A DNA stretch of 64,000 nt, taken from assembly GCF_020923435.1 (NCBI RefSeq), contig NZ_CP087263.1, positions 1,197,970-1,261,969 on the forward strand, in the 5' to 3' direction. Origin of the DNA: Brevibacillus humidisoli. Its GTDB lineage: Bacteria > Bacillota > Bacilli > Brevibacillales > Brevibacillaceae. Every line of letters begins with the position of its first letter. The stretch's first letter is position 1. Below, piece after piece: positions 1 through 64,000 of this stretch. The position numbers were made by a program, and so were the translations under genes. The notes below the pieces were generated by a model. That model saw nothing but the letters and a program-made list of their open reading frames with translations. It was not told the origin of the DNA and ran no database searches.

Positions 1-1929
1 ATGGTGCCTGTCCAAGCGACTGTTAGCCAACCACCGTCTAGTCTGCAGATGGCGCAACTGCCAACAGGCAGCAGCAAGGGGTGGTTCGGACCATTGTCCG
101 CAGAGAGCCAGGCCCTGGCCAGGTTAGCTGCTCAGGGGTTTACTGATGAACAGCAGAGCCAGATCCAGCAGGCAGTCGATGAGCTGACAGTAATGAATCC
201 CAGGGTTGACCGGGCTCAGGTTTACGATCTCGTAAACAAAGCTTTGCTTGCCGATCCCGAGAATGGGCTCACGATGGCTCGCCAGGCTCTACAGCTGCAT
301 AGGATTCGTCCCGACTTGGGCAGTGCCGTTCAGTACCTGAATGCGCAAATCGCAATTAAGAATGCCTCGCCAAATGCGAGTGTGAAAGGCATTGGAGACG
401 CACTGGCTAATCAAGCCTACGCCGCGGGTCCGCACAGTCAAATGCTCACTTCCGTACAAAAGCAGGCCCAGGAAATGATCACTGGTAATCCGACCGGCAG
501 TGGTGCCATGGTGGAAGGACAATTGGACCAATCCTTCCAGACAGTAAAACAGGCAGATCCTCTGTCCGGCATCTTGGAGGCACAGACACAACTCAATAAC
601 CAGTTTATCGGGCTAGGCATGGTTCTCGCCAAGGATCTTTCTCCTGCCGTCAGCGCAGCCGCTAATGCAGTCCGCAACTTCAATCAGTTTCTCAATAATT
701 TGCCGCCCGTTCCTGCGCTGCTCGCCTTAGGAGCTGCTGTCGCAGGGGTGAAAATGGCGATGGGAATGCTCAAAGATGTTGTAATCGGTGCATGGATGGG
801 AATGAAGGATCGGGTTAACGGGAAGTTTGGCTGGGAGGGAACCCTGCAGGAACGGGTGAGACGCAAGATCGGCGGGGGAAACCCCGATAACGACAAACTG
901 CAGTCATTTTGCTGCTGTTGGGAAGACTCAACAGGCAGCAAGAAAAAAAGACGGAAGCGCAACGAGTCTAAGGGTGGCCGATCTAAAGATGGCAGCTCTA
1001 AGAAAGGAAACGCCTCTGTCCGACGGAATTTATCCTCGCAAACCATTCGCAGGACATTAGGCGGCGGCGGGGAATCGAGAGAACCGAAGAGAAAGGGATG
1101 GCTGGAACGATTGAAGGGAGGGCTTGGCGGACTGCTGCCAAGAAAGGACACACTGCTATCCGTTGTGAAACAGGCCTGGGATGGAATAACAGGGATGGGT
1201 CGAAAAGCACTTCCGGCAGCCGGCAAGATGCTTCGGGGAATCCCTGGTATCGGCAGTTTGCTCGGAGCAGCGGGACTTTTTACAGCCGAAGACAAACTGG
1301 ACGCTGTCGGAAAACTAGGGGCCGGATCACTTGGAGCCTGGGGGGGAGCGGCAGCCGGTGCAGCGATTGGCTCTGTCGTACCGGTGATTGGCACTGCAGT
1401 TGGCGGGATCGTCGGGGGAACCATCGGCGCGTTTGGTGGCGAAGCGATCTACGAGAAGAGCCAAGCGATTTACGAGAAAGTGAAGGCTTGGTTCGGTGTT
1501 GAACCTCCTAAACCTCCTAAACCACCAAGACCACCAGCAGAGATTCTCAAGGATGTCGGAAACACATTGCAAGAGATGGCATCGAAAACGAGACTTGGTA
1601 TGGTCGGTACAGCGCTGGCGCCAATCGGTCAACGAATCTGGACTGAAATGAAAAAGAAGATGGAGGAGAACAGACAGGCAGGGCAACCAGGAGTAAAACC
1701 TGCCAGTGTCCCAGTGGTCTCCCCGACCAGGGTACAAGAGAAGCAGCGGCAGCCAATAGCGCTAACGGTCCACAACATGCCAATCACACTGAAAGCGGAC
1801 GGTATCCTGCAAGACGTCGGCGGATTGCTTCGTCTGCTTCAAGACCCTTCTATAAGCAACGAAATCAAAGCGATGGTAGAAAAATTCTTCGTGGATGGAA
1901 TTGAAACGCTGGGAGGACTTGTCAGTTGA
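1..1929 (+). CDS. phage tail tape-measure-like protein, probably 5'-truncated by the window
   Basis: The frame is open from the first base, so the true start is probably outside the window. The 642 visible residues are low-complexity and helical: an Ala/Gln-rich N-terminal half, a hydrophobic stretch around residues 235-265, a Cys triplet (FCCCW, near residue 304) followed by a very basic segment (KKKRRKR), a glycine-zipper region around 437-480 (AWGGAAAGAAIGS) and a Pro-Lys linker near 501-513. This layout fits the C-terminal part of a tail tape-measure protein, which sets tail length and spans the membrane during DNA entry. A tail-spike-like gene follows directly. Family assignment is by composition and context only; a toxin-like or other secreted protein is the alternative. 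Confidence 0.5.
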   Translation: MVPVQATVSQPPSSLQMAQLPTGSSKGWFGPLSAESQALARLAAQGFTDEQQSQIQQAVDELTVMNPRVDRAQVYDLVNKALLADPENGLTMARQALQLHRIRPDLGSAVQYLNAQIAIKNASPNASVKGIGDALANQAYAAGPHSQMLTSVQKQAQEMITGNPTGSGAMVEGQLDQSFQTVKQADPLSGILEAQTQLNNQFIGLGMVLAKDLSPAVSAAANAVRNFNQFLNNLPPVPALLALGAAVAGVKMAMGMLKDVVIGAWMGMKDRVNGKFGWEGTLQERVRRKIGGGNPDNDKLQSFCCCWEDSTGSKKKRRKRNESKGGRSKDGSSKKGNASVRRNLSSQTIRRTLGGGGESREPKRKGWLERLKGGLGGLLPRKDTLLSVVKQAWDGITGMGRKALPAAGKMLRGIPGIGSLLGAAGLFTAEDKLDAVGKLGAGSLGAWGGAAAGAAIGSVVPVIGTAVGGIVGGTIGAFGGEAIYEKSQAIYEKVKAWFGVEPPKPPKPPRPPAEILKDVGNTLQEMASKTRLGMVGTALAPIGQRIWTEMKKKMEENRQAGQPGVKPASVPVVSPTRVQEKQRQPIALTVHNMPITLKADGILQDVGGLLRLLQDPSISNEIKAMVEKFFVDGIETLGGLVS

Positions 1930-2025
1930 CAAGATGCTCTTTCTATTTAGTCGGGATGCAGCGATGACTAGGGAAAAGAAGCGATCAAAACGGGAGACAA
2001 AGCAAGGTAAATGGAGGAGATAGGA

Positions 2026-3824
2026 ATGGATATGACAACCTGCTACATGATTGACCCTGCTGCATGGGGGATTTATACGGATGGGACCCATGCAAAAGCG
2101 ACCACTGACGGACTGAATGCGGCAATCCAATACGCCAAGTCGGAGGGCTACAGCGAAGTTTTTACTCCCAAAGGAAAATACCTGATCGACGCTGTTTCCA
2201 AAACGTCTTCAAAGCCTGAAAACGGAGGGGGAGTGAAGGTCCCTTCCAACATGAAGCTTCTGATGAGTCCGGAAACGGAATTGAAGGTCGAACCCAATGC
2301 GGCGCTCGGCTATTCCTGCATCTACCTGGACGATGTGGAAAATGTGATGATTCGAGGTGGCATGCTGACGGGTGAACGATACGAACATGATTACAGCGAT
2401 CAGACGAGACCGACTCATGAGTGGGGCTCGGGATTAATGTCCACGGTGGACGGAATATCACAACCTACAACGTCAGCATCAGAGATTTTACCGGAGATTG
2501 CATTTTTGTGAATGCGCAAGGGATGATCGGTGTTGGCACCAAACCGTATACCCCGCCGAAAAAAGTAACCATCCAAAGATGCACGTTGGATGGAGCGAGA
2601 CGGAACAACATTTCGATTAATGCTTGCGACGGGGTGGTCATTGAGAACAACGTGATTCGCAACGCGGGTGTTGATACCACCATCGGTCCCGGATTCGGCA
2701 TTGACATTGAAGGGTACGGAGAGGGCGACATTGACTTCGAAGTGCCGGTAAATGTCGTGATCAAAAACAACACGTTTCGCGGGAATCGAGAACATTCGAT
2801 GTCCAATTACAATGGATACGGCGTCGTGATCGAAGGCAACTTCTCTGATCACACGATTTCCTACGGATTCGGAACCGATACGGTAATCGCCAACAACGTG
2901 ATTATTTGCACTGACGCAAAGGTTGAAGCGATCAGGTGTGAAGGGGTATCCAATGGATTGGTGGGAAATAACGTGACGATCACCGGAAATGTGGTCAAAG
3001 GCTTCGTTAAAGGCATACAAGCATCGGGTAAAGATGTTGTCGTGGCGGGCAATACCATATCCGATGGAAGATTGGGGATTCAAGCCTATCTAGCGGAGAA
3101 CGTCCTGGTCTCCGGCAATGCCGTCCATCATTGCGAAGTTAGCGCCTATAGGATCGGACATTCCAAAAATGTGAGTTTGGTGAACAACAAAGCGTTTGCT
3201 GTCAACGGGTACGCCATCGAAGTGTTCCAATCCCCTGTGAAACCCAGCGATCCCGATGAAGAACCTGCGATTACCTGCAATCTGGTCGCCTCCAACTTGA
3301 TTAGCAAGTGCAGAGGAGGGATCAAGGTTGAGGATTCGGATGTATCGGTAATGGGGAACCTGATCGACTTGAGAGAATACGAGGGTCCATTGGCGTCCTT
3401 ATACGACATCTCCTTTGACAAAAACAGCAATGTGGCGATCAAAGGAAACCGAATCGTGGGAGCGAAAAAATTCGCTATCTACGGGGAAGGCCGCAGTGGA
3501 AAAAGAGTGCTGATTTCCGACAACGACATAGCGGAAACCAAGTCAATTACCGCAGTCTTGATCAAAGAGGGAGTGCGGCCGCAGGTGATCGGCAATAACA
3601 TATCTTTTGACAGGAACAGCGACGGAGGAATTGGCATCTATTTACAGGCAACGTCAAACGCTGTTGTAGCCAGAAATTCCGTTTATTCCAATTCCGGGTT
3701 TTCGCTCACCAATGCCATTCGCACCAACGAATCGAACCATTCAAAAGTGTTGCAGAATGTGGCGGTTGGCGGTGGCTTATTACTTAGTCAGGGTGATACG
3801 ACGATGGGGAATACGGTCGTCTAA
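2026..3824 (+). pseudogene. right-handed beta-helix tail-spike / pectate-lyase-superfamily protein, frameshifted
   Basis: ATG 2026 follows GGAGGAG at six bases. The N-terminal part (PAAWGIYTDGTHAKATTDGLN) is the usual head of the Pectate_lyase_3-type beta-helix fold. The rest carries many short parallel beta-helix repeats of the kind VVIENNVIRNAG and NVLVSGNAVHHC. The frame breaks at the G run 2423-2426. Upstream reads ...THEWG in frame 1, and GLGINVHGG continues in frame 3. One extra G restores a single protein of about 599 aa. Such proteins serve as phage tail spikes or polysaccharide-degrading adhesins, and it sits right behind the tape-measure-like gene. Either a real single-base deletion or a sequencing error; a programmed shift is unlikely because no slippery site is present. 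Confidence 0.75.
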
Positions 3825-3860
3825 CCACGCCCTTTTACGTGATCGCATCCTAGTGAAACA

Positions 3861-3894
3861 GCCTCGGAGCGGGACACGCTTCGAGGCTTCTTTA
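3861..3894 (+). terminator. intrinsic terminator after the tail-spike gene
   Basis: An 11-bp stem (3861-3871 with 3877-3887, loop GGACA) is followed by TTCTTT. On the minus strand the same stem is followed by TGTTT, so it may act both ways. A second 8-bp stem (3904-3911 with 3923-3930) lies between it and the convergent glycosyltransferase gene. Confidence 0.7.
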
Positions 3895-3937
3895 GAAGGG
3901 TTTAGAAGGGGATACTTCATAACCCCTTCTTCAGCAT

Positions 3938-5131
3938 TTAATCACGATTGGGGGCGAGACTTTGGATGTTTTGATATGTTTTCCTCATGATAACCAGGAT
4001 TCCCCTATAGCGATATTTGGTTGATTTCTGCAGCAAAAACTTCTCTGCTTCTATACAAGCGGAACCAAGGGTTCTCGAGAGATAATGATACCAAGGTGAA
4101 TGAGGGTTGCTGTTGAATTCTGCGGCAGTGTGCGCGAAGAGTTGTTTCATTGATTTTGCCATCCTCTGATAGGAAGGGCGTTTGTAACGGCTAAACTTGT
4201 TGAGTATCCGCAACATGTTTTTATAGGTGTTTATCTTTTCCCAAGGGGGACAGACTGCAAACAATGAAAGCTCTGGATCGTGAAAACCGTGCAGTCGATA
4301 AACTTTCCTTAAATGCTCCAAATTTGCATCGACTCCGGACGATGCGGGATGCTCCTGTCGGTAGCCAATCACCTTGTCGATACTGACGAAGCGGTAACCG
4401 TGCTTATGGAGTCGGTATCCAAGTTCCCAATCTTCCAGATCGTACTGATCAAAATGCGGATCGAAACCGTTCGCTTTATGAAACAATTTTTTAGGCATCG
4501 ACAAACAGCGGGTAGCCGACAACAGCCATGGAGCGACATCTGTTTTGAGATATTCCCTTTTGATGCGGTCAGCCACGTCCCAAGGAGCCGCGATCTTCTC
4601 CAAGATGTCCGTGTTCTGCCGGATGTCATCAGGTGTCACCATTTCTACGGATGTGTTGGCATCCCAATACGGATCGTCCCATAAACCGCACGAATTGAGA
4701 AGCTGGCGGATCGTATCTTTCTCCTGATCGGAGAAATCGGGGTAGAGGTGAGTATAGACACTTTTCCAACATTGGGGGGCAGCGGATATCACACTATTTG
4801 GGGATTTCTTATGGTATTGAGAGTGTACAGTTAGAAACTGGGGGGTAACCAAAAAGTCACAATCACAAAAGATGACGTAAGGTGACCTGGCTGCCGCGAC
4901 TCCAATGTTGCGTGCTGCTGCTCTTCCGTTCTTCTGGTTCGTTGTAATCGTGACGAGTCGATAAGGTGCCTCATACTGCATCAACCTTTCCTGTGTATCA
5001 TCCGTTGAACCATCGTTAACCACGATTATTTCAAACTTATCTCTTGGATAACATTGAGTTTCGAACGAAGCTAACGTTAACATCAACGGCAAGGAACGGT
5101 TGTATGCGGGCACAATGACGCTAAAGTTCAA
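3938..5131 (-). CDS. family 2 glycosyltransferase
   Basis: A 397-aa protein starting from a TTG codon behind GGGAAGG. The N-terminal GT-A fold begins MNFSVIVPAYN with VVNDGSTDDT (nucleotide-sugar binding), the invariant NGRAAARNIG turn, and a DCD motif around residue 93 as the DxD metal site. Around residues 230-260, GFDPHFDQYDLEDWELGYRL matches the galactosyltransferase-like C-terminal subdomain found after GT2 domains. There are no membrane segments, so it is cytoplasmic and transfers a sugar to a glycan or protein acceptor. The gene stands alone and converges on the phage-like remnant, so the acceptor cannot be deduced. It could be serotype or spore-surface glycosylation. Confidence 0.85.
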   Translation of the reverse strand: MNFSVIVPAYNRSLPLMLTLASFETQCYPRDKFEIIVVNDGSTDDTQERLMQYEAPYRLVTITTNQKNGRAAARNIGVAAARSPYVIFCDCDFLVTPQFLTVHSQYHKKSPNSVISAAPQCWKSVYTHLYPDFSDQEKDTIRQLLNSCGLWDDPYWDANTSVEMVTPDDIRQNTDILEKIAAPWDVADRIKREYLKTDVAPWLLSATRCLSMPKKLFHKANGFDPHFDQYDLEDWELGYRLHKHGYRFVSIDKVIGYRQEHPASSGVDANLEHLRKVYRLHGFHDPELSLFAVCPPWEKINTYKNMLRILNKFSRYKRPSYQRMAKSMKQLFAHTAAEFNSNPHSPWYHYLSRTLGSACIEAEKFLLQKSTKYRYRGILVIMRKTYQNIQSLAPNRD

Positions 5132-5388
5132 TTACCTTCCCGCCCTCTCAGAATATATTTACGAGTATTATATGTGACAGCTTTTGAGGATGAATAGACT
5201 GATAACAGAAGTAGATGCGCCCTGAATGGCAAGTGTATGTTCAAGGATGATAGAGCGATGCTATTCTAAGGGGACCACAGGTGTGGGGCAATAGCAGAAA
5301 AATGTGGGATTACAAACGGAGCGCGTTCGATACCTATGACTTATATGTGTAATATAAAGTAACATAAATTCGTTTTTTTTATTTTGTG

Positions 5389-5416
5389 TTGACAATTTAT
5401 TTAATTGTGTTAGAAT
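5389..5416 (+). promoter_or_regulatory. strong sigma-A-type promoter
   Basis: TTGACA at 5389-5394, a 16-base spacer and TAGAAT at 5411-5416. It predicts initiation around 5423, only about 55 bases ahead of an intrinsic terminator. Confidence 0.7.
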
Positions 5417-5422
5417 AATTGA

Positions 5423-5477
5423 CATGGGAATTCCCTCCATCTCCTTAACTTGGACCCTGAAAAGGGTCATTTTTTTT
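5423..5477 (+). ncRNA. candidate small RNA of about 55 nt with C-rich anti-SD motifs
   Basis: A good promoter and a strong terminator bracket about 55 bases with no convincing reading frame. The predicted transcript carries a small self-complementary GGGAATTCCC. It then has two unpaired pyrimidine patches, CCCTCC and CTCCTT, complementary to Shine-Dalgarno sequences. It ends with the terminator stem GACCCT-GAAA-AGGGTC and eight Ts. C-rich loops opposite SD sequences are a known feature of Gram-positive trans-acting sRNAs; assignment here is inference. The alternative is an attenuated leader for something downstream. Confidence 0.45.
5453..5477 (+). terminator. intrinsic terminator of the candidate sRNA
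   Basis: A 6-bp perfect stem 5453-5458/5463-5468 with a GAAA loop, followed by A and eight Ts (5470-5477). Confidence 0.8.
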
Positions 5478-5543
5478 GTCTGTGAAGGAAATGGACTGGT
5501 GGTACAAGTAAAAAAACAGGGTGGATTCAATCGGAGTATCGGG

Positions 5544-5564
5544 TATAATGGGAACATAAGTTCT
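5544..5564 (+). promoter_or_regulatory. LexA-like operator overlapping a -10 element
   Basis: TATAAT at 5544-5549 is followed at once by GAAC-ATAA-GTTC (5552-5563), a perfect fit to the GAAC-N4-GTTC core of the Bacillus LexA/DinR box. The -35 region is weak. The next gene is a YolD homologue, a family that in B. subtilis belongs to SOS-linked uvrX/yqjW-type operons, which supports SOS control. Confidence 0.55.
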
Positions 5565-5677
5565 TGTTGGGTGGAGAGTCTGGATACCTTTTCTACAAAT
5601 AAGGTGGCTGTTTTACATATGGCAGCAGGAATATCCCGCTAGATGGATACTGCTTGATCATGAAAGGAGATATTTAG

Positions 5678-6028
5678 ATGAAGTCAGTCAGCCAGAAAAA
5701 CAACCTGTTTGGAGTGACGCGTTTGGTTTTAACAGCGAACCGGGACATATACATGGAACAATCGCAGGATGAGATGTTGGTTTCGCAACCCATGCTAGCG
5801 GAAGAGAAGGTCGCTGAAATCAACTATCGGATTTACGACTCGGTCCAATATGACTACGGCGTAACCGTTCGCTGGTGGGAGCCGGTCGAAAAAGGACGCG
5901 GTCGGATCCGTGAGATGTGGGGCTGGGTAAAGGATGTAGATACGGCATACAAGGTGATAAAGCTGGTTAACGATGAACAGTCTATCTGGATTGACCTGGC
6001 GATGATAGTCGATGTGAACGTTGCATAG
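5678..6028 (+). CDS. YolD-like protein
   Basis: A 116-aa protein; ATG 5678 follows AAAGGAGAT. The C-terminal half (VRWWEPVEKGRGRIREMWG, then AYKVIKLVNDEQSIWIDLAM) shows the YolD-like beta-barrel pattern of a charged strand, a turn and the closing I-x-I/L-x-DI strand. In B. subtilis such genes sit beside Y-family polymerase genes (uvrX, yqjW). Here no polymerase gene follows, so it is an orphan. The upstream LexA-like box suggests DNA-damage induction. The molecular function of YolD is unknown. Confidence 0.75.
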   Translation: MKSVSQKNNLFGVTRLVLTANRDIYMEQSQDEMLVSQPMLAEEKVAEINYRIYDSVQYDYGVTVRWWEPVEKGRGRIREMWGWVKDVDTAYKVIKLVNDEQSIWIDLAMIVDVNVA

Positions 6029-6086
6029 TCAGGTCTGTGACAGGGTGAGCATGCCCGCCCTACGCTGATCATTCAGGATTTCGTGA

Positions 6087-6191
6087 TCATTGGGGCCAAA
6101 CCGTAATGATCGTGGACAAGGCGATCAGGGCAATCATGCCGACAATGATCCATATAATCGTTGATCTGTTAACGGTTTTTCGCTTTTCCAT
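6087..6191 (-). CDS. 34-aa single-pass membrane peptide
   Basis: Reads MEKRKTVNRSTIIWIIVGMI then a further hydrophobic run ending ITVWPQ. ATG 6191 follows GGAAAGGAGAGAGCCTTG, a strong ribosome site. Basic N-terminus plus one membrane span of about 20 residues predicts a small inner-membrane protein with N-in topology. I do not recognise the family. It lies between yolD and the YetF gene, downstream of the latter on the same strand. Confidence 0.5.
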   Translation of the reverse strand: MEKRKTVNRSTIIWIIVGMIALIALSTIITVWPQ

Positions 6192-6275
6192 CAAGGCTCT
6201 CTCCTTTCCAGACTGCGGGTGAATGTGTTCTCGCGTTGTGCTTAGAGCGAGTCTCGATCACCGAACCGGAGCAGG

Positions 6276-6955
6276 TTACGGCGTGGTGATGTTCTGATCG
6301 CGTTGGTCCTCCAGTTGTGCTTCCTGAAACAATCCGTCCTGCTTTGGGCTGGTCAGTTGTTCACTGGACTGGAGCGCGCTATTTTTGAGCGGGAATGTAT
6401 ACCCCTCTATTTTTTTCTTTGCAGGGTTCGAATGTTTTGCTCCAACTGTTCCAGTTTGTTCAGGACGTTCTGTATATCTTCTTTCTGGGCAGCCTTCTTC
6501 GCCTCTGTTTGAACGACGGAAAGATATCCACTTGGCTCCAAAACGGCCATTTTTACGTCTGCAATATTGCCGATCTGAAGTTGTCGAAGTCGCATTTCCA
6601 GCTGATCTATCGTCATTTTGGCTCGCTTCATCTCAGCAACATCAATTTGCCCGTTCGTTACCAACACGGATGGCACGCCGTAGATCCATTTGCGAAGCCG
6701 TGGAAATACGATCTGTAGATAAGATAGCGAAACCATTCCCACAACTAACATGAAGCCGCCGTATATGGCGACCCATACACTTTTTGATGCGACTGGTTGA
6801 ATCATCAAGGTACCGATGGCAATCATCAGGACTGCCTCAGGTACGGTTAGCTGAGCGATGGAGCGTTTGCCGGAGAGCCGCAGCAAAATGACCCCAGCGG
6901 TCAAAATCATTAGTACTTGGATGGTGTACGGAAACGTTGGGAGTAGGTCAGCCAT
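6276..6955 (-). pseudogene. YetF/DUF421 membrane protein with a frameshift in an A7 run
   Basis: The intact part (6407-6955, 182 aa) has hydrophobic N-terminal membrane segments, LLRLSGKRSIAQLT near residue 25 and the DUF421 cytoplasmic domain (SVLVTNGQIDVAEMKR, LRQLQIGNIADVKMAVLEPS, GYLSVV). It stops at TAG right after an A7 run (T7 on the plus strand, 6410-6416). With eight As the frame continues through EGYTFPLKNSALQSSEQL to a stop at 6276. The total of about 226 aa is the usual YetF length (about 220-230), against 182 as read. The two C-terminal lengths could reflect an indel, an assembly error or phase variation. Function of the family: membrane protein of unknown role, often spore- or stress-associated. 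Confidence 0.75.
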
Positions 6956-7054
6956 GTTCTAATCACCTCGCTGTTATTGTTCCCCGTTTTTTATGTTCAC
7001 TCCACTCGATTTTCGCCAGAAAGTGGAATAGCTGAACGGCATCAGTTTCCGACG

Positions 7055-7080
7055 TAAAAAAGCGTTCCCGAGGAACGCTT
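7055..7080 (-). terminator. minus-strand hairpin with T-tract
   Basis: A 9-bp perfect stem AAGCGTTCC/GGAACGCTT (7060-7068 with 7072-7080), followed on the minus strand by six Ts. No convincing minus-strand gene ends here. It lies upstream of the YetF start, so it may attenuate antisense or read-through transcription. Confidence 0.5.
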
Positions 7081-7147
7081 GAGCCTGTACAATATGGGGT
7101 GTAGCTGCCATCCCCAATCTTTTCTGCGGTTGTCGCCGTATGAGAGG

Positions 7148-7176
7148 TTGCATCCTTAATAAAAAGGTGGTATAAT
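7148..7176 (+). promoter_or_regulatory. promoter of the cold-shock gene
   Basis: TTGCAT at 7148-7153, a 17-base spacer and TATAAT at 7171-7176. It predicts a 5' leader of about 130 bases before the csp start codon, including the inverted repeat at 7205-7264. Confidence 0.7.
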
Positions 7177-7204
7177 CACCATATTGTATATATTGAGCTA
7201 AGCG

Positions 7205-7264
7205 ATTCACATATTCCAAAGAGTTATCACTTTAGCTTAATGATACTCTTTGGAATATGTGAAT
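7205..7264 (+). repeat. 24-bp near-perfect inverted repeat in the csp leader
   Basis: The left arm 7205-7229 and the right arm 7241-7264 pair over 24 bp with a single bulged T, around an 11-base loop. No T-tract of terminator type follows immediately beyond AATTTTTG. It lies between the csp promoter and the csp ribosome site, so it would be a stable leader hairpin, or alternatively the remnant of a small mobile repeat. Confidence 0.8.
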
Positions 7265-7315
7265 TTTTGTTTGGTCAATATATGCATGAAGCATATTTAT
7301 CAGGAGGTTGCGTAC

Positions 7316-7516
7316 ATGCAAAATGGTACAGTAAAATGGTTCAATGCAGAAAAGGGTTTTGGGTTTATTGAAGTAGAAGGCGGAAGTGACGTTTTCGTTC
7401 ACTATACTGCTATTCAAGGTGAAGGGTTCAAGTCGTTGGACGAAGGACAGCGCGTACAGTTTGACGTAGTTCAAGGAAATCGTGGACCGCAAGCTGAAAA
7501 CGTTGTAAAGCTGTAA
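7316..7516 (+). CDS. csp: cold-shock protein (CspA/CspB family)
   Basis: A 66-aa single cold-shock domain: [20 protein letters not shown] contains RNP1 (KGFGFI), and DVFVHYTAI is RNP2. CspB-type proteins bind single-stranded nucleic acid and act as RNA chaperones. ATG 7316 follows CAGGAGG; the frame is open further upstream but that part lies inside the leader hairpin. Monocistronic, with its own promoter, a long structured leader and a terminator. The long 5' leader matches the known habit of cold-shock mRNAs to be controlled by leader structure. Confidence 0.95.
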
Positions 7517-7554
7517 GTCCTAAAACGTTCAGGTGACGAAAAGCACCTAATGAG

Positions 7555-7584
7555 AAACTGCCTCCCAAAGGGGGCAGTTTTTGC
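7555..7584 (+). terminator. terminator of csp
   Basis: Stem AACTGCCTCCC / GGGGGCAGTT around AAA, followed by TTTTGC. Confidence 0.8.
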
Positions 7585-7652
7585 TTTCCCGCGTGCCCAG
7601 CAAGCCGGGTGTGTAGAACTTGGAGTGCACATCTTGGATGCCATTTGGATTT

Positions 7653-7686
7653 TCGCCGTATCAGGGAAAACCTCACGTACGGTTTG
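7653..7686 (+). mobile_element. group II intron domain V-like remnant
   Basis: GCCGTATCAGGGAAAACC followed by TCACGTACGGTTT folds as a domain V hairpin: a lower GCCGTA/TACGGT stem, an upper CAGG/CCT stem, a GAAA loop and the two-base bulge region before GTACGG. The catalytic AGC triad of domain V reads CGC here. The expected domain VI partner strand and exon junction are not visible and no intron-encoded reverse transcriptase is present, so it would be a dead fragment. Confidence 0.45.
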
Positions 7687-7709
7687 ATGAGGGGGAACAG
7701 AAATGCGTA

Positions 7710-7728
7710 AGGCGACCGACGGTCGCCT
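7710..7728 (-). terminator. hairpin downstream of the catalase gene
   Basis: Perfect stem AGGCGACC/GGTCGCCT with a three-base loop, about 40 bases past the catalase stop on the minus strand. The T-tract is weak (TTACGCATTT). Confidence 0.5.
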
Positions 7729-7770
7729 AAAAGTTTCAGTTTTCTATTCTACAACAAGGCCCTCAACTGT

Positions 7771-8634
7771 TTACTGAACGGTGTAAGTGGCTGCTTCTTT
7801 TCTAGGAGCTGTTGTGCCGGGAACTGGAGAGTTATGGATGTAAGCGGGCGCTTGCGTCAACATCGGGTTCTGTCCCATGGGTTTAGGTATTTCCACATAC
7901 TCGAAAGCAGCCTGTCCATCCATCGACGGCCCGCTTGCCCAGCGGCCTGCTTTGCTCTCTTCGCCTTGTGAGAAGTTCATAAACGAATACGAAACCTCTT
8001 GCTTTTCCAAATCTTGTGGGAAAGTGCTGGGGACGATTGCTTTTTGGTTCTGCTCCAGTTCCTCAATAGCAGCCATCCACTGATTTTGATGCATGGTATC
8101 GCGAGCGATCAAGAAGGAGAGCATATCTCTTACACCAGGGTCGGTAGTTGACTCATACAAACGAACCACCTGCAGCCGACCCTGCGACTCAGCGTTTAGA
8201 TTGGCCCTGAAATCGGCTAGCAGGTTGCCGCTTGCAATCGTGTAGCGTGAGTTCCATGGGTATCCGACGCTGTCTGTTGGAGTAGCTCCCAAACCGGATA
8301 CGATGACATGCTGTGGATTTATCCCGCCCAATACTGCTTCAACAATAGGGTTTTTCGCCGCCTCATCCTGATCTCTTGCAGGAGCACCATCTAACAGTTG
8401 TGCGATCATGGTGGCCAGCATTTCCACGTGTGCCATTTCTTCGGTCCCTATGTCCAGAAGCATATCGCGATATTTTTGTTCTCCTCGACAGTTCCATCCT
8501 TGGAACAGGTACTGCATCATAACCGTGATCTCGCCAAATTGCCCGCCAAGAATCTCTTGTAGTTTTTTCGCATAGACGGGATCAGGTTTGTCTGGTTTAG
8601 CCGTATACTGTAGTTCTTTTACGTGATAAAACAT
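7771..8634 (-). CDS. manganese (non-haem) catalase
   Basis: Converts hydrogen peroxide to water and oxygen at a di-manganese centre. The ferritin-like bundle shows the metal ligands: Glu in GGQFGEITVMMQYLFQG, the EEMAH pair (Glu/His), Glu in LNAESQGR and His in ARDTMHQNQW. An ATG at 8640 has GGAGG only one base away, whereas ATG 8634 is seven bases from GGAGG and gives the usual MFYHVKEL start, so 8634 is chosen (287 aa). At this length it is a full Mn-catalase, not the shorter CotJC coat protein. A C-terminal tail after about residue 225 is Pro-rich. Monocistronic; soluble or spore-associated. Confidence 0.93.
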   Translation of the reverse strand: MFYHVKELQYTAKPDKPDPVYAKKLQEILGGQFGEITVMMQYLFQGWNCRGEQKYRDMLLDIGTEEMAHVEMLATMIAQLLDGAPARDQDEAAKNPIVEAVLGGINPQHVIVSGLGATPTDSVGYPWNSRYTIASGNLLADFRANLNAESQGRLQVVRLYESTTDPGVRDMLSFLIARDTMHQNQWMAAIEELEQNQKAIVPSTFPQDLEKQEVSYSFMNFSQGEESKAGRWASGPSMDGQAAFEYVEIPKPMGQNPMLTQAPAYIHNSPVPGTTAPRKEAATYTVQ

Positions 8635-8813
8635 CTCCATCCCTCCTGCTGCTTAACGTTCTCCTTAAACAGCAAAACGATTCTCCACAAAAAAATCCTT
8701 TGTGTGTGAGAGGAGCCAGACTACACCAAGGGGAGTGGTGTGGGGAGAGTAGCAACCACTCCAATCATTGGAAAAATCAGCCGATGAGGATCAGATTTTG
8801 TCGCGCGGATAGA

Positions 8814-9194
8814 TTATGGAAGGACAGTTATCTGTTCTGCAGTAGCTTGCACCGGATATGACTCAGCCACGGGACCGGTGAAGGTTGCTTCTACTTTTTG
8901 GCCGACGCGCAGGTCTGATAAGGTGAGCTGGTTTCCGTTCTGATCCATAATCCGCGTGCTGTCGACAATGGTTGTTTGCGCCTTATCGTACGAAGTATCT
9001 GCTTCTAACCTTCCTTCAATCAGAACAGCGCCAAGCACCTTATGGGCAGAACCATTGTCAGCTTGGGTAATCTCAGTGATTGTACCTCTGATATCAATGG
9101 TTTGACTAGTTGGTTGATTTCTAAAAAGAAAGAAAGCCAATATGCCCACGACAGCGGCGAGGATGACTGCCGCCCACAACGCTTTTCTACTCAT
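8814..9194 (-). CDS. membrane-anchored YobA-like (DUF3221-type) protein
   Basis: 126 aa. An N-terminal membrane anchor (LWAAVILAAVVGILAFFLF) is followed by an OB-like domain with GTITEITQ, STRIMD, LRVGQKVEATFTGPV and AESYPVQATAEQI, the pattern of DUF3221/YobA proteins. No lipobox Cys, so it is a single-pass extracytoplasmic protein. ATG 9194 follows GGAGGAGATGTTCG. Function unknown; it is transcribed away from the HD-GYP gene, in the same direction as the catalase. Confidence 0.65.
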   Translation of the reverse strand: MSRKALWAAVILAAVVGILAFFLFRNQPTSQTIDIRGTITEITQADNGSAHKVLGAVLIEGRLEADTSYDKAQTTIVDSTRIMDQNGNQLTLSDLRVGQKVEATFTGPVAESYPVQATAEQITVLP

Positions 9195-9412
9195 CGAACA
9201 TCTCCTCCAGCATTTTCACAGTCTTCCTCTATCCGACGGTAAAGAGTGCGGAATGTTACAACAATCTGACCAGAATCCTCTTTTCGATCAGCATCAAATG
9301 TTAAAAAATGTATCAAAATTTCCGAAAAAATGTCGATAATGAAATAAGATCAGATTGCTGAATTGTACCGCAATTGTGTAAAAGCCAATAAAAGAAAAGG
9401 GGTTACTTGCTT

Positions 9413-10480
9413 ATGCCGCAAGTAGAGACGGATCTCTCCCTGGTCGGTCGAGTGTTGGAGGAAGATGTTTACAGTCGTACCGGTCTCCTTCTTTTAACCA
9501 AGGGGGCAGTACTGACACATACGGATATATACAACTTGCTGCGACAGCGAATCTGGTTTGTCAGTGTGGTCAACCTTGTTGCGACCGACCGGGCAGACGT
9601 TGATTTTGTAGGACAATTGAGCAGCTTAAGCGAAGAACATGGGCAGATCAAGAGTTATATCCAAGCAATGGACGGTATCAGAGGATTGTTCGGACAGGTG
9701 ACCGAGGAGCAGATTCCCTCGCTTGACTCCTTTTCCGCTCCGTTCTTGCCACTGATGAATGAGGTACATATGCAGGCGGGAATTTTCCGCTTTCTGTATG
9801 CCCTAGAGGGCTCGGACAGTTACACCTATCGTCACTCCGTAAACGTAGGTATTCTCTCTTCCCTGATAGCCAAGCTGATGAATAAATCACATCAAGAAAT
9901 TGTAACGATCGGACAAGCAGGCCTTTTGCACGATATTGGGAAAATGTTGGTAGCGTCAGACATATTACTTAAACCGGGCAAACTGACCGATGAAGAGTTT
10001 GCCGAGATGAAACGGCACACCATATACGGTGCCCAGTTGATTGCAAAAATGGCAGGTGGTTCGGAACTCCTATCGCAATGTGCTCTGCTGCATCACGAAC
10101 GACTGGATGGTTCGGGCTATCCAGAGGGAAGGAAAGGTGGCGAGATTCCAATCGAGTGCCAGATTATTTCTGTGGCAGATGTGTTTGATGCCATCTGTTC
10201 CGACCGGATCTACAAGGGACGTACTTCTCCGTTTGAAGCGGCCCAACAGCTCTGGCAAGCGGTGTTTGAGGGGCAGTTGAATGCAGAGATTGTGACCAAG
10301 TTCCTGCACTATATCTACTCTTATTACATAGGCAGTCGTGCGGTTTTAAACAGCGGGGAAGAAGTGGAAATCGTACTGATCCACAAAGATGAGCCGATTC
10401 GTCCACTGGTGCGAAAAGGGGAGCGGTACATTGATCTTCGCTCCCGTCGTTCCCTGTTTATCGAGAGATTAATTGTTTAA
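9413..10480 (+). CDS. HD-GYP domain cyclic-di-GMP phosphodiesterase
   Basis: 355 aa. The C-terminal domain (about residues 140-320) has the HD-GYP signature: YRHSVNVG, HDIGKMLV, MKRHTIYG, LLHHERLDGSGYP and ISVADVFDAICSDRIYK. The HD metal pair and the GYP motif predict hydrolysis of c-di-GMP to pGpG/GMP. The N-terminal region (LVGRVLEEDVYSRTGLLLL) is a short beta-rich domain common in Bacillales HD-GYP proteins. ATG 9413 is ten bases from AAAGGGG; TTG 9407, four bases away, is the alternative. Soluble, so cytoplasmic. It is about 6 kb from a c-di-GMP riboswitch, which shows the nucleotide is used here. Confidence 0.92.
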   Translation: MPQVETDLSLVGRVLEEDVYSRTGLLLLTKGAVLTHTDIYNLLRQRIWFVSVVNLVATDRADVDFVGQLSSLSEEHGQIKSYIQAMDGIRGLFGQVTEEQIPSLDSFSAPFLPLMNEVHMQAGIFRFLYALEGSDSYTYRHSVNVGILSSLIAKLMNKSHQEIVTIGQAGLLHDIGKMLVASDILLKPGKLTDEEFAEMKRHTIYGAQLIAKMAGGSELLSQCALLHHERLDGSGYPEGRKGGEIPIECQIISVADVFDAICSDRIYKGRTSPFEAAQQLWQAVFEGQLNAEIVTKFLHYIYSYYIGSRAVLNSGEEVEIVLIHKDEPIRPLVRKGERYIDLRSRRSLFIERLIV

Positions 10481-10488
10481 ACACGTTT

Positions 10489-10513
10489 CCCCGTCAAGAG
10501 ACGGGGTTTTTTA
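10489..10513 (+). terminator. terminator of the HD-GYP gene
   Basis: Perfect 7-bp stem CCCCGTC/GACGGGG with an AAGA loop and six Ts. Confidence 0.9.
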
Positions 10514-10582
10514 TTTGCGTGTTCCCCTGTGTTCGCATATAATACAAACAGATGTTCTTATTTTTGATCAGGGGGGATTTCG

Positions 10583-10798
10583 GTGTTAAGAGACTTGAGG
10601 CGCTACCTGGCTCACAACCAATTAGTCGAAATCATCTACCTGGACCGCAATGGACGGACCAGCAAACGGGTTCTACGTCTCCATTCCATCGACGGAGAAA
10701 AAATGAAGGCTTACTGTTTTACACGACAAGCGAATCGCGTTTTTATCATCTCCAACATTTTGGCGGCGGTGCCAGTTGCTGTTGATCATGCGGTATAG
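10583..10798 (+). CDS. small protein with a WYL-like beta-barrel pattern
   Basis: 71 aa. GTG 10583 is preceded by AGGGGGGATTTCG. The sequence LVEIIYLDRNGRTSKRVLRL, IDGEKMKAYCFTR and NRVFIISNILAAV resembles the Sm-like WYL ligand-binding fold (strand-turn-strand, AYC, R-x-F). There is no helix-turn-helix domain, so it would be a stand-alone sensor or adaptor. It overlaps the next gene by 11 bases, so the two are translationally coupled. Family call is tentative. Confidence 0.6.
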   Translation: MLRDLRRYLAHNQLVEIIYLDRNGRTSKRVLRLHSIDGEKMKAYCFTRQANRVFIISNILAAVPVAVDHAV

Positions 10799-11156
10799 AG
10801 GAGAGGAACGTATCAGCCCGGAGGTACGAGTATCTGCATGGTTGACTTGGAGGCATGTCGTTTCTTGTCTCCGTCACGATGCTCTCTTGATTGAAGGTTT
10901 GGATCTGCGGTTTCCCAGGGCTTACCAGCTTGTTTGGAAATTTTGGATTGATGCGGCACAAGTGATGGCACATGCTACGCATGCTGATCTGCGTCGTGTT
11001 GACATTCGCCTCCTAGGTGATCAGTTGGACCAGGGCGAGCATTTTGTGCTCTGGAAATACCGAGGAGAGACGCGATTGCTTCGTCTTTCCCAGCAGAAGC
11101 TGCATCTAGCTGTACAGCAAAAAATAAACGAATTGACAGCGGGCAGTTCCGTTTGA
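10788..11156 (+). CDS. hypothetical protein, coupled to the WYL-like gene
   Basis: 122 aa from ATG 10788, which lies inside the end of the preceding gene. No strong SD is present, consistent with translational coupling. Begins MRYRGEERISPEVRV; mixed alpha/beta composition with several Trp and His (WLTWRHVV, YQLVWKFWIDAAQ). No signal peptide or membrane span. I do not recognise the family. Confidence 0.65.
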   Translation: MRYRGEERISPEVRVSAWLTWRHVVSCLRHDALLIEGLDLRFPRAYQLVWKFWIDAAQVMAHATHADLRRVDIRLLGDQLDQGEHFVLWKYRGETRLLRLSQQKLHLAVQQKINELTAGSSV

Positions 11157-11263
11157 GTGACAGAGGTTCATTTACACATTTTTTCGTTCGATGGATACCT
11201 GTCTATGCGACTTTTTCTCTCTTTCATATGCTAGTCATGAGAATAGCAGAGGGAGGGATGACA

Positions 11264-11347
11264 GTGTCTGGAAGATCTAACAACTTTACTTTGGCTCTGG
11301 TATTGTTTGTCCTGCTTGTGATCGTTCTGGAGGTACTAGACGATTAA
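11264..11347 (+). CDS. 27-aa YjcZ-like sporulation membrane peptide
   Basis: GTG 11264 is seven bases from GGAGG (11252-11256). An in-frame ATG at 11258 would have the SD directly against it. The product, a short polar head (SGRSNNF) and a single hydrophobic helix ending EVLDD, has the size and shape of the YjcZ/YhcE-type sporulation peptides of Bacillales. CATATGCTA (11225-11233) upstream fits the CATAnnnTA -10 of SigE/SigK, without a clear -35. A longer in-frame reading from 11153 is possible but has no ribosome site. Confidence 0.5.
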   Translation: MSGRSNNFTLALVLFVLLVIVLEVLDD

Positions 11348-11355
11348 GGTTTTCT

Positions 11356-11372
11356 CCCCCGCTTTGCGGGGG
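11356..11372 (+). terminator. GC-rich hairpin after the small membrane gene
   Basis: Perfect stem CCCCCGC/GCGGGGG around TTT. It is followed by ATTCTCC, a weak T-tract. Confidence 0.5.
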
Positions 11373-11414
11373 ATTCTCCTCGCCAGACAGCAGACAGCCT
11401 GTGTGCTGCCCAGA

Positions 11415-11576
11415 TCACTCTACAAAATCACGGTACAGCTTGGTTACCGGTGTGTAATCTCCTTTGCGGATCTCCTCTGAGGATGCATCAAGATCCAATT
11501 CATCCATTTCCATCCCGGGTGCTATTGTGGGCTCCTTTTGTTTAGGGGCGGTGCGTCGGTTCCGTTTTTCCATCAT
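11415..11576 (-). CDS. 53-aa hypothetical protein
   Basis: ATG 11576 is seven bases from GGAGG within GGGAGGGAGG. Sequence: a basic N-terminus (MMEKRNRRTAPKQ) followed by an acidic middle (GMEMDELDLDASSEEIR) and YTPVTKLYRDFVE. Soluble; no motif recognised. It follows the 45-aa gene upstream after a 28-base gap, so the two form a small operon. Confidence 0.6.
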   Translation of the reverse strand: MMEKRNRRTAPKQKEPTIAPGMEMDELDLDASSEEIRKGDYTPVTKLYRDFVE

Positions 11577-11604
11577 GAAGAGGCCTCCCTCCCGTACCAG
11601 ATGG

Positions 11605-11742
11605 TTATCGAATTCCTTGCTTGCTTGGCAAGCGTTTTTCCGGGTGACCGTAACCTTGGTGTTCTTTGTTTTCTCTGTCTTTTTGTTGTGCCTCATCGAT
11701 TTTGTGGACAAACTCTTTCGTGCTCATCTTGTTCAAATCCAT
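11605..11742 (-). CDS. 45-aa DUF4023-like protein
   Basis: ATG 11742 is preceded by GAGGAGGACGCCAAA. The core STKEFVHKIDEAQQKDRENK, then HQGYGHPEKRLPSKQ, matches my recollection of the DUF4023 family: tiny, charged, Bacillales-specific proteins of unknown function ending in L-P-x-KQ. First gene of a two-gene minus-strand unit. TATAAT-like sequence lies about 50 bases upstream. Confidence 0.6.
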   Translation of the reverse strand: MDLNKMSTKEFVHKIDEAQQKDRENKEHQGYGHPEKRLPSKQGIR

Positions 11743-11856
11743 TTTGGCGTCCTCCTCACCAGTTTTGATACCCGTTTATTTTCCCATCCTCCTCCGATTA
11801 TAATCCGCTGTGAAGCAGGGTAACTTTAGAAAAACAGCACGATCGGGAGGATACAG

Positions 11857-13455
11857 ATGATTCGTAACCGCATTCTAGTGTGGAGTATGTCATGCCTGCT
11901 GTGGCTGGGTTCGCTATCTGGCTGCTCCTATCAGCATGGGGAGCAGGAAGGGACTGATCCGACCGTCACGGTAAAGAGTCAGCACAATGGCAAGAAAGTT
12001 ATCGTTCTTTTTGATCGACTCCCTGTTGGCTGACTCACTTGAGCGATTGCGTGCAACCAATCAGGTGCCCGCTTTTCCTTTCTGATCGAAAATGGCCGGT
12101 ATCGACCCGATTTGGTCAGTTCGTTTCCCACTATGTCTGTGACAATTGAGAACTCGCTGTTGACGGGTACATATGCAGATGGCCACCGTATCCCCGGTCT
12201 TCTCTGGTATCATACCGGAGAACGCAGAGTGGTCAATTATGGAGACGGACTTCGAGCTGTTTGGAGCCCTGGTTTGAGACAGTGGTCGACGGACGCGCTG
12301 TACAACTTAAATCAGGTACACCTGTCGAAACGGGTGAAAACGATTCACGAGGATCTTCATTCACGTGGTTTTACCAGTGGCTCGATCAACGGACTTGTCT
12401 ATCGCGGGAGCAGCAGGCATCAACTCAGACTGCCTGCGTATCTGCCCAAGGCGGCAACAGGTTGGCAGACAAAGCAGGTCAAGGGGCCTGACGTACTCGG
12501 ATTGGGGGCGCTTTCAACTGTCACCTCGCAACGGCTGCCGAAGAGTGCTGTCCAGTCGCTAGGCTTTAACGATGAATACGCCGTTGATAGTCTGATCCAT
12601 CTGGTGAAAAAAGGAGCCCTCCCCGACCTGACACTGGTATACCTGCCCGATATGGATGGAGAAAAACACCGGCACGGTCCCAGCGAACTGACAGGTGTCG
12701 TTAAAGCGGATCGACAACTGCAGCGCTTTCTTGATACGTTTGGAGACTGGAGGAGAGCGCTGCGAGAGCACATCGTGGTAGTGATGGGAGACAGCGGTGT
12801 AACGGCTGTTGAGCGAGACCGTCAAACTGCGATGATTGATTTGGAAAGCGCCCTCAAGCCGTTTCGGCTGGCGCCAGTCGGAGAAAAAGCAGGCCCGAAT
12901 GATGATGTTGCGATCGCGATCAACGGTCGGATGAGCTATGTCTACTCTCTCTCACCATATGCTCCTCTCTCCAGCCTGGCAGACAAGCTGATGCACGATC
13001 CCCGGATAGATCTGATCGCCTGGCAAGAGGGTGATTGGATTGAGGTGATGCGCGGCGGAAGCAGGGCACGACTAGCCTACCGGACAGGCGGGGGACATGT
13101 GGACAGATATGGAAACCACCACTGGGATATTCGCGGTGATTGGCGAGTAATGGATTTGCATCAGAATCCGCTCTCCGGCAAGGTGGAATCGTATCAGTAT
13201 CCAGACGGGCTTCGCCGACTGGCCAGCGTGTTTCATTCTCACTCCGGAAGCTTTCTCGTCGCGACGGCCGTACCAGGGGCAGAGTTTGCGGGAAAGGGGA
13301 CACCTAACCATCTAGGAGGAGGAAATCACGGCTCTCTTCACCGGACGGATGCATTCGTTCCGATCATCGTTTCCGGAGGGCAGCAGGTTCCTCAGCTTCC
13401 CGATCGGGTGGTGGAACTGAGGGCATATCTTCTCTCCCTGTTGACTACGGACTGA
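11857..13455 (+). pseudogene. lipoprotein type I phosphodiesterase/alkaline-phosphatase-superfamily protein with two frameshifts
   Basis: ATG 11857 follows GGGAGG. The signal peptide ends in LSGC, a lipobox. The frame breaks at T5 12008-12012 (one T too many; four Ts would give VLLIDSLLADSLERL) and returns at T4 12073-12076 (one T too few; five would give AFSFLIENGRYRPDLVSS). Corrected, it is about 532 aa. Superfamily features: metal Asp in LLIDS, nucleophile Thr in FPTMSVT, YLPDMDGEKHRHGP and late metal ligands around MGDSGVT and HSHSG. Likely an extracellular nucleotide pyrophosphatase/phosphodiesterase. The open part 12112-13455 alone would lack the signal and first metal ligand. Two compensating homopolymer changes point to sequencing error at least as much as to decay. 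Confidence 0.8.
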
Positions 13456-13531
13456 AAACGATTTTTTCCCATTTGTCCACATTCATGATAGTATGGATAA
13501 GGTATAAACAAGAAGTAAGGAGAGAGAAACC

Positions 13532-13702
13532 GTGGATATGACCACTGTGTTGGTGTTGACGGGTATCATGACGATCGCGATGATTGGAATCGTCGTATGG
13601 TATATCACCAAAGCCTACGCCTACAAACACACGGTAGACGAGCTGCCAAACGAAGAAAAACAGGACGAGCCTACTAAAGCAGCCCAAAACAGCGAAGTCT
13701 GA
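13532..13702 (+). CDS. 56-aa single-pass membrane protein
   Basis: GTG 13532 is nine bases from AAGGAG; an ATG two codons later is the alternative. One membrane helix ([20 protein letters not shown]) is followed by a charged cytoplasmic tail ([17 protein letters not shown]). It ends 32 bases before the uppP start, so the two genes are probably cotranscribed. No family recognised. Confidence 0.6.
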
Positions 13703-13734
13703 CAAAACATTTCTTTGAACGGGTGGGAGAGATT

Positions 13735-14547
13735 TTGGATTCTTTTGCGGTTGTGTGGAAGTACGTATTTCTGGGATTACTCCAGGGTTTTACGGAACCG
13801 ATCCCCATCTCTTCGAGCGGTCATCTGGTCATCGCCGAACATCTTCTTGGGTTGAGGGTGGAAGGACTTGGATTTGAGGTGCTGGTGAACTTCGCATCTC
13901 TGCTTGCTGTACTGTTGATCTATCGAGCGGATCTGGTTCGCCTCACTGTCAACAGTTTGGCTTTTCTGCGTACCAGAGAGGCGCGTTTTCGCGATGATTT
14001 CCGCTTTGTCGTTTATCTTGTGATCGCCACCATTCCGGCAGCCATATTGGGCTTGCTATTTAAAGATGTAATTGCCGATTACCTGAAGGGTGTCCAGGTA
14101 ATCGGCTTCACCTTGTTGATTACCGGTTTGGCACTTTGGTTGATCCGCAATTTGCGCGGACGTAAAAACGATGCTGATCTCGGCATGAAAGATGCCCTTA
14201 TAGTCGGATTTGCCCAAGCTTTCGCACTGGTTCCAGGGATCAGTCGATCAGGGGCTACGATTGTTGCTGCCATGGGACGGGGAATGCGGCAGGAAACGGC
14301 GCTGCGCTTCTCGTTTTTCCTCTATATTCCGGTCAGTCTGGGTGGAATGATCCTGGAGGGCCCCGATATGATCCAGGACCCCGCTCTGGCGGAACTGGCG
14401 CTCCCATACGCAGCGGCTTTCCTGATGTCGCTGGTGGCTTCTTACTTTTCACTGAAGTGGTTTATGGGCTTGATGGCTCGCGGTAATTTAAAAATCTTCA
14501 CCCTTTACTGTCTGTTGGTTGGGCTCTCTGTTTTGCTGTTTTTGTAA
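13735..14547 (+). CDS. uppP: undecaprenyl-diphosphatase (BacA type)
   Basis: Integral membrane enzyme that dephosphorylates undecaprenyl diphosphate to recycle the lipid carrier for cell-wall synthesis; it confers bacitracin tolerance. Both family motifs are present: [20 protein letters not shown] (Glu and Ser-rich motif) and GISRSGATI (Arg motif). Multiple membrane helices follow. TTG 13735 is five bases from GGGAG and is preferred over GTG 13723, which has no ribosome site upstream. 270 aa, the normal length. Followed by a terminator at 14704. Confidence 0.95.
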
Positions 14548-14703
14548 GAGTCAGCAGGCGAAAGCGATCCCATGCAGAGATCGAACTGCGAAAATTACCA
14601 ACATGTCCCTATAAAGTTACAGTGTGTTTTTAACGAAACTAGTAATAACCACCTCTTTTTTCCTCTAGGGAGGGGTGGGGGGACGTGACATTTCTATTTT
14701 TTG

Positions 14704-14735
14704 ACAACCTCTACTGGTGCCAGAGGTTGTTTTTT
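14704..14735 (+). terminator. terminator between uppP and the VOC gene
   Basis: 9-bp stem ACAACCTCT/AGAGGTTGT, a nine-base loop and six Ts. Confidence 0.85.
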
Positions 14736-14843
14736 CTTTGTCGAAAAATATGATCGGGGACTGGCTTGTCGTCGTTGGACAGGCTCAGTTACGATAAAAT
14801 GGACAAATACGGAAAAGCACTGCTTTTCTCAGGGGGGCAAAAA

Positions 14844-15233
14844 ATGGCAGTCAAAAGAATAGAGCACGTCGGAATAATGGTTCGTGATCTGGAGCGTTCC
14901 ATCTCTTTTTACAGCGATGTGATCGGGCTTCAACTACGTGACAAACTGGTTCACTCCAACGGCGTGATCAAGCTTGCTTTCTTGCAGTTTGCCGGGGCGA
15001 AGGAGACGGAAGTGGAACTGATCGAAGGATACAATGATCAACTGCCGCAGGAAGGAAAAGTACATCATATTGCGTTTACCGTTGACAATCTCGAGGCGGA
15101 AGTGGAACGGTTGAAAACCAAGCAGGTAACGTTTATCGATGACGGGATCACTACGCTGCCCAACGGTTCACGCTACATCTTTTTCTACGGTCCGGATGGG
15201 GAATGGATCGAGTTTTTTGAGACGACGCGTTAG
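14844..15233 (+). CDS. VOC-family (glyoxalase-like) metalloprotein
   Basis: 129 aa from ATG 14844, five bases after AGGGGGGC. Two beta-alpha-beta-beta-beta modules carry the four vicinal-oxygen-chelate ligands: His in IEHVGIMVRDLE, Glu in VELIEGY, His in VHHIAFTVDNLE and Glu in EWIEFFE. Fits the glyoxalase I / methylmalonyl-CoA epimerase / lyase group. The substrate cannot be told from sequence. Monocistronic with its own terminator. Confidence 0.85.
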   Translation: MAVKRIEHVGIMVRDLERSISFYSDVIGLQLRDKLVHSNGVIKLAFLQFAGAKETEVELIEGYNDQLPQEGKVHHIAFTVDNLEAEVERLKTKQVTFIDDGITTLPNGSRYIFFYGPDGEWIEFFETTR

Positions 15234-15277
15234 ATCTCAGCATCGATAAGCCATCGCATATTTATTGTGGATACACA

Positions 15278-15300
15278 GGCCGCCGATTGCGGCCTTTTTA
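15278..15300 (+). terminator. terminator of the VOC gene
   Basis: Perfect stem GGCCGC/GCGGCC, a five-base loop and TTTTTA. Confidence 0.85.
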
Positions 15301-15330
15301 TATTTGGAGTGGTTTCCATCTCATACAGTA
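15298..15330 (+). promoter_or_regulatory. possible SigE/SigK-type promoter for the coat genes
   Basis: CATACAGTA at 15322-15330 fits the CATAnnnTA -10 of mother-cell sigma factors. TTATATT at 15298-15304 resembles a SigE -35 but the spacing of 17 is long. Coat genes follow. Confidence 0.35.
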
Positions 15331-15422
15331 TATGGCGTAGTTCCCGATCGCTTTACATGAAACACGTTCGGTCTGGTGAACCTAAAGATGCTTGTTGGAA
15401 ACCATCAGAAAGGAGTGCAGTC

Positions 15423-15710
15423 ATGCTGCAGCAAATGACCAGTCAATCGCAGCAACAGCAGGTGATGATGACGCCGCCGGCGGTCGTCACTACCAAAGAT
15501 TTACTCTATTTGAGAGATGCGATGTCGTGGATGTTGGTTGCGATGAAAAAATGTGCTCACTTCGCGCAGGAGTGCACAGACTCTCAGGTGAGGCAGGCAA
15601 TCGACCAGGTGGGACAGATGCACCAGCGCCACTACAATATGCTGCTTTCACACTGCAAGAATAATAATGTGCAAGGGATGGCCAGTATCTCACAGCCCAT
15701 GTCTCAATAG
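15423..15710 (+). CDS. CotF-related spore coat protein
   Basis: 95 aa; ATG 15423 follows AAAGGAG. Gln/Met-rich ends flank a helical hairpin (KDLLYLRDAMSWMLVAMKKC, then QVGQMHQRHYNMLLSH) that matches the ferritin-like CotF pattern of the next gene, with a His-x-x-x-His-like spacing. Likely a structural spore-coat component made in the mother cell. Thirty bases separate it from cotF-like 15740, so they form an operon. Confidence 0.7.
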   Translation: MLQQMTSQSQQQQVMMTPPAVVTTKDLLYLRDAMSWMLVAMKKCAHFAQECTDSQVRQAIDQVGQMHQRHYNMLLSHCKNNNVQGMASISQPMSQ

Positions 15711-15739
15711 GCCTATATCCGCTACAAGGAGGACCGCCC

Positions 15740-16087
15740 ATGCAGCAGATGAATCAGATCAAAAATCCAAAACCAGCCGGCGAGCCAAAAGTAAAAGGAC
15801 CGGAAATGAATGACAGGGACCGGCTCAATGACGTGCTGGCTACCGAGAAGTACCTGACGGATAGTCTCAATGTCGCTGCACGTGAAGCAAGTCATGATCA
15901 ACTGCATCACGACATGATCACCATTCTCAATGAGACGCATAGAAGTCAACGTAGTATTTTTAACATGATGTTTCAAAAAGGTTGGTACGCGCTGGAAGCG
16001 GAAGATCAGCAAAAACTGAGTCAGGCGTTCCAACAGTTCAATCAGTACTCTACCCAGTTCCCTTATCAAAACAACGTTTCTCAGTAG
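15740..16087 (+). CDS. spore coat protein, CotF family
   Basis: 115 aa; ATG 15740 follows AAGGAGGACCGCCC. The Coat_F domain is clear: LNDVLATEKYLTDSLNVAAR, QLHHDMITILNETHRSQRSI and FNMMFQKGWYALEAED. N- and C-termini are Gln/Asn/Pro-rich. Second gene of the coat operon. Confidence 0.88.
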   Translation: MQQMNQIKNPKPAGEPKVKGPEMNDRDRLNDVLATEKYLTDSLNVAAREASHDQLHHDMITILNETHRSQRSIFNMMFQKGWYALEAEDQQKLSQAFQQFNQYSTQFPYQNNVSQ

Positions 16088-16103
16088 TTGTTGGAAAGCA
16101 GAA

Positions 16104-16133
16104 CCACCCCCGCTTGAAGCGAGGGTGGCTTTT
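16104..16133 (+). terminator. terminator of the coat operon
   Basis: CCACCC-C-CGC / GCG-A-GGGTGG stem with one mismatch and a TTGAA loop, then CTTTTCC. It faces the convergent gene ending at 16172. Confidence 0.75.
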
Positions 16134-16171
16134 CCGTGACGAAGAGATGATGATAGATAAGGGCAAGGTTT

Positions 16172-16504
16172 TCACTTCTTTTTTCCAGAAGATAAAAATG
16201 CCTCTAAACGACTAGCGGCTTTGGTTGGATCCATATCAACCTGAAACAAAAACTTCAGATTGCTGGTCGTGGTCAGTGATAGCCGAGTTGCATGGTACAG
16301 TTTTGGTTTTTCATGCTTGATCAGGGCCATAATCTCCATGATCGGAGGAGTAAAGGTCTTAATCCGCAGAAAGTTGTGCAACAGAGCGACAAATTGGCGT
16401 ATGTTGGCGGGATTGTCATCGTCTGCTGCCTGCTTCAAAAAGGTCTGCAGGTCTTTGACCATTTGTTTCTTTCCTTCATCCGGATTTCCACGTGTTTCCT
16501 TCAT
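16172..16504 (-). CDS. 110-aa protein of unknown function under a c-di-GMP-I riboswitch
   Basis: ATG 16504 is six bases from GAGGTG. Predicted all-helical and soluble: QMVKDLQTFLKQAADDD, NIRQFVALLHNFLRIKTF and PPIMEIMALIKHEKPKL, with a basic tail (SSGKKK). No signal peptide, membrane span or catalytic motif. I do not recognise the family. Its 5' leader carries a clear GEMM-I aptamer and a hairpin, so expression should follow c-di-GMP level. In other Bacillota such riboswitches govern motility, adhesion, sporulation or exopolysaccharide genes. An effector or regulator in that pathway is inferred, not shown. Confidence 0.7.
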   Translation of the reverse strand: MKETRGNPDEGKKQMVKDLQTFLKQAADDDNPANIRQFVALLHNFLRIKTFTPPIMEIMALIKHEKPKLYHATRLSLTTTSNLKFLFQVDMDPTKAASRLEAFLSSGKKK

Positions 16505-16582
16505 CCTGATCACCTCACGGTTAGCTTTGTCGGTACATGCCTGGATGGAGTTCTACCAGCGAGGGATTCAACAACACAAGAA

Positions 16583-16604
16583 GCTGCTCCCTCGAGGGAG
16601 CAGC
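16583..16604 (-). terminator. expression-platform hairpin between the riboswitch and the gene
   Basis: A 22-base perfect palindrome (GCTGCTCCCTC with its complement), followed on the minus strand by TTCTTGTGTTGTT. It lies just after the aptamer and could be a riboswitch-controlled terminator. Confidence 0.55.
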
Positions 16605-16627
16605 CGAATTACCTCCTAGCCATCATA

Positions 16628-16717
16628 CGGTAACCCGGCTGTCATAGTTCTAAAAAGAACCGTAGACCCGCAGTTTTGCGCCACCATCTTTCAATGGGTT
16701 TGCCTTTTTCGTGTGGG
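16628..16717 (-). ncRNA. cyclic-di-GMP-I (GEMM-I) riboswitch
   Basis: Reading the minus strand from 16717, the conserved core appears in order: CACGAAAAAGGCAAACC, a CCATT-GAAA-GATGG hairpin with the GNRA tetraloop, GGCGCAAAACTGCGGGTCTA, a variable stem (GGTTCTTTTTAGAACTATG) and the closing CAGCCGGGTTACC. These are the GEMM-I consensus blocks, including the tetraloop and the GGGTCTA ligand-side junction. It lies in the leader of the 110-aa gene at 16504, between its promoter and a terminator-like hairpin. Confidence 0.93.
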
Positions 16718-16755
16718 TTTGATAGTAAAAAGTAAAAGCTGTACGAGTACAGTCC

Positions 16756-16785
16756 ATTATAATTCATGAGTACTAGGACGATCAA
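16756..16785 (-). promoter_or_regulatory. promoter driving the riboswitch leader
   Basis: On the minus strand TTGATC (16785-16780), an 18-base spacer and TATAAT (16761-16756). It starts a transcript about 40 bases ahead of the aptamer. Confidence 0.7.
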
Positions 16786-17118
16786 CCCTAAAAAGGAAAA
16801 TCAGAAACATGCACCTAACAAGGGACGTCGAATGGCGCGGTTTGTGAGACAGGTGGAAGCAGACGTTGACCGAAGCTGAAAACGAGGCTGGCAAACACCT
16901 CAATACCAGTAGCAGACTTTTGCACTTTTTCCTGCGATCTTCTTTCTCTGCTGGCATCAGAGTAGTAACATAGACCTACAGTAGTACGATTCAAAAGAAC
17001 CATCTGTTGTTTGTTCCGTGCGGTCGAGGTGGCAGATGTTAGGCGGTCGCCGGGATTGGGGAAGAAATTACCTGAATTAGTATCATTCGGTTTCATAACG
17101 ATAAGAAAACAAAAAAAA
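16786..17118. other. intergenic stretch without recognised features
   Basis: About 330 bases between the riboswitch promoter and the promoter of the phosphate operon. I find no reading frame with a ribosome site, no long hairpin and no known leader motif. Confidence 0.5.
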
Positions 17119-17147
17119 TTTACCTTTTGTGGCTTGTCAGCTATAAT
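17119..17147 (+). promoter_or_regulatory. promoter of the DUF47-PiT operon
   Basis: TTTACC 17119-17124, a 17-base spacer and TATAAT 17142-17147. Confidence 0.65.
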
Positions 17148-17189
17148 CGTAGGGGTGTTCATCATATAGAAGGGGTGACAAGTTACTTT

Positions 17190-17807
17190 ATGCTGAGATC
17201 ACGCAACCAGATTTTTTTCGACCTGTTTGAGCAGCAGGTTGGCAACGTCCACAAGGGGACCCATTTGTTCTGTGAAATGGTAGGCAACTACCAGAAAGTG
17301 GAAGAGAAAGTAAAGGCAATCAAGGCGGTCGAAAAAGAAGGAGACGAGATCGTCCGTAAAATCATGAATGAACTGAACTCCACTTTCATCACGCCACTAG
17401 AGAGAGAAGATATCCATGCACTGGCGCTTACGCTTGACGATGTGATCGATTATATCGACGGAGTGGCTGATCGGCTCTACCTCTATCAGGTGAAACAGCC
17501 GGATCCGCGTGTATTGGCACAGGCCAATCTGCTGGTCAAATGTTCGACCAAGCTGATCGATCTGATTCGCACGTTGCGCAAGTTGGATCACCAGCAGGTG
17601 ACGAAAATTGCTGGCGAAATCCAGGAGTTAGAGCGAGAATCAGACGCTAACTATCGAAAAATGGTCTCTGAGCTGCTCAATTCCCGAGATACGGATCCAC
17701 TGGAAGCGATCAAGTTGAAGGAGATCTATGATAAGCTGGAAGACTGTGCGGATTTCGCCGAGGATGTTTCCAACCTGGTGGAAGGGATCGTGCTGAAGAA
17801 TGCTTGA
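17190..17807 (+). CDS. DUF47 (PhoU-related) phosphate transport accessory protein
   Basis: 205 aa, all helical, the YkaA/DUF47 family: an N-terminal FFDLFEQQVGNVHKGT helix, EKEGDEIVRKIMNELNSTFI, PLEREDIHALALTLDDVIDY and the C-terminal repeat LKEIYDKLEDCADFAEDVSN. The two E/D-rich helix pairs resemble the PhoU metal-binding repeats. ATG 17190 is chosen because the family starts MLRSRNQIFF; an AAGGGGTGA lies upstream. It overlaps the PiT gene by eight bases. Such proteins are thought to regulate or assist PiT transporters. Confidence 0.9.
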   Translation: MLRSRNQIFFDLFEQQVGNVHKGTHLFCEMVGNYQKVEEKVKAIKAVEKEGDEIVRKIMNELNSTFITPLEREDIHALALTLDDVIDYIDGVADRLYLYQVKQPDPRVLAQANLLVKCSTKLIDLIRTLRKLDHQQVTKIAGEIQELERESDANYRKMVSELLNSRDTDPLEAIKLKEIYDKLEDCADFAEDVSNLVEGIVLKNA

Positions 17808-18822
17808 CTGGATGACGCCAGACCTGATCCTGTTTGCATTAGTTGTCGTAATGGCGCTCAGCTTTGACTTCATCAACGGATTCCATGATACGGCGAATGC
17901 AATCGCGACATCAGTGTCCACGCGCGCTCTGAGTCCCAGAATGGCGATTATCATTGCCTCTGTCTTAAACCTGGTAGGTGCTTTGACGTACACAGGCGTA
18001 GCAAAAACCATCAGTAAGGGAATTACCGACCCTTTTCAGTTGGAAAACGGACTTGTCGTCGTTCTTGCTGCCTTGACCGGTGCGATCTTGTGGAACCTGA
18101 TCACCTGGTGGTACGGGATTCCCAGTTCCTCTTCCCATGCCCTAATCGGAGGGATTAGCGGTGCGGTGATTGGCGCTGCCGGGTTTGGCCAGATCGAGTG
18201 GAGCGGCTTTCTGAAAATCATACAGGCGTTGATTATCTCTCCTATCGCTGCTTTTCTGATCGGATTTATCATCATTAAAGTGATTTCGTACGTGGTGGCG
18301 AACGCTCCCTACCACAAGACCAACCAGCGCTTCCGCTACTTGCAAATTCTTTCCGCCTCCTGGCAGGCGTTTAGTCACGGTGCCAACGACGCCCAGAAGA
18401 CGATGGGGATCATCACCTTGGCTATGATCAGCGGGGGGTTGCTGGCAGCGGAAAACGGCGAGATTACGATTCCGCTTTGGGTAAAAATTTCTGCTGCCGT
18501 GGCGATGGCCTTGGGCACTTCGGTAGGTGGATGGCGAATCATCAAGACAATGGGCGGCAAGATCATGAAGATCAGACCGATCAGCGGTTTCTCTGCCGAT
18601 CTGACCTCCTCCGTGGTGATTATGACCTTTACCACGCTTGCTCTGCCGGTCAGTACGACTCATGTGATCTCATCTGCGATCATGGGTGTTGGGGCTTCGC
18701 AGAAGTTTTCTGCGGTGAAGTGGGGAGTGGCCGGGCGAATTGTGTTTACGTGGGTCGTCACCCTCCCGGCTACGGCACTGTTGTCAGCTGCAAGCTACAT
18801 TGTCTACGATGTGTTCCTCTAG
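17800..18822 (+). CDS. pit: PiT-family inorganic phosphate transporter
   Basis: 340 aa with about ten membrane helices. The duplicated PiT signature is present in both halves: FDFINGFHDTANAIATSVST near residue 22 and FSHGANDAQKTMGIITLAM near residue 190, plus LPVSTTHVISSAI, the second GANDA-type partner. Couples phosphate or metal-phosphate uptake to cation gradient. It starts inside the DUF47 gene, so translation is coupled. A very long terminator follows. Confidence 0.95.
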   Translation: MLDWMTPDLILFALVVVMALSFDFINGFHDTANAIATSVSTRALSPRMAIIIASVLNLVGALTYTGVAKTISKGITDPFQLENGLVVVLAALTGAILWNLITWWYGIPSSSSHALIGGISGAVIGAAGFGQIEWSGFLKIIQALIISPIAAFLIGFIIIKVISYVVANAPYHKTNQRFRYLQILSASWQAFSHGANDAQKTMGIITLAMISGGLLAAENGEITIPLWVKISAAVAMALGTSVGGWRIIKTMGGKIMKIRPISGFSADLTSSVVIMTFTTLALPVSTTHVISSAIMGVGASQKFSAVKWGVAGRIVFTWVVTLPATALLSAASYIVYDVFL

Positions 18823-18859
18823 GGGACGAGCCGTTACATACGTTTCCATGCTCAACAAA

Positions 18860-18917
18860 AAAACAGCCTCCCGCTCACTTGGCCGTCAAGGCAAGTGAGC
18901 GGGAGGCTGTTTTTTAA
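18860..18917. terminator. strong bidirectional terminator between pit and lgt
   Basis: A perfect stem of about 21 bp (AAACAGCCTCCCGCTCACTTG and its complement) is flanked by A-rich and T-rich runs on opposite sides. It can stop pit on the plus strand and lgt on the minus strand. Confidence 0.9.
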
Positions 18918-18953
18918 TGACAGTACAGATCGTGTCGCGATCGTCGCCCCTTA

Positions 18954-19745
18954 TTAAGGGAGGTTGATTCCATTCCCTCGTTTGCTTCTTCTCCAGACCA
19001 GTATATACAGCAAGATACCCAGAGCGATAAGCAGCAGGCTGACCAACTGAGCCACACGAATGGTATCGCCAATCATCAGACTGTCGGTCCGCATCCCCTC
19101 AATGAAGAAGCGCCCGAAAGAATAGAGGATCAGGTAGCTGAACAACACTTGGCCGTCGAATCGCCTAAAGCGATATAGAATGGCCATCAAGATCAAGAAG
19201 ACGAGCAGGTTCCACAGCGATTCGTATAGGAAAGTGGGATGGTAGTAGTGCCCATCTATGTACATTTGATCGCGGATAAATGCCGGAAAATACTCCATAA
19301 ATTCTGCAGACACCTCTCTACCGTGGGCTTCCTGGTTGATAAAGTTGCCCCAGCGTCCGATGGCCTGACCGAGAATCACGCTGGGCATCAAGGCATCGCC
19401 GATTCGCAGGAACGGCAGGTTATGTTTGCGGATGTATAGTGTGCCGGCCAGCAAACCACCGATCAATCCCCCATGAATAGCCAGGCCGCCCTCCCAGACC
19501 GCGACCACGCTGGCGAGATGTTCCTTGTAGTAATCCCATTCAAAGATGACGTAGTAGGCACGCGCGCAAATAATCGCGGCGGGAATGATCCAGACTACCA
19601 TGTTCAGCATATGGTCCGGGTCGTAACCGGCGCGCTTGACGTGGTAGCGAGCCAGATAGGTGCCGATAAAGAATGCTGTTCCCATAATAATGCCGTACCA
19701 ATGCACTTTCAATGGACCGATGGTAAAGGCGATGGGATCAATCAA
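18954..19745 (-). CDS. lgt: prolipoprotein diacylglyceryl transferase
   Basis: Membrane enzyme that moves diacylglycerol from phosphatidylglycerol to the lipobox Cys of prolipoproteins. 263 aa, seven helices expected. Family motifs: HWYGIIMGT, GGLAIHGGLIGGLLAG (catalytic loop), GRWGNFINQEAHG (Lgt signature) and GRFFIEGMRTDS. TTG 19745 is six bases from GGAGGAG; the longer reading to 19985 has no ribosome site and is not homologous. The next gene upstream on this strand is the LigD polymerase gene, 86 bases away. Confidence 0.95.
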   Translation of the reverse strand: MIDPIAFTIGPLKVHWYGIIMGTAFFIGTYLARYHVKRAGYDPDHMLNMVVWIIPAAIICARAYYVIFEWDYYKEHLASVVAVWEGGLAIHGGLIGGLLAGTLYIRKHNLPFLRIGDALMPSVILGQAIGRWGNFINQEAHGREVSAEFMEYFPAFIRDQMYIDGHYYHPTFLYESLWNLLVFLILMAILYRFRRFDGQVLFSYLILYSFGRFFIEGMRTDSLMIGDTIRVAQLVSLLLIALGILLYILVWRRSKRGNGINLP

Positions 19746-19831
19746 GCAGATCTCCTCCTCAAAAAAACAGTCTTGGGACAGTATAGCATAAATATCCACC
19801 AAGATCGTCCTACAAAAGAGTGAACAAGTCC

Positions 19832-20734
19832 TTAGCGGGTGGTGAGAAAGGAGAGGATTGGTTCCAGTGAGACCCTCCGAGCGGGAGAAAGCAGGGGGGT
19901 AAACAAATCTCCGGTTTCTTGCAACCGCTTCGGCATCGTATGCACGGTAAACTGTGTAGGATGAATCGTCGGTACTTCCTCCCAACGGAGTGGAGCGGAG
20001 ACAGTGGCTTGCGGCCTGGCGCGCGTTGAGTACGCGGCAGCCAGCGTTTTTCCCCGCCAGTGTTGCAGATAGTCAATGTACAGTTTGGTCCCGCGGTTTT
20101 TGACCAAGCGTTCGATCGTTAGTGTGCGAGGATTTTTTTTGACCAGATAAGTAGCGATAAACTCGCCCACCTGTCGCGTCTGCTCGAAACGATACTTTCG
20201 CTCGATTGGTACATACACTTGCAGACCGCTGGCGCCAGATGTTTTGATCCAGGACGGCAGGTTTAATTCGTCCAGTACCTCTTTTAGTTTCAGTGCAGCA
20301 TCAATCGCGTCGTCAAAGTCAGGCGTAGACGGGTCCAGATCAAACACCAATTCGGTCGGGATTTCATCGTCGATCTCGTGAAACGAGACATGCCACTCCA
20401 ATGCTGCTTGATTCGCCATCCAGACGAGTGTGGGCAGATCATTCAGCACCGGATAGCGGGTCTTTTCCCAGACGGCGGTGGCAATCCAGTCCGGGGCGTA
20501 ATCGGGCAAATTCTTTTGAAAAAAGTGCTTGTCGTCAATCCCGTGCGGATAGCGGATCACGGTCAGCAGGCGATTCCGGGTGTAGCGCAGCAGGTGGGGA
20601 GCCACCTCAATCAGGTACCGCAGGTAGGCAAGTTTGGTGACACCGGCTTCCGGCCACAGTAGTTTGTCCGGATTGCTGATGGGAATCTCTTTGCCTTCGA
20701 TCTCGATTACGTGTGACTGGGTTTTGGTCGCCAC
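19832..20734 (-). CDS. ligD: LigD polymerase/primase domain protein (NHEJ)
   Basis: 300-aa archaeo-eukaryotic-primase-type polymerase that fills ends during non-homologous end joining. Motifs: ISNPDKLLWPEAGVTK at the N-terminus, HFFQKNLPDYAPDW, LVFDLDPST (catalytic Asp pair) and IKTSGASGLQVYVPI (nucleotide binding). GTG 20734 is seven bases from AAAGGAGG. The ligase is encoded by the separate gene just upstream, whereas B. subtilis LigD (YkoU) fuses ligase and polymerase. Last gene of the ku-lig-pol unit. Confidence 0.93.
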   Translation of the reverse strand: MATKTQSHVIEIEGKEIPISNPDKLLWPEAGVTKLAYLRYLIEVAPHLLRYTRNRLLTVIRYPHGIDDKHFFQKNLPDYAPDWIATAVWEKTRYPVLNDLPTLVWMANQAALEWHVSFHEIDDEIPTELVFDLDPSTPDFDDAIDAALKLKEVLDELNLPSWIKTSGASGLQVYVPIERKYRFEQTRQVGEFIATYLVKKNPRTLTIERLVKNRGTKLYIDYLQHWRGKTLAAAYSTRARPQATVSAPLRWEEVPTIHPTQFTVHTMPKRLQETGDLFTPLLSPARRVSLEPILSFLTTR

Positions 20735-20750
20735 CTCTGTTCCTCCTTTC

Positions 20751-21704
20751 TTACATTTTGCTCCACTCTTCTTCAAATCTACACTCGTCAGGCGGTATGT
20801 CGACGAGAGCTTGGATCGACGGTTGACGCAGCGAGTGGTCTTCTGTCCAGTCGATGTACTTGACTTTTACTGCAATCATTGGCTTCACCCAATGGGCAGC
20901 TGTCCTTCGTCCCGGACGATTAGAAAAAGGAGATTGATCAACTGCACTTAGCCGCAGCACCTCGCTGACTTCCTTCCATTCCGTCTGTGTCATCTTTCCT
21001 GGCCCGGTATGACCGATGTACCAGAGCTTTCCAAGATGATCGTAGAGGCCTAGCAGCACAGCGTTAATGACACCGTTGCGAATCGTAAATCCACCGATCA
21101 CGGCGATCAAATCACGGTAGTTTTTGATCTTCAACCATACCCCTTTTTTTTCGCCGATCACGTACGGTGAGTCTACCCGTTTTGCTACAATCCCTTCCAA
21201 GCCTTGCCGTTTGACTGCCTCATACAAGGAATGACCATTTGCGTGAGAGGTTACCAGCTGCAGTTGCTCGCATGGTTGAATGGATTCGGCCAATCGATTC
21301 ATTCTTTCCCGGAAAGGTTGTTGATGCAGCCATACACCGTTGTGGAAGAGAATGTCGAAGATCATGTACGTCACTGGTACCTGTTGTTGCATGTACGCCA
21401 CTTTTTCCAGCCTGCGAATGCCATCTCTGCGCATCACCTGGTGAAAAGAAGGTTTGCCGTCCTCGCCAAGTGCGATCACTTCCCCATCTAGGATGATCGA
21501 TTCAGCCTTGCAGTAGGAGTGGATGTTGGTCACTTCCGGATAATGGGAGGTTCGTTCGTACAACTTGCGGTTGTAGAGGCGGACGTTCCGGCCGTCGTAG
21601 TACGTGAGAATACGCACTCCATCCCATTTTACCTGCGCGATCCATTCCGGCCCTTCCGGTATCGTATCGCTTCGCAGCGGTTCCATCGGCAGTATCGGTT
21701 CCAT
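20751..21704 (-). CDS. ligD: ATP-dependent DNA ligase, LigD ligase domain
   Basis: 317 aa. Nucleotidyl-transferase motifs in order: IAQVKWDGVRILTYY (motif I, catalytic Lys), ESIILDGEVIAL (motif III), EGIVAKRVDSPYVIG (motif IV) and VWLKIKNYRD (motif V), then an OB-fold domain ending in IDWTEDHSLRQP. Seals double-strand breaks with Ku. It lies 15 bases after ku and 16 bases before the polymerase gene, so one operon. Confidence 0.95.
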   Translation of the reverse strand: MEPILPMEPLRSDTIPEGPEWIAQVKWDGVRILTYYDGRNVRLYNRKLYERTSHYPEVTNIHSYCKAESIILDGEVIALGEDGKPSFHQVMRRDGIRRLEKVAYMQQQVPVTYMIFDILFHNGVWLHQQPFRERMNRLAESIQPCEQLQLVTSHANGHSLYEAVKRQGLEGIVAKRVDSPYVIGEKKGVWLKIKNYRDLIAVIGGFTIRNGVINAVLLGLYDHLGKLWYIGHTGPGKMTQTEWKEVSEVLRLSAVDQSPFSNRPGRRTAAHWVKPMIAVKVKYIDWTEDHSLRQPSIQALVDIPPDECRFEEEWSKM

Positions 21705-21718
21705 CTCTCGTGCAGCCC

Positions 21719-22648
21719 CTACGTCTCAGCAGTCTTTTTCCGCTTCAGTTTTTTGGTAGTTGTTTTCTTCGGCTCAGCAGGCTGCTGCTCCGCTTTCGTT
21801 TTTTTCGCCGGTTTCGCTGCCGCAGCGGTGCCTGGACTGGCCTCTGTCTCCAGCTTGGCAGGTCGGCCAACACCTTCGTTCTCGGCAGCGGCGATACTTT
21901 CTTTCAGTGCTTGCATCAGATCGATTACGTTTGCTTTCGGTGCAGCCGGTGCAGCCGCAACTTCCTGACCTTCCAGTTTCTTCTCGATCAGCTCATGCAG
22001 ATCCTGACGATAGTGGTCGCTGTATTTGCCTGGATCAAAAGCGGTGCTCATGTTTTCGATCAATTGTTCCGCCATTGACAGTTCATTCTCTGCCAATGGT
22101 ACGTCGTCCTCCGGTAACGCAGGTACTTGGGAAACCGCCCGCACTTCATCCGGGTAATAGATCGTCTCCAGCAATATGGAAGGTCCGTAGATGCGAATCG
22201 CAGCCAGACTTTGCCGGTTTCTGAGCGTAATCTGGGCGATCGCAATCCTGCCGGTACGCCGCATGGCTTCTCGCAGCAGTGTGTAGGCTTTTTCTCCGGT
22301 ATCCTGGGGAGAGAGGAAGTAGCTTTTTTCAAAGTAAATCGGATCGATCTCTGTCAACTGTACGAAGTCCAGGATTTCGATCACTTTTCGTGTTTCCGGC
22401 GTAATACTGTCCAAGTCTTCGTCCTGTATAATGACGAAGTTATCTTTTTCGTATTCAAAACCGCGTACGATTTCACTGGCGTCTACTTCCCGGTCGCAGG
22501 TGGGACATGTTTTGGTGTAACGGATGGGTGTATTGCATTCTTTATGCAGTTGGCGAAACCGGACATCCCGGTGTTCAGTTGCGGTAAACATGCGGATCGG
22601 AATGTTGACCAACCCGAAGCTGATCGAGCCTTTCCATACGGTATGCAT
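21719..22648 (-). CDS. ku: Ku DNA-end-binding protein
   Basis: 309 aa; ATG 22648 follows AGGAGGCGCTTTATAC. The Ku beta-barrel ring: MHTVWKGSISFGLVNIPIRM, CPTCDREVDASEIVRGFEYE, IHYFEKSYFLSP-type segment at about 100-115 and RIAIAQITLRNRQSLAAIR. The last 80 residues are a Lys/Ala/Pro-rich basic tail (KKTKAEQQPAEPKK), as in Bacillus Ku proteins, which extends DNA binding. First gene of the NHEJ operon; such systems repair breaks in germinating spores. Confidence 0.97.
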   Translation of the reverse strand: MHTVWKGSISFGLVNIPIRMFTATEHRDVRFRQLHKECNTPIRYTKTCPTCDREVDASEIVRGFEYEKDNFVIIQDEDLDSITPETRKVIEILDFVQLTEIDPIYFEKSYFLSPQDTGEKAYTLLREAMRRTGRIAIAQITLRNRQSLAAIRIYGPSILLETIYYPDEVRAVSQVPALPEDDVPLAENELSMAEQLIENMSTAFDPGKYSDHYRQDLHELIEKKLEGQEVAAAPAAPKANVIDLMQALKESIAAAENEGVGRPAKLETEASPGTAAAAKPAKKTKAEQQPAEPKKTTTKKLKRKKTAET

Positions 22649-22747
22649 GTATAAAGCGCCTCCTGTGGATGTTTCTTGAGCTTAGTATCCACCGGACGCG
22701 TTGAATTCCGGCAAGCAAGATTTGGTGCAGGCATGCAGGACAGCGGG

Positions 22748-22779
22748 CGAAAAAAACCAGCCTCAATGATCGGCTGGTT
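22748..22779 (-). terminator. terminator overlapping the stop of the 47-aa gene
   Basis: On the minus strand AACCAGCC, a nine-base loop, GGCTGGTT and a T-run. It separates this gene from ku. Confidence 0.85.
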
Positions 22780-22921
22780 ACTGACCGTGCTTGATGATAT
22801 CTGACTGATCCGCTTTCGACTGCAGCTCGCGAGCACGTTCTTTTCCGACGCCGGTGCGGTCGGCTAGTGATTGAGCTGCTGCAGCCGTCTGTTTTTGCTC
22901 GGATGGCCTTTTTTCAGCCAT
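22778..22921 (-). CDS. 47-aa small charged protein
   Basis: ATG 22921 follows AAGGAGGGCAACCC. Sequence runs MAEKRPSEQKQTAAAAQSLA then DRTGVGKERARELQSK; hydrophilic, Ala/Gln/Lys-rich, with no Cys or membrane span. Size and composition resemble small spore-core proteins, but no known SASP motif is present, so no function is assigned. It precedes ku on the same strand but has its own terminator. Confidence 0.55.
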   Translation of the reverse strand: MAEKRPSEQKQTAAAAQSLADRTGVGKERARELQSKADQSDIIKHGQ

Positions 22922-22951
22922 GGGTTGCCCTCCTTTTTGATGGAGATAGGT

Positions 22952-22981
22952 AAAAAAAAACCTCACTGCCAAGCAGCGAGG
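22952..22981 (-). terminator. perfect terminator 31 bases upstream of the 47-aa gene
   Basis: On the minus strand CCTCGCTGC-TTG-GCAGTGAGG (9 bp, one G-T pair) followed by nine Ts. There is no gene for it to end, so it is either an attenuator of the 47-aa gene or the end of a small RNA. Confidence 0.7.
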
Positions 22982-23210
22982 CAGCGTCTCATCCAGTTCC
23001 CGCAGGAACGCGATCGAACGCTCCTATCAGACGTTCAAGATCTTGGAGAGAACACTATTTCAATTATGGGAGAGGAGAAACCGGAGGAAGAGCTTATGGG
23101 GAAACGTAAGTCTTCTCCGCGGTTGTCAGCGACACCGTTGCGTCGCTAGTCCTATTCTTTGCCAGATCTGTTTTCCTTTATACATCTGTGGGTACATTTT
23201 TTTCTCTTGT

Positions 23211-23239
23211 TTTACCAGCAACCGCCGTTGTGATAGGAT
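23211..23239 (+). promoter_or_regulatory. possible promoter of rsmD
   Basis: TTTACC 23211-23216, a 17-base spacer and TAGGAT 23234-23239. Apart from this and the minus-strand terminator, the 420 bases from 22922 to 23342 hold nothing convincing. Confidence 0.45.
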
Positions 23240-23342
23240 GATCTTGTTGCATGGAAAGGATTTCTTTTGTTCTGTGCATCCTTCACGAACCCTTCTTGAT
23301 TTGGAGTTCTTTCACATTCATTGCACGGTGAGGGGGAGCCTA

Positions 23343-23927
23343 ATGCGGGTAATTGCCGGAGAGTACCGAGGACGTTCGTTGACGGCCGTTCCAGGAAAGG
23401 GAACGCGACCGACTACCGACAAGGTAAAAGAGTCGATCTTTAACATGATCGGTCCGTACTTTGACGGGGGATGGGTACTTGACCTGTATGCTGGAACCGG
23501 GGGATTGGCGATAGAATCGTTAAGCCGCGGGATGGAGGGGGCGATTTGTATCGACATCGATCCAAAGGCGGTGGCCGTGATCAAGAACAATCTCGCCTCG
23601 CTAGGACTCGCTGAGAGGGCGGAGGTATATCGAAACGATGCGGAGCGTTCCGTACGAGCGCTAGCCAAACGGGCGATTCGGTTTGACCTTGTGTTTTTGG
23701 ACCCGCCATACGCACAGCAAAAAATAGCGAGTGACCTGACACTCATTCAACAGTTCGGATTGCTTGCTTCCGATGCCTGGATCGTTGCCGAGCATGATAC
23801 CGAGGTGAGCTTGCCAGAGCAGATCGTGGATTGTGTCGTTGATCGCAGAGCGTCATATGGAGACACTTGCGTTTCCGTATATCGTTTTACTGGAAAGATA
23901 CCTGCAGTACCGTTAGATCCTCGTTGA
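23343..23927 (+). CDS. rsmD: 16S rRNA (guanine-966-N2)-methyltransferase
   Basis: 194 aa; ATG 23343 follows GAGGGGGAGCCTA. Class I SAM methyltransferase: MRVIAGEYRGRSL at the N-terminus (RNA contact), RPTTDKVKESIFNM, SAM motif I LDLYAGTGGLAIE, the DIDPKAV acidic end of strand 2 and catalytic motif LVFLDPPYA. Methylates the small-subunit rRNA. As in B. subtilis (ylbH) it is followed by coaD. Confidence 0.95.
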   Translation: MRVIAGEYRGRSLTAVPGKGTRPTTDKVKESIFNMIGPYFDGGWVLDLYAGTGGLAIESLSRGMEGAICIDIDPKAVAVIKNNLASLGLAERAEVYRNDAERSVRALAKRAIRFDLVFLDPPYAQQKIASDLTLIQQFGLLASDAWIVAEHDTEVSLPEQIVDCVVDRRASYGDTCVSVYRFTGKIPAVPLDPR

Positions 23928-23985
23928 GATGGAAAAGATGGCTGTTGATGAACCTTGGTGCTGTTGGAAAATCAGCAGGATCTGA

Positions 23986-24480
<495 letters not shown>

Positions 24481-24525
24481 ACGGCCTCTGTTTTGCAAGG
24501 CAGAATATCAGCGTGTTGGAAGCGT

Positions 24526-25758
24526 TCAGCGATTACCCTTGAGAACGGTCTTCCGCACCAGTATGCTGCCGGCTGCCAGAACAGCAAACAGAGAGAGTGC
24601 CATCAGCGATGATTGACTCAAGTGGTGCCACCAATGATGGGGTACGGCGGTCGTCGGCTGGGGAGCGACAAAGACAGGGACTGCAGCCTTTTCGCCGTGA
24701 ACCAACAGCTGCAGCGGTCGCCAAGCGATGATCGTGAGCAGGGCTGCGAGGATGGCGTGGACGATCCGTGCCAGCAAATAAGGAGCTACCCGAATGTCTG
24801 TTTTGCTGAGGATGCTGGCCACTTGTGCATGCACGCTCAATCCGCCCCACGAGAGAATCGCACTGGCAATCGCTGCTTTCCACATCAGGGAGATCGATGC
24901 GGAGACCTGGCTCGCCGCCTGGGCACCCAAGGTGACCTCAAACAGTCCAACCACCACAGATTTGGAAAAGTCCTCCGGAAAGCCCAGCGGTCCCAAGATG
25001 ACGGTTAAGACTGTACTTAGCGTCTGGGTCAGGTTTACCTTCATCAACAGCTCCATGACAACGGAGAAGACGATGATGAACCCACCAATCATAAACAAGG
25101 TATGCAGGGCCGTCTCCACCGCGTCACCCATCAGGCGTCCCAGCGGTCGGCCGTCACGCAGACGAGCGCGATGCATTTCCTGCAGTGCTCGCAGCAGCAA
25201 GGGAACCTCTTTTTTGTACAGGGACTTGCTGGGTGGTTCTGTCCAGGCATGAAAACGGAACAGCAGTCCCAAGAGCAAGGCGGATACATAATGGGTGATC
25301 GCTAAGGTGAGCCCTAACTGTTCGCTATGGAAAAAACCGATCGCCACAGCGCCGATCACAAAAAGTGGGTCACTGGTTGTGGCAAGCGAAACAAGCCGCT
25401 CCCCTTCGACCCGTGATACGTTGTTTTGCTCACGCAAACGGGTGGTGATTTTGGCAGCGACCGGGTAGCCGGATGAAAAACCCATCGTAAAGACGAACCC
25501 ACCAGTACCGGGTACGTTGAATAATGGGCGCATCAAAGGCTCCAATAGAACGCCGACAAAGTGAACCACACCAAAGCCCATCAAGATTTCGGACAGGACG
25601 ATGAATGGTAGTGTGGCTGGGAATACGACCTCCCACCAGATCTGGATGCCGCGAAGGGCAGCTTGGAAGGAGGTTTCCGGATTTGTCGCCAGTATCACGA
25701 CCAGGCTGACCGAGAACAATGCGAGTAGGAAGGTAAGGATAGGAGAGCGGTGTGCCAT
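24526..25758 (-). CDS. ylbJ: sporulation integral membrane protein YlbJ
   Basis: 410 aa, about eight to ten membrane helices, with Gate-type (nucleoside-recognition) domains: WWEVVFPATLPFIVLSEILM, the GFSSGYPVAAKITTRLRE loop and SLATTSDPLFVIGAVAIGFF. B. subtilis YlbJ is made under SigE and is needed for spore cortex formation. ATG 25758 follows AGGAGGAATACG. It converges on coaD and is divergent from ylbK, exactly as in B. subtilis. Confidence 0.93.
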   Translation of the reverse strand: MAHRSPILTFLLALFSVSLVVILATNPETSFQAALRGIQIWWEVVFPATLPFIVLSEILMGFGVVHFVGVLLEPLMRPLFNVPGTGGFVFTMGFSSGYPVAAKITTRLREQNNVSRVEGERLVSLATTSDPLFVIGAVAIGFFHSEQLGLTLAITHYVSALLLGLLFRFHAWTEPPSKSLYKKEVPLLLRALQEMHRARLRDGRPLGRLMGDAVETALHTLFMIGGFIIVFSVVMELLMKVNLTQTLSTVLTVILGPLGFPEDFSKSVVVGLFEVTLGAQAASQVSASISLMWKAAIASAILSWGGLSVHAQVASILSKTDIRVAPYLLARIVHAILAALLTIIAWRPLQLLVHGEKAAVPVFVAPQPTTAVPHHWWHHLSQSSLMALSLFAVLAAGSILVRKTVLKGNR

Positions 25759-25885
25759 CGTATTCCTCCTGGACGTAAGAGATAGTACATGTCTACGTTT
25801 GTACTTGAAAAACTATGCACTCCCCTTCGCTTTCCCCGCTGTGGGAATGGGTGATTCCACATATGTTTAGTAGGGGGGATGAACT

Positions 25886-26707
25886 GTGGAAGCCAAGCAA
25901 AGACCAAAAGTAGGTCTCGCCCTCGGTGCCGGTGGGGCGCGGGGTCTGGCCCATATTGGTGTGTTGAAAGCATTTGAGGATCGTCACGTACCCGTTGACT
26001 TTGTGGCGGGCAGCAGTATGGGCAGTTTTATCGGAGCCTTGTATGCCAATGGCATTCAGCCGCATATGATGGAAAAACTTGCTCTTCATTTGAAACGGAA
26101 GCACTGGTTGGATATTACCGTCCCCAATCTTGGTTTTGTGGCTGGGGAAAAAGTGAAGCAATTGATCCAACTGTTGACCCATGGCAAAAAAATCGAAGAA
26201 CTGAAGATTCCCCTGGCAGTCGTTGCCACAGATATCGAGACCGGGGAGCGGGTGGTATTTCGTGAGGGGCCGATCGACCAGGCTGTGCGAGCCAGCATAT
26301 CCATTCCCGGCATTTTCGTTCCGGAGCGGGTGGGGGATCGGTTGCTGGTAGATGGCGGTGTCATTGATCGTGTGCCGATAACCGTGGCGAGGGAGATGGG
26401 AGCGGATATTGTGATCGCTGTTGACGTTGCCCAGTTTGACGTCAAGATAGAGGTCAATTCGATTTTTGATGTGATTGCCCAGACAATCGATGTGATGGAA
26501 CGGGAAATCCTGCGGCACAGAATGCTGTCCGCTGATATGGTAATACGGCCAAATGTGGGACACTATAGCAGTATCGCCTATTCCGGTGTTGCTGAAATCA
26601 TCGCAGAGGGAGAACGTATGGCTCTCGAACATGTAGAACAAATCAAGCAGCTGATGGACAGATGGAGGGAGTCCCATGAAGGAGAGAGCGGCAGCGATGA
26701 GAACTAA
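25886..26707 (+). CDS. ylbK: patatin-like phospholipase / NTE-family esterase
   Basis: 273 aa; GTG 25886 follows AGGGGGGATGAACT. Patatin Ser-Asp dyad: oxyanion glycine loop LALGAGGARGLAHIG, nucleophile elbow GSSMGS (GxSxG) and DGGVIDRVPI (Asp). Predicted cytoplasmic lipid acyl hydrolase of the RssA/YlbK group. It overlaps ylbL by 32 bases, so translation is coupled. Confidence 0.93.
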   Translation: MEAKQRPKVGLALGAGGARGLAHIGVLKAFEDRHVPVDFVAGSSMGSFIGALYANGIQPHMMEKLALHLKRKHWLDITVPNLGFVAGEKVKQLIQLLTHGKKIEELKIPLAVVATDIETGERVVFREGPIDQAVRASISIPGIFVPERVGDRLLVDGGVIDRVPITVAREMGADIVIAVDVAQFDVKIEVNSIFDVIAQTIDVMEREILRHRMLSADMVIRPNVGHYSSIAYSGVAEIIAEGERMALEHVEQIKQLMDRWRESHEGESGSDEN

Positions 26708-27749
26708 CTGGTACCGCCGCTACGGCATCCGCTGGCTGCTTGCACTCATGGTGGCTGTTTTCTTCTTTTTCGCTGTCAACTACCCCCTTCCTTACTATGT
26801 GACAAGGCCGGGTTCTGCTGTTGAACTAGGGCCGATCATCAAGGTGGAGGGAGGAGAGCGAGACGAGCAGGGCGCTTTTATGCTGACAACCGTTCGGATG
26901 GGGCAGGCGACACCGTTTTGGTATCTGTACACGAAATTCTCCCCTGATGCGGAATTGATTGAAATAAACAGGGTGCTGCTGCCCGGTGAGTCCAACGAAG
27001 AGTTTATCCAGCGGGAACGGTACGTGATGGAAAACTCGCAACTTTTGGCTAGTGCAGTGGCGTTTAGGCTGGCTGGGTACGAGGTGAAAGTGGAAAATGA
27101 AGGGGTAACGATCGTGCAGGCAGTGGAGGGTTCGCCATCTGATGGTTTATTCAAGCCGGGCGATGTCGTCACCCAAATAGACGACACACCGATTCGAACG
27201 ATGCAAGAGTTGCTGGCCTATTTGTCGACCAAACAGCCAGGCGACAGGGTGAAAGTGACCTATCAGCGGGGCGAAAAACAGCAGGCAGCCACCGTTGCCC
27301 TGACGGAACTGGCGCAAGAGCAGGGAGAAACGAGCCGTGCGGGACTCGGTGTGCGAGGCAGCAACAAGCAAGCAATCGAAATACCCAAAAAAGTGACCGT
27401 CTCTTCCCGGAACATCGGCGGGCCGTCAGCAGGACTTATGATGACTCTGGAGATTTACGATCAATTGGATACCAGTTGGAACGCGACACGTGGGTACCGG
27501 ATCGCAGGAACAGGGGAGATCTTTTCCGACGGGGCGGTAGGGCGAATCGGCGGCATCAACCATAAAGTAATTGCTGCTGACACCGCCGAAGCGGAGATCT
27601 TTTTCGCCCCTGATGATGAAGGAAGTGGTTTGTCCAACTATGACGAAGCTTTGGCGACAGCAAAACGGATCGGAACATCGATGCAAATCGTCCCGGTCAA
27701 GACTGTCGAAGATGCGATCAACTACTTGAAATCGCTTGAGCCGAAGTGA
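26676..27749 (+). CDS. ylbL: PDZ domain / Lon-like serine protease, membrane anchored
   Basis: 357 aa; ATG 26676 follows GGAGGGAGTCCC. One N-terminal membrane helix (WLLALMVAVFFFFAVNYPLP), a PDZ domain around residues 120-200 (DGLFKPGDVVTQIDDTPI) and a C-terminal Lon proteolytic domain with the Ser-Lys dyad: GGPSAGLMMTLEIYD and GGINHKVIAA. Extracytoplasmic protease; the B. subtilis homologue takes part in cell-division checkpoint control by degrading a division inhibitor. Confidence 0.93.
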   Translation: MKERAAAMRTNWYRRYGIRWLLALMVAVFFFFAVNYPLPYYVTRPGSAVELGPIIKVEGGERDEQGAFMLTTVRMGQATPFWYLYTKFSPDAELIEINRVLLPGESNEEFIQRERYVMENSQLLASAVAFRLAGYEVKVENEGVTIVQAVEGSPSDGLFKPGDVVTQIDDTPIRTMQELLAYLSTKQPGDRVKVTYQRGEKQQAATVALTELAQEQGETSRAGLGVRGSNKQAIEIPKKVTVSSRNIGGPSAGLMMTLEIYDQLDTSWNATRGYRIAGTGEIFSDGAVGRIGGINHKVIAADTAEAEIFFAPDDEGSGLSNYDEALATAKRIGTSMQIVPVKTVEDAINYLKSLEPK

Positions 27750-28974
27750 TTCGCAGCGGACTGGCGCGATACTCGTCTGTGTAGGAGGACGTTCCTGCTT
27801 CGTCAGATGGGAGGGTCAGCCGATACAGACTGCTCGCGACGATGTCCAGGTCGAGCATTGGATGGATACCGTCACGTGCATTGCTAATCAGCGGCAGTCT
27901 CCCTTTTCGCTTGGCTTCATGGAGCAGCATCTGCCCTTTTTCGCTGAATCCGAGGATACGGGCATACGGGGCTCCTTCTTTCAATCGGAGCTGTTCCACC
28001 TGCCCTTTCTTTAGGTCCAGCAGGATGGAGAGCAGGATACGCTGCAGGCGGTTCCACGTAAAACGACGTGTTTTTGCCTTGCTGACCAGTTCCTGGACAG
28101 TGCTGCTTGATTGGACGGCCTGCTTTAAACGATATTGGATACCTTCTTCCACTTCATGATAGGCAGCCAATTGATCAGGTGAGAGCTGCAGCAGACGATG
28201 AAACAACGGATGGCGAAATCGCTCCCAGTTCATCGGCCCCGCTCCTGTCGCAAACTCTCTCTGCAGAATGGAGAACGTCGTGTCTGGAACAAAGGGGCTT
28301 ACTTCATCCAACACAGCCCCTTCTGAGAATAGCAGCTTACGCAGCGCGGTAGCGCTGGCAATCTGCTGATCTGTAATCGTCTCCTGATGATAGCCAGCTT
28401 TTTGACGTCTGATCGTCAAAGCCTTCATGGGACTGCCGATTCTCTCCAGGGCGAGCAGGTAGTTAAGCCCGAGAATGTTGTTAGGCTGATCGATCGGTAC
28501 ATTCTCGTAGCCGAGATTGCTCATATAGCGGGAAACCGCACGGGCGTAAGCATGGGGGTAGGAAAGTCCCTGAGACAATTCCTCCCTGAGTGCCTGTGAA
28601 AACTCAGGCGGTTCAACTGCCAACGTTTTTGCCAAGATGCGCATCCATTCAATATCGCCGCTTTCACTACCGAAACAGATGGCGTCTACCACACCGATTC
28701 GATCGAGCAGGGAAATCGCCCCGTGTGCAAAAACTTCTGCGTTGGCCGTGGCGTAGGGAACAGGCAGCTCGATGACCAAGTCAATCCCGACACGCAACGC
28801 CATCTCAGCCCTGGCCCACTTGGAGACCAGTGCCGGTTCACCACGCTGTAAAAAGTTGCCGCTCATCACGGCGACACAGGCATCAGCACCTGCGGCCTGC
28901 CTGGCTGCTTCCAGATGGTAGTGGTGACCGTTGTGCAGTGGATTGTATTCAACCACAAGGCCGACCGTCCGCAT
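27718..28974 (-). CDS. tmcAL: tRNA(Met) cytidine acetate ligase
   Basis: 418 aa. YlbM/TmcAL makes N4-acetylcytidine at the wobble base of elongator tRNA-Met using acetate and ATP. Motifs: VGLVVEYNPLHNGHHYHLE (nucleotidyltransferase HxGH), MSGNFLQRGEPALVSKWARA and DLVIELPVPYATANAEVFA. It ends inside the 3' end of the convergent ylbL gene (32 shared bases). Confidence 0.95.
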   Translation of the reverse strand: MRTVGLVVEYNPLHNGHHYHLEAARQAAGADACVAVMSGNFLQRGEPALVSKWARAEMALRVGIDLVIELPVPYATANAEVFAHGAISLLDRIGVVDAICFGSESGDIEWMRILAKTLAVEPPEFSQALREELSQGLSYPHAYARAVSRYMSNLGYENVPIDQPNNILGLNYLLALERIGSPMKALTIRRQKAGYHQETITDQQIASATALRKLLFSEGAVLDEVSPFVPDTTFSILQREFATGAGPMNWERFRHPLFHRLLQLSPDQLAAYHEVEEGIQYRLKQAVQSSSTVQELVSKAKTRRFTWNRLQRILLSILLDLKKGQVEQLRLKEGAPYARILGFSEKGQMLLHEAKRKGRLPLISNARDGIHPMLDLDIVASSLYRLTLPSDEAGTSSYTDEYRASPLRITSAQAISSS

Positions 28975-29173
28975 GGGAATAACCTCGCTTTCCAGGAAAA
29001 AGTACCGATATGTATCCAGTTTCCATGCACATTGTCATGCATGGTTGGCTACTTTTTAGTGTAGTGAACCGATCTCGATTTGGCAAACGGGATACTCCGA
29101 CATCGGCTCATCTAACAAATGATGAAGACAGTGGGCGCAGAGGAAGGCAGGACAGCCTGTCAAGGAAAAATGG

Positions 29174-29203
29174 TTGACAAACCTTGCGGAGAGAAGCTAT
29201 AAT
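29174..29203 (+). promoter_or_regulatory. promoter of ylbN-rpmF
   Basis: Perfect TTGACA 29174-29179, an 18-base spacer and perfect TATAAT 29198-29203, 28 bases before the ylbN start. Confidence 0.85.
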
Positions 29204-29231
29204 CATCTTTGTTGTGTTCGAGGTGAGACAT

Positions 29232-29747
29232 ATGAACCTAAAATTGACTGATTTGGAGCATCGCAAAGGCGAGCCATTGCCTTTTCGTACCACCCTCGAC
29301 CCGACCGAGCTCAGCCAACGTCATCAGGAGATCCGTGCTCTTGGACCAGTAGAGGTCGTTGGTGAAGCGGCCAAGCTGGGCGAGATGTACTACGTCAAAG
29401 GCGAGATGAAGGCGGAGGTCGATTTTGCCTGTGCCCGTTGTCTCAAGCGGTTCCGCAGTCAGGTGACCGTACCGTTCTCGGAGACGTTTGCTCCTGCCGA
29501 TGCTGAGGTTGAGTTGGATGAGGACAGTGAGATCCACCTGCTGGAAGAGGAAGAGATCGAACTGGACCCAGTGCTGCAGGAAGATTTTTTGCTTGCGATG
29601 CCGGCATTTCCGATCTGTACGGAAGAATGCCAGGGGCTCTGTCCCACTTGCGGTGTGAATCGCAATGAACAGGCCTGCAGCTGCAAAAACGAGCGGATTG
29701 ACCCGCGTTTGGCCGGACTGGCTGATTTTTTCAAGGATGCCGATTAA
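29232..29747 (+). CDS. ylbN: YceD/DUF177 protein
   Basis: 171 aa; ATG 29232 follows GAGGTGAGACAT. Family marks: FACARCLKRF near residue 75, an acidic stretch LLEEEEIELDP, LAMPAFPICTEECQGLCPTC and CSCKNERIDPRLAGLADF at the end. Four or more Cys suggest zinc binding. In bacteria and chloroplasts DUF177 is linked to 23S rRNA accumulation. Always next to rpmF. Confidence 0.92.
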   Translation: MNLKLTDLEHRKGEPLPFRTTLDPTELSQRHQEIRALGPVEVVGEAAKLGEMYYVKGEMKAEVDFACARCLKRFRSQVTVPFSETFAPADAEVELDEDSEIHLLEEEEIELDPVLQEDFLLAMPAFPICTEECQGLCPTCGVNRNEQACSCKNERIDPRLAGLADFFKDAD

Positions 29748-29935
29748 TTAGTAGGCACGTTTTCAAGATGAAGCCAAGATCTCCTTGATCGGCGGCTTTA
29801 TTTTTGAACGGATGGGTCACCATCCTGATAATAGGTGATCTCTGTTCGCTGGCGTTCTTTTGCGGAATGTCCGGCACGGAGGTGTTCCACTCAGATTGAT
29901 GATGTCAACGCCATCTGAAGGAGGTGTTAGGGAAA

Positions 29936-30106
29936 ATGGCAGTACCTCAGCGGAGAACTTCCAAAACCCGTAAAAGACTGCGTCGTACGCACTTCAAACT
30001 GGAAATCCCCGGCATGGTCAAGTGCGATAACTGCGGTGAGTACAAACTGGCCCATCGCGTTTGCCCGAGCTGCGGAACCTATAAAGGGGAAAAAGTTATG
30101 AAGTAA
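29936..30106 (+). CDS. rpmF: 50S ribosomal protein L32
   Basis: 56 aa; ATG 29936 follows [38 protein letters not shown] and the zinc ribbon [18 protein letters not shown] (C+ form) identify L32. Followed by a terminator. Confidence 0.98.
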
Positions 30107-30111
30107 TGGTA

Positions 30112-30142
30112 AAAAGCAGGGTGAAGCCACCTTGCTTTTTTT
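30112..30142 (+). terminator. terminator of rpmF
   Basis: AAGCAGGGTG / CACCTTGCTT stem (one mismatch or wobble) with T7. Confidence 0.85.
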
Positions 30143-30266
30143 CGTTCCGGCTGTATGATTTCCTTTCGTCCCGATTCCATAGAAAGCTGGAAGGAATCCA
30201 ATAGCTGCATCCCGAAATCTCTTGTATCGCCCTTGACTAGTCACCCATGAAAAGGGAGGGTGTATC

Positions 30267-30417
30267 ATGCGGACTTTACTTCATCTACGATATGCTGCGC
30301 ATCATTAAATCCCGTCTGGAACAACAGATCGATCAACAAGAGCGGATAATCGCCTTGCTTTTAGAGCAGAAGACCGAGGAGAATAGGAGCCCATCGGCAC
30401 AACAGAGTGACATGTGA
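30267..30417 (+). pseudogene. possible 49-aa coiled-coil protein, frameshifted
   Basis: ATG 30267 follows GGGAGGGTG but stops after 13 codons. Removing one T from T3 30275-30277 joins it to a good frame: MRTYFIYDMLRIIKSRLEQQ continuing IDQQERIIALLLEQK, an amphipathic helix of coiled-coil type. As read, the downstream frame has no ribosome site. Low-confidence gene; the same kind of homopolymer change breaks other genes in this window. Confidence 0.4.
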
Positions 30418-30439
30418 TAACAGCTGCTTCCAAGCAGGG

Positions 30440-30468
30440 TTGTCAAACAAGTGCGGTTATCCTATACT
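30440..30468 (+). promoter_or_regulatory. promoter of the fapR-fab operon
   Basis: TTGTCA 30440-30445, a 17-base spacer and TATACT 30463-30468. Confidence 0.7.
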
Positions 30469-30471
30469 AAT

Positions 30472-30488
30472 TTGGGACCAGGTATTAT
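30472..30488 (+). promoter_or_regulatory. candidate FapR operator
   Basis: TTGGGACCAGGTATTAT matches 11 of 17 positions of the FapR consensus as I recall it (TTAGTACCTGATACTAA), including the central ACC-x-G and TA-x-TA blocks. It lies over the predicted start point of the fapR promoter, the position used for FapR autorepression relieved by malonyl-CoA. Confidence 0.55.
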
Positions 30489-30594
30489 AAACTACTAGTA
30501 AGAGTGTGCCTATCATCCAAGATACGCCACAGCAACGGCATCGCCACCGTAGATGGCTATGCAAGTGCCAAGTGTATCAGGTTGTTCGGTGGGG

Positions 30595-31158
30595 GTGTTC
30601 GACATCGCACGTCTGTTAAAAAAAGACCGTCAGACCCGTCTGGTTCAGACATTAAAAGAAAATCCGTTTGCAACTGATGAAGATTTGGCCAACATGTTTG
30701 ATGTGAGCATCCAGACCATTCGGCTGGATCGACTGGAATTAGGCATTCCAGAGTTAAGGGAACGAATCAAATCAGTAGCCGAACAGAACCTGGACGCCGT
30801 ACGCTCACTCGACATTGAAGAAGTGATTGGTGAAGTGATCGAGATACAGCTTGACTCGCATGCTTTTTCTGTACTGGAGATCAAACCGGAGCATATTTTT
30901 GCCCGAACACAAATTGCAAGAGGGCACTACATATTCGCCCAAGCCAATTCGCTGGCTGTGGCGGTGATCGATGCCGAGGTGGCCCTGACTGCGACAGCAC
31001 GGATTCGCTTCGTGCGTCCGGTGAAGCTGGGCGAGAAGCTGGTGGCGAAAGCGGTTGTCCGCAGCCGCAGCGAAAGCGAGAGCAAGGTCCGCGTGGAGAC
31101 TAAAGTACAGGGAGAGACAGTGTTTACGGCTACATTTCGTGTTGTTTGTATCTCCTGA
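30595..31158 (+). CDS. fapR: fatty-acid and phospholipid biosynthesis repressor FapR
   Basis: N-terminal helix-turn-helix ([20 protein letters not shown]) and C-terminal hot-dog domain that binds malonyl-CoA ([36 protein letters not shown]). GTG 30595 gives 187 aa, the length of B. subtilis FapR (188). ATG 30553 and GTG 30589 are in frame but have no better ribosome site. Represses fab and pls genes when malonyl-CoA is low; first gene of the lipid operon. Confidence 0.93.
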
Positions 31159-31210
31159 GGGACAGATCATCGCGACACAGTCACGGGTTACACACAAGGA
31201 GGACATAAGC

Positions 31211-32221
31211 TTGAGAATTGCTTTGGATGCGATGGGGGGAGATCTCGCTCCGCTGAGTACCGTCCGGGGAGCGGTAGAAGCGGTGCGGGAGAACCCGACG
31301 CTTCAGGTTGTACTGATTGGAGATGAGACGGCCATACGGGAGCAGTTGCCTGGCAGCATCCCGTCAGGTATTGAGATTCACCATGCGACAGAAGTGATTG
31401 AGGCTGATGACGAACCGGTTCGGGCCGTAAGGCGGAAGAAGGATTCATCCCTTGTCGTCACGGTTGAGATGGCCCGCAAGCTGGAAGTAGATGCAGCCAT
31501 TTCTGCTGGCAATACCGGTGCCCTGATGGCGGCGGGATTGCTGATAACCGGCCGCATGAGCGGGATTGAGCGTCCGGCCCTGGCCGCAGTCATTCCCAAC
31601 ACGCAAGGCAAAGTGACCCTGCTGCTGGATGTGGGCGCCAACATGGATGCCAAACCATTGCACCTGCTGCAGTATGCCATTATGGGCAGCTTGTATGTAG
31701 AAAAAGTGCTTGGCTACGAGCGACCCACTGTGGGGCTGCTCAATGTCGGAACGGAAGAGGCCAAAGGTAACGAACTGAGCAAAGCAGCGTATGGAATGCT
31801 CAGGCAGGCCAGCAACATCCGGTTTGTCGGCAACGTAGAAGCTCGCGATCTGATGCGAGGCCCCTGCGACGTGCTGGTTTGTGACGGGTTTGTCGGCAAC
31901 GTTGCGCTGAAGTCACTGGAGGGGGCGGCTTCAACGATCCTGTCACTGCTCAAGCAGGAGATGACGTCCAGTCTCCTGAACAAGGCAGCGGCGGCGATTT
32001 TGAAACCCAGCCTTAGCCAGTTCAAAGACCGGATGGATTACGCCGAGTACGGGGGCGCTCCACTGTTGGGCCTGCGCAGACCAGTGATCAAGGCACATGG
32101 ATCGTCTGATGAGCGGGCGATCAAAAACGCCGTTCAGGTAGCTGCCAGATTTGCCGCGCAGGATGTAAATGGCTGGATTCAAAAGGAATTGGATACAGAT
32201 CCGCAGATAGAAAGCGAGTGA
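31211..32221 (+). CDS. plsX: phosphate acyltransferase PlsX
   Basis: 336 aa; TTG 31211 is seven bases from AAGGAGG. Makes acyl-phosphate from acyl-ACP for phosphatidic acid synthesis. Signature: [62 protein letters not shown] and [18 protein letters not shown]. It overlaps the possible fabH GTG start by four bases. Confidence 0.96.
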
Positions 32222-33231
32222 AGCTGATGAGGGGAATGCAACCGGTTGGAATCTTGTCTACCGGCTCCTACGTGCCGGAGAGGGTGCTGACAAACGCTGA
32301 TTTGGAACAAATGGTAGATACTTCTGACGAATGGATTGTGACGCGGACGGGAATTCGCGAGCGGCGGATCTGTTCTCCCGAGCAGGCTTCGTCCGATCTG
32401 GCCTATGAGGCAGCGGTGAAAGCGTTGCAGCGGGCAAATGTAGCCGCTGAAGATCTCGATATGATTATCGTTGCGACGGTCACACCTGACATGCTGTTTC
32501 CCTCGACGGCCTGCCTGCTGCAGGATAGGCTGGGGGCCAAAAAAGCAGCTGCATTTGACGTTTCGGCAGCGTGTACCGGTTTTTTGTACGGAATCGCTAC
32601 CGCCAGTCAGTTTATCGCCAGTGGACTCTACCGCTATGTACTGGTCGTCGGGGTTGAGGCTCTTTCCAAGATTACAGACTACACGAACCGCAACACCTGT
32701 GTCCTATTTGGCGACGGGGCGGGTGCGGCTCTACTCGGTCCGGTTCCGGATGGATACGGCTTTCAATCCTTCGAATTGGGAGCGGACGGATCTGGCGGTC
32801 CGTTGCTGCAGCAGCCGGCGGGTGGTTCGCGGATACCTGCTTCGAGCGAATCGGTGGAAAAACGGCTGCACTACATATCGATGAACGGTGGAGAAGTGTT
32901 CAAGTTTGCCGTTCGGGTGATGAACGCTGCGACGGATGCTGTCCTGGAAAAGGCGGGGGTCAGCAAAGAAGAGGTAGACCTGTTGGTACCGCATCAGGCC
33001 AACCTGCGGATCATCGACGCAGCGATCAAGCGATTTGGATTGTCGGAAGAAAAGGTGGTCGTCAACCTCGACCGGTACGGCAACATGTCATCGGCATCGA
33101 TTCCGGTCGCGCTGGACGAAGCCCTGGAAGCGGGGCGGATCAGCGAGGGGGACACGGTCGTCCTAGTCGGTTTTGGCGGTGGTTTGACTTGGGGAGCCAG
33201 CCTGTTGAAATGGACGTTTCAACGTGTGTAA
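32218..33231 (+). CDS. fabH: 3-oxoacyl-ACP synthase III
   Basis: Starts fatty-acid synthesis by condensing acyl-CoA with malonyl-ACP. Catalytic triad: Cys in [11 protein letters not shown], His in VPHQANLRI and Asn in [11 protein letters not shown]. The start is uncertain: GTG 32218, ATG 32227 and ATG 32236 are in frame. The family begins near [15 protein letters not shown], so 32227 or 32236 may be used. About 331-337 aa. Confidence 0.96.
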
Positions 33232-33246
33232 AGGAGAGGATTGAAG

Positions 33247-34197
33247 ATGAGCAAAATCGCGTTTGTCTTTCCTGGGCAGGGTTCGCAATATGTTGGCATG
33301 GGGGCGGAACTGGCCGAGAAGTCAGATGCGGCCAAACGGGTATTTGCTGAAGCGGATAATGCGCTTGGCTTCTCGCTTTCCACACTCTGTTTCGAAGGAC
33401 CGGAGGAGCAACTGCGATTGACGGCCAACACGCAGCCTGCCATCTTGACGGCCAGCGTGGCGGTCTGGGCCGTTCTGCAGGAGCAACTGCCGGGTGTGCA
33501 GCCGCATTTTGTAGCTGGTCATAGTCTGGGTGAGTACTCCGCATTGGTGGCGGCCGGCTCGATCCGGTTTGCCGATGCGGTCAGAACGGTGCGCTCACGC
33601 GGGCAATTTATGGAGGAAGCGGTTCCTGCCGGACAAGGCGCGATGGCTGCCGTACTTGGCTTGGAACGAGCCGAGCTGCAGTCCGTGTGTGAGGAAGTGA
33701 GTGCTGGCGGGAATCCAGTTCAACTGGCTAATCTCAATTGTCCCGGACAGATTGTCATCTCCGGCAGTGCCGAAGGTGTGAACCAGGCTTCCGAGAAAGC
33801 GAGGGAAGCGGGTGCGAAGCGTGTTATGCCGCTTAATGTGAGCGGGCCATTTCACTCTTCCTTGATGGCACCGGCGGCTGAAAAACTGGCTTCGGTGCTG
33901 GAAGGAGTGCCGATTGAAGATGCAGAGATGCCGGTTGTGGCCAATGTATCGGCACGTTCTGTTCAGCAAGCGGCAGAGATTAAGCAGAGTCTCGTCCAGC
34001 AGGTTTCATCACCGGTGTTGTGGGAAGACTCCGTGCAGTACATGGTCGATCAGGGTGTAACCACCTTTGTCGAGATCGGCCCGGGCAAGGTGTTGGCCGG
34101 ACTCATCAAAAAAATTGCACCGAAAGGGACGGTCGTCCATTCCGTCCAGGACGTGTCCTCGCTTGAACAACTGGTGAATGGAGGGGTAATATGCTAA
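33247..34197 (+). CDS. fabD: malonyl-CoA:ACP transacylase
   Basis: 316 aa; ATG 33247 is seven bases from AAGGAGAGG (TTG 33241 is too close to it). [19 protein letters not shown], nucleophile Ser in [15 protein letters not shown], Arg in [11 protein letters not shown] and His in [11 protein letters not shown]. Loads malonate onto ACP. It overlaps fabG by seven bases. Confidence 0.97.
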
Positions 34198-34931
34198 ATG
34201 GGAAAGTAGCCCTGGTGACTGGGGCTTCCCGTGGAATTGGTAGAGCGATTGCCCTCAGCCTGGCCGAGGCTGGAGCTGACGTGGTGGTAAACTACGCGGG
34301 CAGCGAAGCAGCCGCCCAAGAAACGGTGGATCAAATCAAGTCGTTAGGCCGTTCATCCATCAAAGTGAGAGCCAACGTGGCCAGTGCAGAGGAAGTAAAC
34401 GAGATGTTTCGCACAGCCCTTGATCAGTTTGGTCGGATCGATATCTTGGTCAACAACGCCGGTATTACGCGGGACAATCTGCTGATGCGGATGAAGGAAG
34501 AAGAATGGGATGAAGTGATCGCGACCAACCTGAAAGGGGTATTCAACTGCATCAAGGCGGCGACCCGTCCGATGATGAAGCAGCGTGCCGGGCGGATCAT
34601 CAATATCACGTCTGTGGTAGGGGTACTGGGCAATCCGGGCCAGGCCAACTACGTTGCGGCCAAAGCAGGTGTGATTGGCCTGACCAAGACGACCGCCCGT
34701 GAGCTTGCCTCTCGCAACATCACCGTAAATGCTGTGGCACCGGGCTTCATCGAGACGGATATGACCGACAAGCTGGGAGATGAGCTCAAAACAGATATGC
34801 TCCGGCAAATCCCGCTGGCCCGGTTCGGGCAGGTGGACGACATCGCTCAGGTGGTTCGCTTCCTCGCATCTGACGCCGCCGGCTACATGACCGGACAGAC
34901 TCTCCATGTCGATGGCGGCATGTATATGTAG
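34191..34931 (+). CDS. fabG: 3-oxoacyl-ACP reductase
   Basis: 246-aa short-chain dehydrogenase; ATG 34191 follows GGAGGGG. NADPH motif [17 protein letters not shown], catalytic Ser in INITSVVG and Tyr-x-x-x-Lys in [12 protein letters not shown]-terminal [15 protein letters not shown]. First reduction of the elongation cycle. Confidence 0.97.
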
Positions 34932-34969
34932 TGGATTGGGACTAGATGGTTTTTGATTATCTCTTCTTG

Positions 34970-34975
34970 TATAAT
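34970..34975 (+). promoter_or_regulatory. possible acpP -10 element
   Basis: TATAAT 28 bases before the acpP AUG codon, in the 66-base gap after fabG. No clear -35. Confidence 0.35.
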
Positions 34976-34997
34976 GCTGGAGAGGGGGTGAAGCAAG

Positions 34998-35231
34998 ATG
35001 GCAGACACACTTGAACGTGTAAAGAAGATCATCGTCGACCGTCTGGATGTAGACGAGTCCAAGGTAACGCTGGAGGCATCTTTTAAAGAAGATCTGGGTG
35101 CTGACTCCCTGGATGTGGTTGAACTCGTCATGGAACTGGAGGACGAGTTTGACTTGGAGATCTCCGACGAAGACGCTGAAAAAATCTCGACTGTGGGTGA
35201 AGTCGTAGCGTACATAGACTCCCACAAGTAA
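34998..35231 (+). CDS. acpP: acyl carrier protein
   Basis: 77 aa; ATG 34998 follows GAGGGGGTGAAGCAAG. The phosphopantetheine Ser is in [17 protein letters not shown]; the whole protein is acidic and helical. A GGAGTCCC/GGGACTCC hairpin (35242-35267) follows the stop, with little T-tract. Confidence 0.98.
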
Positions 35232-35392
35232 AGAGTAGACAGGAGTCCCGCTGTCATGTGGGACTCCTCCCTTCACTTTGCGGCCCCATTTGGCTGAAAC
35301 AGGGATTTCTGAGATGATGAAACCGGATCGGCATTCGATCCGTTGATCCATAGAGCAAACAGACAGTCATACAAGATACAGAGGTGAACGGA

Positions 35393-36634
35393 ATGAAACG
35401 AAGAGTGGTGATTACCGGCGCCGGTGTGATTTCACCAGTGGGGAATGACGTAACCACGTTTTGGAACAGCCTGCTTGCGGGCAAGTCTGGAATCAGCAGA
35501 ATCTCGTCGTTTGACGTTTCGGATTATCCGACGCAGATTGCAGGCGAAGTAAAAGATTTCGATCCCGAGATGTACATGGAGAAGAAGGAGATCCGACGGA
35601 CCGACCGTTTCGTCCAGTTTGCGACTGCGGCAGCGAAGATGGCCGTACAAAATGCCGGTTTGCAGATCGGGGAACAGAATGCCCGTCGTGTCGGTGTGTA
35701 TATTGGATCAGGCATTGGCGGATTGACCACTTGGGAAGAGCAGCACACGGTATTGATGGAAAAAGGACCGCGTCGGGTAAGCCCCTTCTTCATCCCGATG
35801 ATGATCGCCAACATGGCCACCGGTCAGGTATCGATCGAGCTCGGGGCCAAAGGACCGACATCCAGCGCGATTACTGCTTGTGCTACCGGGACGAACGCCA
35901 TTGGCGACGCATTCAAACTGATCCAGTACGGCAAGGCCGATGCGATGGTAACAGGCGGTGCTGAGGCGACGATTCGTCCGATGGCGCTGGCCGGTTTCTG
36001 CTCTGCAAAAGCGATGTCGACGCGAAATGATGAACCGGAAAAGGCGAGCAGACCGTTTGACCGCGATCGCGATGGATTCGTCATGGGAGAAGGAGCAGGC
36101 GTGATCGTGCTGGAAGAACTGGAACACGCCCAGAAGCGGGGAGCAGAGATTCTCGCAGAAGTGATCGGTTACGGTATGAGTGGGGATGCGTACCATATCA
36201 CGGCTCCGGCGCCGGGAGGAGAAGGGGCCGCTCGCTGCATGCAGGATGCCCTGGACGATGCAGGAATCGAGCCTAGCGAGGTCGGGTATATTAATGCTCA
36301 CGGCACCTCGACCGAACCGGGCGACATCGCGGAAACGATGGCGATCAAGGCCGTGTTTGGCGAACACGCGTACCGGTTGGCTGTCAGCTCCACCAAATCG
36401 ATGACGGGACACTTGTTGGGAGCGACAGGAGCGATCGAAGCGATTGCGACGACCTTTGCTCTGCGAGATCAGATCCTGCCGCCTACCATCAATCTGGAGC
36501 ACCCTGATCCCCAGTGTGACCTCGACTATGTACCGAACGAGGCACGACGGGCGAATGTGCAGGTGGCGATGTCCAACACCTTTGGATTTGGCGGACACAA
36601 TGCCACCATTGTCCTGAAGAAGTACACGCCGTAG
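35393..36634 (+). CDS. fabF: 3-oxoacyl-ACP synthase II
   Basis: 413 aa, the same length as the B. subtilis enzyme. ATG 35393 is five bases from GAGGTGA. Cys-His-His triad: [26 protein letters not shown] and [17 protein letters not shown]-terminal [10 protein letters not shown]. Elongating condensing enzyme, end of the lipid operon. Confidence 0.97.
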
Positions 36635-36692
36635 GGGATCTCACCGCAATCGATGGAGATGAACCGGACAGGTGTGGAAGGTGGTGAGGCGG

Positions 36693-37379
36693 ATGAACTT
36701 TGCGCAGCTCCAGGAAAAGATTGGGGTTCGCTTTCGTGATGAACGCGTTTTGAGGCAGGCGTTCACCCATTCTTCCTATGTAAATGAACAGAAAGGGAGG
36801 CGGATCTGTGACAACGAACGCCTTGAATTCCTGGGCGATGCCGTGTTGGAGCTGACCGTTTCCCAGTTTTTATACAAGTCGTTTCCCAACATGAGCGAAG
36901 GCGAGATGACAAAACTGCGGGCAGCCATCGTGTGTGAACCGTCTCTTGTCAAGTTCGCGGAGCTTCTCCAGTTTGGTGAGTTGGTTTTGCTAGGAAAAGG
37001 AGAAGAGTTGACCGGCGGAAGACAGCGTCCGGCTCTGTTGGCGGATGTGTTTGAAGCGTTTATCGGCGCACTTTACCTGGATCAGGGGCTGGAAGTCGTC
37101 TTTCGCTTTATGGAAAAGTACGTCTACCCGCGAATCGACAAGGGAGAGTTTACACAGGTAACGGACTTTAAAAGTCAACTACAGGAATATGTCCAGCAGG
37201 AAAACATGGGCGACCTCCAGTACCGGATCATACAAGAGAAAGGACCCGCCCACAATCGGGAGTTCGTATCAGAGGTACTGTTGAACGACAAACCGCTGGG
37301 CACCGGGACAGGACGGTCCAAGAAAGAAGCAGAACAGCGGGCTGCTGCCCGCGCATTGATGGTGTTGGGAAGCAACTGA
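36693..37379 (+). CDS. rnc: ribonuclease III
   Basis: 228 aa from ATG 36693, just after GGTGAGGCGG. RNase III signature [17 protein letters not shown], second acidic site [18 protein letters not shown] and a C-terminal double-stranded-RNA-binding domain ([11 protein letters not shown] to [15 protein letters not shown]). Processes rRNA precursors and double-stranded RNA. Confidence 0.97.
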
Positions 37380-37385
37380 CAGCGA

Positions 37386-37432
37386 CATCCCGATTCTTCA
37401 TTCCGCCGGTTGAAGAATGGGGATGTTTTTTT
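37386..37432 (+). terminator. terminator between rnc and smc
   Basis: A 15-base stem with mismatches (CATCCCGATTCTTCA with TGAAGAATGGGGATG), a ten-base loop and T8. Confidence 0.85.
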
Positions 37433-37552
37433 CTGTGGACGGGGGTTGCTTACTTTCCTGCTTCGACAAATGGGGCGGCTGTGATAAAATAAAACAGTTA
37501 TCGGACAAGAGGCACCAAACCGTTTTTGCAGGGCTCTATAGGGGGATGGAAG

Positions 37553-40500
37553 ATGTATCTAAAGCGGTTGGAGTTGATCGGATTCAAATCGTTTGCCGAC
37601 CGGACAGAACTGGAGTTTGTTCCAGGCGTCACGGCTGTGGTCGGACCGAACGGCAGCGGCAAGAGCAATGTCTCAGATGCGATTCGTTGGGTATTGGGCG
37701 AGCAAAGCGCCAAATCACTGCGCGGCGCCAAGATGGAGGACATCATTTTTGCCGGCAGCGATACGCGCAAACCGGTCAATTTTGCGGAAGTCTCACTCAC
37801 CTTGGACAATACGGATCAATCCCTCGGTATTGAATACTCGGAGGTAACCGTGACAAGGCGGGTCTATCGTTCGGGAGAGAGCGAATACTCGATCAACAAC
37901 CGTTCTTGCCGGTTAAAAGACATCATGGAGCTGTTTATGGACACAGGTGTGGGCAAAGAGGCCTATTCGATTATCGGGCAGGGACGGATTGAGGAAATCC
38001 TCAGCACCAAGTCGGAAGACAGACGCGGAATCTTTGAAGAGGCCGCCGGCATCGTCAAATACAAGACGAGGAAGCGGGAAGCAGAGAAAAAGCTGGACGA
38101 GACCGAACAAAACCTGGTCCGTATCCATGATATCGTCAGTGAGATTGACGAGCAGGTGGGGCCGCTGGAAGAACAGGCGGAAAAAGCAAAAGCGTACAAG
38201 TCCCTGCAGCAGCAGCTGACGGAGCATGAAGTCGCTCTCTACGTTCAGCAGATTGATGTCGCCCATGCCAAATGGCAGGAGTCGACAGAACGGGTAAATC
38301 AACTTCGTGAACAATTGGCTGGTTTGTCTGCCCAAGCAGCATCACACGAAGCCAACCTGGAACAAGCCCGCTTTCATGTCGGTCAGATCGATCAGTCGAT
38401 CGAAGAACTGCAGCAGGTATTGCTGGCGGTTAGTGAAGAAGTAGAGAAGGCAGAAGGGCAGCGCGAAGTGTTAAAGGAGCGGCAGCGCAATCTGGCGGGG
38501 AATCGTCAGCAGACGCTGGAGAGAATGCATAGATTGACCGAAAAGCAGCGATTGACGGAAGAACAGCTGGCAGAGGAGCGACAGCGGCAGGCTGAAGCAG
38601 AAGCCCGCTTCCGTGAATCAGAGCAGTCGCTGGCTGAGGCGGAGCTATCTTACGCAGAGATGGTGCAAGCGCTCAATGACGATGTGGAAACGTTGAAGAG
38701 CGACTACTTTGAGACACTGAACGAGATGGCTAATCTGCGAAACGACATTCGTCACGGGGAACAACTGCTGCAAACCCATCAAGCAAGGGTGGAACGACTG
38801 CTGCAGGAAAAGGAGCGGCTTGCAGCAGAAGAGCAGGAGCGCCTCACCAAACTGGAATCGTATCAGCAGGAATTGACCGAGTTGGAGCGATCGATCGAGG
38901 AGACACTGACGCTATACCGGAATCTGATGGAAGGCATCCGCGAACGGCAATCACAAGCAGAGAAATCCCGCAAAGAACTGCATCAGTATGAACAAAGAAA
39001 AGAAGCAGCCAAATCGCGGCTCGATCTGCTCAAAGAGATGCAAAGCGAGTTTGCCGGATTCCAGCACGGCGTCAAGGAAATCCTCAAAGCGCGGGAAAAA
39101 GGGTTTCAGGGAATCCACGGCGCTGTCGCGGAGCTGGTCAAAGTGCCGGAGAAAGTAGAAACGGCAATTGAAGTGGCCCTCGGTGGGGCATTGCAAAACG
39201 TCGTGGTCGAAGATGAGGCGTCTGGGCGAAAAGCCATTGCCTATCTGAAACAGCATAACCTGGGGAGAGCGACGTTCTTGCCGCTCGATGTGATTCGGCC
39301 TCGTTCCATCCAGGATAGTGACCGGAGGACAGTTGAGCGTCAGACAGGCGTGGTCGGCATCGCCAGTCAGTTGGTCAGCTCAGAACAGCGGTACCGTTCG
39401 ATCGTTGAATCACTATTGGGAAATGTGATCGTCACCGAGACGCTTGAGCAGGCAAATCAGGTGGCGCGAGCCTGTGGCTATCGCTATCGTGTGGTCACAT
39501 TGGAGGGCGATATCGTCAATGCCGGCGGTTCGATGACAGGTGGTACGCTAAAGAAAAACACGGCCAACCTGCTGGGTAGAGGCAGACAGGCAGAAGAACT
39601 GGAAGCAACCCTCCAAGAACTGGACAAGGCGATTGAGGGACAACAAGCGGCCCTCGTAGCATTGGCTGCCGAGATCAAACAGATGGAACAGCAGCAGGAG
39701 CAGCTGCGCAGTCAAGGGGAAACCCTGCGAGTCAGGGAACAGGAGCAGAAAGGTCTTGTCCAGCAGACAGAAGCAGCAGGCAAAACGATTGCGGAACGGC
39801 TGTTTGTTCTCGATCAGGACTTGGAAGGCTACCAGCGGGAGATGGAAGAAACCAACCGCAAGTTGACTGAGCAGAAGCAGCGCTTGGACGAGCTTGCCGT
39901 AGAAGAACAGCGGTTGACCGAACAAATCGCCGCAGCTGAAACGAAGCGGCAGGAACATCTCTCCAACAAGGAAGAGATGAACGAACGAATCACCGGTCTC
40001 AAAGTGACCGTTGCTCAGGTAAAGCAAGAACATCAGTCCCGTACCGAGCAGGTAGAGCGGCTTGAACAGCAGCTCGACGCCCTGAAGCGAGAGTGGGCAG
40101 AAGCGAGCGAGAGCATGACGCTGCTGGATGAGCAGGAAGCGGACAGCCAAGGGGCATTTCGTGAACTGGACAGCAAGATTGGCGTGCTGCGTCAGGATAA
40201 AGATCGTGTAGCAGTTTTGATTCAGGAACGACGTGGCGAGCGGGCCGCTCAGTTCGCCAAACAGGAGCAGTTGGAACTGGAGGCAAAAGAGGGGCAAAAA
40301 CAGGTAAAAGCAGTAGAAGATCGGCTGCATCAGGAAGAAGTAAAGACCAACCGCTACGATGTCGAACTGGATCACCTGCTGACCAAGTTGTCGGAGGAAT
40401 ACGAGCTAAGTTACGAATTGGCCAGCCAGCGCTACCAGTCTCAGGTCAGCATCCAGGAACAACAGCAGATCGTCGCCCGACTGAAAAAAGAGATCGCCGG

Positions 40501-41125
40501 TCTGGGGACGGTCAACCTAGGGGCGATTGAAGAGTACGAACGGCTGTCAGAACGGCTTGTTTTTCTGCGCACACAGGAGGCTGACCTGAATGAAGCAAAA
40601 GCTATGTTGTACCAGGTGATCGCTGAAATGGACGAAGAGATGTCCCGTCGTTTCCGTGAGACATTTGAGGAGATACGGGAAAAGTTTCAGGAGGTATTCG
40701 TCGAGCTGTTTGGCGGAGGTCGAGCTGATCTGGTGCTGTCCCAGCCGGATAACCTCCTAGAGACAGGAGTTGACATCGTCGCGCAGCCTCCTGGCAAGAA
40801 GCTGCAGAACCTGGCTCTCTTGTCTGGTGGAGAACGGGCCTTTACGGCAATGGCGCTGCTGTTTTCGATTCTGAAGGTGAAGCCGGTCCCATTCTGTGTG
40901 CTGGACGAAGTAGAGGCGGCGCTCGATGAAGCCAATGTCAGCCGTTTTGCCGAGTATATGCACCGTTTCAGCAAGCAGACGCAGTTTATCTGTGTCACCC
41001 ACCGGAAAGGAACGATGGAGAACGCTGACGTGCTGTACGGCATTACGATGCAGGAAGGCGGTGTTTCCAAACTGGTCTCGGTACGGTTGGAAGATACCAA
41101 GAAGCTGATTGAGACCGCGTCCTAG
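37553..41125 (+). CDS. smc: chromosome condensation ATPase SMC
   Basis: 1190 aa; ATG 37553 follows GGGGGATGGAAG. Head: MYLKRLELIGFKSFADRTEL, Walker A VVGPNGSGKSNVSDAIRWVLG near residue 30, Q-loop. Two long coiled coils rich in Glu/Gln/Leu flank the hinge (about 510-670; GIHGAVAELVKVPE, GGSMTGG). C-terminal signature LSGGERAFTAMALLF near 1090 and Walker B VLDEVEAALDEANV. Works with ScpA/ScpB (not in the window). Confidence 0.98.
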   Translation: MYLKRLELIGFKSFADRTELEFVPGVTAVVGPNGSGKSNVSDAIRWVLGEQSAKSLRGAKMEDIIFAGSDTRKPVNFAEVSLTLDNTDQSLGIEYSEVTVTRRVYRSGESEYSINNRSCRLKDIMELFMDTGVGKEAYSIIGQGRIEEILSTKSEDRRGIFEEAAGIVKYKTRKREAEKKLDETEQNLVRIHDIVSEIDEQVGPLEEQAEKAKAYKSLQQQLTEHEVALYVQQIDVAHAKWQESTERVNQLREQLAGLSAQAASHEANLEQARFHVGQIDQSIEELQQVLLAVSEEVEKAEGQREVLKERQRNLAGNRQQTLERMHRLTEKQRLTEEQLAEERQRQAEAEARFRESEQSLAEAELSYAEMVQALNDDVETLKSDYFETLNEMANLRNDIRHGEQLLQTHQARVERLLQEKERLAAEEQERLTKLESYQQELTELERSIEETLTLYRNLMEGIRERQSQAEKSRKELHQYEQRKEAAKSRLDLLKEMQSEFAGFQHGVKEILKAREKGFQGIHGAVAELVKVPEKVETAIEVALGGALQNVVVEDEASGRKAIAYLKQHNLGRATFLPLDVIRPRSIQDSDRRTVERQTGVVGIASQLVSSEQRYRSIVESLLGNVIVTETLEQANQVARACGYRYRVVTLEGDIVNAGGSMTGGTLKKNTANLLGRGRQAEELEATLQELDKAIEGQQAALVALAAEIKQMEQQQEQLRSQGETLRVREQEQKGLVQQTEAAGKTIAERLFVLDQDLEGYQREMEETNRKLTEQKQRLDELAVEEQRLTEQIAAAETKRQEHLSNKEEMNERITGLKVTVAQVKQEHQSRTEQVERLEQQLDALKREWAEASESMTLLDEQEADSQGAFRELDSKIGVLRQDKDRVAVLIQERRGERAAQFAKQEQLELEAKEGQKQVKAVEDRLHQEEVKTNRYDVELDHLLTKLSEEYELSYELASQRYQSQVSIQEQQQIVARLKKEIAGLGTVNLGAIEEYERLSERLVFLRTQEADLNEAKAMLYQVIAEMDEEMSRRFRETFEEIREKFQEVFVELFGGGRADLVLSQPDNLLETGVDIVAQPPGKKLQNLALLSGGERAFTAMALLFSILKVKPVPFCVLDEVEAALDEANVSRFAEYMHRFSKQTQFICVTHRKGTMENADVLYGITMQEGGVSKLVSVRLEDTKKLIETAS

Positions 41126-41155
41126 AGCGCGATACTGGAAGGGAGGATGAGGGAC

Positions 41156-42163
41156 ATGAGCTTTTTTAAGAAACTGCGTGAAGCAATCGTGCAAAAATCG
41201 GAGGCGGTCACGCAAAAGTTTACAGAAGGCTTGACCAAAACGAGGGATGTGCTTGTCGGCCGAGTGGAAGACCTGGTCCGCCGGTACAAGAAAATAGACG
41301 AAGATTTTTTTGAAGAACTGGAAGAGATCCTGATCGGTGCAGATGTCGGAGTGGGCACAGTGATGGAATTGATTGACGGATTGCGCGAGGAAGTACGAAA
41401 GCGAAAGATTGAAAGTGCGATTGAGCTGCAGCCGATTCTCTCCGAGCGTCTGGTGGCGCTGCTGAAGAATGAGAATGAGCAGGAGACCGCATTGGAGGTT
41501 CAAGAAGGTCGCCTCAATGTGATTCTGTTCGTCGGTGTGAATGGGGTAGGGAAAACGACAACGATCGGCAAGATGGCCCACATGTTTAAACAACAGGGGA
41601 AGAAAGTACTGCTTGCGGCGGGCGATACGTTCCGTGCGGCGGCCATTGAACAGTTGGAAGTATGGGGAGAGCGTGTCGGGGTCGAGGTGATCAGGCACAG
41701 CCAAGGGGCCGATCCGGCGGCCGTTATTTTCGACGCGGTACAGGCAGCCAAATCACGGGGAGCAGACGTACTGCTGTGTGATACGGCAGGACGTCTGCAA
41801 AACAAAGTAAACCTGATGGAAGAGCTGAACAAAATCTACCGCGTGGTGCAGCGGGAAGTGCCTGATGGGCCGCACGAAGTGCTGCTGGTGCTGGATGCGA
41901 CCACCGGGCAGAATGCCCTCTCGCAGGCTAAGACGTTTGGCAAGTCAGCCGGTGTGACTGGTATTGTTCTGACCAAACTGGACGGAACAGCCAAGGGCGG
42001 TATTGTGATCGCCATTCGCAACGAATTGAACCTGCCGGTAAAATACGTTGGACTCGGAGAGGGGATGGACGATCTGCAGCCATTTGATCCGGAGCAGTTC
42101 GTTCATGCCTTGTTCGCCGGATTGATCGAGCAGGAGACAGAAGCAGAACAGACAGACCAGTAA
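41156..42163 (+). CDS. ftsY: signal recognition particle receptor FtsY
   Basis: 335 aa. ATG 41156 is nine bases from GGGAGG and gives the typical [10 protein letters not shown] start; ATG 41147 abuts the SD. NG domain: [15 protein letters not shown] (G1), [26 protein letters not shown] (G3), [11 protein letters not shown] (G4) and [14 protein letters not shown]. GTPase that docks SRP-ribosome complexes at the membrane. Confidence 0.98.
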
Positions 42164-42182
42164 CCTGGGAAGGGGAATATCC

Positions 42183-42803
42183 GTGTTCCAACCATGGCTG
42201 ACCATCTGGACCAGACCGCGGGAAACCGTGCGCGATGTTCTGCTTTACCGCCTATCGTGGCTTATCGCCCCCGTAATGATCCTGTCAGGCATCGGAGAAG
42301 TATTGAACAGAGCAGCAACGAAGAGCATGGGCGACACCCATAGCACACTGCAAATCTTTGGTTTTGCCATTTTGGTGGGGCCGCTGTCCGGCCTTTTGAC
42401 CCTCTTCTTAGGCAGTTGGCTGCTGCATCTGACAGGTAAATGGATGAAGGGGGCAGCGACACTGGCTGAGGTTCGTACTGCCGTTGCGTGCGGCAACATC
42501 CCGCTGGCTTGGCTGCTGCTGTTGTGGATCCCGGAATACCTATTGTTTGGAAAGGAATTGTTTACGTCAAGAACACCAGTGATTGACAGCAATCCGTTCC
42601 TGTTGTGGACATTGCTCGCCTTCTTATTTATGGAGTTGGTTGGCACGGTCTGGGCTTTTATCTGTTTTATCCATTGCCTGGGAGAGGTACAGCGGTTTTC
42701 CGCCTGGAAAGCACTAGGGAACACGGTGGTTGCAGTGTTGATTGGCCTGATTCCACTTTTGCTGCTCGCCTCCATGATTGGCTTGTCCTGGATGATTCTC
42801 TAG
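42183..42803 (+). CDS. Yip1-family integral membrane protein
   Basis: 206 aa; GTG 42183 follows AAGGGGAATATCC. Starts with the Yip1 head (PWLTIWTRPRETVRDVL) followed by five membrane helices with short loops. Yip1-type proteins in bacteria have no settled function. It sits between ftsY (19 bases upstream) and the ylxM-ffh promoter, a position with no counterpart in B. subtilis. Confidence 0.75.
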   Translation: MFQPWLTIWTRPRETVRDVLLYRLSWLIAPVMILSGIGEVLNRAATKSMGDTHSTLQIFGFAILVGPLSGLLTLFLGSWLLHLTGKWMKGAATLAEVRTAVACGNIPLAWLLLLWIPEYLLFGKELFTSRTPVIDSNPFLLWTLLAFLFMELVGTVWAFICFIHCLGEVQRFSAWKALGNTVVAVLIGLIPLLLLASMIGLSWMIL

Positions 42804-42829
42804 GGTGAAATCCATGTCAATAAAAATCC

Positions 42830-42858
42830 TTGACAGCATGAGCGGAATTAGGTAGTAT
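42830..42858 (+). promoter_or_regulatory. promoter of ylxM-ffh
   Basis: Perfect TTGACA 42830-42835, a 17-base spacer and TAGTAT 42853-42858. A GTAAAGG/CCTTTAC hairpin lies in the leader. Confidence 0.8.
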
Positions 42859-42930
42859 AAGTAATGGTTTTGTAAAGGCAATTCCTTTACAGCCTCGCAA
42901 CCGAGGATCTCTGGCAAAGGATTGGTTTTC

Positions 42931-43269
42931 ATGTTGGAAAAGACCAATCAAGTGAATCTCTTGTTCGACTTTTACGCCGCCCTGTTAAAAGGGAAGCAGC
43001 GTGAATACCTGGAACTCTACTATCTGGACGATCTCTCATTGAGTGAGATCGCGGAGATGTACGAAGTGAGCCGTCAAGCCGTTTACGATCACATCAAGCG
43101 GGCCGAGAAACAGTTGTTCGAGTACGAACAAAAGCTGCAGCTTGCGTCGCGGCACGAACTGCGCAAGACGATGTGCTCCCGAATGACCCAGTTGGTAGAA
43201 TCACTCCCGGCAGGCGATGCAAGAGATGAGCTGCTTTCTTTGCTCCACCAACTCTCAGAGATGGATTAG
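42931..43269 (+). CDS. ylxM: YlxM/UPF0122 putative DNA-binding protein
   Basis: 112 aa; ATG 42931 follows AAAGGA. Sigma-factor region-4-like helix-turn-helix: [40 protein letters not shown]. Always beside ffh; may regulate or assist the SRP operon. Confidence 0.95.
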
Positions 43270-43281
43270 GAGGGAGCGCAC

Positions 43282-44715
43282 ATGGCATTTGAAAGCTTGG
43301 CAAGTCGGTTGCAAAGTGCATTTGACAAACTGCGCGGCAGAGGCAAGATTGACGAGGCAGCGGTTAACGAAGCGATGCGCGAAGTCCGCCTCGCCTTGCT
43401 GGAAGCCGATGTTAACTTCAAGGTAGTAAAAGAGTTCGTCGCTCGCGTGAAAGAACGGGCCGTCGGTCAGGAAGTGCTGAAGAGCCTGACTCCCGGGCAG
43501 ATGGTGATCAAGGTCGTCAACGACGAACTGACCCAACTGATGGGCGGTGACGTAGCCAAGATTGCGACGGCGCCCAAACCGCCAACCGTGGTGATGATGG
43601 TTGGACTGCAAGGTGCCGGGAAAACCACGACTACCGGTAAGCTGGCCAAGTATCTGCAGAAGCAGAACCGCAAGCCGTTCTTGGTAGCGGGAGACATCTA
43701 TCGTCCGGCTGCGATCAAGCAGCTGCAGGTGCTGGGTGAGCAAGTTGGCGCACCGGTCTTTTCACTGGGGGATCAGGTAAGTCCTGTGGAGATCGCCCGC
43801 CAGGCGATTGAGCAGGCCAAGGAACAGCATCTCGATTACGTGTTGATCGATACGGCTGGCCGCCTGCACATTGACGAAGCGTTGATGGATGAGCTGCAGC
43901 AGATCCGTGAAGCCGTCAACCCGGATGAAATCCTGCTCGTCGTCGATGCCATGACCGGTCAAGATGCGGTAAACGTGGCGGAGAGCTTCAACAGTCAGTT
44001 GGAGTTGAGCGGCGTGATTCTGACCAAGCTGGACGGCGATACTCGCGGTGGGGCCGCCCTGTCGGTCAAAGCGGTGACCGGCAAGCCGATCAAGTTCGCC
44101 GGGATGGGTGAAAAGCTGGACAGCCTGGAGCCGTTTTATCCGGAACGGATGGCATCGCGAATATTGGGTATGGGTGATGTACTCAGCCTGATTGAGAAGG
44201 CGCAGGACGCGGTGGACACGGACAAGGCTAAACAGATGGAACAGCAGATGCGTCAAGGAGAGTTTACCTTTGACATGTTCCTTGAGTCGATGGAGCAGAT
44301 GCGCAAGATGGGGCCGCTGGAGGATTTGCTCGGCATGTTGCCGGGGATGAACCGCAAGGCGATGAAAGACCTCAAAGTAGACGAGAAGCAGCTCGCCCGC
44401 ACGGAAGCGATTGTCAAGTCGATGACGCTCGCCGAACGCTCCGATCCGGATCTGCTAAACGCCAGCCGCCGCAAGCGAATCGCTGCCGGCAGTGGTACCA
44501 GCGTGCAGGAAGTGAACCGGTTCATCAAACAGTTTGAAGACATGAAAAAGATGATGAAGCAGTTCAGCGGCGCGGCTGACAAGATGAAAAAGAAAGGCAA
44601 GAAAAAGGGCTTGAAACTGCCGTTTGGAAGCGGTGGAGCAACCCAGTTTCCGACCGGAGGCAAGGGGAAGGATGGACTCAACTTCCCATTCAACTTCAAG
44701 CCACCGTTCAAGTAA
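43282..44715 (+). CDS. ffh: signal recognition particle protein Ffh
   Basis: 477 aa; ATG 43282 follows AGGAGGGAG. N domain, then G domain (GLQGAGKTTTTGKLAKYLQ, AGDIYRPAAIKQL, LIDTAGRLHID, LTKLDGDTRGGAAL) and the Met-rich M domain (LESMEQMRKMGPLEDLLGML) with the RNA-binding GSGTSVQEVNRFIKQF. The C-terminal tail after about residue 432 is basic then Gly/Phe/Pro-rich and makes it about 30 residues longer than B. subtilis Ffh (446 aa). Confidence 0.98.
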   Translation: MAFESLASRLQSAFDKLRGRGKIDEAAVNEAMREVRLALLEADVNFKVVKEFVARVKERAVGQEVLKSLTPGQMVIKVVNDELTQLMGGDVAKIATAPKPPTVVMMVGLQGAGKTTTTGKLAKYLQKQNRKPFLVAGDIYRPAAIKQLQVLGEQVGAPVFSLGDQVSPVEIARQAIEQAKEQHLDYVLIDTAGRLHIDEALMDELQQIREAVNPDEILLVVDAMTGQDAVNVAESFNSQLELSGVILTKLDGDTRGGAALSVKAVTGKPIKFAGMGEKLDSLEPFYPERMASRILGMGDVLSLIEKAQDAVDTDKAKQMEQQMRQGEFTFDMFLESMEQMRKMGPLEDLLGMLPGMNRKAMKDLKVDEKQLARTEAIVKSMTLAERSDPDLLNASRRKRIAAGSGTSVQEVNRFIKQFEDMKKMMKQFSGAADKMKKKGKKKGLKLPFGSGGATQFPTGGKGKDGLNFPFNFKPPFK

Positions 44716-44833
44716 GGATGAAATGCGTGAACTCTCTTCACGGCTCAGCCGATCAGCCGAGACCGTGATGGTTCAGATATAGCAATGACTGGCGACGCGA
44801 TTGGGCGTTGATCATAACAGGAGGTGAAACACG

Positions 44834-45106
44834 ATGGCAGTTAAAATTCGTCTGAAGCGCATGGGTTCCAAAAAGAATCCATTCTACCGCGTAGTGGTGG
44901 CTGACTCTCGCTCCCCTCGTGACGGCCGCTTTATCGAGGAAATCGGTTACTACAATCCAGTAGCTCAGCCGGCTGTTGTCAACATCGATGAGGATAAGGC
45001 TGTGAAGTGGATTTTGAATGGTGCTGCACCGACAGACACAGTGCGCAACCTGCTGTCCAAAGCAGGCGTTTTGGCAAAAGTACACGAAGCAAAATACGGC
45101 AAGTAA
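44834..45106 (+). CDS. rpsP: 30S ribosomal protein S16
   Basis: 90 aa; ATG 44834 follows [35 protein letters not shown] and [18 protein letters not shown] are diagnostic. Starts the S16-KhpA pair. Confidence 0.98.
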
Positions 45107-45130
45107 TCGCTTCTCGCGGGGGGTCATGCG

Positions 45131-45358
45131 ATGAAAGAGTTGATCGAGACGATCGCAAAAGCTCTGGTTGATCATCCGGAAGAAGTGCGTGTACACGCAG
45201 TGGAAAAGGAGCGGCTGCTGATGTTTGAAGTGTCCGTCCACCCTGACGACATGGGCAAGATCATCGGCAAGCAAGGCCGCATTGCCAAAGCCCTGCGTAC
45301 CGTAGTTGCCGCTGCTGCTGTGCAGACGGACAAGCGGGTTACGGTAGAAATCGTATAA
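45131..45358 (+). CDS. khpA: KH-domain RNA-binding protein KhpA
   Basis: 75 aa. Single KH domain with the GxxG loop in MGKIIGKQGRIAKALRTVV. Forms a complex with KhpB (not in the window) and binds many RNAs; affects cell elongation and division in Gram-positives. YlqC position next to rpsP. Confidence 0.95.
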   Translation: MKELIETIAKALVDHPEEVRVHAVEKERLLMFEVSVHPDDMGKIIGKQGRIAKALRTVVAAAAVQTDKRVTVEIV

Positions 45359-45360
45359 AA

Positions 45361-45390
45361 AAGGCTGGGAGCGTGATCCCGGCTTTTTTT
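45361..45390 (+). terminator. terminator after khpA
   Basis: AAGGCTGGGA / TCCCGGCTT stem with wobbles and T7. The ylqD ribosome site follows within ten bases, so some read-through is likely. Confidence 0.75.
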
Positions 45391-45407
45391 GCGTAGGAGG
45401 AATGGCA

Positions 45408-45827
45408 ATGATTACGATCCACCGCCCAGTACAGGTAAAGGTGATTATCACAGAAGCATCCCGCAAACTCCTCTTGTCCGAGTACAGACAGAAAGAAAAA
45501 CAACTGCTCCACGAGTGGGATCAATGGCGATTTCAGAGCAGAAAACTGCTGTCAGAAGCACAGAAGAAGTCTGGTGAAGCGTACAAACTGGCACTGGATC
45601 GGGTGGACCGAGAAGAGCGGACTCGCAAGGAAAAGGTAGAGATGCTGCAGTTTCAGATCAAGCAGGTTGAGAACCTTCCGGAAGGATGCGAGATCCACTA
45701 TACCACCGTCGAAAGCAGTGTACAGGTTGACGTTGGCGATGTATGGGATGAAATTATGGGTGCGACGGAAATCATTTTAAAAGACGGGGTTATTGCAGAG
45801 ATTCGCCAAGGAGGGCAGAGTGAGTGA
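45408..45827 (+). CDS. ylqD: YlqD protein
   Basis: 139 aa. ATG 45408 is seven bases from GGAGG, against one base for ATG 45402. MITIHRPVQVKVIITEASRK, a long charged coiled coil (RKSLLSEYRQKEKQ type) and a C-terminal beta part (IHYTTVESSVQVDVGDVWDE). Conserved in Bacillales, function unknown. It overlaps rimM by eight bases. Confidence 0.92.
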   Translation: MITIHRPVQVKVIITEASRKLLLSEYRQKEKQLLHEWDQWRFQSRKLLSEAQKKSGEAYKLALDRVDREERTRKEKVEMLQFQIKQVENLPEGCEIHYTTVESSVQVDVGDVWDEIMGATEIILKDGVIAEIRQGGQSE

Positions 45828-46338
45828 AATGCGTTACTTTGGTGTAGGAAAGCTGGTCAATACACAGGGGCTGCGCGGCGAAGTAAGAGTGATCTCAACA
45901 ACCGACTTTCCGCAGGAACGCTTTAAAACGGGAAGTCAACTTTATCTGTTTCATCCGACGCTGCGAGAACCGCTTCTGTTGACAGTGGCATCATGGCGTC
46001 AGCATAAAGGATTTGAACTGCTCAAGTTTGCCGGATATGACTCGATCAACGATGTGGAAAAATTTAAGGGTGGAGAACTGAAGATATCAGAAGACGACCT
46101 GATGGAACTGGAGGAAGACGAGTATTACATCCACCAGTTGGTTGGCTGTGAAGTAGTGACAGACGAGGGAGAGGTGCTCGGCAAGATAGTCGACGTGCTG
46201 CAGCCCGGAGCAAACGACGTCTGGGTCGTTCGCGGGGAGCGGGGCGAGATCTATCTCCCATATATCGATGAGTGCATCAAGCAGGTGGACGTGGAAAACA
46301 AACGCGTCGTCTGTCACCTGATGGAAGGCTTGGTGTAG
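45820..46338 (+). CDS. rimM: 16S rRNA processing protein RimM
   Basis: 172 aa; GTG 45820 is five bases from AAGGAGG, while ATG 45829 is 14 away. N-terminal barrel [19 protein letters not shown] and PRC-barrel [38 protein letters not shown]. Helps 30S head assembly around S19. Confidence 0.96.
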
Positions 46339-46358
46339 CGTGCAAAAGGAGGCCGTTC

Positions 46359-47111
46359 ATGCGGATCGACATCCTTACCTTGTTTCCGGAAATGTTTGAG
46401 GGCGTACTGGGGGCAAGCATTCTGGGCAAGGCAGCAGAAAAAGGAATCGTACAGTATCGTGTCGTCAACTTTCGAGATTATTCCGAGAGCAAGCACGGTA
46501 CCGTCGACGATATGCCGTACGGCGGCGGAGGGGGCATGGTGCTAAAACCGGAACCGCTGTTCAACGCCGTCGAAGCGGTCAGCGAGCAGGCGAAGCCGCG
46601 GGTAATCCTGATGTGTCCACAGGGCAAACCGTACAGACAGCAGTTGGCTGAAGAACTGTCACAGGAACAACATCTCGTGCTGGTCTGTGGTCATTACGAG
46701 GGATACGATGAGCGAATCCGCGAGCATCTCGTCACAGACGAAGTATCAATCGGCGATTACGTGCTGACTGGTGGTGAATTAGCGGCAATGGTGGTTGTAG
46801 ACAGTGTCGTCCGTTTGCTTCCAGGCGCGTTGGGCAATGAGCGTTCTGCCGTGGCCGATTCGTTCTCCACCGGGTTGCTGGAACATCCCCACTATACCCG
46901 TCCGCCTGAATTCCGCGGCTGGAAAGTACCAGACATCCTCCTGTCGGGCCATCACGCCAACATCGAGCACTGGCGGCTGAAAGAGTCGCTTAGACGGACG
47001 ATGGAGCGGCGGCCGGAACTGCTGGATCAGATTGAACTCACACCTGAGATGAAAGCACTGCTAGCCGAACTGGAAGAGGAACGAAAAAACAGTGGCCGAG
47101 CGAAGGATTAG
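46359..47111 (+). CDS. trmD: tRNA (guanine-37-N1)-methyltransferase
   Basis: 250 aa; ATG 46359 follows AAAAGGAGGCCGTTC. SPOUT trefoil-knot enzyme: [48 protein letters not shown] and [19 protein letters not shown]. Makes m1G37 to prevent +1 frameshifts. Confidence 0.98.
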
Positions 47112-47113
47112 AC

Positions 47114-47142
47114 TTGTCGGCACATCCTGGGTGTGTTAAAAT
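47114..47142 (+). promoter_or_regulatory. promoter of the rplS leader
   Basis: TTGTCG 47114-47119, a 17-base spacer and TAAAAT 47137-47142. Confidence 0.6.
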
Positions 47143-47148
47143 ATTTCT

Positions 47149-47254
47149 TGTGGCAATTTTGCCCGCTGACTAAGGCGGTCCGCTACTCGTACGTCGGCAG
47201 TTGGCCGACTTGCTGAAGGCGAGTATGAACGTCTGATCGGAAGGAGGGAGTCAA
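47149..47254 (+). promoter_or_regulatory. structured L19 leader
   Basis: About 105 bases of leader before rplS fold into nested stems: TACTCG (47184-47189) with CGAGTA (47220-47225), enclosing GTCGGC/GCCGAC (47193-47198 with 47204-47209). The position matches the autoregulatory L19 leader of Bacillales; I cannot run the covariance model. Confidence 0.5.
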
Positions 47255-47602
47255 ATGAAACAAGTGATCCGTGAACTGGAAAAAGAGCAATTGAAACAGG
47301 ATCTTCCTGCGTTCCGGCCAGGTGACACCGTACGTGTGCACGTAAAGGTTGTCGAGGGTCAGCGCGAGCGTATTCAGATTTTTGAAGGCGTTGTGATTCG
47401 TCGTCGCGGTACCGGCATCAGCGAGACTTTTACGGTGCGCAAGATCTCGTATGGCGTAGGCGTTGAGCGTACGTTCCCGCTGCACACACCGAAGATCGAC
47501 AAAATCGAGGTTGTGCGTCATGGCCGTGTTCGCCGGGCAAAACTGTATTATCTGCGCGATCGTGTTGGGAAAGCAGCACGTATCAAGGAGATTCGCCGTT
47601 AA
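47255..47602 (+). CDS. rplS: 50S ribosomal protein L19
   Basis: 115 aa; ATG 47255 follows [56 protein letters not shown] and [20 protein letters not shown] are diagnostic. Confidence 0.98.
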
Positions 47603-47741
47603 TCGGAGCGGATATTCCCCCTATCACTTTCTCACAGCCCCTCACCTTCCCTGTTTGCCGGGGATGGCACATGCGGGATTTGAAACTTGGGGGGATCAAC
47701 ATAAGCATCAAGACGAAAAGCGCTCGTCGTTTTTCTCGAAC

Positions 47742-47777
47742 AGGGGGGTCTGGGGTTCCAGTCCCCCTTTGTTTTTC
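47742..47777 (+). terminator. terminator after rplS
   Basis: GGGGG-x-CTGG / CCAG-x-CCCCC stem with a central mismatch, then TTTGTTTTT. Confidence 0.8.
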
Positions 47778-47830
47778 TGACCCCGAAAAGCGCTGCGGAC
47801 TGTCAGCGATATGAAGCAGGAGGACACACT

Positions 47831-48394
47831 ATGACCGAAGAGAAAACCTCCAGCCAAGGCAAGGGCAAAAAAGAAGCGTGGGAATGGATCAAGGCCCTGG
47901 CTGTTGCGGTCGCGCTCGCCTTCCTGATCCGAACCTTCTTGTTTGCGCCGTTCATCGTGGAAGGCGAATCGATGGAGACGACTCTGCACAACAATGAAAA
48001 ACTAGTGGTAAACAAGGCGATCTACTATCTGCAAGAGCCCCAGCGGGGCGATATTGTCGTGTTCCACGCTGAGGCGGAGCGCGATTACATCAAGCGTGTG
48101 ATCGGCGTAGCCGGCGACACAGTGGAGATGCGTGACGATACCTTGTACGTTAATGGAAAGGCCGTCCCGGAGCCATACCTGGCGGAAAACAGGGAAAAAG
48201 TAAGGGGAGACGACGAGCCGCTTACGGAGGACTTCGGCCCTGTCACCGTTCCGGAGGGACAGATTTTCGTCTTGGGCGACAACCGGCAAAACAGCCGCGA
48301 CAGCCGAGCGATTGGCTCTGTCGGAACCGGGACAGTCGTTGGACGGGCCGAGTTTGTTTTTTGGCCGCTCGATCAAATCCGCTGGACGAGGTAG
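47831..48394 (+). CDS. lepB: type I signal peptidase
   Basis: 187 aa; ATG 47831 follows AGCAGGAGGACACACT. One N-terminal membrane helix (WIKALAVAVALAFLIRTFLF); catalytic Ser in VEGESMETTL and Lys in ERDYIKRVIGVAGD; the box E motif VLGDNRQNSRDSR. Removes signal peptides on the outer membrane face. Confidence 0.97.
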   Translation: MTEEKTSSQGKGKKEAWEWIKALAVAVALAFLIRTFLFAPFIVEGESMETTLHNNEKLVVNKAIYYLQEPQRGDIVVFHAEAERDYIKRVIGVAGDTVEMRDDTLYVNGKAVPEPYLAENREKVRGDDEPLTEDFGPVTVPEGQIFVLGDNRQNSRDSRAIGSVGTGTVVGRAEFVFWPLDQIRWTR

Positions 48395-48404
48395 GTGAAC
48401 CGGT

Positions 48405-49316
48405 GTGACGATCCAATGGTTTCCTGGCCACATGGCCAAAGCTCGTCGCCAGGTAACAGAAAAGTTGAAGCAGATCGATGTGGTGATCGAGTTGTTGGAT
48501 GCCCGACTTCCGCTTTCCAGCCGCAATCCGATGATCGACGAGATCGTTGCCGACAAGCCTCGTCTGATCCTGCTCAACAAAGCGGATCTGGCAGACCGAG
48601 AAGTGACGGAGCAGTGGGTAGAGTATTTCCGCTCGTCACACGGGCTGCGTACCCTGCCAATAGATGCGCTGAGCGGCAAAGGCGTCAACCGACTGCCGGG
48701 TATTTGTCAGGAACTGGCTGCGGAGATGCTGAGCAGACGGGCGGAGCGAGGAATGCAGGCGCGTGCGATTCGAATCATGATCCTCGGCATCCCCAATGTA
48801 GGCAAGTCTTCTCTGATCAATCGACTGGCCAAACGGGCAGTCGCCAAGACGGGAGACCGCCCGGCCGTCACCAAAGCACAGCAGTGGGTCAAGATGGGAG
48901 ATCAGTTGGAACTGCTGGATACCCCAGGGATATTGTGGCCCAAGTTTGAGGATCAGATGGTCGGGCTGCGTCTTGCCGCAAGTGGCGCAATCAAAGATGA
49001 ACTAATCGACTTTACAGAAGTAGCTTTGTTCGCCATCGCATACATGATGCACTACTATCCGGAGCGGCTGACCGAGCGGTTCAAGCTGGACGAACTGCCC
49101 GCGGAACGAGTAGCGATGCTGGAGCAGGTAGCCGCAAAGCGGGGCTGCCTGGTCGCCGGAGGGGAAGTGGACTACGACAAAGCAGCCGAAATCTTCTTGC
49201 GAGAACTGCGTTCCGCCAAACTAGGCGCCATCTCGTTGGAGCGGCCGATTGACTGGCAGATGGCGGAACCGATCGGCAGGCCGCTTTCGCTCTCGCAGGC
49301 CGATTTGGAAAGATAG
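48405..49316 (+). CDS. rbgA: ribosome biogenesis GTPase RbgA
   Basis: 303 aa; GTG 48405 follows AGGTGAACCGGT. Circularly permuted GTPase: G4 LLNKADL precedes G1 GIPNVGKSSLINRL and G3 LLDTPGILWP. N-terminal QWFPGHMAKARRQV is the family hallmark. Drives late 50S assembly (L16 incorporation). Confidence 0.97.
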   Translation: MTIQWFPGHMAKARRQVTEKLKQIDVVIELLDARLPLSSRNPMIDEIVADKPRLILLNKADLADREVTEQWVEYFRSSHGLRTLPIDALSGKGVNRLPGICQELAAEMLSRRAERGMQARAIRIMILGIPNVGKSSLINRLAKRAVAKTGDRPAVTKAQQWVKMGDQLELLDTPGILWPKFEDQMVGLRLAASGAIKDELIDFTEVALFAIAYMMHYYPERLTERFKLDELPAERVAMLEQVAAKRGCLVAGGEVDYDKAAEIFLRELRSAKLGAISLERPIDWQMAEPIGRPLSLSQADLER

Positions 49317-49349
49317 GGTTTGGAAAAAGAATTGCACTACCCATAAACT

Positions 49350-49388
49350 CCGTCTACCATTAACGGTAGGCGGTATTTTTTCATTTTT
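49350..49388 (+). terminator. terminator after rbgA
   Basis: CCGTCTACC / GGTAGGCGG stem (one wobble), a six-base loop and TATTTTTTCATTTTT. Confidence 0.85.
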
Positions 49389-49411
49389 ACATACTGAGGA
49401 GAAACAGTTTA

Positions 49412-50209
49412 ATGAACCTGGAAAATATGTCGATAGTGGAAATAAGAGAACACGTAAGTCAATTGGACGAGATCCCGTCAGAGCTGATCGACAGGCTGCT
49501 CGCTGACCCTCGAAAAGGGGTTGCTGCTATCGGACGGCAGTTGTCAGCCCAGGCTGCCCGCCGCGAGAGAGAACAAGCGCGGTGGCTCGAGATGACCACG
49601 TACGAGCGGCAACTTCGGGAACAGGGAAAAAGATTGCTGTTCGGCATTGATGAGGTAGGCAGAGGACCGCTTGCGGGTCCAGTTGTTGCTTGTGCAGTTG
49701 CTTTGCCAGAGGATTTTTACCTGCCTGGATTGGACGATTCCAAGAAAGTGCCGCCCGTATTGCGTCAGGCCTATTACGAGGTGATCCTGCGGGATGCGCT
49801 GGGAGTGGGGATTGGTGCTGTACCGGCAGAGCGTATTGATGAGATCAACATCCTGGAAGCGACACGTGAAGCGATGAGGCTGGCTGTAGCAAATGCTGGT
49901 GCAGAGCCTGACGTCTGTCTGATTGACGCTTTACATATTCCCGATCTCCCCTGTGAACAAGTACCCATCGTCGGTGGAGACGGGAAAAGCGTCTCGATTG
50001 CTGCTGCTTCGATTGTGGCAAAAGTGACACGGGATCAACTGATGGCTGAATATGCCAAGATTCACCCCGAATATGGGTTTGACAAACACGCCGGGTATGC
50101 TACAGAGGAGCATCTGCGGGCATTGGAGATACACGGGCCGTGTCCCATCCACCGGCGTACGTTCGGTGGAGTAAAAGAAAAGGTGGGCCAATCACAATCA
50201 TCGACATGA
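49412..50209 (+). CDS. rnhB: ribonuclease HII
   Basis: 265 aa; ATG 49412 follows GAGGAGA. Catalytic Asp-Glu in FGIDEVGRGPLAGPVVACA, Asp in VCLIDALHI and the fourth acidic site in GGDGKSVSIAAASIVAKV. A helical N-terminal extension of about 70 residues (TYERQLREQGKRL) is as in B. subtilis RnhB. Removes RNA from RNA-DNA hybrids. Confidence 0.97.
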   Translation: MNLENMSIVEIREHVSQLDEIPSELIDRLLADPRKGVAAIGRQLSAQAARREREQARWLEMTTYERQLREQGKRLLFGIDEVGRGPLAGPVVACAVALPEDFYLPGLDDSKKVPPVLRQAYYEVILRDALGVGIGAVPAERIDEINILEATREAMRLAVANAGAEPDVCLIDALHIPDLPCEQVPIVGGDGKSVSIAAASIVAKVTRDQLMAEYAKIHPEYGFDKHAGYATEEHLRALEIHGPCPIHRRTFGGVKEKVGQSQSST

Positions 50210-50261
50210 CTGGATGAGCGTGCTTGGGATTTAGCCGTAAACATTGGGAGGGGAGATTGTT

Positions 50262-52343
50262 TTGTTTCAACCTGCACAATTACTGACGACGCTTATGAAT
50301 CGGGTCACCCCAAGTGGGTCCAAACAGCTAGAATTCTCCCCAGGACAAGTACTGAAAGGTACCGTGTTAAAGCTTTATCCCGACCAGATGGCCCTTGTGC
50401 AGATTGGCGGGGCCCAGGTACATGTGCGACTGGAAACCAATCTGGAAGCGGGGCAAAAAGCATGGCTGCAGGTACAGCCAACATCCCACCCGATCTCGTT
50501 TAAAGTACTGGCTTCTCACGAAGGTTCACATCAGACCCAAGATGCCTCTCTAGAGGGGCTGATCCGCTCTCTCGGACTGGCTGACAGCAATGAGACGAGA
50601 GAGGTAGTCCAAGCGCTGATCAGGGAGGGGCAGCCAGTAACCAGGGAGGTGGTCGATGCGTATGTCAAGCTGGCCAAGACGCATGGAGGAAGCGACCAAC
50701 TGCTGCAAGCCTTTTTATTCGCTCAGAAGCGCAGCCTCCCGCTCAGCAAGGACGTCGTACTGGCGTTGAAGGCTTTCTTTTCCTCTGCTTCCCTATCTGA
50801 CAGCATCCAAGCCTTTCTCAATCAAGCGGATGCTTTTGCCTCTCAGCGTCAGGGACAGAACGGTCCACTCGTTCAACTTGTCACCTCATTGCGGCAGCAA
50901 CTGCTTACGCTGCCGCTCTCGCTTCCCAGTCCGGTGCAATTGAGCTCAGATACAGGATCACTGCCACCCACCTTGTCAACTGCTCCTTCAGGACAAACAA
51001 GCGGAACAGGGACAACAGCTCAAACGGCTATTGGAGGGAACACTCAGCTTCATACCCAACCCCCGCTTCCCGGGCAGCAGTCGGTACAGTCCATTGTGCC
51101 TAACCAAGCCGCTGGAGGCCGTGATGGCGGCATACAGTGGGGGGGAGCGGTACGAAGCCCACAGGGAAGTATTGCTGTCATTTTGCCTTCGGGATCAGCA
51201 TCTGTCCAACAACCCTTGGGGCAGGTCAGTCACTCTCCCACAGCGTTCCACCCTCAGGGAGATATGAGTACGGCTGGTTTCGATCCCACTCTTCCCCCTG
51301 CTGATCAACAGCGCTCAGCCGGAGGGAGCAGTCAAGCAGCGGCGACGGGAACAGTGTCGGCCGTCTCAGCGGAAGGGGGGAAATCTCCCAACAACAACGG
51401 AATGAGCGCTCCTGCCACTTCTGTGGTTGCTCGTTCGGAAGCCCAACTGACGGCATCGATATTTGCTGGCCGTTTGCCTGATGATGGGGCTGAGCAGCCT
51501 GCCAACCAACACGGGAGAGCAGATGCACAATCCGCAGGTCGGACATCAGCAGCGGCAGGGAGTCCCCTAGCGGGATGGAACACGGCGAACGATGCGGCTG
51601 GTGAACTTGCTTTGTCTCGAGGGAATACAAGTGCCAGCCAATCCGGTAATAGCCTATCCGAGGCTGCAGCAAGATCGTCCGTTACCGCATCGGATGACAA
51701 AACATTTCCCATTCGCGATTTTCTGCAAAAAGTCGGTCTGATGCATGAACGTCAGATTGCCTCCCTTCGTTTTCATGAGGCAGGACACCCGGCCGCCGAA
51801 CAGCGCATCGAGTCTGTGAAGTCGATGCTGCTCCAGCTGACGCAATCCCATTCTAGCTCTTTGCCAAAAGGGATGGTTGATGCTGCGGAGACACTACTGC
51901 AACAGGTCACAGGACAGCAACTGATGCTGCTCTCTCCCCAACATCAGGCGTTGAGCCAACTGGTGCTGCAGCTTCCCCTGCGCACAGATCACGGAGAAGA
52001 GACTGCGTTTATCCAGATTGAGTCCAAGAAAAAAGAGAGTGGAGAGTTGGACCCGGAGAATTGCCGCTTGTTCTTTAATCTTGATCTGAATCGGTTGGGA
52101 ATTACGATGCTTGACGTCAACATTGTCAATCGCATCATCAATGTCAATATTTATAATGACCAGCCGTGGCTGGATGATCTGGTTCATCAGTTGAGAGGCC
52201 CGTTCATCGAACAGATGCGGGATGCTGGCTATCAATTGTCCGGATTGCGTGTGCAGCCGTTGCCGGAAGAGAGACAGCAGGTCAAAACCTCTACTGGAGC
52301 CCGCCTACCCACTTCGTACAGGGGAGTTGACATTCGCGTATGA
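50262..52343 (+). CDS. ylqG: FliK-like (YlqG-type) protein
   Basis: 693 aa. TTG 50262 is six bases from GGGAGGGGAG. The N-terminal domain (about 1-220) has a beta-barrel start (LEFSPGQVLKGTVLKLYPDQ, VHVRLETNLEAGQKAWLQVQ); the middle is a long Ser/Gln/Thr/Gly-rich linker (about 220-480); the C-terminal FliK-like domain (LVLQLPLRTDHGEETAFIQI, LNRLGITMLDVNIVNRIINV) ends in MRDAGYQLSGLRVQPLP. Partner of the FlhB-like gene that follows with an ATGA overlap. B. subtilis ylqG is unrelated to flagella in phenotype so far; function open. Confidence 0.85.
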   Translation: MFQPAQLLTTLMNRVTPSGSKQLEFSPGQVLKGTVLKLYPDQMALVQIGGAQVHVRLETNLEAGQKAWLQVQPTSHPISFKVLASHEGSHQTQDASLEGLIRSLGLADSNETREVVQALIREGQPVTREVVDAYVKLAKTHGGSDQLLQAFLFAQKRSLPLSKDVVLALKAFFSSASLSDSIQAFLNQADAFASQRQGQNGPLVQLVTSLRQQLLTLPLSLPSPVQLSSDTGSLPPTLSTAPSGQTSGTGTTAQTAIGGNTQLHTQPPLPGQQSVQSIVPNQAAGGRDGGIQWGGAVRSPQGSIAVILPSGSASVQQPLGQVSHSPTAFHPQGDMSTAGFDPTLPPADQQRSAGGSSQAAATGTVSAVSAEGGKSPNNNGMSAPATSVVARSEAQLTASIFAGRLPDDGAEQPANQHGRADAQSAGRTSAAAGSPLAGWNTANDAAGELALSRGNTSASQSGNSLSEAAARSSVTASDDKTFPIRDFLQKVGLMHERQIASLRFHEAGHPAAEQRIESVKSMLLQLTQSHSSSLPKGMVDAAETLLQQVTGQQLMLLSPQHQALSQLVLQLPLRTDHGEETAFIQIESKKKESGELDPENCRLFFNLDLNRLGITMLDVNIVNRIINVNIYNDQPWLDDLVHQLRGPFIEQMRDAGYQLSGLRVQPLPEERQQVKTSTGARLPTSYRGVDIRV

Positions 52344-52636
52344 ACCGATCGACTGCATCGGAGCAGACGAAGCGGAAACAGGCTGTCGCGCTTCGGTACC
52401 AGGCTGGCGCGGACGAGGCACCGACTGTCGTCGCCAAAGGGAAAGGATTTGTTGCAGAAAACATTTTAAAACAGGCAAAAGAACACCGGATTCCTGTTCA
52501 GGAAGACCCTTCCCTGGTGGAAGTATTGGGCAAGCTGGATCTCGATCAACAGATACCACCTGAGTTGTACCAGGTCGTCGCTGAGATTTTGGCATTTGTC
52601 TATCAGTTGGACAAGAAAGGGCCATTTCATGAGTAA
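52340..52636 (+). CDS. ylqH: FlhB C-terminal-domain-like protein
   Basis: 98 aa. Resembles the cytoplasmic FlhB/YscU domain: KQAVALRYQAGADEAPTVVA, KGKGFVAENILKQAKEHRIP and LVEVLGKLDLDQQIPPELYQ. It has no membrane part and no NPTH autocleavage site (the family shows a degenerate loop). Coupled to ylqG by an ATGA overlap and to yraN by eight shared bases. Confidence 0.93.
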   Translation: MNRSTASEQTKRKQAVALRYQAGADEAPTVVAKGKGFVAENILKQAKEHRIPVQEDPSLVEVLGKLDLDQQIPPELYQVVAEILAFVYQLDKKGPFHE

Positions 52637-52994
52637 GGCGAGAATTCAGCTAGGCCGCTACGGAGAACAGGTAGCGGCACAGCGGCTGGTGGAGCAGGGC
52701 TACAGCATCCTGGGACGCAACATCCGTTTTCGTACTGCTGAGCTAGATATTGTCGCTGTGGACAGGGGCATGCTGGTTTTTGTGGAGGTACGTACACGGA
52801 GTGGAATCAGGCAGGGTACCGGGGCCGAATCGATTTCGTGGCGGAAACGGCAAAAACTGCGGGAAGCAGCTCTCTGTTATCTACAGCAGCGAGAGGGAAG
52901 CGGGCGACAGATTCGGTTTGACGTGATCTGCGTAACGATCGCACCCGATGGGAGCAGGACGCCGGTGGTTGAACATATCGTCAACGCTTTTTAG
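52629..52994 (+). CDS. yraN: YraN/UPF0102 nuclease-fold protein
   Basis: 121 aa from ATG 52629. Restriction-endonuclease-like core: GRYGEQVAAQRLVEQGYSIL, ELDIVAVDRGMLVFVEVRTR (PD-(E/D)xK-type) and RFDVICVTIA. Often near rnhB/comM; role unknown, Holliday-junction resolvase fold. Confidence 0.93.
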   Translation: MSKARIQLGRYGEQVAAQRLVEQGYSILGRNIRFRTAELDIVAVDRGMLVFVEVRTRSGIRQGTGAESISWRKRQKLREAALCYLQQREGSGRQIRFDVICVTIAPDGSRTPVVEHIVNAF

Positions 52995-53207
52995 CAGATG
53001 TTCCATCCACCTTGAAATAACCAAAAACGGCTGCGATCTGCGCACAACTCAGCGCTTGCATACAGCTGGGAAAAAGATGGATTTGGGCTGGATGATGAGT
53101 GAAATGGGCATGCCTTCTGGGGAGATGTCTACAGCAGGTTGAATAGGGCAAACGTAAGATATAGTGTACTCGACGCGATGAACTCCTCCAAGCTTCAACG
53201 TTTCATT

Positions 53208-53236
53208 GCCTCTCCGCCTAGGAGAGGCCTTTTTTT
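53208..53236 (+). terminator. terminator downstream of yraN
   Basis: Perfect GCCTCTCC/GGAGAGGC stem, a five-base loop and seven Ts after C. The 340 bases from 52995 to 53335 hold only this terminator and no convincing gene. Confidence 0.85.
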
Positions 53237-53335
53237 ATCTATGGCATGACTCCTTTGCGAAAAGTGTGATACCATTTGATGGAATTCATCTGGAGCAGGG
53301 ACAAAGTAGACTGACGGAAAAAGGAGGCACTTGCT

Positions 53336-54034
53336 ATCGAGAGACTGGAGATCTATTGGGTACCAGTACCCGATCAGGTATCGTTGGACGTAGTGGAACA
53401 GCAGTTTGATCTGCTGAGCAGGGAGGAGCGTGAGACCTACCAGCGCTATCGTGTTGAATGGAAAAAAGTTGAATTCATTACAGGACGTATTCTGCTTAAG
53501 ACACGGTTGGCGGAGCGGCTTAATGTGAAGCCCAGGGAGGTGCAGTTTGTCAAGAATGGGTACGGCAAGCTGTTTCTCGATCCGTCCATGCGGGCAGAAG
53601 GCCTGTACTTCAACCTGTCTCACACCAAGGGGATGATTGTTTGTGTTCTTTCGCCATGGGAGCAGACGGGTATCGACGTGGAACGAATGGTGAAGGATCA
53701 CTTTGAAGTGATGTCAACCGTATTTGTCGATGAGGAGATCGACTACGTACAGAAACGACCCAGCCTAGAGGCGAGACGAGAAGCCTTTTATTTGATTTGG
53801 ACTCGTAAGGAAGCCGTGATGAAAGCGGCTGGCCTGGGGTTCTCTCTACCACCGAAGTCATTTTACGTGCCATGTGGCGATGAACAGGAGGGAGACGATC
53901 GCTATCAGTTTTACACTTACAAACTGCCGCCGGATTTTCTCTGTTCCGTTGCAGTGGACAGCAGCCATTTTTCCACTCCTCCCCGCTGTCAGCTGCGCCG
54001 CCTTGATTTCGCCCAATTGTGCGTACTGTCGTAA
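53336..54034 (+). CDS. sfp: 4'-phosphopantetheinyl transferase (Sfp type), apparent ATC start
   Basis: Transfers phosphopantetheine from CoA to carrier proteins. Family motifs: NLSHTKGMIVCVLS, GIDVERM (Mg site) and FYLIWTRKEAVMKAAGLG. Homology to Sfp extends upstream of the first standard start (TTG 53384) through ERLEIYWVPVPDQVSLD, the expected first strand. In that frame a perfect AAGGAGG ends eight bases before ATC 53336, and a stop lies at 53312. No ATG, GTG or TTG lies between. So translation probably begins at ATC (232 aa), unless ATC is a sequencing error for ATG. CTG 53345 is a weaker option. Confidence 0.85.
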   Translation: MERLEIYWVPVPDQVSLDVVEQQFDLLSREERETYQRYRVEWKKVEFITGRILLKTRLAERLNVKPREVQFVKNGYGKLFLDPSMRAEGLYFNLSHTKGMIVCVLSPWEQTGIDVERMVKDHFEVMSTVFVDEEIDYVQKRPSLEARREAFYLIWTRKEAVMKAAGLGFSLPPKSFYVPCGDEQEGDDRYQFYTYKLPPDFLCSVAVDSSHFSTPPRCQLRRLDFAQLCVLS

Positions 54035-54037
54035 CAG

Positions 54038-54069
54038 CAGCTTCCTCGCAATGGGGAAGGCTTTTTTTC
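54038..54069 (+). terminator. terminator after the phosphopantetheinyl transferase gene
   Basis: GCTTCC / GGAAGGC stem with one bulge, then T7. Confidence 0.65.
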
Positions 54070-54157
54070 GTTTTATCGTTCTCTTTTTTGGTTTATACTT
54101 GGAGGAGCTAAGGAACTATAGCAAAAGGGAAAATATGGATGAAGGAGACTGTGTAAG

Positions 54158-54859
54158 ATGAGTGTTCACATTGGAGCAAAAGAACATGAGATTGCTGAAT
54201 CGATCCTGCTGCCGGGTGATCCGTTGCGGGCCAAATACATAGCAGAAACATTTCTCGAAGGTGCAGTCTGTTACAATACGGTTCGCGGCATGCTGGGGTA
54301 TACCGGAACTTATAAGGGAAAACGTGTATCCGTCCAGGGAACCGGGATGGGGATTCCCTCGATCTCGATTTATGTCCACGAACTAATTAATAGTTATGGT
54401 GTGAAGAATTTGATTCGTGTCGGAACATGTGGCGCCATTCAGCAGGATGTAAAAGTTCGCGATGTGATCTTAGCGATGAGTGCATCAACCGATTCGGCGG
54501 TCAACCGGCTTCGTTTCAACGGGAAAATTGACTTTGCTCCGACAGCTGATTTCGGGTTGCTGCACGCGGCTTATCAACGGGCAGATCAGCGCAACCTGTC
54601 GGTAAAAGTGGGCAGCGTGCTGACGAGTGACACGTTTTATAACGAAGATCAGGAGAGTGTCAAGCAGTGGGCTGATCATCAGATTCTTGCGCTAGAGATG
54701 GAGACGGCGGCACTTTATACTCTCGCGGCCAAGTTTGGCGTGCATGCGCTGTCCGTACTCACTGTTAGCGATCACATTTTGACAGGTGAGGAAACGACAG
54801 CGGAGGAGCGGCAGACCACTTTCCACGAGATGATCGAGATTGCGCTGGAGACCGTTTGA
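54158..54859 (+). CDS. deoD: purine nucleoside phosphorylase (DeoD type)
   Basis: 233 aa; ATG 54158 follows GAAGGAGACTGTGTAAG. Hexameric PNP family: [62 protein letters not shown] and [10 protein letters not shown] (catalytic Asp). Cleaves purine nucleosides with phosphate. Confidence 0.97.
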
Positions 54860-55005
54860 GTCAAGTCGGCAGAAGAGGCTGTCCGGCGCATCCAGTCCTC
54901 TTTTGCAATTGATCCTGTAACCATCGGTTGATATAGTTAACGGAGGCTCCATTGATGATTCACGTACCAGGAGTGTCAGAGAGAATAGGAAAAGGGGTAA
55001 ACCAG

Positions 55006-55968
55006 ATGTCTCAACACTCACTCGATACAAAAAGCTATTCCCCCTATATCACGTTTAACCGGGAAGAGTGGAAGCGCTTACGGGATGCGACGCCGCTTTC
55101 TTTGCGCGAAGCCGATCTGATGAAACTGCGGGGCTTGAACGAACAGATCTCACTGGAGGAAGTTGCCGAAATCTACCTGCCACTCTCACGTCTGCTCAAT
55201 CTCCATGTAGGGGCTAGACAGGAACTGTACAACGCGACGTACACGTTCCTTAATAACCGTACACAAAAGGTGCCTTACATCATCGGGATTGGTGGGAGTG
55301 TGGCGGTAGGGAAGTCGACCACGGCGCGAATTCTGCAGGCATTGTTGGCTCGTTGGCCGAATCATCCGAAGGTGGAGCTGGTTACCACCGACGGTTTTCT
55401 TTATCCGAACCGGATATTGGAGCAGCGAGGGATCATGAAGCGAAAAGGATTTCCGGAGAGTTATGACGTCCGCAAGCTGATCGAATTCATGGCCCGCGTG
55501 AAGTCAGGGGATCCGGAGGTGAAAGCGCCTGTCTACTCCCACTTGGCGTATGACATTGTGCCAGGTGAGTACCAGATCGTCAGACAGCCAGACATCGTCA
55601 TAGTCGAAGGATTAAATGTCTTGCAGATTGCGAAGGGAACACGGAAAAAGCATACTCCGCAGGTGTTCGTGTCTGATTTCTTCGACTTCTCCATCTATGT
55701 GGATGCACGCGAACAGGATATCGCCAACTGGTATGTCGAGCGGTTCAAGATGCTGCGTCATACAGCGTTTCAGAAGGCCGAATCGTATTTTCACCGCTAT
55801 GCCAATCTGACCGATGAAGAAGCGGTTTCCACCGCTACACGCATCTGGCGGGAAATCAATCTGCTCAATCTGAGAGAAAACATAGTGCCAACCAAGGACA
55901 GAGCCCAACTGATCCTGGAAAAGGCGGCCGATCACTCTGTCCAGCGGGTGATGATGCGTAAGTTGTAG
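55006..55968 (+). CDS. coaA: type I pantothenate kinase
   Basis: 320 aa; ATG 55006 follows AAAAGGGG. P-loop [36 protein letters not shown] and [13 protein letters not shown]. Phosphorylates pantothenate, the first step to CoA; together with coaD at 24001 the window holds two CoA genes. Bacterial type I (PanK-I), not the CoaX form. Confidence 0.96.
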
Positions 55969-56194
55969 CCGCATAGCTGAACAACGCCGGGGGGCAACGG
56001 GATGCAGGGCAGGATACATCCTATTGGACTTATCTGCATTTGAGCTTGCCTGGTTATTTTGCACTAGTTGGAAGGGAGATGATGACTTTTTCTGTACGTG
56101 GCAGCACGTATCAGGTCCTCTCTTTCCTCTCCTGACAATATTAATTGTACAACCCTCTGTCTTTAACTAGTCTAGAATATAAAGGAGGAGGGGT

Positions 56195-57754
56195 ATGTAC
56201 GCTCGTATCTACTCGGGAACCGTACACGGAATAGAGGGAATGATGGTGGCAGTGGAGGTAGATCTGGCCAATGGATTGCCGCAGTTTGACGTCGTTGGTC
56301 TGGGCGGGTCTGCCATAAAGGAAGCGCGCAATCGGGTGCGGGCAGCACTGCGCAACGGAGGATTTCAGTTTCCGCTGCAGCGGATTACCGTCAATTTGGC
56401 TCCGGCAGATCTGCGCAAGGAAGGGTCGGCTTTTGATTTGGCGATGGCGCTCGGGATTTTGCTCGCTTCCGGTCAGATACCACAGCGGGAACAACCGGCG
56501 TTAATTCTCGGAGAGCTCACCTTGGACGGTTCGTTGCGAGCGGTGCCAGGAGTGCTGCCGATACTGTTGACCGCGAAGCGCGAGGGGTTTACCCACGTCA
56601 TCTTGCCGGAGGGCAATCGGGCGGAAGCGGAGTTGGTAGACCTAACCGTACTCCCTGCCGCCGATCTGGGAGAAGCGGTGGGGCAGTGGACAACTTCCCG
56701 TCCCATCGAGGCACATATGGAGAAGATTAATGAACGGAAGGGGCAAATCATACCCCGCGATTCGCTGCACCAGGAGAGTGGGCACGACTTTCGCGATGTG
56801 ATCGGACAGGCAGCCGTCAAGCGAGGTCTGGAAGTGGCGGCAGCAGGTTTTCACAACGTGCTTTTGATCGGGCCGCCAGGTTCCGGCAAGACTCTGCTAG
56901 CCAACTGTCTGCCATCGATCATGCCCAAGATGAGTATCGACGAATCATTCGACGTGACGAAAGTATACAGCATTGCCGGACAGCTTCCCGAATCTGGCGG
57001 ATTGCTCACCGATCGGCCGTTCCGGGCACCGCACCATACCATCACCCAAGTCGCTCTGGTTGGCGGAGGGGCGCACACGGCACGTCCAGGAGAATGCAGC
57101 CTGGCCCATTGTGGTATTTTGTTTCTCGATGAAATGCCGGAGTTTTCCCGTCATGTGCTGGAAGTGCTGCGTCAGCCGCTAGAGTCAGGATGCGTCACGA
57201 TTGCGAGAGCAAAGCAGGTGTTTACCTACCCGGCCCGGTTTTTGCTCGTCGGGAGTATGAACCCCTGTCCGTGCGGGTTTTACGGAACGCGCAATCAGCA
57301 GGACTGCACCTGTACCCTGCAGCAAATCCAGCGGTATCGGTCGCGTCTGTCCGGTCCTCTGTTGGATCGGATCGACATCCACCTAGAGGTGCCGCGGGTG
57401 CCGGTTGAATTGTTGGGAGAGAGGCGGATCGAAGAACCTTCCGAGGCGATCCGCAGTCGGGTAGAACAGGCGCGAGCTGTTCAGCACGTCCGCTATTCCC
57501 AGCGCAGTCACTTTCCCTTTAACAGCGGTATGAACGGAGAAGAACTCCGGCTTCATGCCCGATTGGACCAGGAGGGACAGGAACTGTTGCGACTCGCTTT
57601 TGAGACGATGGGTTTAAGCGCCCGCGCCTATGACCGCATCCTTCGTGTTGCCCGAACCATCGCTGACCTGGAGTGCGCTGAACAGGTGGAGGCGGGACAT
57701 GTCGCGGAGGCGATCCGTTACCGTGCGTTTGATCGGACGCATACCATTTCCTAG
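56195..57754 (+). CDS. comM: ComM/YifB-type AAA+ Mg-chelatase-like protein
   Basis: 519 aa; ATG 56195 follows AAAGGAGGAGGGGT. N-terminal Lon-like domain (EVDLANGLPQFDVVGLGGSA), Walker A LLIGPPGSGKTLLANCLPS near residue 228, Walker B LFLDEMPEFSRHVL, sensor VGSMNPCPCGFYG with a Cys cluster, and an arginine finger region LSGPLLDRIDIH. ComM is a hexameric helicase helping branch migration in transformation. Confidence 0.95.
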   Translation: MYARIYSGTVHGIEGMMVAVEVDLANGLPQFDVVGLGGSAIKEARNRVRAALRNGGFQFPLQRITVNLAPADLRKEGSAFDLAMALGILLASGQIPQREQPALILGELTLDGSLRAVPGVLPILLTAKREGFTHVILPEGNRAEAELVDLTVLPAADLGEAVGQWTTSRPIEAHMEKINERKGQIIPRDSLHQESGHDFRDVIGQAAVKRGLEVAAAGFHNVLLIGPPGSGKTLLANCLPSIMPKMSIDESFDVTKVYSIAGQLPESGGLLTDRPFRAPHHTITQVALVGGGAHTARPGECSLAHCGILFLDEMPEFSRHVLEVLRQPLESGCVTIARAKQVFTYPARFLLVGSMNPCPCGFYGTRNQQDCTCTLQQIQRYRSRLSGPLLDRIDIHLEVPRVPVELLGERRIEEPSEAIRSRVEQARAVQHVRYSQRSHFPFNSGMNGEELRLHARLDQEGQELLRLAFETMGLSARAYDRILRVARTIADLECAEQVEAGHVAEAIRYRAFDRTHTIS

Positions 57755-57812
57755 CCGCTGGTTGAAAGGAACATGTACGCTTTGTCAATATTCAGATGAG
57801 GGAGGGACAACC

Positions 57813-57962
57813 ATGTTGTCATGGCTTTTTGGGGTGAAGTGTACGGTTTGCGGAAGGAGAACAAAAGATTCCCGGGATTACCGCGACGATCAGGGAAGAT
57901 CGGTCAAAGTATGCGCCGCCTGTGTACCGTATGCCGAGCGAAGGGCATTTCGAAAAAGATAA
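57813..57962 (+). CDS. 49-aa zinc-ribbon protein
   Basis: ATG 57813 follows GAGGGAGGGACAACC. Two CxxC pairs (VKCTVCGRR and VCAACVPYAERRAFR) about 22 residues apart form a likely zinc ribbon. Found in Bacillales as an uncharacterised small protein. Placed just after comM. Confidence 0.7.
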   Translation: MLSWLFGVKCTVCGRRTKDSRDYRDDQGRSVKVCAACVPYAERRAFRKR

Positions 57963-57998
57963 GGGAGACAACATCTGCGCTTATTATTCGTTTCAACA

Positions 57999-58034
57999 GG
58001 CCAGCCCGGTACGGAATCCGGTTGGCCGCTTTTT
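57999..58034 (+). terminator. terminator after the zinc-ribbon gene
   Basis: GGCCAGCCCGG / CCGGTTGGCC stem with a bulge and wobble, then GCTTTTTAT. Confidence 0.7.
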
Positions 58035-58179
58035 ATGAAAGCAGACAGCCTTCTTGTAGAGGTCGTTCACGGCGAAGACAGGAAATAGGGAACATTTTGC
58101 CTGAAACTACGGTTTGATTGATTCGTATTACATATTGTTCTTCATTTCATTTGCAACGAAAGGGGAAGATTAGGTCAAC

Positions 58180-59007
58180 ATGGAGAAACAAAACGTGGTA
58201 AACATGAATCCCAAATTTGGTGCCGGGAAAGCGGTCACTGCTATCCTCATCGTCATATTGGCAGCTGTACTCGTCTTCCAGTCGGTCACGATCGTAGAGG
58301 CCGGTCACCGCGGGGTAGTCCTGCAGCTAGGGGCGGTTCAGCCAGAAGTATTGGATGAGGGGCTTCATTTTAAAATTCCGTTTATGCAGACCGTCATTCC
58401 AATGGAAGTAAGGGTACAGAAAACCGAAACGAGCCAAACCTCTGCTTCTCGCGATCTGCAAACGGTATCGACCACGATCGCGGTAAACCATCACCTTGAC
58501 GCCAATAACGTAAACAAACTGTATCAACAGGTAGGCATGGAGTACAGCAGCCGAATTGTTGATCCGGCGATTGCCGAATCGTTAAAAGCAGTCACTGCTC
58601 AATATACGGCGGAAGAATTGATCTCCAAGCGATCGGAAGTAAGTGCCAAGGTAAAAGATGTACTAAAAGAAAAGCTGTCTGAATACAACATCATTTTGGA
58701 TGAGATCAATATTCGCGAGTTTATGTTCAGTGAAGAGTACAACCGTGCGATCGAAGCGAAGCAGGTTGCCGAGCAGCAAGCGCTGAAATCGAAGCTGGAC
58801 CTGGAGCGAATCAAGATCGAAAAAGAACAGGAAATCACCAAGGCGCAAGCCCAAGCCGAAGCGTTAAGGCTGCAGAAGCAGGAAGTGACACCGGAACTGA
58901 TTCAACTTCGCAAGATTGAGGCGCAGTTGGAGGCGATCCGCAAATGGGACGGCAAGCTGCCCAACGTAACAGGAGGAGCTACTCCGTTTATTAATGTGGA
59001 TCAATAA
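58180..59007 (+). CDS. prohibitin-like SPFH-domain membrane protein
   Basis: 275 aa; ATG 58180. Membrane anchor AVTAILIVILAAVLVFQSVT at residues 18-38, then the SPFH/PHB domain: EAGHRGVVLQLGAVQPEVLD, EGLHFKIPFMQTVIPMEVRV and YSSRIVDPAIAESLKAVTAQY, and a C-terminal coiled coil (AEQQALKSKLDLERIKIEKE). Oligomeric membrane scaffold, related to HflC/flotillin; partner proteases or targets unknown. Confidence 0.93.
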   Translation: MEKQNVVNMNPKFGAGKAVTAILIVILAAVLVFQSVTIVEAGHRGVVLQLGAVQPEVLDEGLHFKIPFMQTVIPMEVRVQKTETSQTSASRDLQTVSTTIAVNHHLDANNVNKLYQQVGMEYSSRIVDPAIAESLKAVTAQYTAEELISKRSEVSAKVKDVLKEKLSEYNIILDEINIREFMFSEEYNRAIEAKQVAEQQALKSKLDLERIKIEKEQEITKAQAQAEALRLQKQEVTPELIQLRKIEAQLEAIRKWDGKLPNVTGGATPFINVDQ

Positions 59008-59048
59008 ACCGGCATGCATCCGGTACATGGAGCAAATGATGCAACAAA

Positions 59049-59090
59049 GCCGCTGGCAACGAAATTGTCGGCGGCCTGTTATTTTTGTTT
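59049..59090 (+). terminator. terminator of the prohibitin-like gene
   Basis: An 11-bp stem with two wobbles (GCCGCTGGCAA/TTGTCGGCGGC), then CTGTTATTTTTGTTT. Confidence 0.8.
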
Positions 59091-59207
59091 GTTTTTGGAC
59101 ACATTTACAAGATTATTTCTGAATTATATCTAATTAACTATTCACAAAAAACACAGAAAGGAAGATAATAGAAAGGGATGTCCAGCGCCAATTCTGAGGA
59201 GGTGTAC

Positions 59208-59264
59208 GTGCTCTTCACTCTTGGCTTCCTGTGCGGCAGTACCTCCAGCAGTTGTAGCGGCTAG
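59208..59264 (+). CDS. possible 18-aa Cys/Ser-rich peptide
   Basis: GTG 59208 is five bases from GAGGAGG. The peptide is hydrophobic then Cys/Ser-rich (LFTLGFLCGSTSSSCSG). It lies in the 377-base leader between the prohibitin-like gene and the stalk-domain gene. The ribosome site is strong but such short frames occur by chance; it could be a leader peptide. Confidence 0.3.
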   Translation: MLFTLGFLCGSTSSSCSG

Positions 59265-59384
59265 GAGCCTGGATTAGAGGAAATATCGGAAAACAGATAC
59301 GTGCAGCCCCGAGATGAGGTAAGAAATCGAGCTTCTATTGCAAACACGGTATGAAACGACTAGATCTTGAGGAGGTTTTTTCAG

Positions 59385-60098
59385 ATGTGGAAAAAAAGTA
59401 CAATCGTAGCCATGTCTTCGCTACTGTTGGCGGGAGTGCTGCCGGCTAGCACAAATGCTGCCGTTGAGACGAAAAACGTGCAAGCGATCTACCACGACAT
59501 CAAAATCAGACATAACGGTGTAGTAGTTCCGACGCAGATTGAACCGTTTATCATCAATGGAACCACCTATGTTCCGCTGCGGATGATGACGACCTTGTTC
59601 AACAAGAATATTGCCTGGAACGGCACTACATACACGATCGACGTGACCGATATTCCGGATACCCGCATCGCTGCCTTGGAAGCGGAAATTGCCAGAAAAA
59701 ATTCGACAATCGAAAGTCTGGAGAAGCAGCTGAAAGATGCGAAAGACCGCCTGAACCAGCGGGACGATGAAGACGACGTCCAGGATCAGATCGACGAGTT
59801 GGAAGATGATCTCAACGATGATTACGGCGATTACGAAGGTTTAGAGTGGGACATCAAACTGGACGGCGATGAAGACAACATTGAGGTAGAGATTGAGATT
59901 GATCTGGGTGAATACCAGGATGATTGGGAAAATCTCTCCAAGGGAGACAAAGAGGAGCTCGTCGAAGATATTTGTGACGATATCTGGAACGAGTTCGAGG
60001 ATGCAGAAATTGAGGGCACGATCTACGACACCGATGACGACGATGAGTTGCACGAATTCAGCGGTGACCCGGACGATGAAGACGTCGAGCTTGATTAA
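59385..60098 (+). CDS. secreted stalk-domain protein with a highly acidic C-terminus
   Basis: 237 aa; ATG 59385 follows GAGGAGG at nine bases. Signal peptide (WKKSTIVAMSSLLLAGVLPA, cut after TNA). Copper-amine-oxidase N-terminal-like stalk domain around 30-90 (VVVPTQIEPFIINGTTYVPL, RMMTTLF, NIAWNGTTYTIDV), as used by Gram-positive surface proteins. Then a coiled coil (LEAEIARKNSTIESLEKQL), and from about residue 125 a tail that is mostly Asp/Glu (DDLNDDYGDYEGL, GDPDDEDVELD). Possibly calcium- or wall-binding; no enzyme domain. Confidence 0.8.
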   Translation: MWKKSTIVAMSSLLLAGVLPASTNAAVETKNVQAIYHDIKIRHNGVVVPTQIEPFIINGTTYVPLRMMTTLFNKNIAWNGTTYTIDVTDIPDTRIAALEAEIARKNSTIESLEKQLKDAKDRLNQRDDEDDVQDQIDELEDDLNDDYGDYEGLEWDIKLDGDEDNIEVEIEIDLGEYQDDWENLSKGDKEELVEDICDDIWNEFEDAEIEGTIYDTDDDDELHEFSGDPDDEDVELD

Positions 60099-60125
60099 GA
60101 AAGACTGTTACAACCATGCAATGCA

Positions 60126-60160
60126 GAAAACTCCCTTGCTCCAAACAAGGGAGTTTTCTT
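60126..60160. terminator. bidirectional terminator between convergent genes
   Basis: Perfect AAAACTCCCTTG/CAAGGGAGTTTT stem, loop CTCCAAA, with T-rich ends on both strands. Confidence 0.9.
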
Positions 60161-60169
60161 TTCCATGGA

Positions 60170-60973
60170 TCAGGGGAGGAATCCGTCGGACATCCCTCCT
60201 GTCAAGAGGTGGTCCAGGCTTTTGAATTCATATCCCTGTTTCCGTGCGTCATCGATGATGTTTCCCAAAGCTTCCGCATTGTCTCTGGATACCGAATGGA
60301 GCAGGATCACCGCTCCGGGATGCAGCTGGCCCATCACGTTCCGATAAGCGTACTCCCGTCCCTTCTGTACTTTGGTATCCCAATCTTTGTAGGCCAGCGA
60401 CCAAAATACGTTGGTATAGCCCAGTTGTTTGCTGACAGCCAAAGTCCGTTCACTAAAGATGCCTCTTGGTGGACGCAAGTAGTGCATCTCTTTTTGTCCT
60501 GTCAGTTCAGCAACAGCCTGCTTCACTCTGTCCAACTCCTGTTTGATCTCATCGTTGGAAATCCGGGTCATGTCCGGATGACTCCAGGAATGGTTTCCGA
60601 TCACGTGGCCTTCTGCTGCCATTCGTTTCAGCAGTTCAGGTTGATCTTTCACATAATGTCCGGTGACAAAAAACGTGGCTGGCACCTTTTTCACCCGCAA
60701 GATATCCAGGATGTCGGCGGTGTAGCCATTCTCATACCCGTTGTCAAACGTGAGGTACACCTCCCGTTTGGTTGTGTCCCCCAGAAAAATCGAGCCGTGT
60801 TTCTCCAGGATCGATTTGAATCCCTCCTGATCAATAGAGGGAAGCTGCCCGTTTTTGCTTTTCTTGAATCCAAAGTGGAACGGTTGGTTCTGATCGGCAG
60901 CGGCGGTATACAGCGGCAACAGGGAGACTAGCAGCACAATGGTTGAGAGGATGGCGATACATCTTTTCAACAT
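60170..60973 (-). CDS. pdaA: PdaA-type N-acetylmuramic acid deacetylase
   Basis: 267 aa from ATG 60973 (the longer reading to 61027 has no ribosome site). Signal peptide (AILSTIVLLVSLLPLYTAAA). NodB fold: TFDNGYENGYTADILD (the PdaA-specific Asp-Asn), HxxxH metal pair in IGNHSWSHPDMT, RPPRGIFSERT and LHPGAVILLHSVS. Makes muramic delta-lactam in the spore cortex, needed for germination-specific lysis. Confidence 0.93.
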   Translation of the reverse strand: MLKRCIAILSTIVLLVSLLPLYTAAADQNQPFHFGFKKSKNGQLPSIDQEGFKSILEKHGSIFLGDTTKREVYLTFDNGYENGYTADILDILRVKKVPATFFVTGHYVKDQPELLKRMAAEGHVIGNHSWSHPDMTRISNDEIKQELDRVKQAVAELTGQKEMHYLRPPRGIFSERTLAVSKQLGYTNVFWSLAYKDWDTKVQKGREYAYRNVMGQLHPGAVILLHSVSRDNAEALGNIIDDARKQGYEFKSLDHLLTGGMSDGFLP

Positions 60974-61078
60974 GGTTACACGACAACTCCTTGAGCCAAG
61001 AAAGCGATAGATTTTGCGATGACTCATGATGTACGAATCACGAGCCTCAGGCGTTATTGTGTCAACGGGATGGAAAAG

Positions 61079-61234
61079 TTATGTGCCCTGTTTCTCTTCT
61101 ACGGTTTCCTCCGTGCGGTGGAACACGTCCCTGATTTCCCCAACATCTCCTTTTGCATTGACCATCTCCATCAGGCCAATCAGCTTCTCCGATTCAGCCG
61201 CTCCTTCAACTGCCTCTGGTTGCTGCTCATGCAT
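61079..61234 (-). CDS. 51-aa acidic hypothetical protein
   Basis: ATG 61234 follows AAGGGGTGAAGCTT. Strongly acidic and helical: EQQPEAVEGAAESEKLIGLM, EMVNAKGDVGEIRDVFHRTE, ending EEKQGT. No family recognised. It precedes pdaA on the same strand by about 100 bases and might be cotranscribed with it. Confidence 0.55.
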   Translation of the reverse strand: MHEQQPEAVEGAAESEKLIGLMEMVNAKGDVGEIRDVFHRTEETVEEKQGT

Positions 61235-61349
61235 AAGCTTCACCCCTTGCATCTCTTGTTTGTCAATGAACAGACACTTATACCGTTCATGTTAGTATGT
61301 CTTTAAGAGCAGTGCTTCAACCTGAAAAAACTACGGCCTGCTGCAATTT

Positions 61350-61378
61350 TTGCCTTGCAGAGGGTTGTCCGCTACAAT
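61350..61378 (+). promoter_or_regulatory. possible promoter upstream of the zinc-ribbon / DUF1284 pair
   Basis: TTGCCT 61350-61355, a 17-base spacer and TACAAT 61373-61378. Confidence 0.5.
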
Positions 61379-61517
61379 AAGGAGGGAGGGCCTTGCTCCT
61401 CGCCGTATCAAGGCGCAGGGGAATCTGACAGGATTTGTCGGTTTTTGTAAAATAATCGTTCTCATTCGATGGACAACCACATACAATAACCAACAGATGA
61501 TCTATTCCAAAAGGGAA

Positions 61518-61724
61518 ATGAGGTTGAAGGAGATGCAGGCGTCGAGCAGTTATGCTTACTGCATGTACTGCGAACAGTTGGTTCCCGCAGAGACAGCACC
61601 AATCGTGTTTAAAACCGGGTTTTATCGTATGATATACCCGCTTGCCCAATGCCGCCCTTGTCAGCAAAAACGGGAAACCGTGCCGCAGGCCGATCGAGAG
61701 GAGCAAATGGAGGGGAACAGATGA
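61518..61724 (+). CDS. small CxxC zinc-ribbon protein
   Basis: 68 aa if ATG 61518 (after AAAAGGG) is used; ATG 61497 and 61533 are in frame and also possible. Two Cys pairs, YCMYCEQL and AQCRPCQQK, lie about 34 residues apart and suggest zinc binding. It shares an ATGA with the DUF1284 gene, so they form an operon. Family not recognised. Confidence 0.55.
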   Translation: MRLKEMQASSSYAYCMYCEQLVPAETAPIVFKTGFYRMIYPLAQCRPCQQKRETVPQADREEQMEGNR

Positions 61725-62143
61725 AAGCTGTCGTTCTAAGAGGTCACCATCTGTTATGTGTGCATGGATTCCAGGGGATGGGCTACAGCCCGGCCTTTAT
61801 AGAAAAAATGGCGGCGATTGTACAAGAGATCCGCGACCCGGAACGGGATTTTCCGATTCGGGTCGTACGTGGCTTTGATGATACCTGCATGGCTTGCCCT
61901 AATAAGGGCGAAGAAAAGTGTGTGGCAGGACCTGAGTCGGAGGAACATGTACAAAGGCTCGACCGCAACGTGATCGAACATCTAGGCTTGGTCGAAGGCA
62001 GTACCTACGTAAAGTCGCAGCTTGTGGCGCTTACCCGGGAGCGTGTCCAGCCTGATGATCTGGAACGGTTGTGCGACGGATGTTCATGGCTCTCCTACGG
62101 CGTTTGCAAGACCGGCATCGCCAGATTGAAAGAAGAGGCTTGA
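61721..62143 (+). CDS. DUF1284 protein
   Basis: 140 aa; ATG 61721 follows ATGGAGGGGAACAG. Signature VVLRGHHLLCVHGFQGMGYS with several conserved Cys: DDTCMACPNKGEEKCV and CDGCSWLSYGVCKTGIA. The Cys/His set suggests a bound metal or iron-sulphur cluster. Function of the family is unknown. Confidence 0.85.
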   Translation: MKAVVLRGHHLLCVHGFQGMGYSPAFIEKMAAIVQEIRDPERDFPIRVVRGFDDTCMACPNKGEEKCVAGPESEEHVQRLDRNVIEHLGLVEGSTYVKSQLVALTRERVQPDDLERLCDGCSWLSYGVCKTGIARLKEEA

Positions 62144-62282
62144 CGCGATAGGAACTGTACTTAGCGGAGCAAACGAGAGGAGTTGCAAATCATCCTCCAA
62201 CCACCTTTGCAAAGTTTGAGACAGGGGGAAACGTTAGCCGCTTACCCGTCGTCAAACGGTGTGGAGTAGAGGAGGATGGATG

Positions 62283-63590
62283 ATGCGCAAAAGTCTGGTT
62301 CGATTTGCTCAAGTAATCGTGTTATTTGTCATGGTAATCAATGCCGGGTGCTCCTTGCCTGTCGTACAGATGGAACAAGGCCAGGAGATGATAGGCGGAA
62401 CAGGGGAGAAGGATGTCGAGCAGAGAAGTTCGCCCATAGCGGGAGACTCCGAGTCAGTTGCGTCCACTGCGTCAGCAGCATCGTCAGAATGGTCTGGAGC
62501 CACTGAACGTTCAGAAGCGGCGAGGCAGAGCGCACAACAGCAGACGGAACCATCTGCCGGCGAGGAGAGCCACAGCGCTAACCATGCAACTGTCACCACA
62601 GAGCAGACAGCCGAGCCGCCAGCGGTTGAGTTGGTCCCATACGAGGGACCGGTAGAGCATATTTTCTTTCATCCGTTGATTGCCTATCCTGAGCTTGCTT
62701 TTGACCAAGACGCCATGTCCAAGGGGTATGACGATTGGTTCGTCACAGTAAGTGAATTTGAGAAAGTCATCGCCTCCCTCTATGAAAAGAACTACATCCT
62801 GATTGATATCCATTCTCTGTACGAACGACAGACCGTAGAAGGGAAGCAGGTGCTCCAGGCGGCTCAACTCATGTTGCCAGAGGGGAAAAAACCGCTGATT
62901 CTCTCCATCGATGACCTCAACTATTACGAATACATGCGGCAGAACGGAAATGCATACAAGCTGGTCCTCGATGCCCAGAACAAGATTGCGACCTATTCCC
63001 GAACTCCCGAGGGGCATGAGGAGATTGCTTATGACAACGAGATTATTCCGATCCTCGATCGATTTGTAGAGGAACACCCTGACTTTTCCCATCAAGGGGC
63101 AAAAGGGATTATCGCTCTGACAGGCTATGAAGGGGTCTTGGGCTATCGTACCAATCTGATTGATGCTCCCGATTACCAGCAGGTGAAGCAGGAAGTGATG
63201 AGCGTAATTCAGCGGCTAAAAGAAACGGGTTGGACTTTTGCCTCCCATGGGTATGGACACCTGGATGCCAATAAAGTGAGCTATCAGCGGCTGGTTGCCG
63301 ATACCGCACGATGGAAGCGGGAAGTAGAGCCGCTGCTTGGTCCTACTTCGGTTTACATCTATCCCTACGGGAGTCGGGTGGAAACCGGCAGCAAAAAGCA
63401 TCGCTATCTGATCGACGCTGGTTTCGATGTGCTTTGTTCAGTCGGCCCTGCTCCGTATCGCAAGCAAACGCCGGAAGTGCTGATGATGGATCGGCGTCAT
63501 ATCGATGGTCTTGCCTTCAAAACACAGCGCGATCGCCTGCTGCCGCTGTTCGATAGTGAGCAGATCCTCGATCCGATAAGACCCGAGTGA
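62283..63590 (+). CDS. lipoprotein with a polysaccharide-deacetylase-like domain
   Basis: 435 aa; ATG 62283 is seven bases from GAGGAGG. Lipoprotein signal ending VINAGC; a Ser/Glu/Thr/Gln-rich linker (about 30-125); then a NodB-like domain: HIFFHPLIAYPELAFDQD, PLILSIDDLNYYEYMR (Asp pair), TFASHGYGHLDANK (His pair) and YIYPYGSRVE. Membrane-anchored; likely acts on cell-wall or surface glycan. The metal triad appears intact. Confidence 0.85.
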   Translation: MRKSLVRFAQVIVLFVMVINAGCSLPVVQMEQGQEMIGGTGEKDVEQRSSPIAGDSESVASTASAASSEWSGATERSEAARQSAQQQTEPSAGEESHSANHATVTTEQTAEPPAVELVPYEGPVEHIFFHPLIAYPELAFDQDAMSKGYDDWFVTVSEFEKVIASLYEKNYILIDIHSLYERQTVEGKQVLQAAQLMLPEGKKPLILSIDDLNYYEYMRQNGNAYKLVLDAQNKIATYSRTPEGHEEIAYDNEIIPILDRFVEEHPDFSHQGAKGIIALTGYEGVLGYRTNLIDAPDYQQVKQEVMSVIQRLKETGWTFASHGYGHLDANKVSYQRLVADTARWKREVEPLLGPTSVYIYPYGSRVETGSKKHRYLIDAGFDVLCSVGPAPYRKQTPEVLMMDRRHIDGLAFKTQRDRLLPLFDSEQILDPIRPE

Positions 63591-63610
63591 ACGATCCGCT
63601 GCTGTTCTGA

Positions 63611-64000
63611 TCATTTGTCTGTCGCCGTTACAACCCGTTCCGTTCCCGTGTACACATTCATTTTGCCATTGCGGACAAACCCAATTGCCGTAATCCCCAA
63701 TTCTTCGGCTAGTGTTAAGGCCAGATCAGTCGGTGCCGACTTGGAGATCAAGATCCCGGCACCGATTTTTGCTGCTTTCAGCAGGACTTCTGATGAGATG
63801 CGGCCGCTGAAAACCAGCAGTTTATCGGTCATTTCGACTTGATTTTGCAGGCAGTAGCCATAGATTTTATCCAGCGCGTTGTGGCGGCCAATGTCGGAAT
63901 AGCGGACAACGATGCCCTGAGTGGTGCACAGAGCGGCATTGTGTACACCGCCTGTACTCTGGTGAATCAGCGATCCCTGCTGCAGTTCATCCATTAGCCG
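63611..64000 (-). CDS. fdhD: formate dehydrogenase accessory sulfurtransferase FdhD, C-terminal part
   Basis: The frame stays open to the window edge, so the N-terminal half is missing. Visible: GGVHNAALCTTQGIVVRYSD, DIGRHNALDKIYGYCL, LVFSGRISSEVLLKAAKIGA and ILISKSAPTDLALTLAEELG, all FdhD marks. FdhD moves sulphur from IscS to the molybdenum cofactor of formate dehydrogenase. The catalytic Cys loop lies upstream, outside the window. Confidence 0.93.
   Translation of the reverse strand, partial: RLMDELQQGSLIHQSTGGVHNAALCTTQGIVVRYSDIGRHNALDKIYGYCLQNQVEMTDKLLVFSGRISSEVLLKAAKIGAGILISKSAPTDLALTLAEELGITAIGFVRNGKMNVYTGTERVVTATDK

Follow-up and report, generated by a model that had tools for sequence, protein, structure and literature searches.

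The window, the 64,000-nt stretch of the Brevibacillus humidisoli genome analysed here, carries a compact block on its forward strand at 5389-5477 in which a promoter and an intrinsic terminator enclose a predicted small RNA (sRNA) of about 55 nt. The promoter scan found the -35 hexamer TTGACA (5389-5394) and the -10 hexamer TAGAAT (5411-5416, with TG in front) separated by a 16-nt spacer, an 11/12 match to consensus; the RNA, whose start point was placed from the -10 hexamer to within 2 nt, would extend from 5423 to 5477. Its CU-rich anti-Shine-Dalgarno arm, CCCTCCATCTCCTT (5433-5446), is followed by a terminator (5453-5477, terminator scan and covariation) with a 6-bp stem and 4-nt loop (GACCCT-GAAA-AGGGTC, 5453-5468) and a T8 tail (5470-5477). 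The initial annotation had described a near-consensus promoter and a terminator around these bases, with two exposed anti-Shine-Dalgarno patches, and this anatomy was borne out: both patches, CCCTCC (5433-5438) and CTCCTT (5441-5446), lie outside the terminator, the first being partly engaged in a weak 3-bp stem that joins GGG at 5426-5428 to its first three C residues in the minimum free energy (MFE) fold. The fold of the window RNA is unremarkable (z = -0.72), and across the window promoters of such quality are not above chance (4 found, 4.7 expected) and terminators are at about chance level (4 found, 2.8 expected); the block is therefore judged to be above chance because of its conservation and not because of promoter and terminator scores alone.

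A glycosyltransferase gene lies on the opposite strand, 257 nt from the -35 hexamer, and yolD, a YolD-family gene (PF08863; 5678-6028, +), lies 200 nt downstream of the sRNA. In front of yolD a TATAAT (5544-5549) abuts GAACATAAGTTC (5552-5563), which we take to be a LexA-type box, and yolD probably belongs to the SOS response and is independent of the sRNA. Upstream, a frameshift may have split a single gene into the ORFs 2011-2511 and 2421-3824, which overlap in different frames; the latter encodes a right-handed beta-helix protein. With Rfam 15, the gathering score was reached in the window only by a c-di-GMP-I riboswitch (16626-16714, -) and a ylbH leader (22951-23122, +), both away from the sRNA. 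A search of nine loci with E values up to 1 returned no Rfam match at the family copies; the best match of a distant copy, Hrs13, a name tied to an Erwinia paper, was rejected as an identity at 35.2 of 52 bits, the score being driven by the terminator.

BLASTN found one strong copy in the same genome and one, at 79%, in the sister species, and a covariance model built from four copies (R1, which includes spurious promoter pairs) found the block in 24 of 39 Brevibacillaceae genomes, giving 28 copies after alignment. R1 recovers 27 of these at E ≤ 6e-4, its four training copies included, and the remaining one, G001c, at E = 0.27; a second model, R2, was trained on the 28 copies, whose R2 scores are thus high by construction. 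R1 matches kept out of the alignment were a copy in G009 with a decayed promoter, a set of shorter matches, of which the two inspected (L063 and L064) are ammonium-transporter promoters, and weak matches in G011, G030 and G032. B. humidisoli has three copies, two of them siblings at C1:425648-425744 and 953855-953946 (L058, L059), and the sister species likewise has three (two additional copies, L060 and L061). A scan of named genomes with an exact pattern returned nine records, eight labelled Brevibacillus (formosus, SYP-B805, thermoruber, gelatini, uncultured, centrosporus, invocatus and parabrevis) and one labelled Anoxybacillus sediminis. By R1 and R2 searches a clear copy is absent from 15 of the 39 family genomes, namely G002 in the same genus, seven of g2 (G009 with its decayed copy among them) and the sampled members of g3 (five), g4 (one) and g7 (one).

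All 28 aligned copies have their own promoter and an intrinsic terminator around a non-coding stretch, the -35 element reading TTGAC in 24, TAGAC in three and TTGAG in one. The window and sister-species copies share a syntenic neighbourhood: the sRNA precedes, by about 6 kb in the window and about 0.3 kb in the sister species, a block that corresponds with gaps to 11.3-64 kb of the window. Conservation of promoter, seed and terminator as one unit, which had been put forward as a check on the locus, thus holds in 24 of 39 family genomes. The letters of the seed fared differently, since CCCTCC and CTCCTT are retained exactly only in the sister-species orthologue (L002), and other arms read, for example, UCUCUCCACUUCC, UUUCUCUCCACUCC or UUACCCUUCAUCUUCC.

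Segment identity was compared in 14 of the 19 g2 copies, those with an identical arm layout, and was 0.986 over the first 30 nt of the RNA and 0.921 over the operator at its start (box A, below), against 0.437 in the spacer between the -35 and -10 hexamers and 0.584 in the 30 nt before the -35. In the terminator, 92.3% of cells are paired and 10 cells are changed on both sides, values reached by 0 of 500 shuffles each, and three pairs are changed on both sides, a number matched by 33 of 500; because the 28 copies are mutually related, such shuffle controls overstate independence, the paired count is lowered by at least four alignment rows (G000b, G000c, G001c and G037) that are out of register here, and pairing is expected of any terminator. 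Downstream genes differ among copies, the nearest ORF within 100 nt being convergent in 13 of 28 (from crude ORF calls, some of which may be spurious). A conserved RNA, a pairing terminator and varied downstream genes together form the pattern of a free-standing RNA, and we consider the block very probably a real and conserved sRNA gene family.

In low-GC Gram-positive bacteria, nitrogen regulation depends mainly on GlnR and TnrA. Two operators of their type, missed by the initial annotation together with the sibling copies, accompany the promoter. Box A, TGTTAGAATAATTGACA (5408-5424), spans the -10 hexamer and the predicted start point and is perfect and identically placed in 27 of 28 copies, with one mismatch in the other; box B, TGTAATATAAAGTAACA (5348-5364, outside the interval first described), is a perfect TGTNA-N7-TNACA, the GlnR/TnrA consensus (PMC3412718, PMC6191146), of which TGTNANAWWWTNTNACA is a closely similar published form (PMC4475385). 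Within -60 to -10 of TTGAC, all 28 copies have a box B with at most one mismatch (1.30 expected from dinucleotide shuffles), 20 of them perfect (0.07 expected) and eight with one mismatch. It lies 51-65 bp from box A, centre to centre, with 22 copies at 63-65 bp and four at 54 bp, two main spacings that differ by one helical turn; the exceptions are the window copy (60 bp) and G037 (51 bp).

Elsewhere in the B. humidisoli genome, perfect boxes precede an ammonium-transporter gene (PF00909) and an MFS transporter gene read as nitrate type, and a box with one mismatch precedes glnR. The MerR-type protein encoded before glnA, that is GlnR, ends in RGELSRFFH, which fits the XG(E/D)XSRF motif reported to bind glutamine synthetase (PMC9249791). 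GlnR is the likelier ligand of the boxes than TnrA because one Brevibacillus brevis genome is listed as having no TnrA (PMC3412718). On these grounds, control of the sRNAs by GlnR is likely, and, with box A placed where transcription would begin, occlusion is the suggested mode of repression. With ample glutamine, feedback-inhibited glutamine synthetase would stabilise GlnR, which would then occupy box A, cover the -10 and start point and block RNA polymerase; box B would assist, either in cooperative repression or in activation under nitrogen limitation as at the nif promoter of Paenibacillus polymyxa. When nitrogen is short, the RNA would be made and would end at its intrinsic terminator.

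The arm reads as the complement of a translation start region, from Shine-Dalgarno sequence to AUG. In the window RNA the mean unpaired probability of nucleotides 5-30 is 0.77, and in the 13 validly folded RNAs among the other 27 it ranges from 0.42 to 0.98 (the fold of G017, whose RNA end had been set at an inner T run, was not used); the least open arms are those of G035 (0.42) and the genome's own sibling b (0.63), whose MFE fold pairs arm with terminator. A C/U-rich arm largely unpaired in most folded copies agrees with the earlier reading of the RNA as a typical C-rich sRNA of Gram-positive bacteria. By such an arm the RNA would pair with Shine-Dalgarno and start regions of target mRNAs and stop their translation, and antisense action of this kind is moderately probable.

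Target prediction with the C-rich patches, also suggested at the outset, yielded no conserved target among the candidates, and the start regions that match the arm best in one of the two seed-sharing species are not kept in the other. Matches to the complement of a 15-nt seed, compared with a backward control in three genomes of the genus, numbered 17 versus 11 in B. humidisoli, 11 versus 15 in G001 and 5 versus 5 in G002, which amounts to no clear excess overall and to none in two of the three. They include the sRNA itself, a LysR gene (PF00126; gltC-like by eye) and start regions read by eye as those of galU, an FAD-synthetase-like gene and an iron alcohol dehydrogenase, which we treat as leads only. 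A pattern of arm core plus ATG has matches in all 39 genomes, those in which no sRNA was found included, and G004, a genome with no clear copy, likewise has complementary start regions. Two candidates were rejected. The start region of an AMP-binding enzyme gene (PF00501, read as lcfA) has strong complementarity to the window sRNA in 14 family genomes examined, but the site has drifted in B. humidisoli itself (duplex -26.2 kcal/mol versus -39.8 for L014) and in the two other members of the genus. A PDZ/Lon-type protease gene at 26676 (ylbL-like by eye) has the best duplex of the 71 window ORFs of at least 150 aa (start region 26646-26697; -35.9 versus -24.0 kcal/mol for the next), but in the sister species the duplex weakens to -20.1, or to -28.8 over a wider region; the complementary stretch falls where the preceding gene ends or close to it, and 26697 may be the better start by eye.

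An arm-pattern search of 398 genomes of the class Bacilli gave 34 matches in 33 genomes, whereas the backward control matched two genomes. Of the matches, 17 are sRNAs of the family, four are copies in other families and 13 have, by eye, no promoter-terminator anatomy. The four other-family copies, from f12 (G217) and f30 (G105, G228 and G236), share an identical ACATAGTATGGTTTCTCTCCACTCC followed by TATCCAT, which nearly equals the arm of sibling b, GGTTTCTCTCCACTCCTATCC; each has promoter-like -35 and -10 elements in front and a terminator-like hairpin behind, and each follows an aroA-like gene (PF00275 tested in L161, the rest by eye). A perfect GlnR box was not found near any of the four, and G217 has a box with one mismatch over its -35. 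R2 has three class matches outside the family, the arm-bearing copies of G217 and G228 and a locus (L099/G128) rejected as a copy because it is by eye a promoter before a transporter operon. This distribution suggests an old arm that came under GlnR control in the Brevibacillus family; convergence, or loss of the boxes elsewhere, is an alternative. We raise as a tentative possibility, somewhat short of an even chance, that an old, unreported sRNA family of the Bacilli with the arm ACAU..UUCUCUCCACUYC was captured by GlnR in Brevibacillus-type bacteria by way of a promoter with two phased operators, expanded to three siblings in one genus, and would serve these bacteria as a post-transcriptional arm of their nitrogen response.

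Taken as a whole, we judge it moderately probable that 5389-5477 is a nitrogen-switched sRNA gene, repressed by GlnR in nitrogen excess, whose arm silences target mRNAs under limitation. An unlikely alternative is that the RNA is nitrogen-controlled but acts by another route, binding a protein, sponging an RNA or acting on a convergent neighbour; the lack of a conserved mRNA target among those searched and a tail-to-tail arrangement with a small convergent gene in several g2 copies would fit this, although by eye that gene is not seen at the window copy, the sibling loci or the other families, and a mostly unstructured CU-rich arm suits pairing with G-rich RNA. It is quite improbable that the locus serves solely as a regulatory binding site or decoy for GlnR, its short transcript being functionless: the boxes are indeed its most regular feature and the predicted RNA begins within box A, yet the conservation continues past box A through the 5' arm over 30 nt at more than twice the spacer identity, the terminator is preserved, and an almost identical arm occurs in two other families with no perfect GlnR box.

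The initial annotation had also considered that the block might be conserved only as the leader of a downstream coding gene, with the promoter serving that gene (here yolD, on the same strand) and the hairpin acting as a regulated terminator. This is very improbable, since the block is kept with no conserved downstream gene, a YolD-like gene in G008 (PF08863, 26.1 bits against a cut-off of 27.5) lies upstream of the RNA and not downstream, and yolD in the window has its own TATAAT beside the LexA-type box. Scarcely credible, finally, is a small peptide gene or toxin-antitoxin pair, whether a leaderless ORF or a minus-strand peptide whose Shine-Dalgarno sequence is covered by the RNA. An ATG is present at 5424, but its frame has no stop ahead of the terminator and reads through it, and neither of the two c siblings has an ATG in its arm; on the minus strand, AAGGAGATGGAGGGAATTCCCATG opens a frame of 54 aa opposite the arm, with a similar frame of 26 aa in the sister species, but these frames share letters imposed by the promoter and box B, shrink to at most 6 aa in three g2 copies examined, and in the 54-aa case match no Pfam family, in keeping with the original statement that no gene is enclosed.

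The nitrogen-switched sRNA proposed here would belong to a new family of a known kind. Bacillus subtilis RoxS, FsrA and CsfG likewise use C-rich regions against mRNA targets (PMC8216469), and C-rich sRNAs typically pair with ribosome binding sites (PMC10433868); the Brevibacillus RNAs differ in having one short CU-rich arm plus the terminator hairpin, and FsrA is regulated by Fur (PMC8216469) whereas these have GlnR/TnrA-type boxes. Other sRNAs tied to nitrogen supply, NsiR4 and NsrR1 of cyanobacteria, sRNA154 of Methanosarcina and the glnA 3'UTR sRNA of Enterobacteriaceae, are likewise described as tuning metabolism post-transcriptionally, but they belong to other phyla and other regulators, and the Brevibacillus sRNAs are set apart by having as many as three siblings per genome and a GlnR-type promoter with two operators. 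Two GlnR boxes are also present at the P. polymyxa nif promoter, an upstream site (I) that activates under limitation and a downstream site that represses in excess (PMC6191146); a distance of 118 bp separates them, and site II is located 24 bp past the start (PMC6191146), whereas the boxes here are closer, one lies on the -10 and start, and the product is an sRNA. The anti41 RNA of Lactococcus lactis is similarly a GlnR-linked small RNA of a Gram-positive bacterium, but it lowers glnR expression (PMC8753986), the reverse of our proposal, in which GlnR controls the RNA. Listeria LhrC offers a parallel in that a single genome carries several sibling sRNAs sharing a regulator (PMC4132741), although there the regulator is LisRK and the context envelope stress (PMC4132741).

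A literature search limited to titles and abstract openings gave no description of an sRNA under GlnR or TnrA control, a paper on TnrA binding sites (PMC4475385) has no mention of sRNA, small RNA or ncRNA, and in a review of nitrogen sRNAs GlnR, Paenibacillus and Firmicutes are unmentioned and Bacillus appears only for engineered silencing and in a reference. If the proposal is correct, nitrogen limitation in Brevibacillus activates genes via GlnR and silences others via small RNAs, and the hypothesis lends itself to direct testing in a laboratory strain, given the siblings, the nearly invariant arm and the pair of operators.

Some related promoters deserve separate mention. The two ammonium-transporter promoters matched by R1 (L063 and L064, in G007 and G026) have two perfect GlnR-type boxes 30 bp apart and are near enough to the sRNA promoter for the model to match them. 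In another family, a promoter with a GlnR-type box in the same layout (L165 in G128, near 2019) precedes an operon read as a urea- or amino-acid-type ABC transporter. Lastly, several g2 copies and the f30 copies (L009, L161-L163 and others) carry an element resembling CAGAAAATT(C/T)G-AA some 7-21 bp in front of the -35, a possible UP element or CodY-like site.
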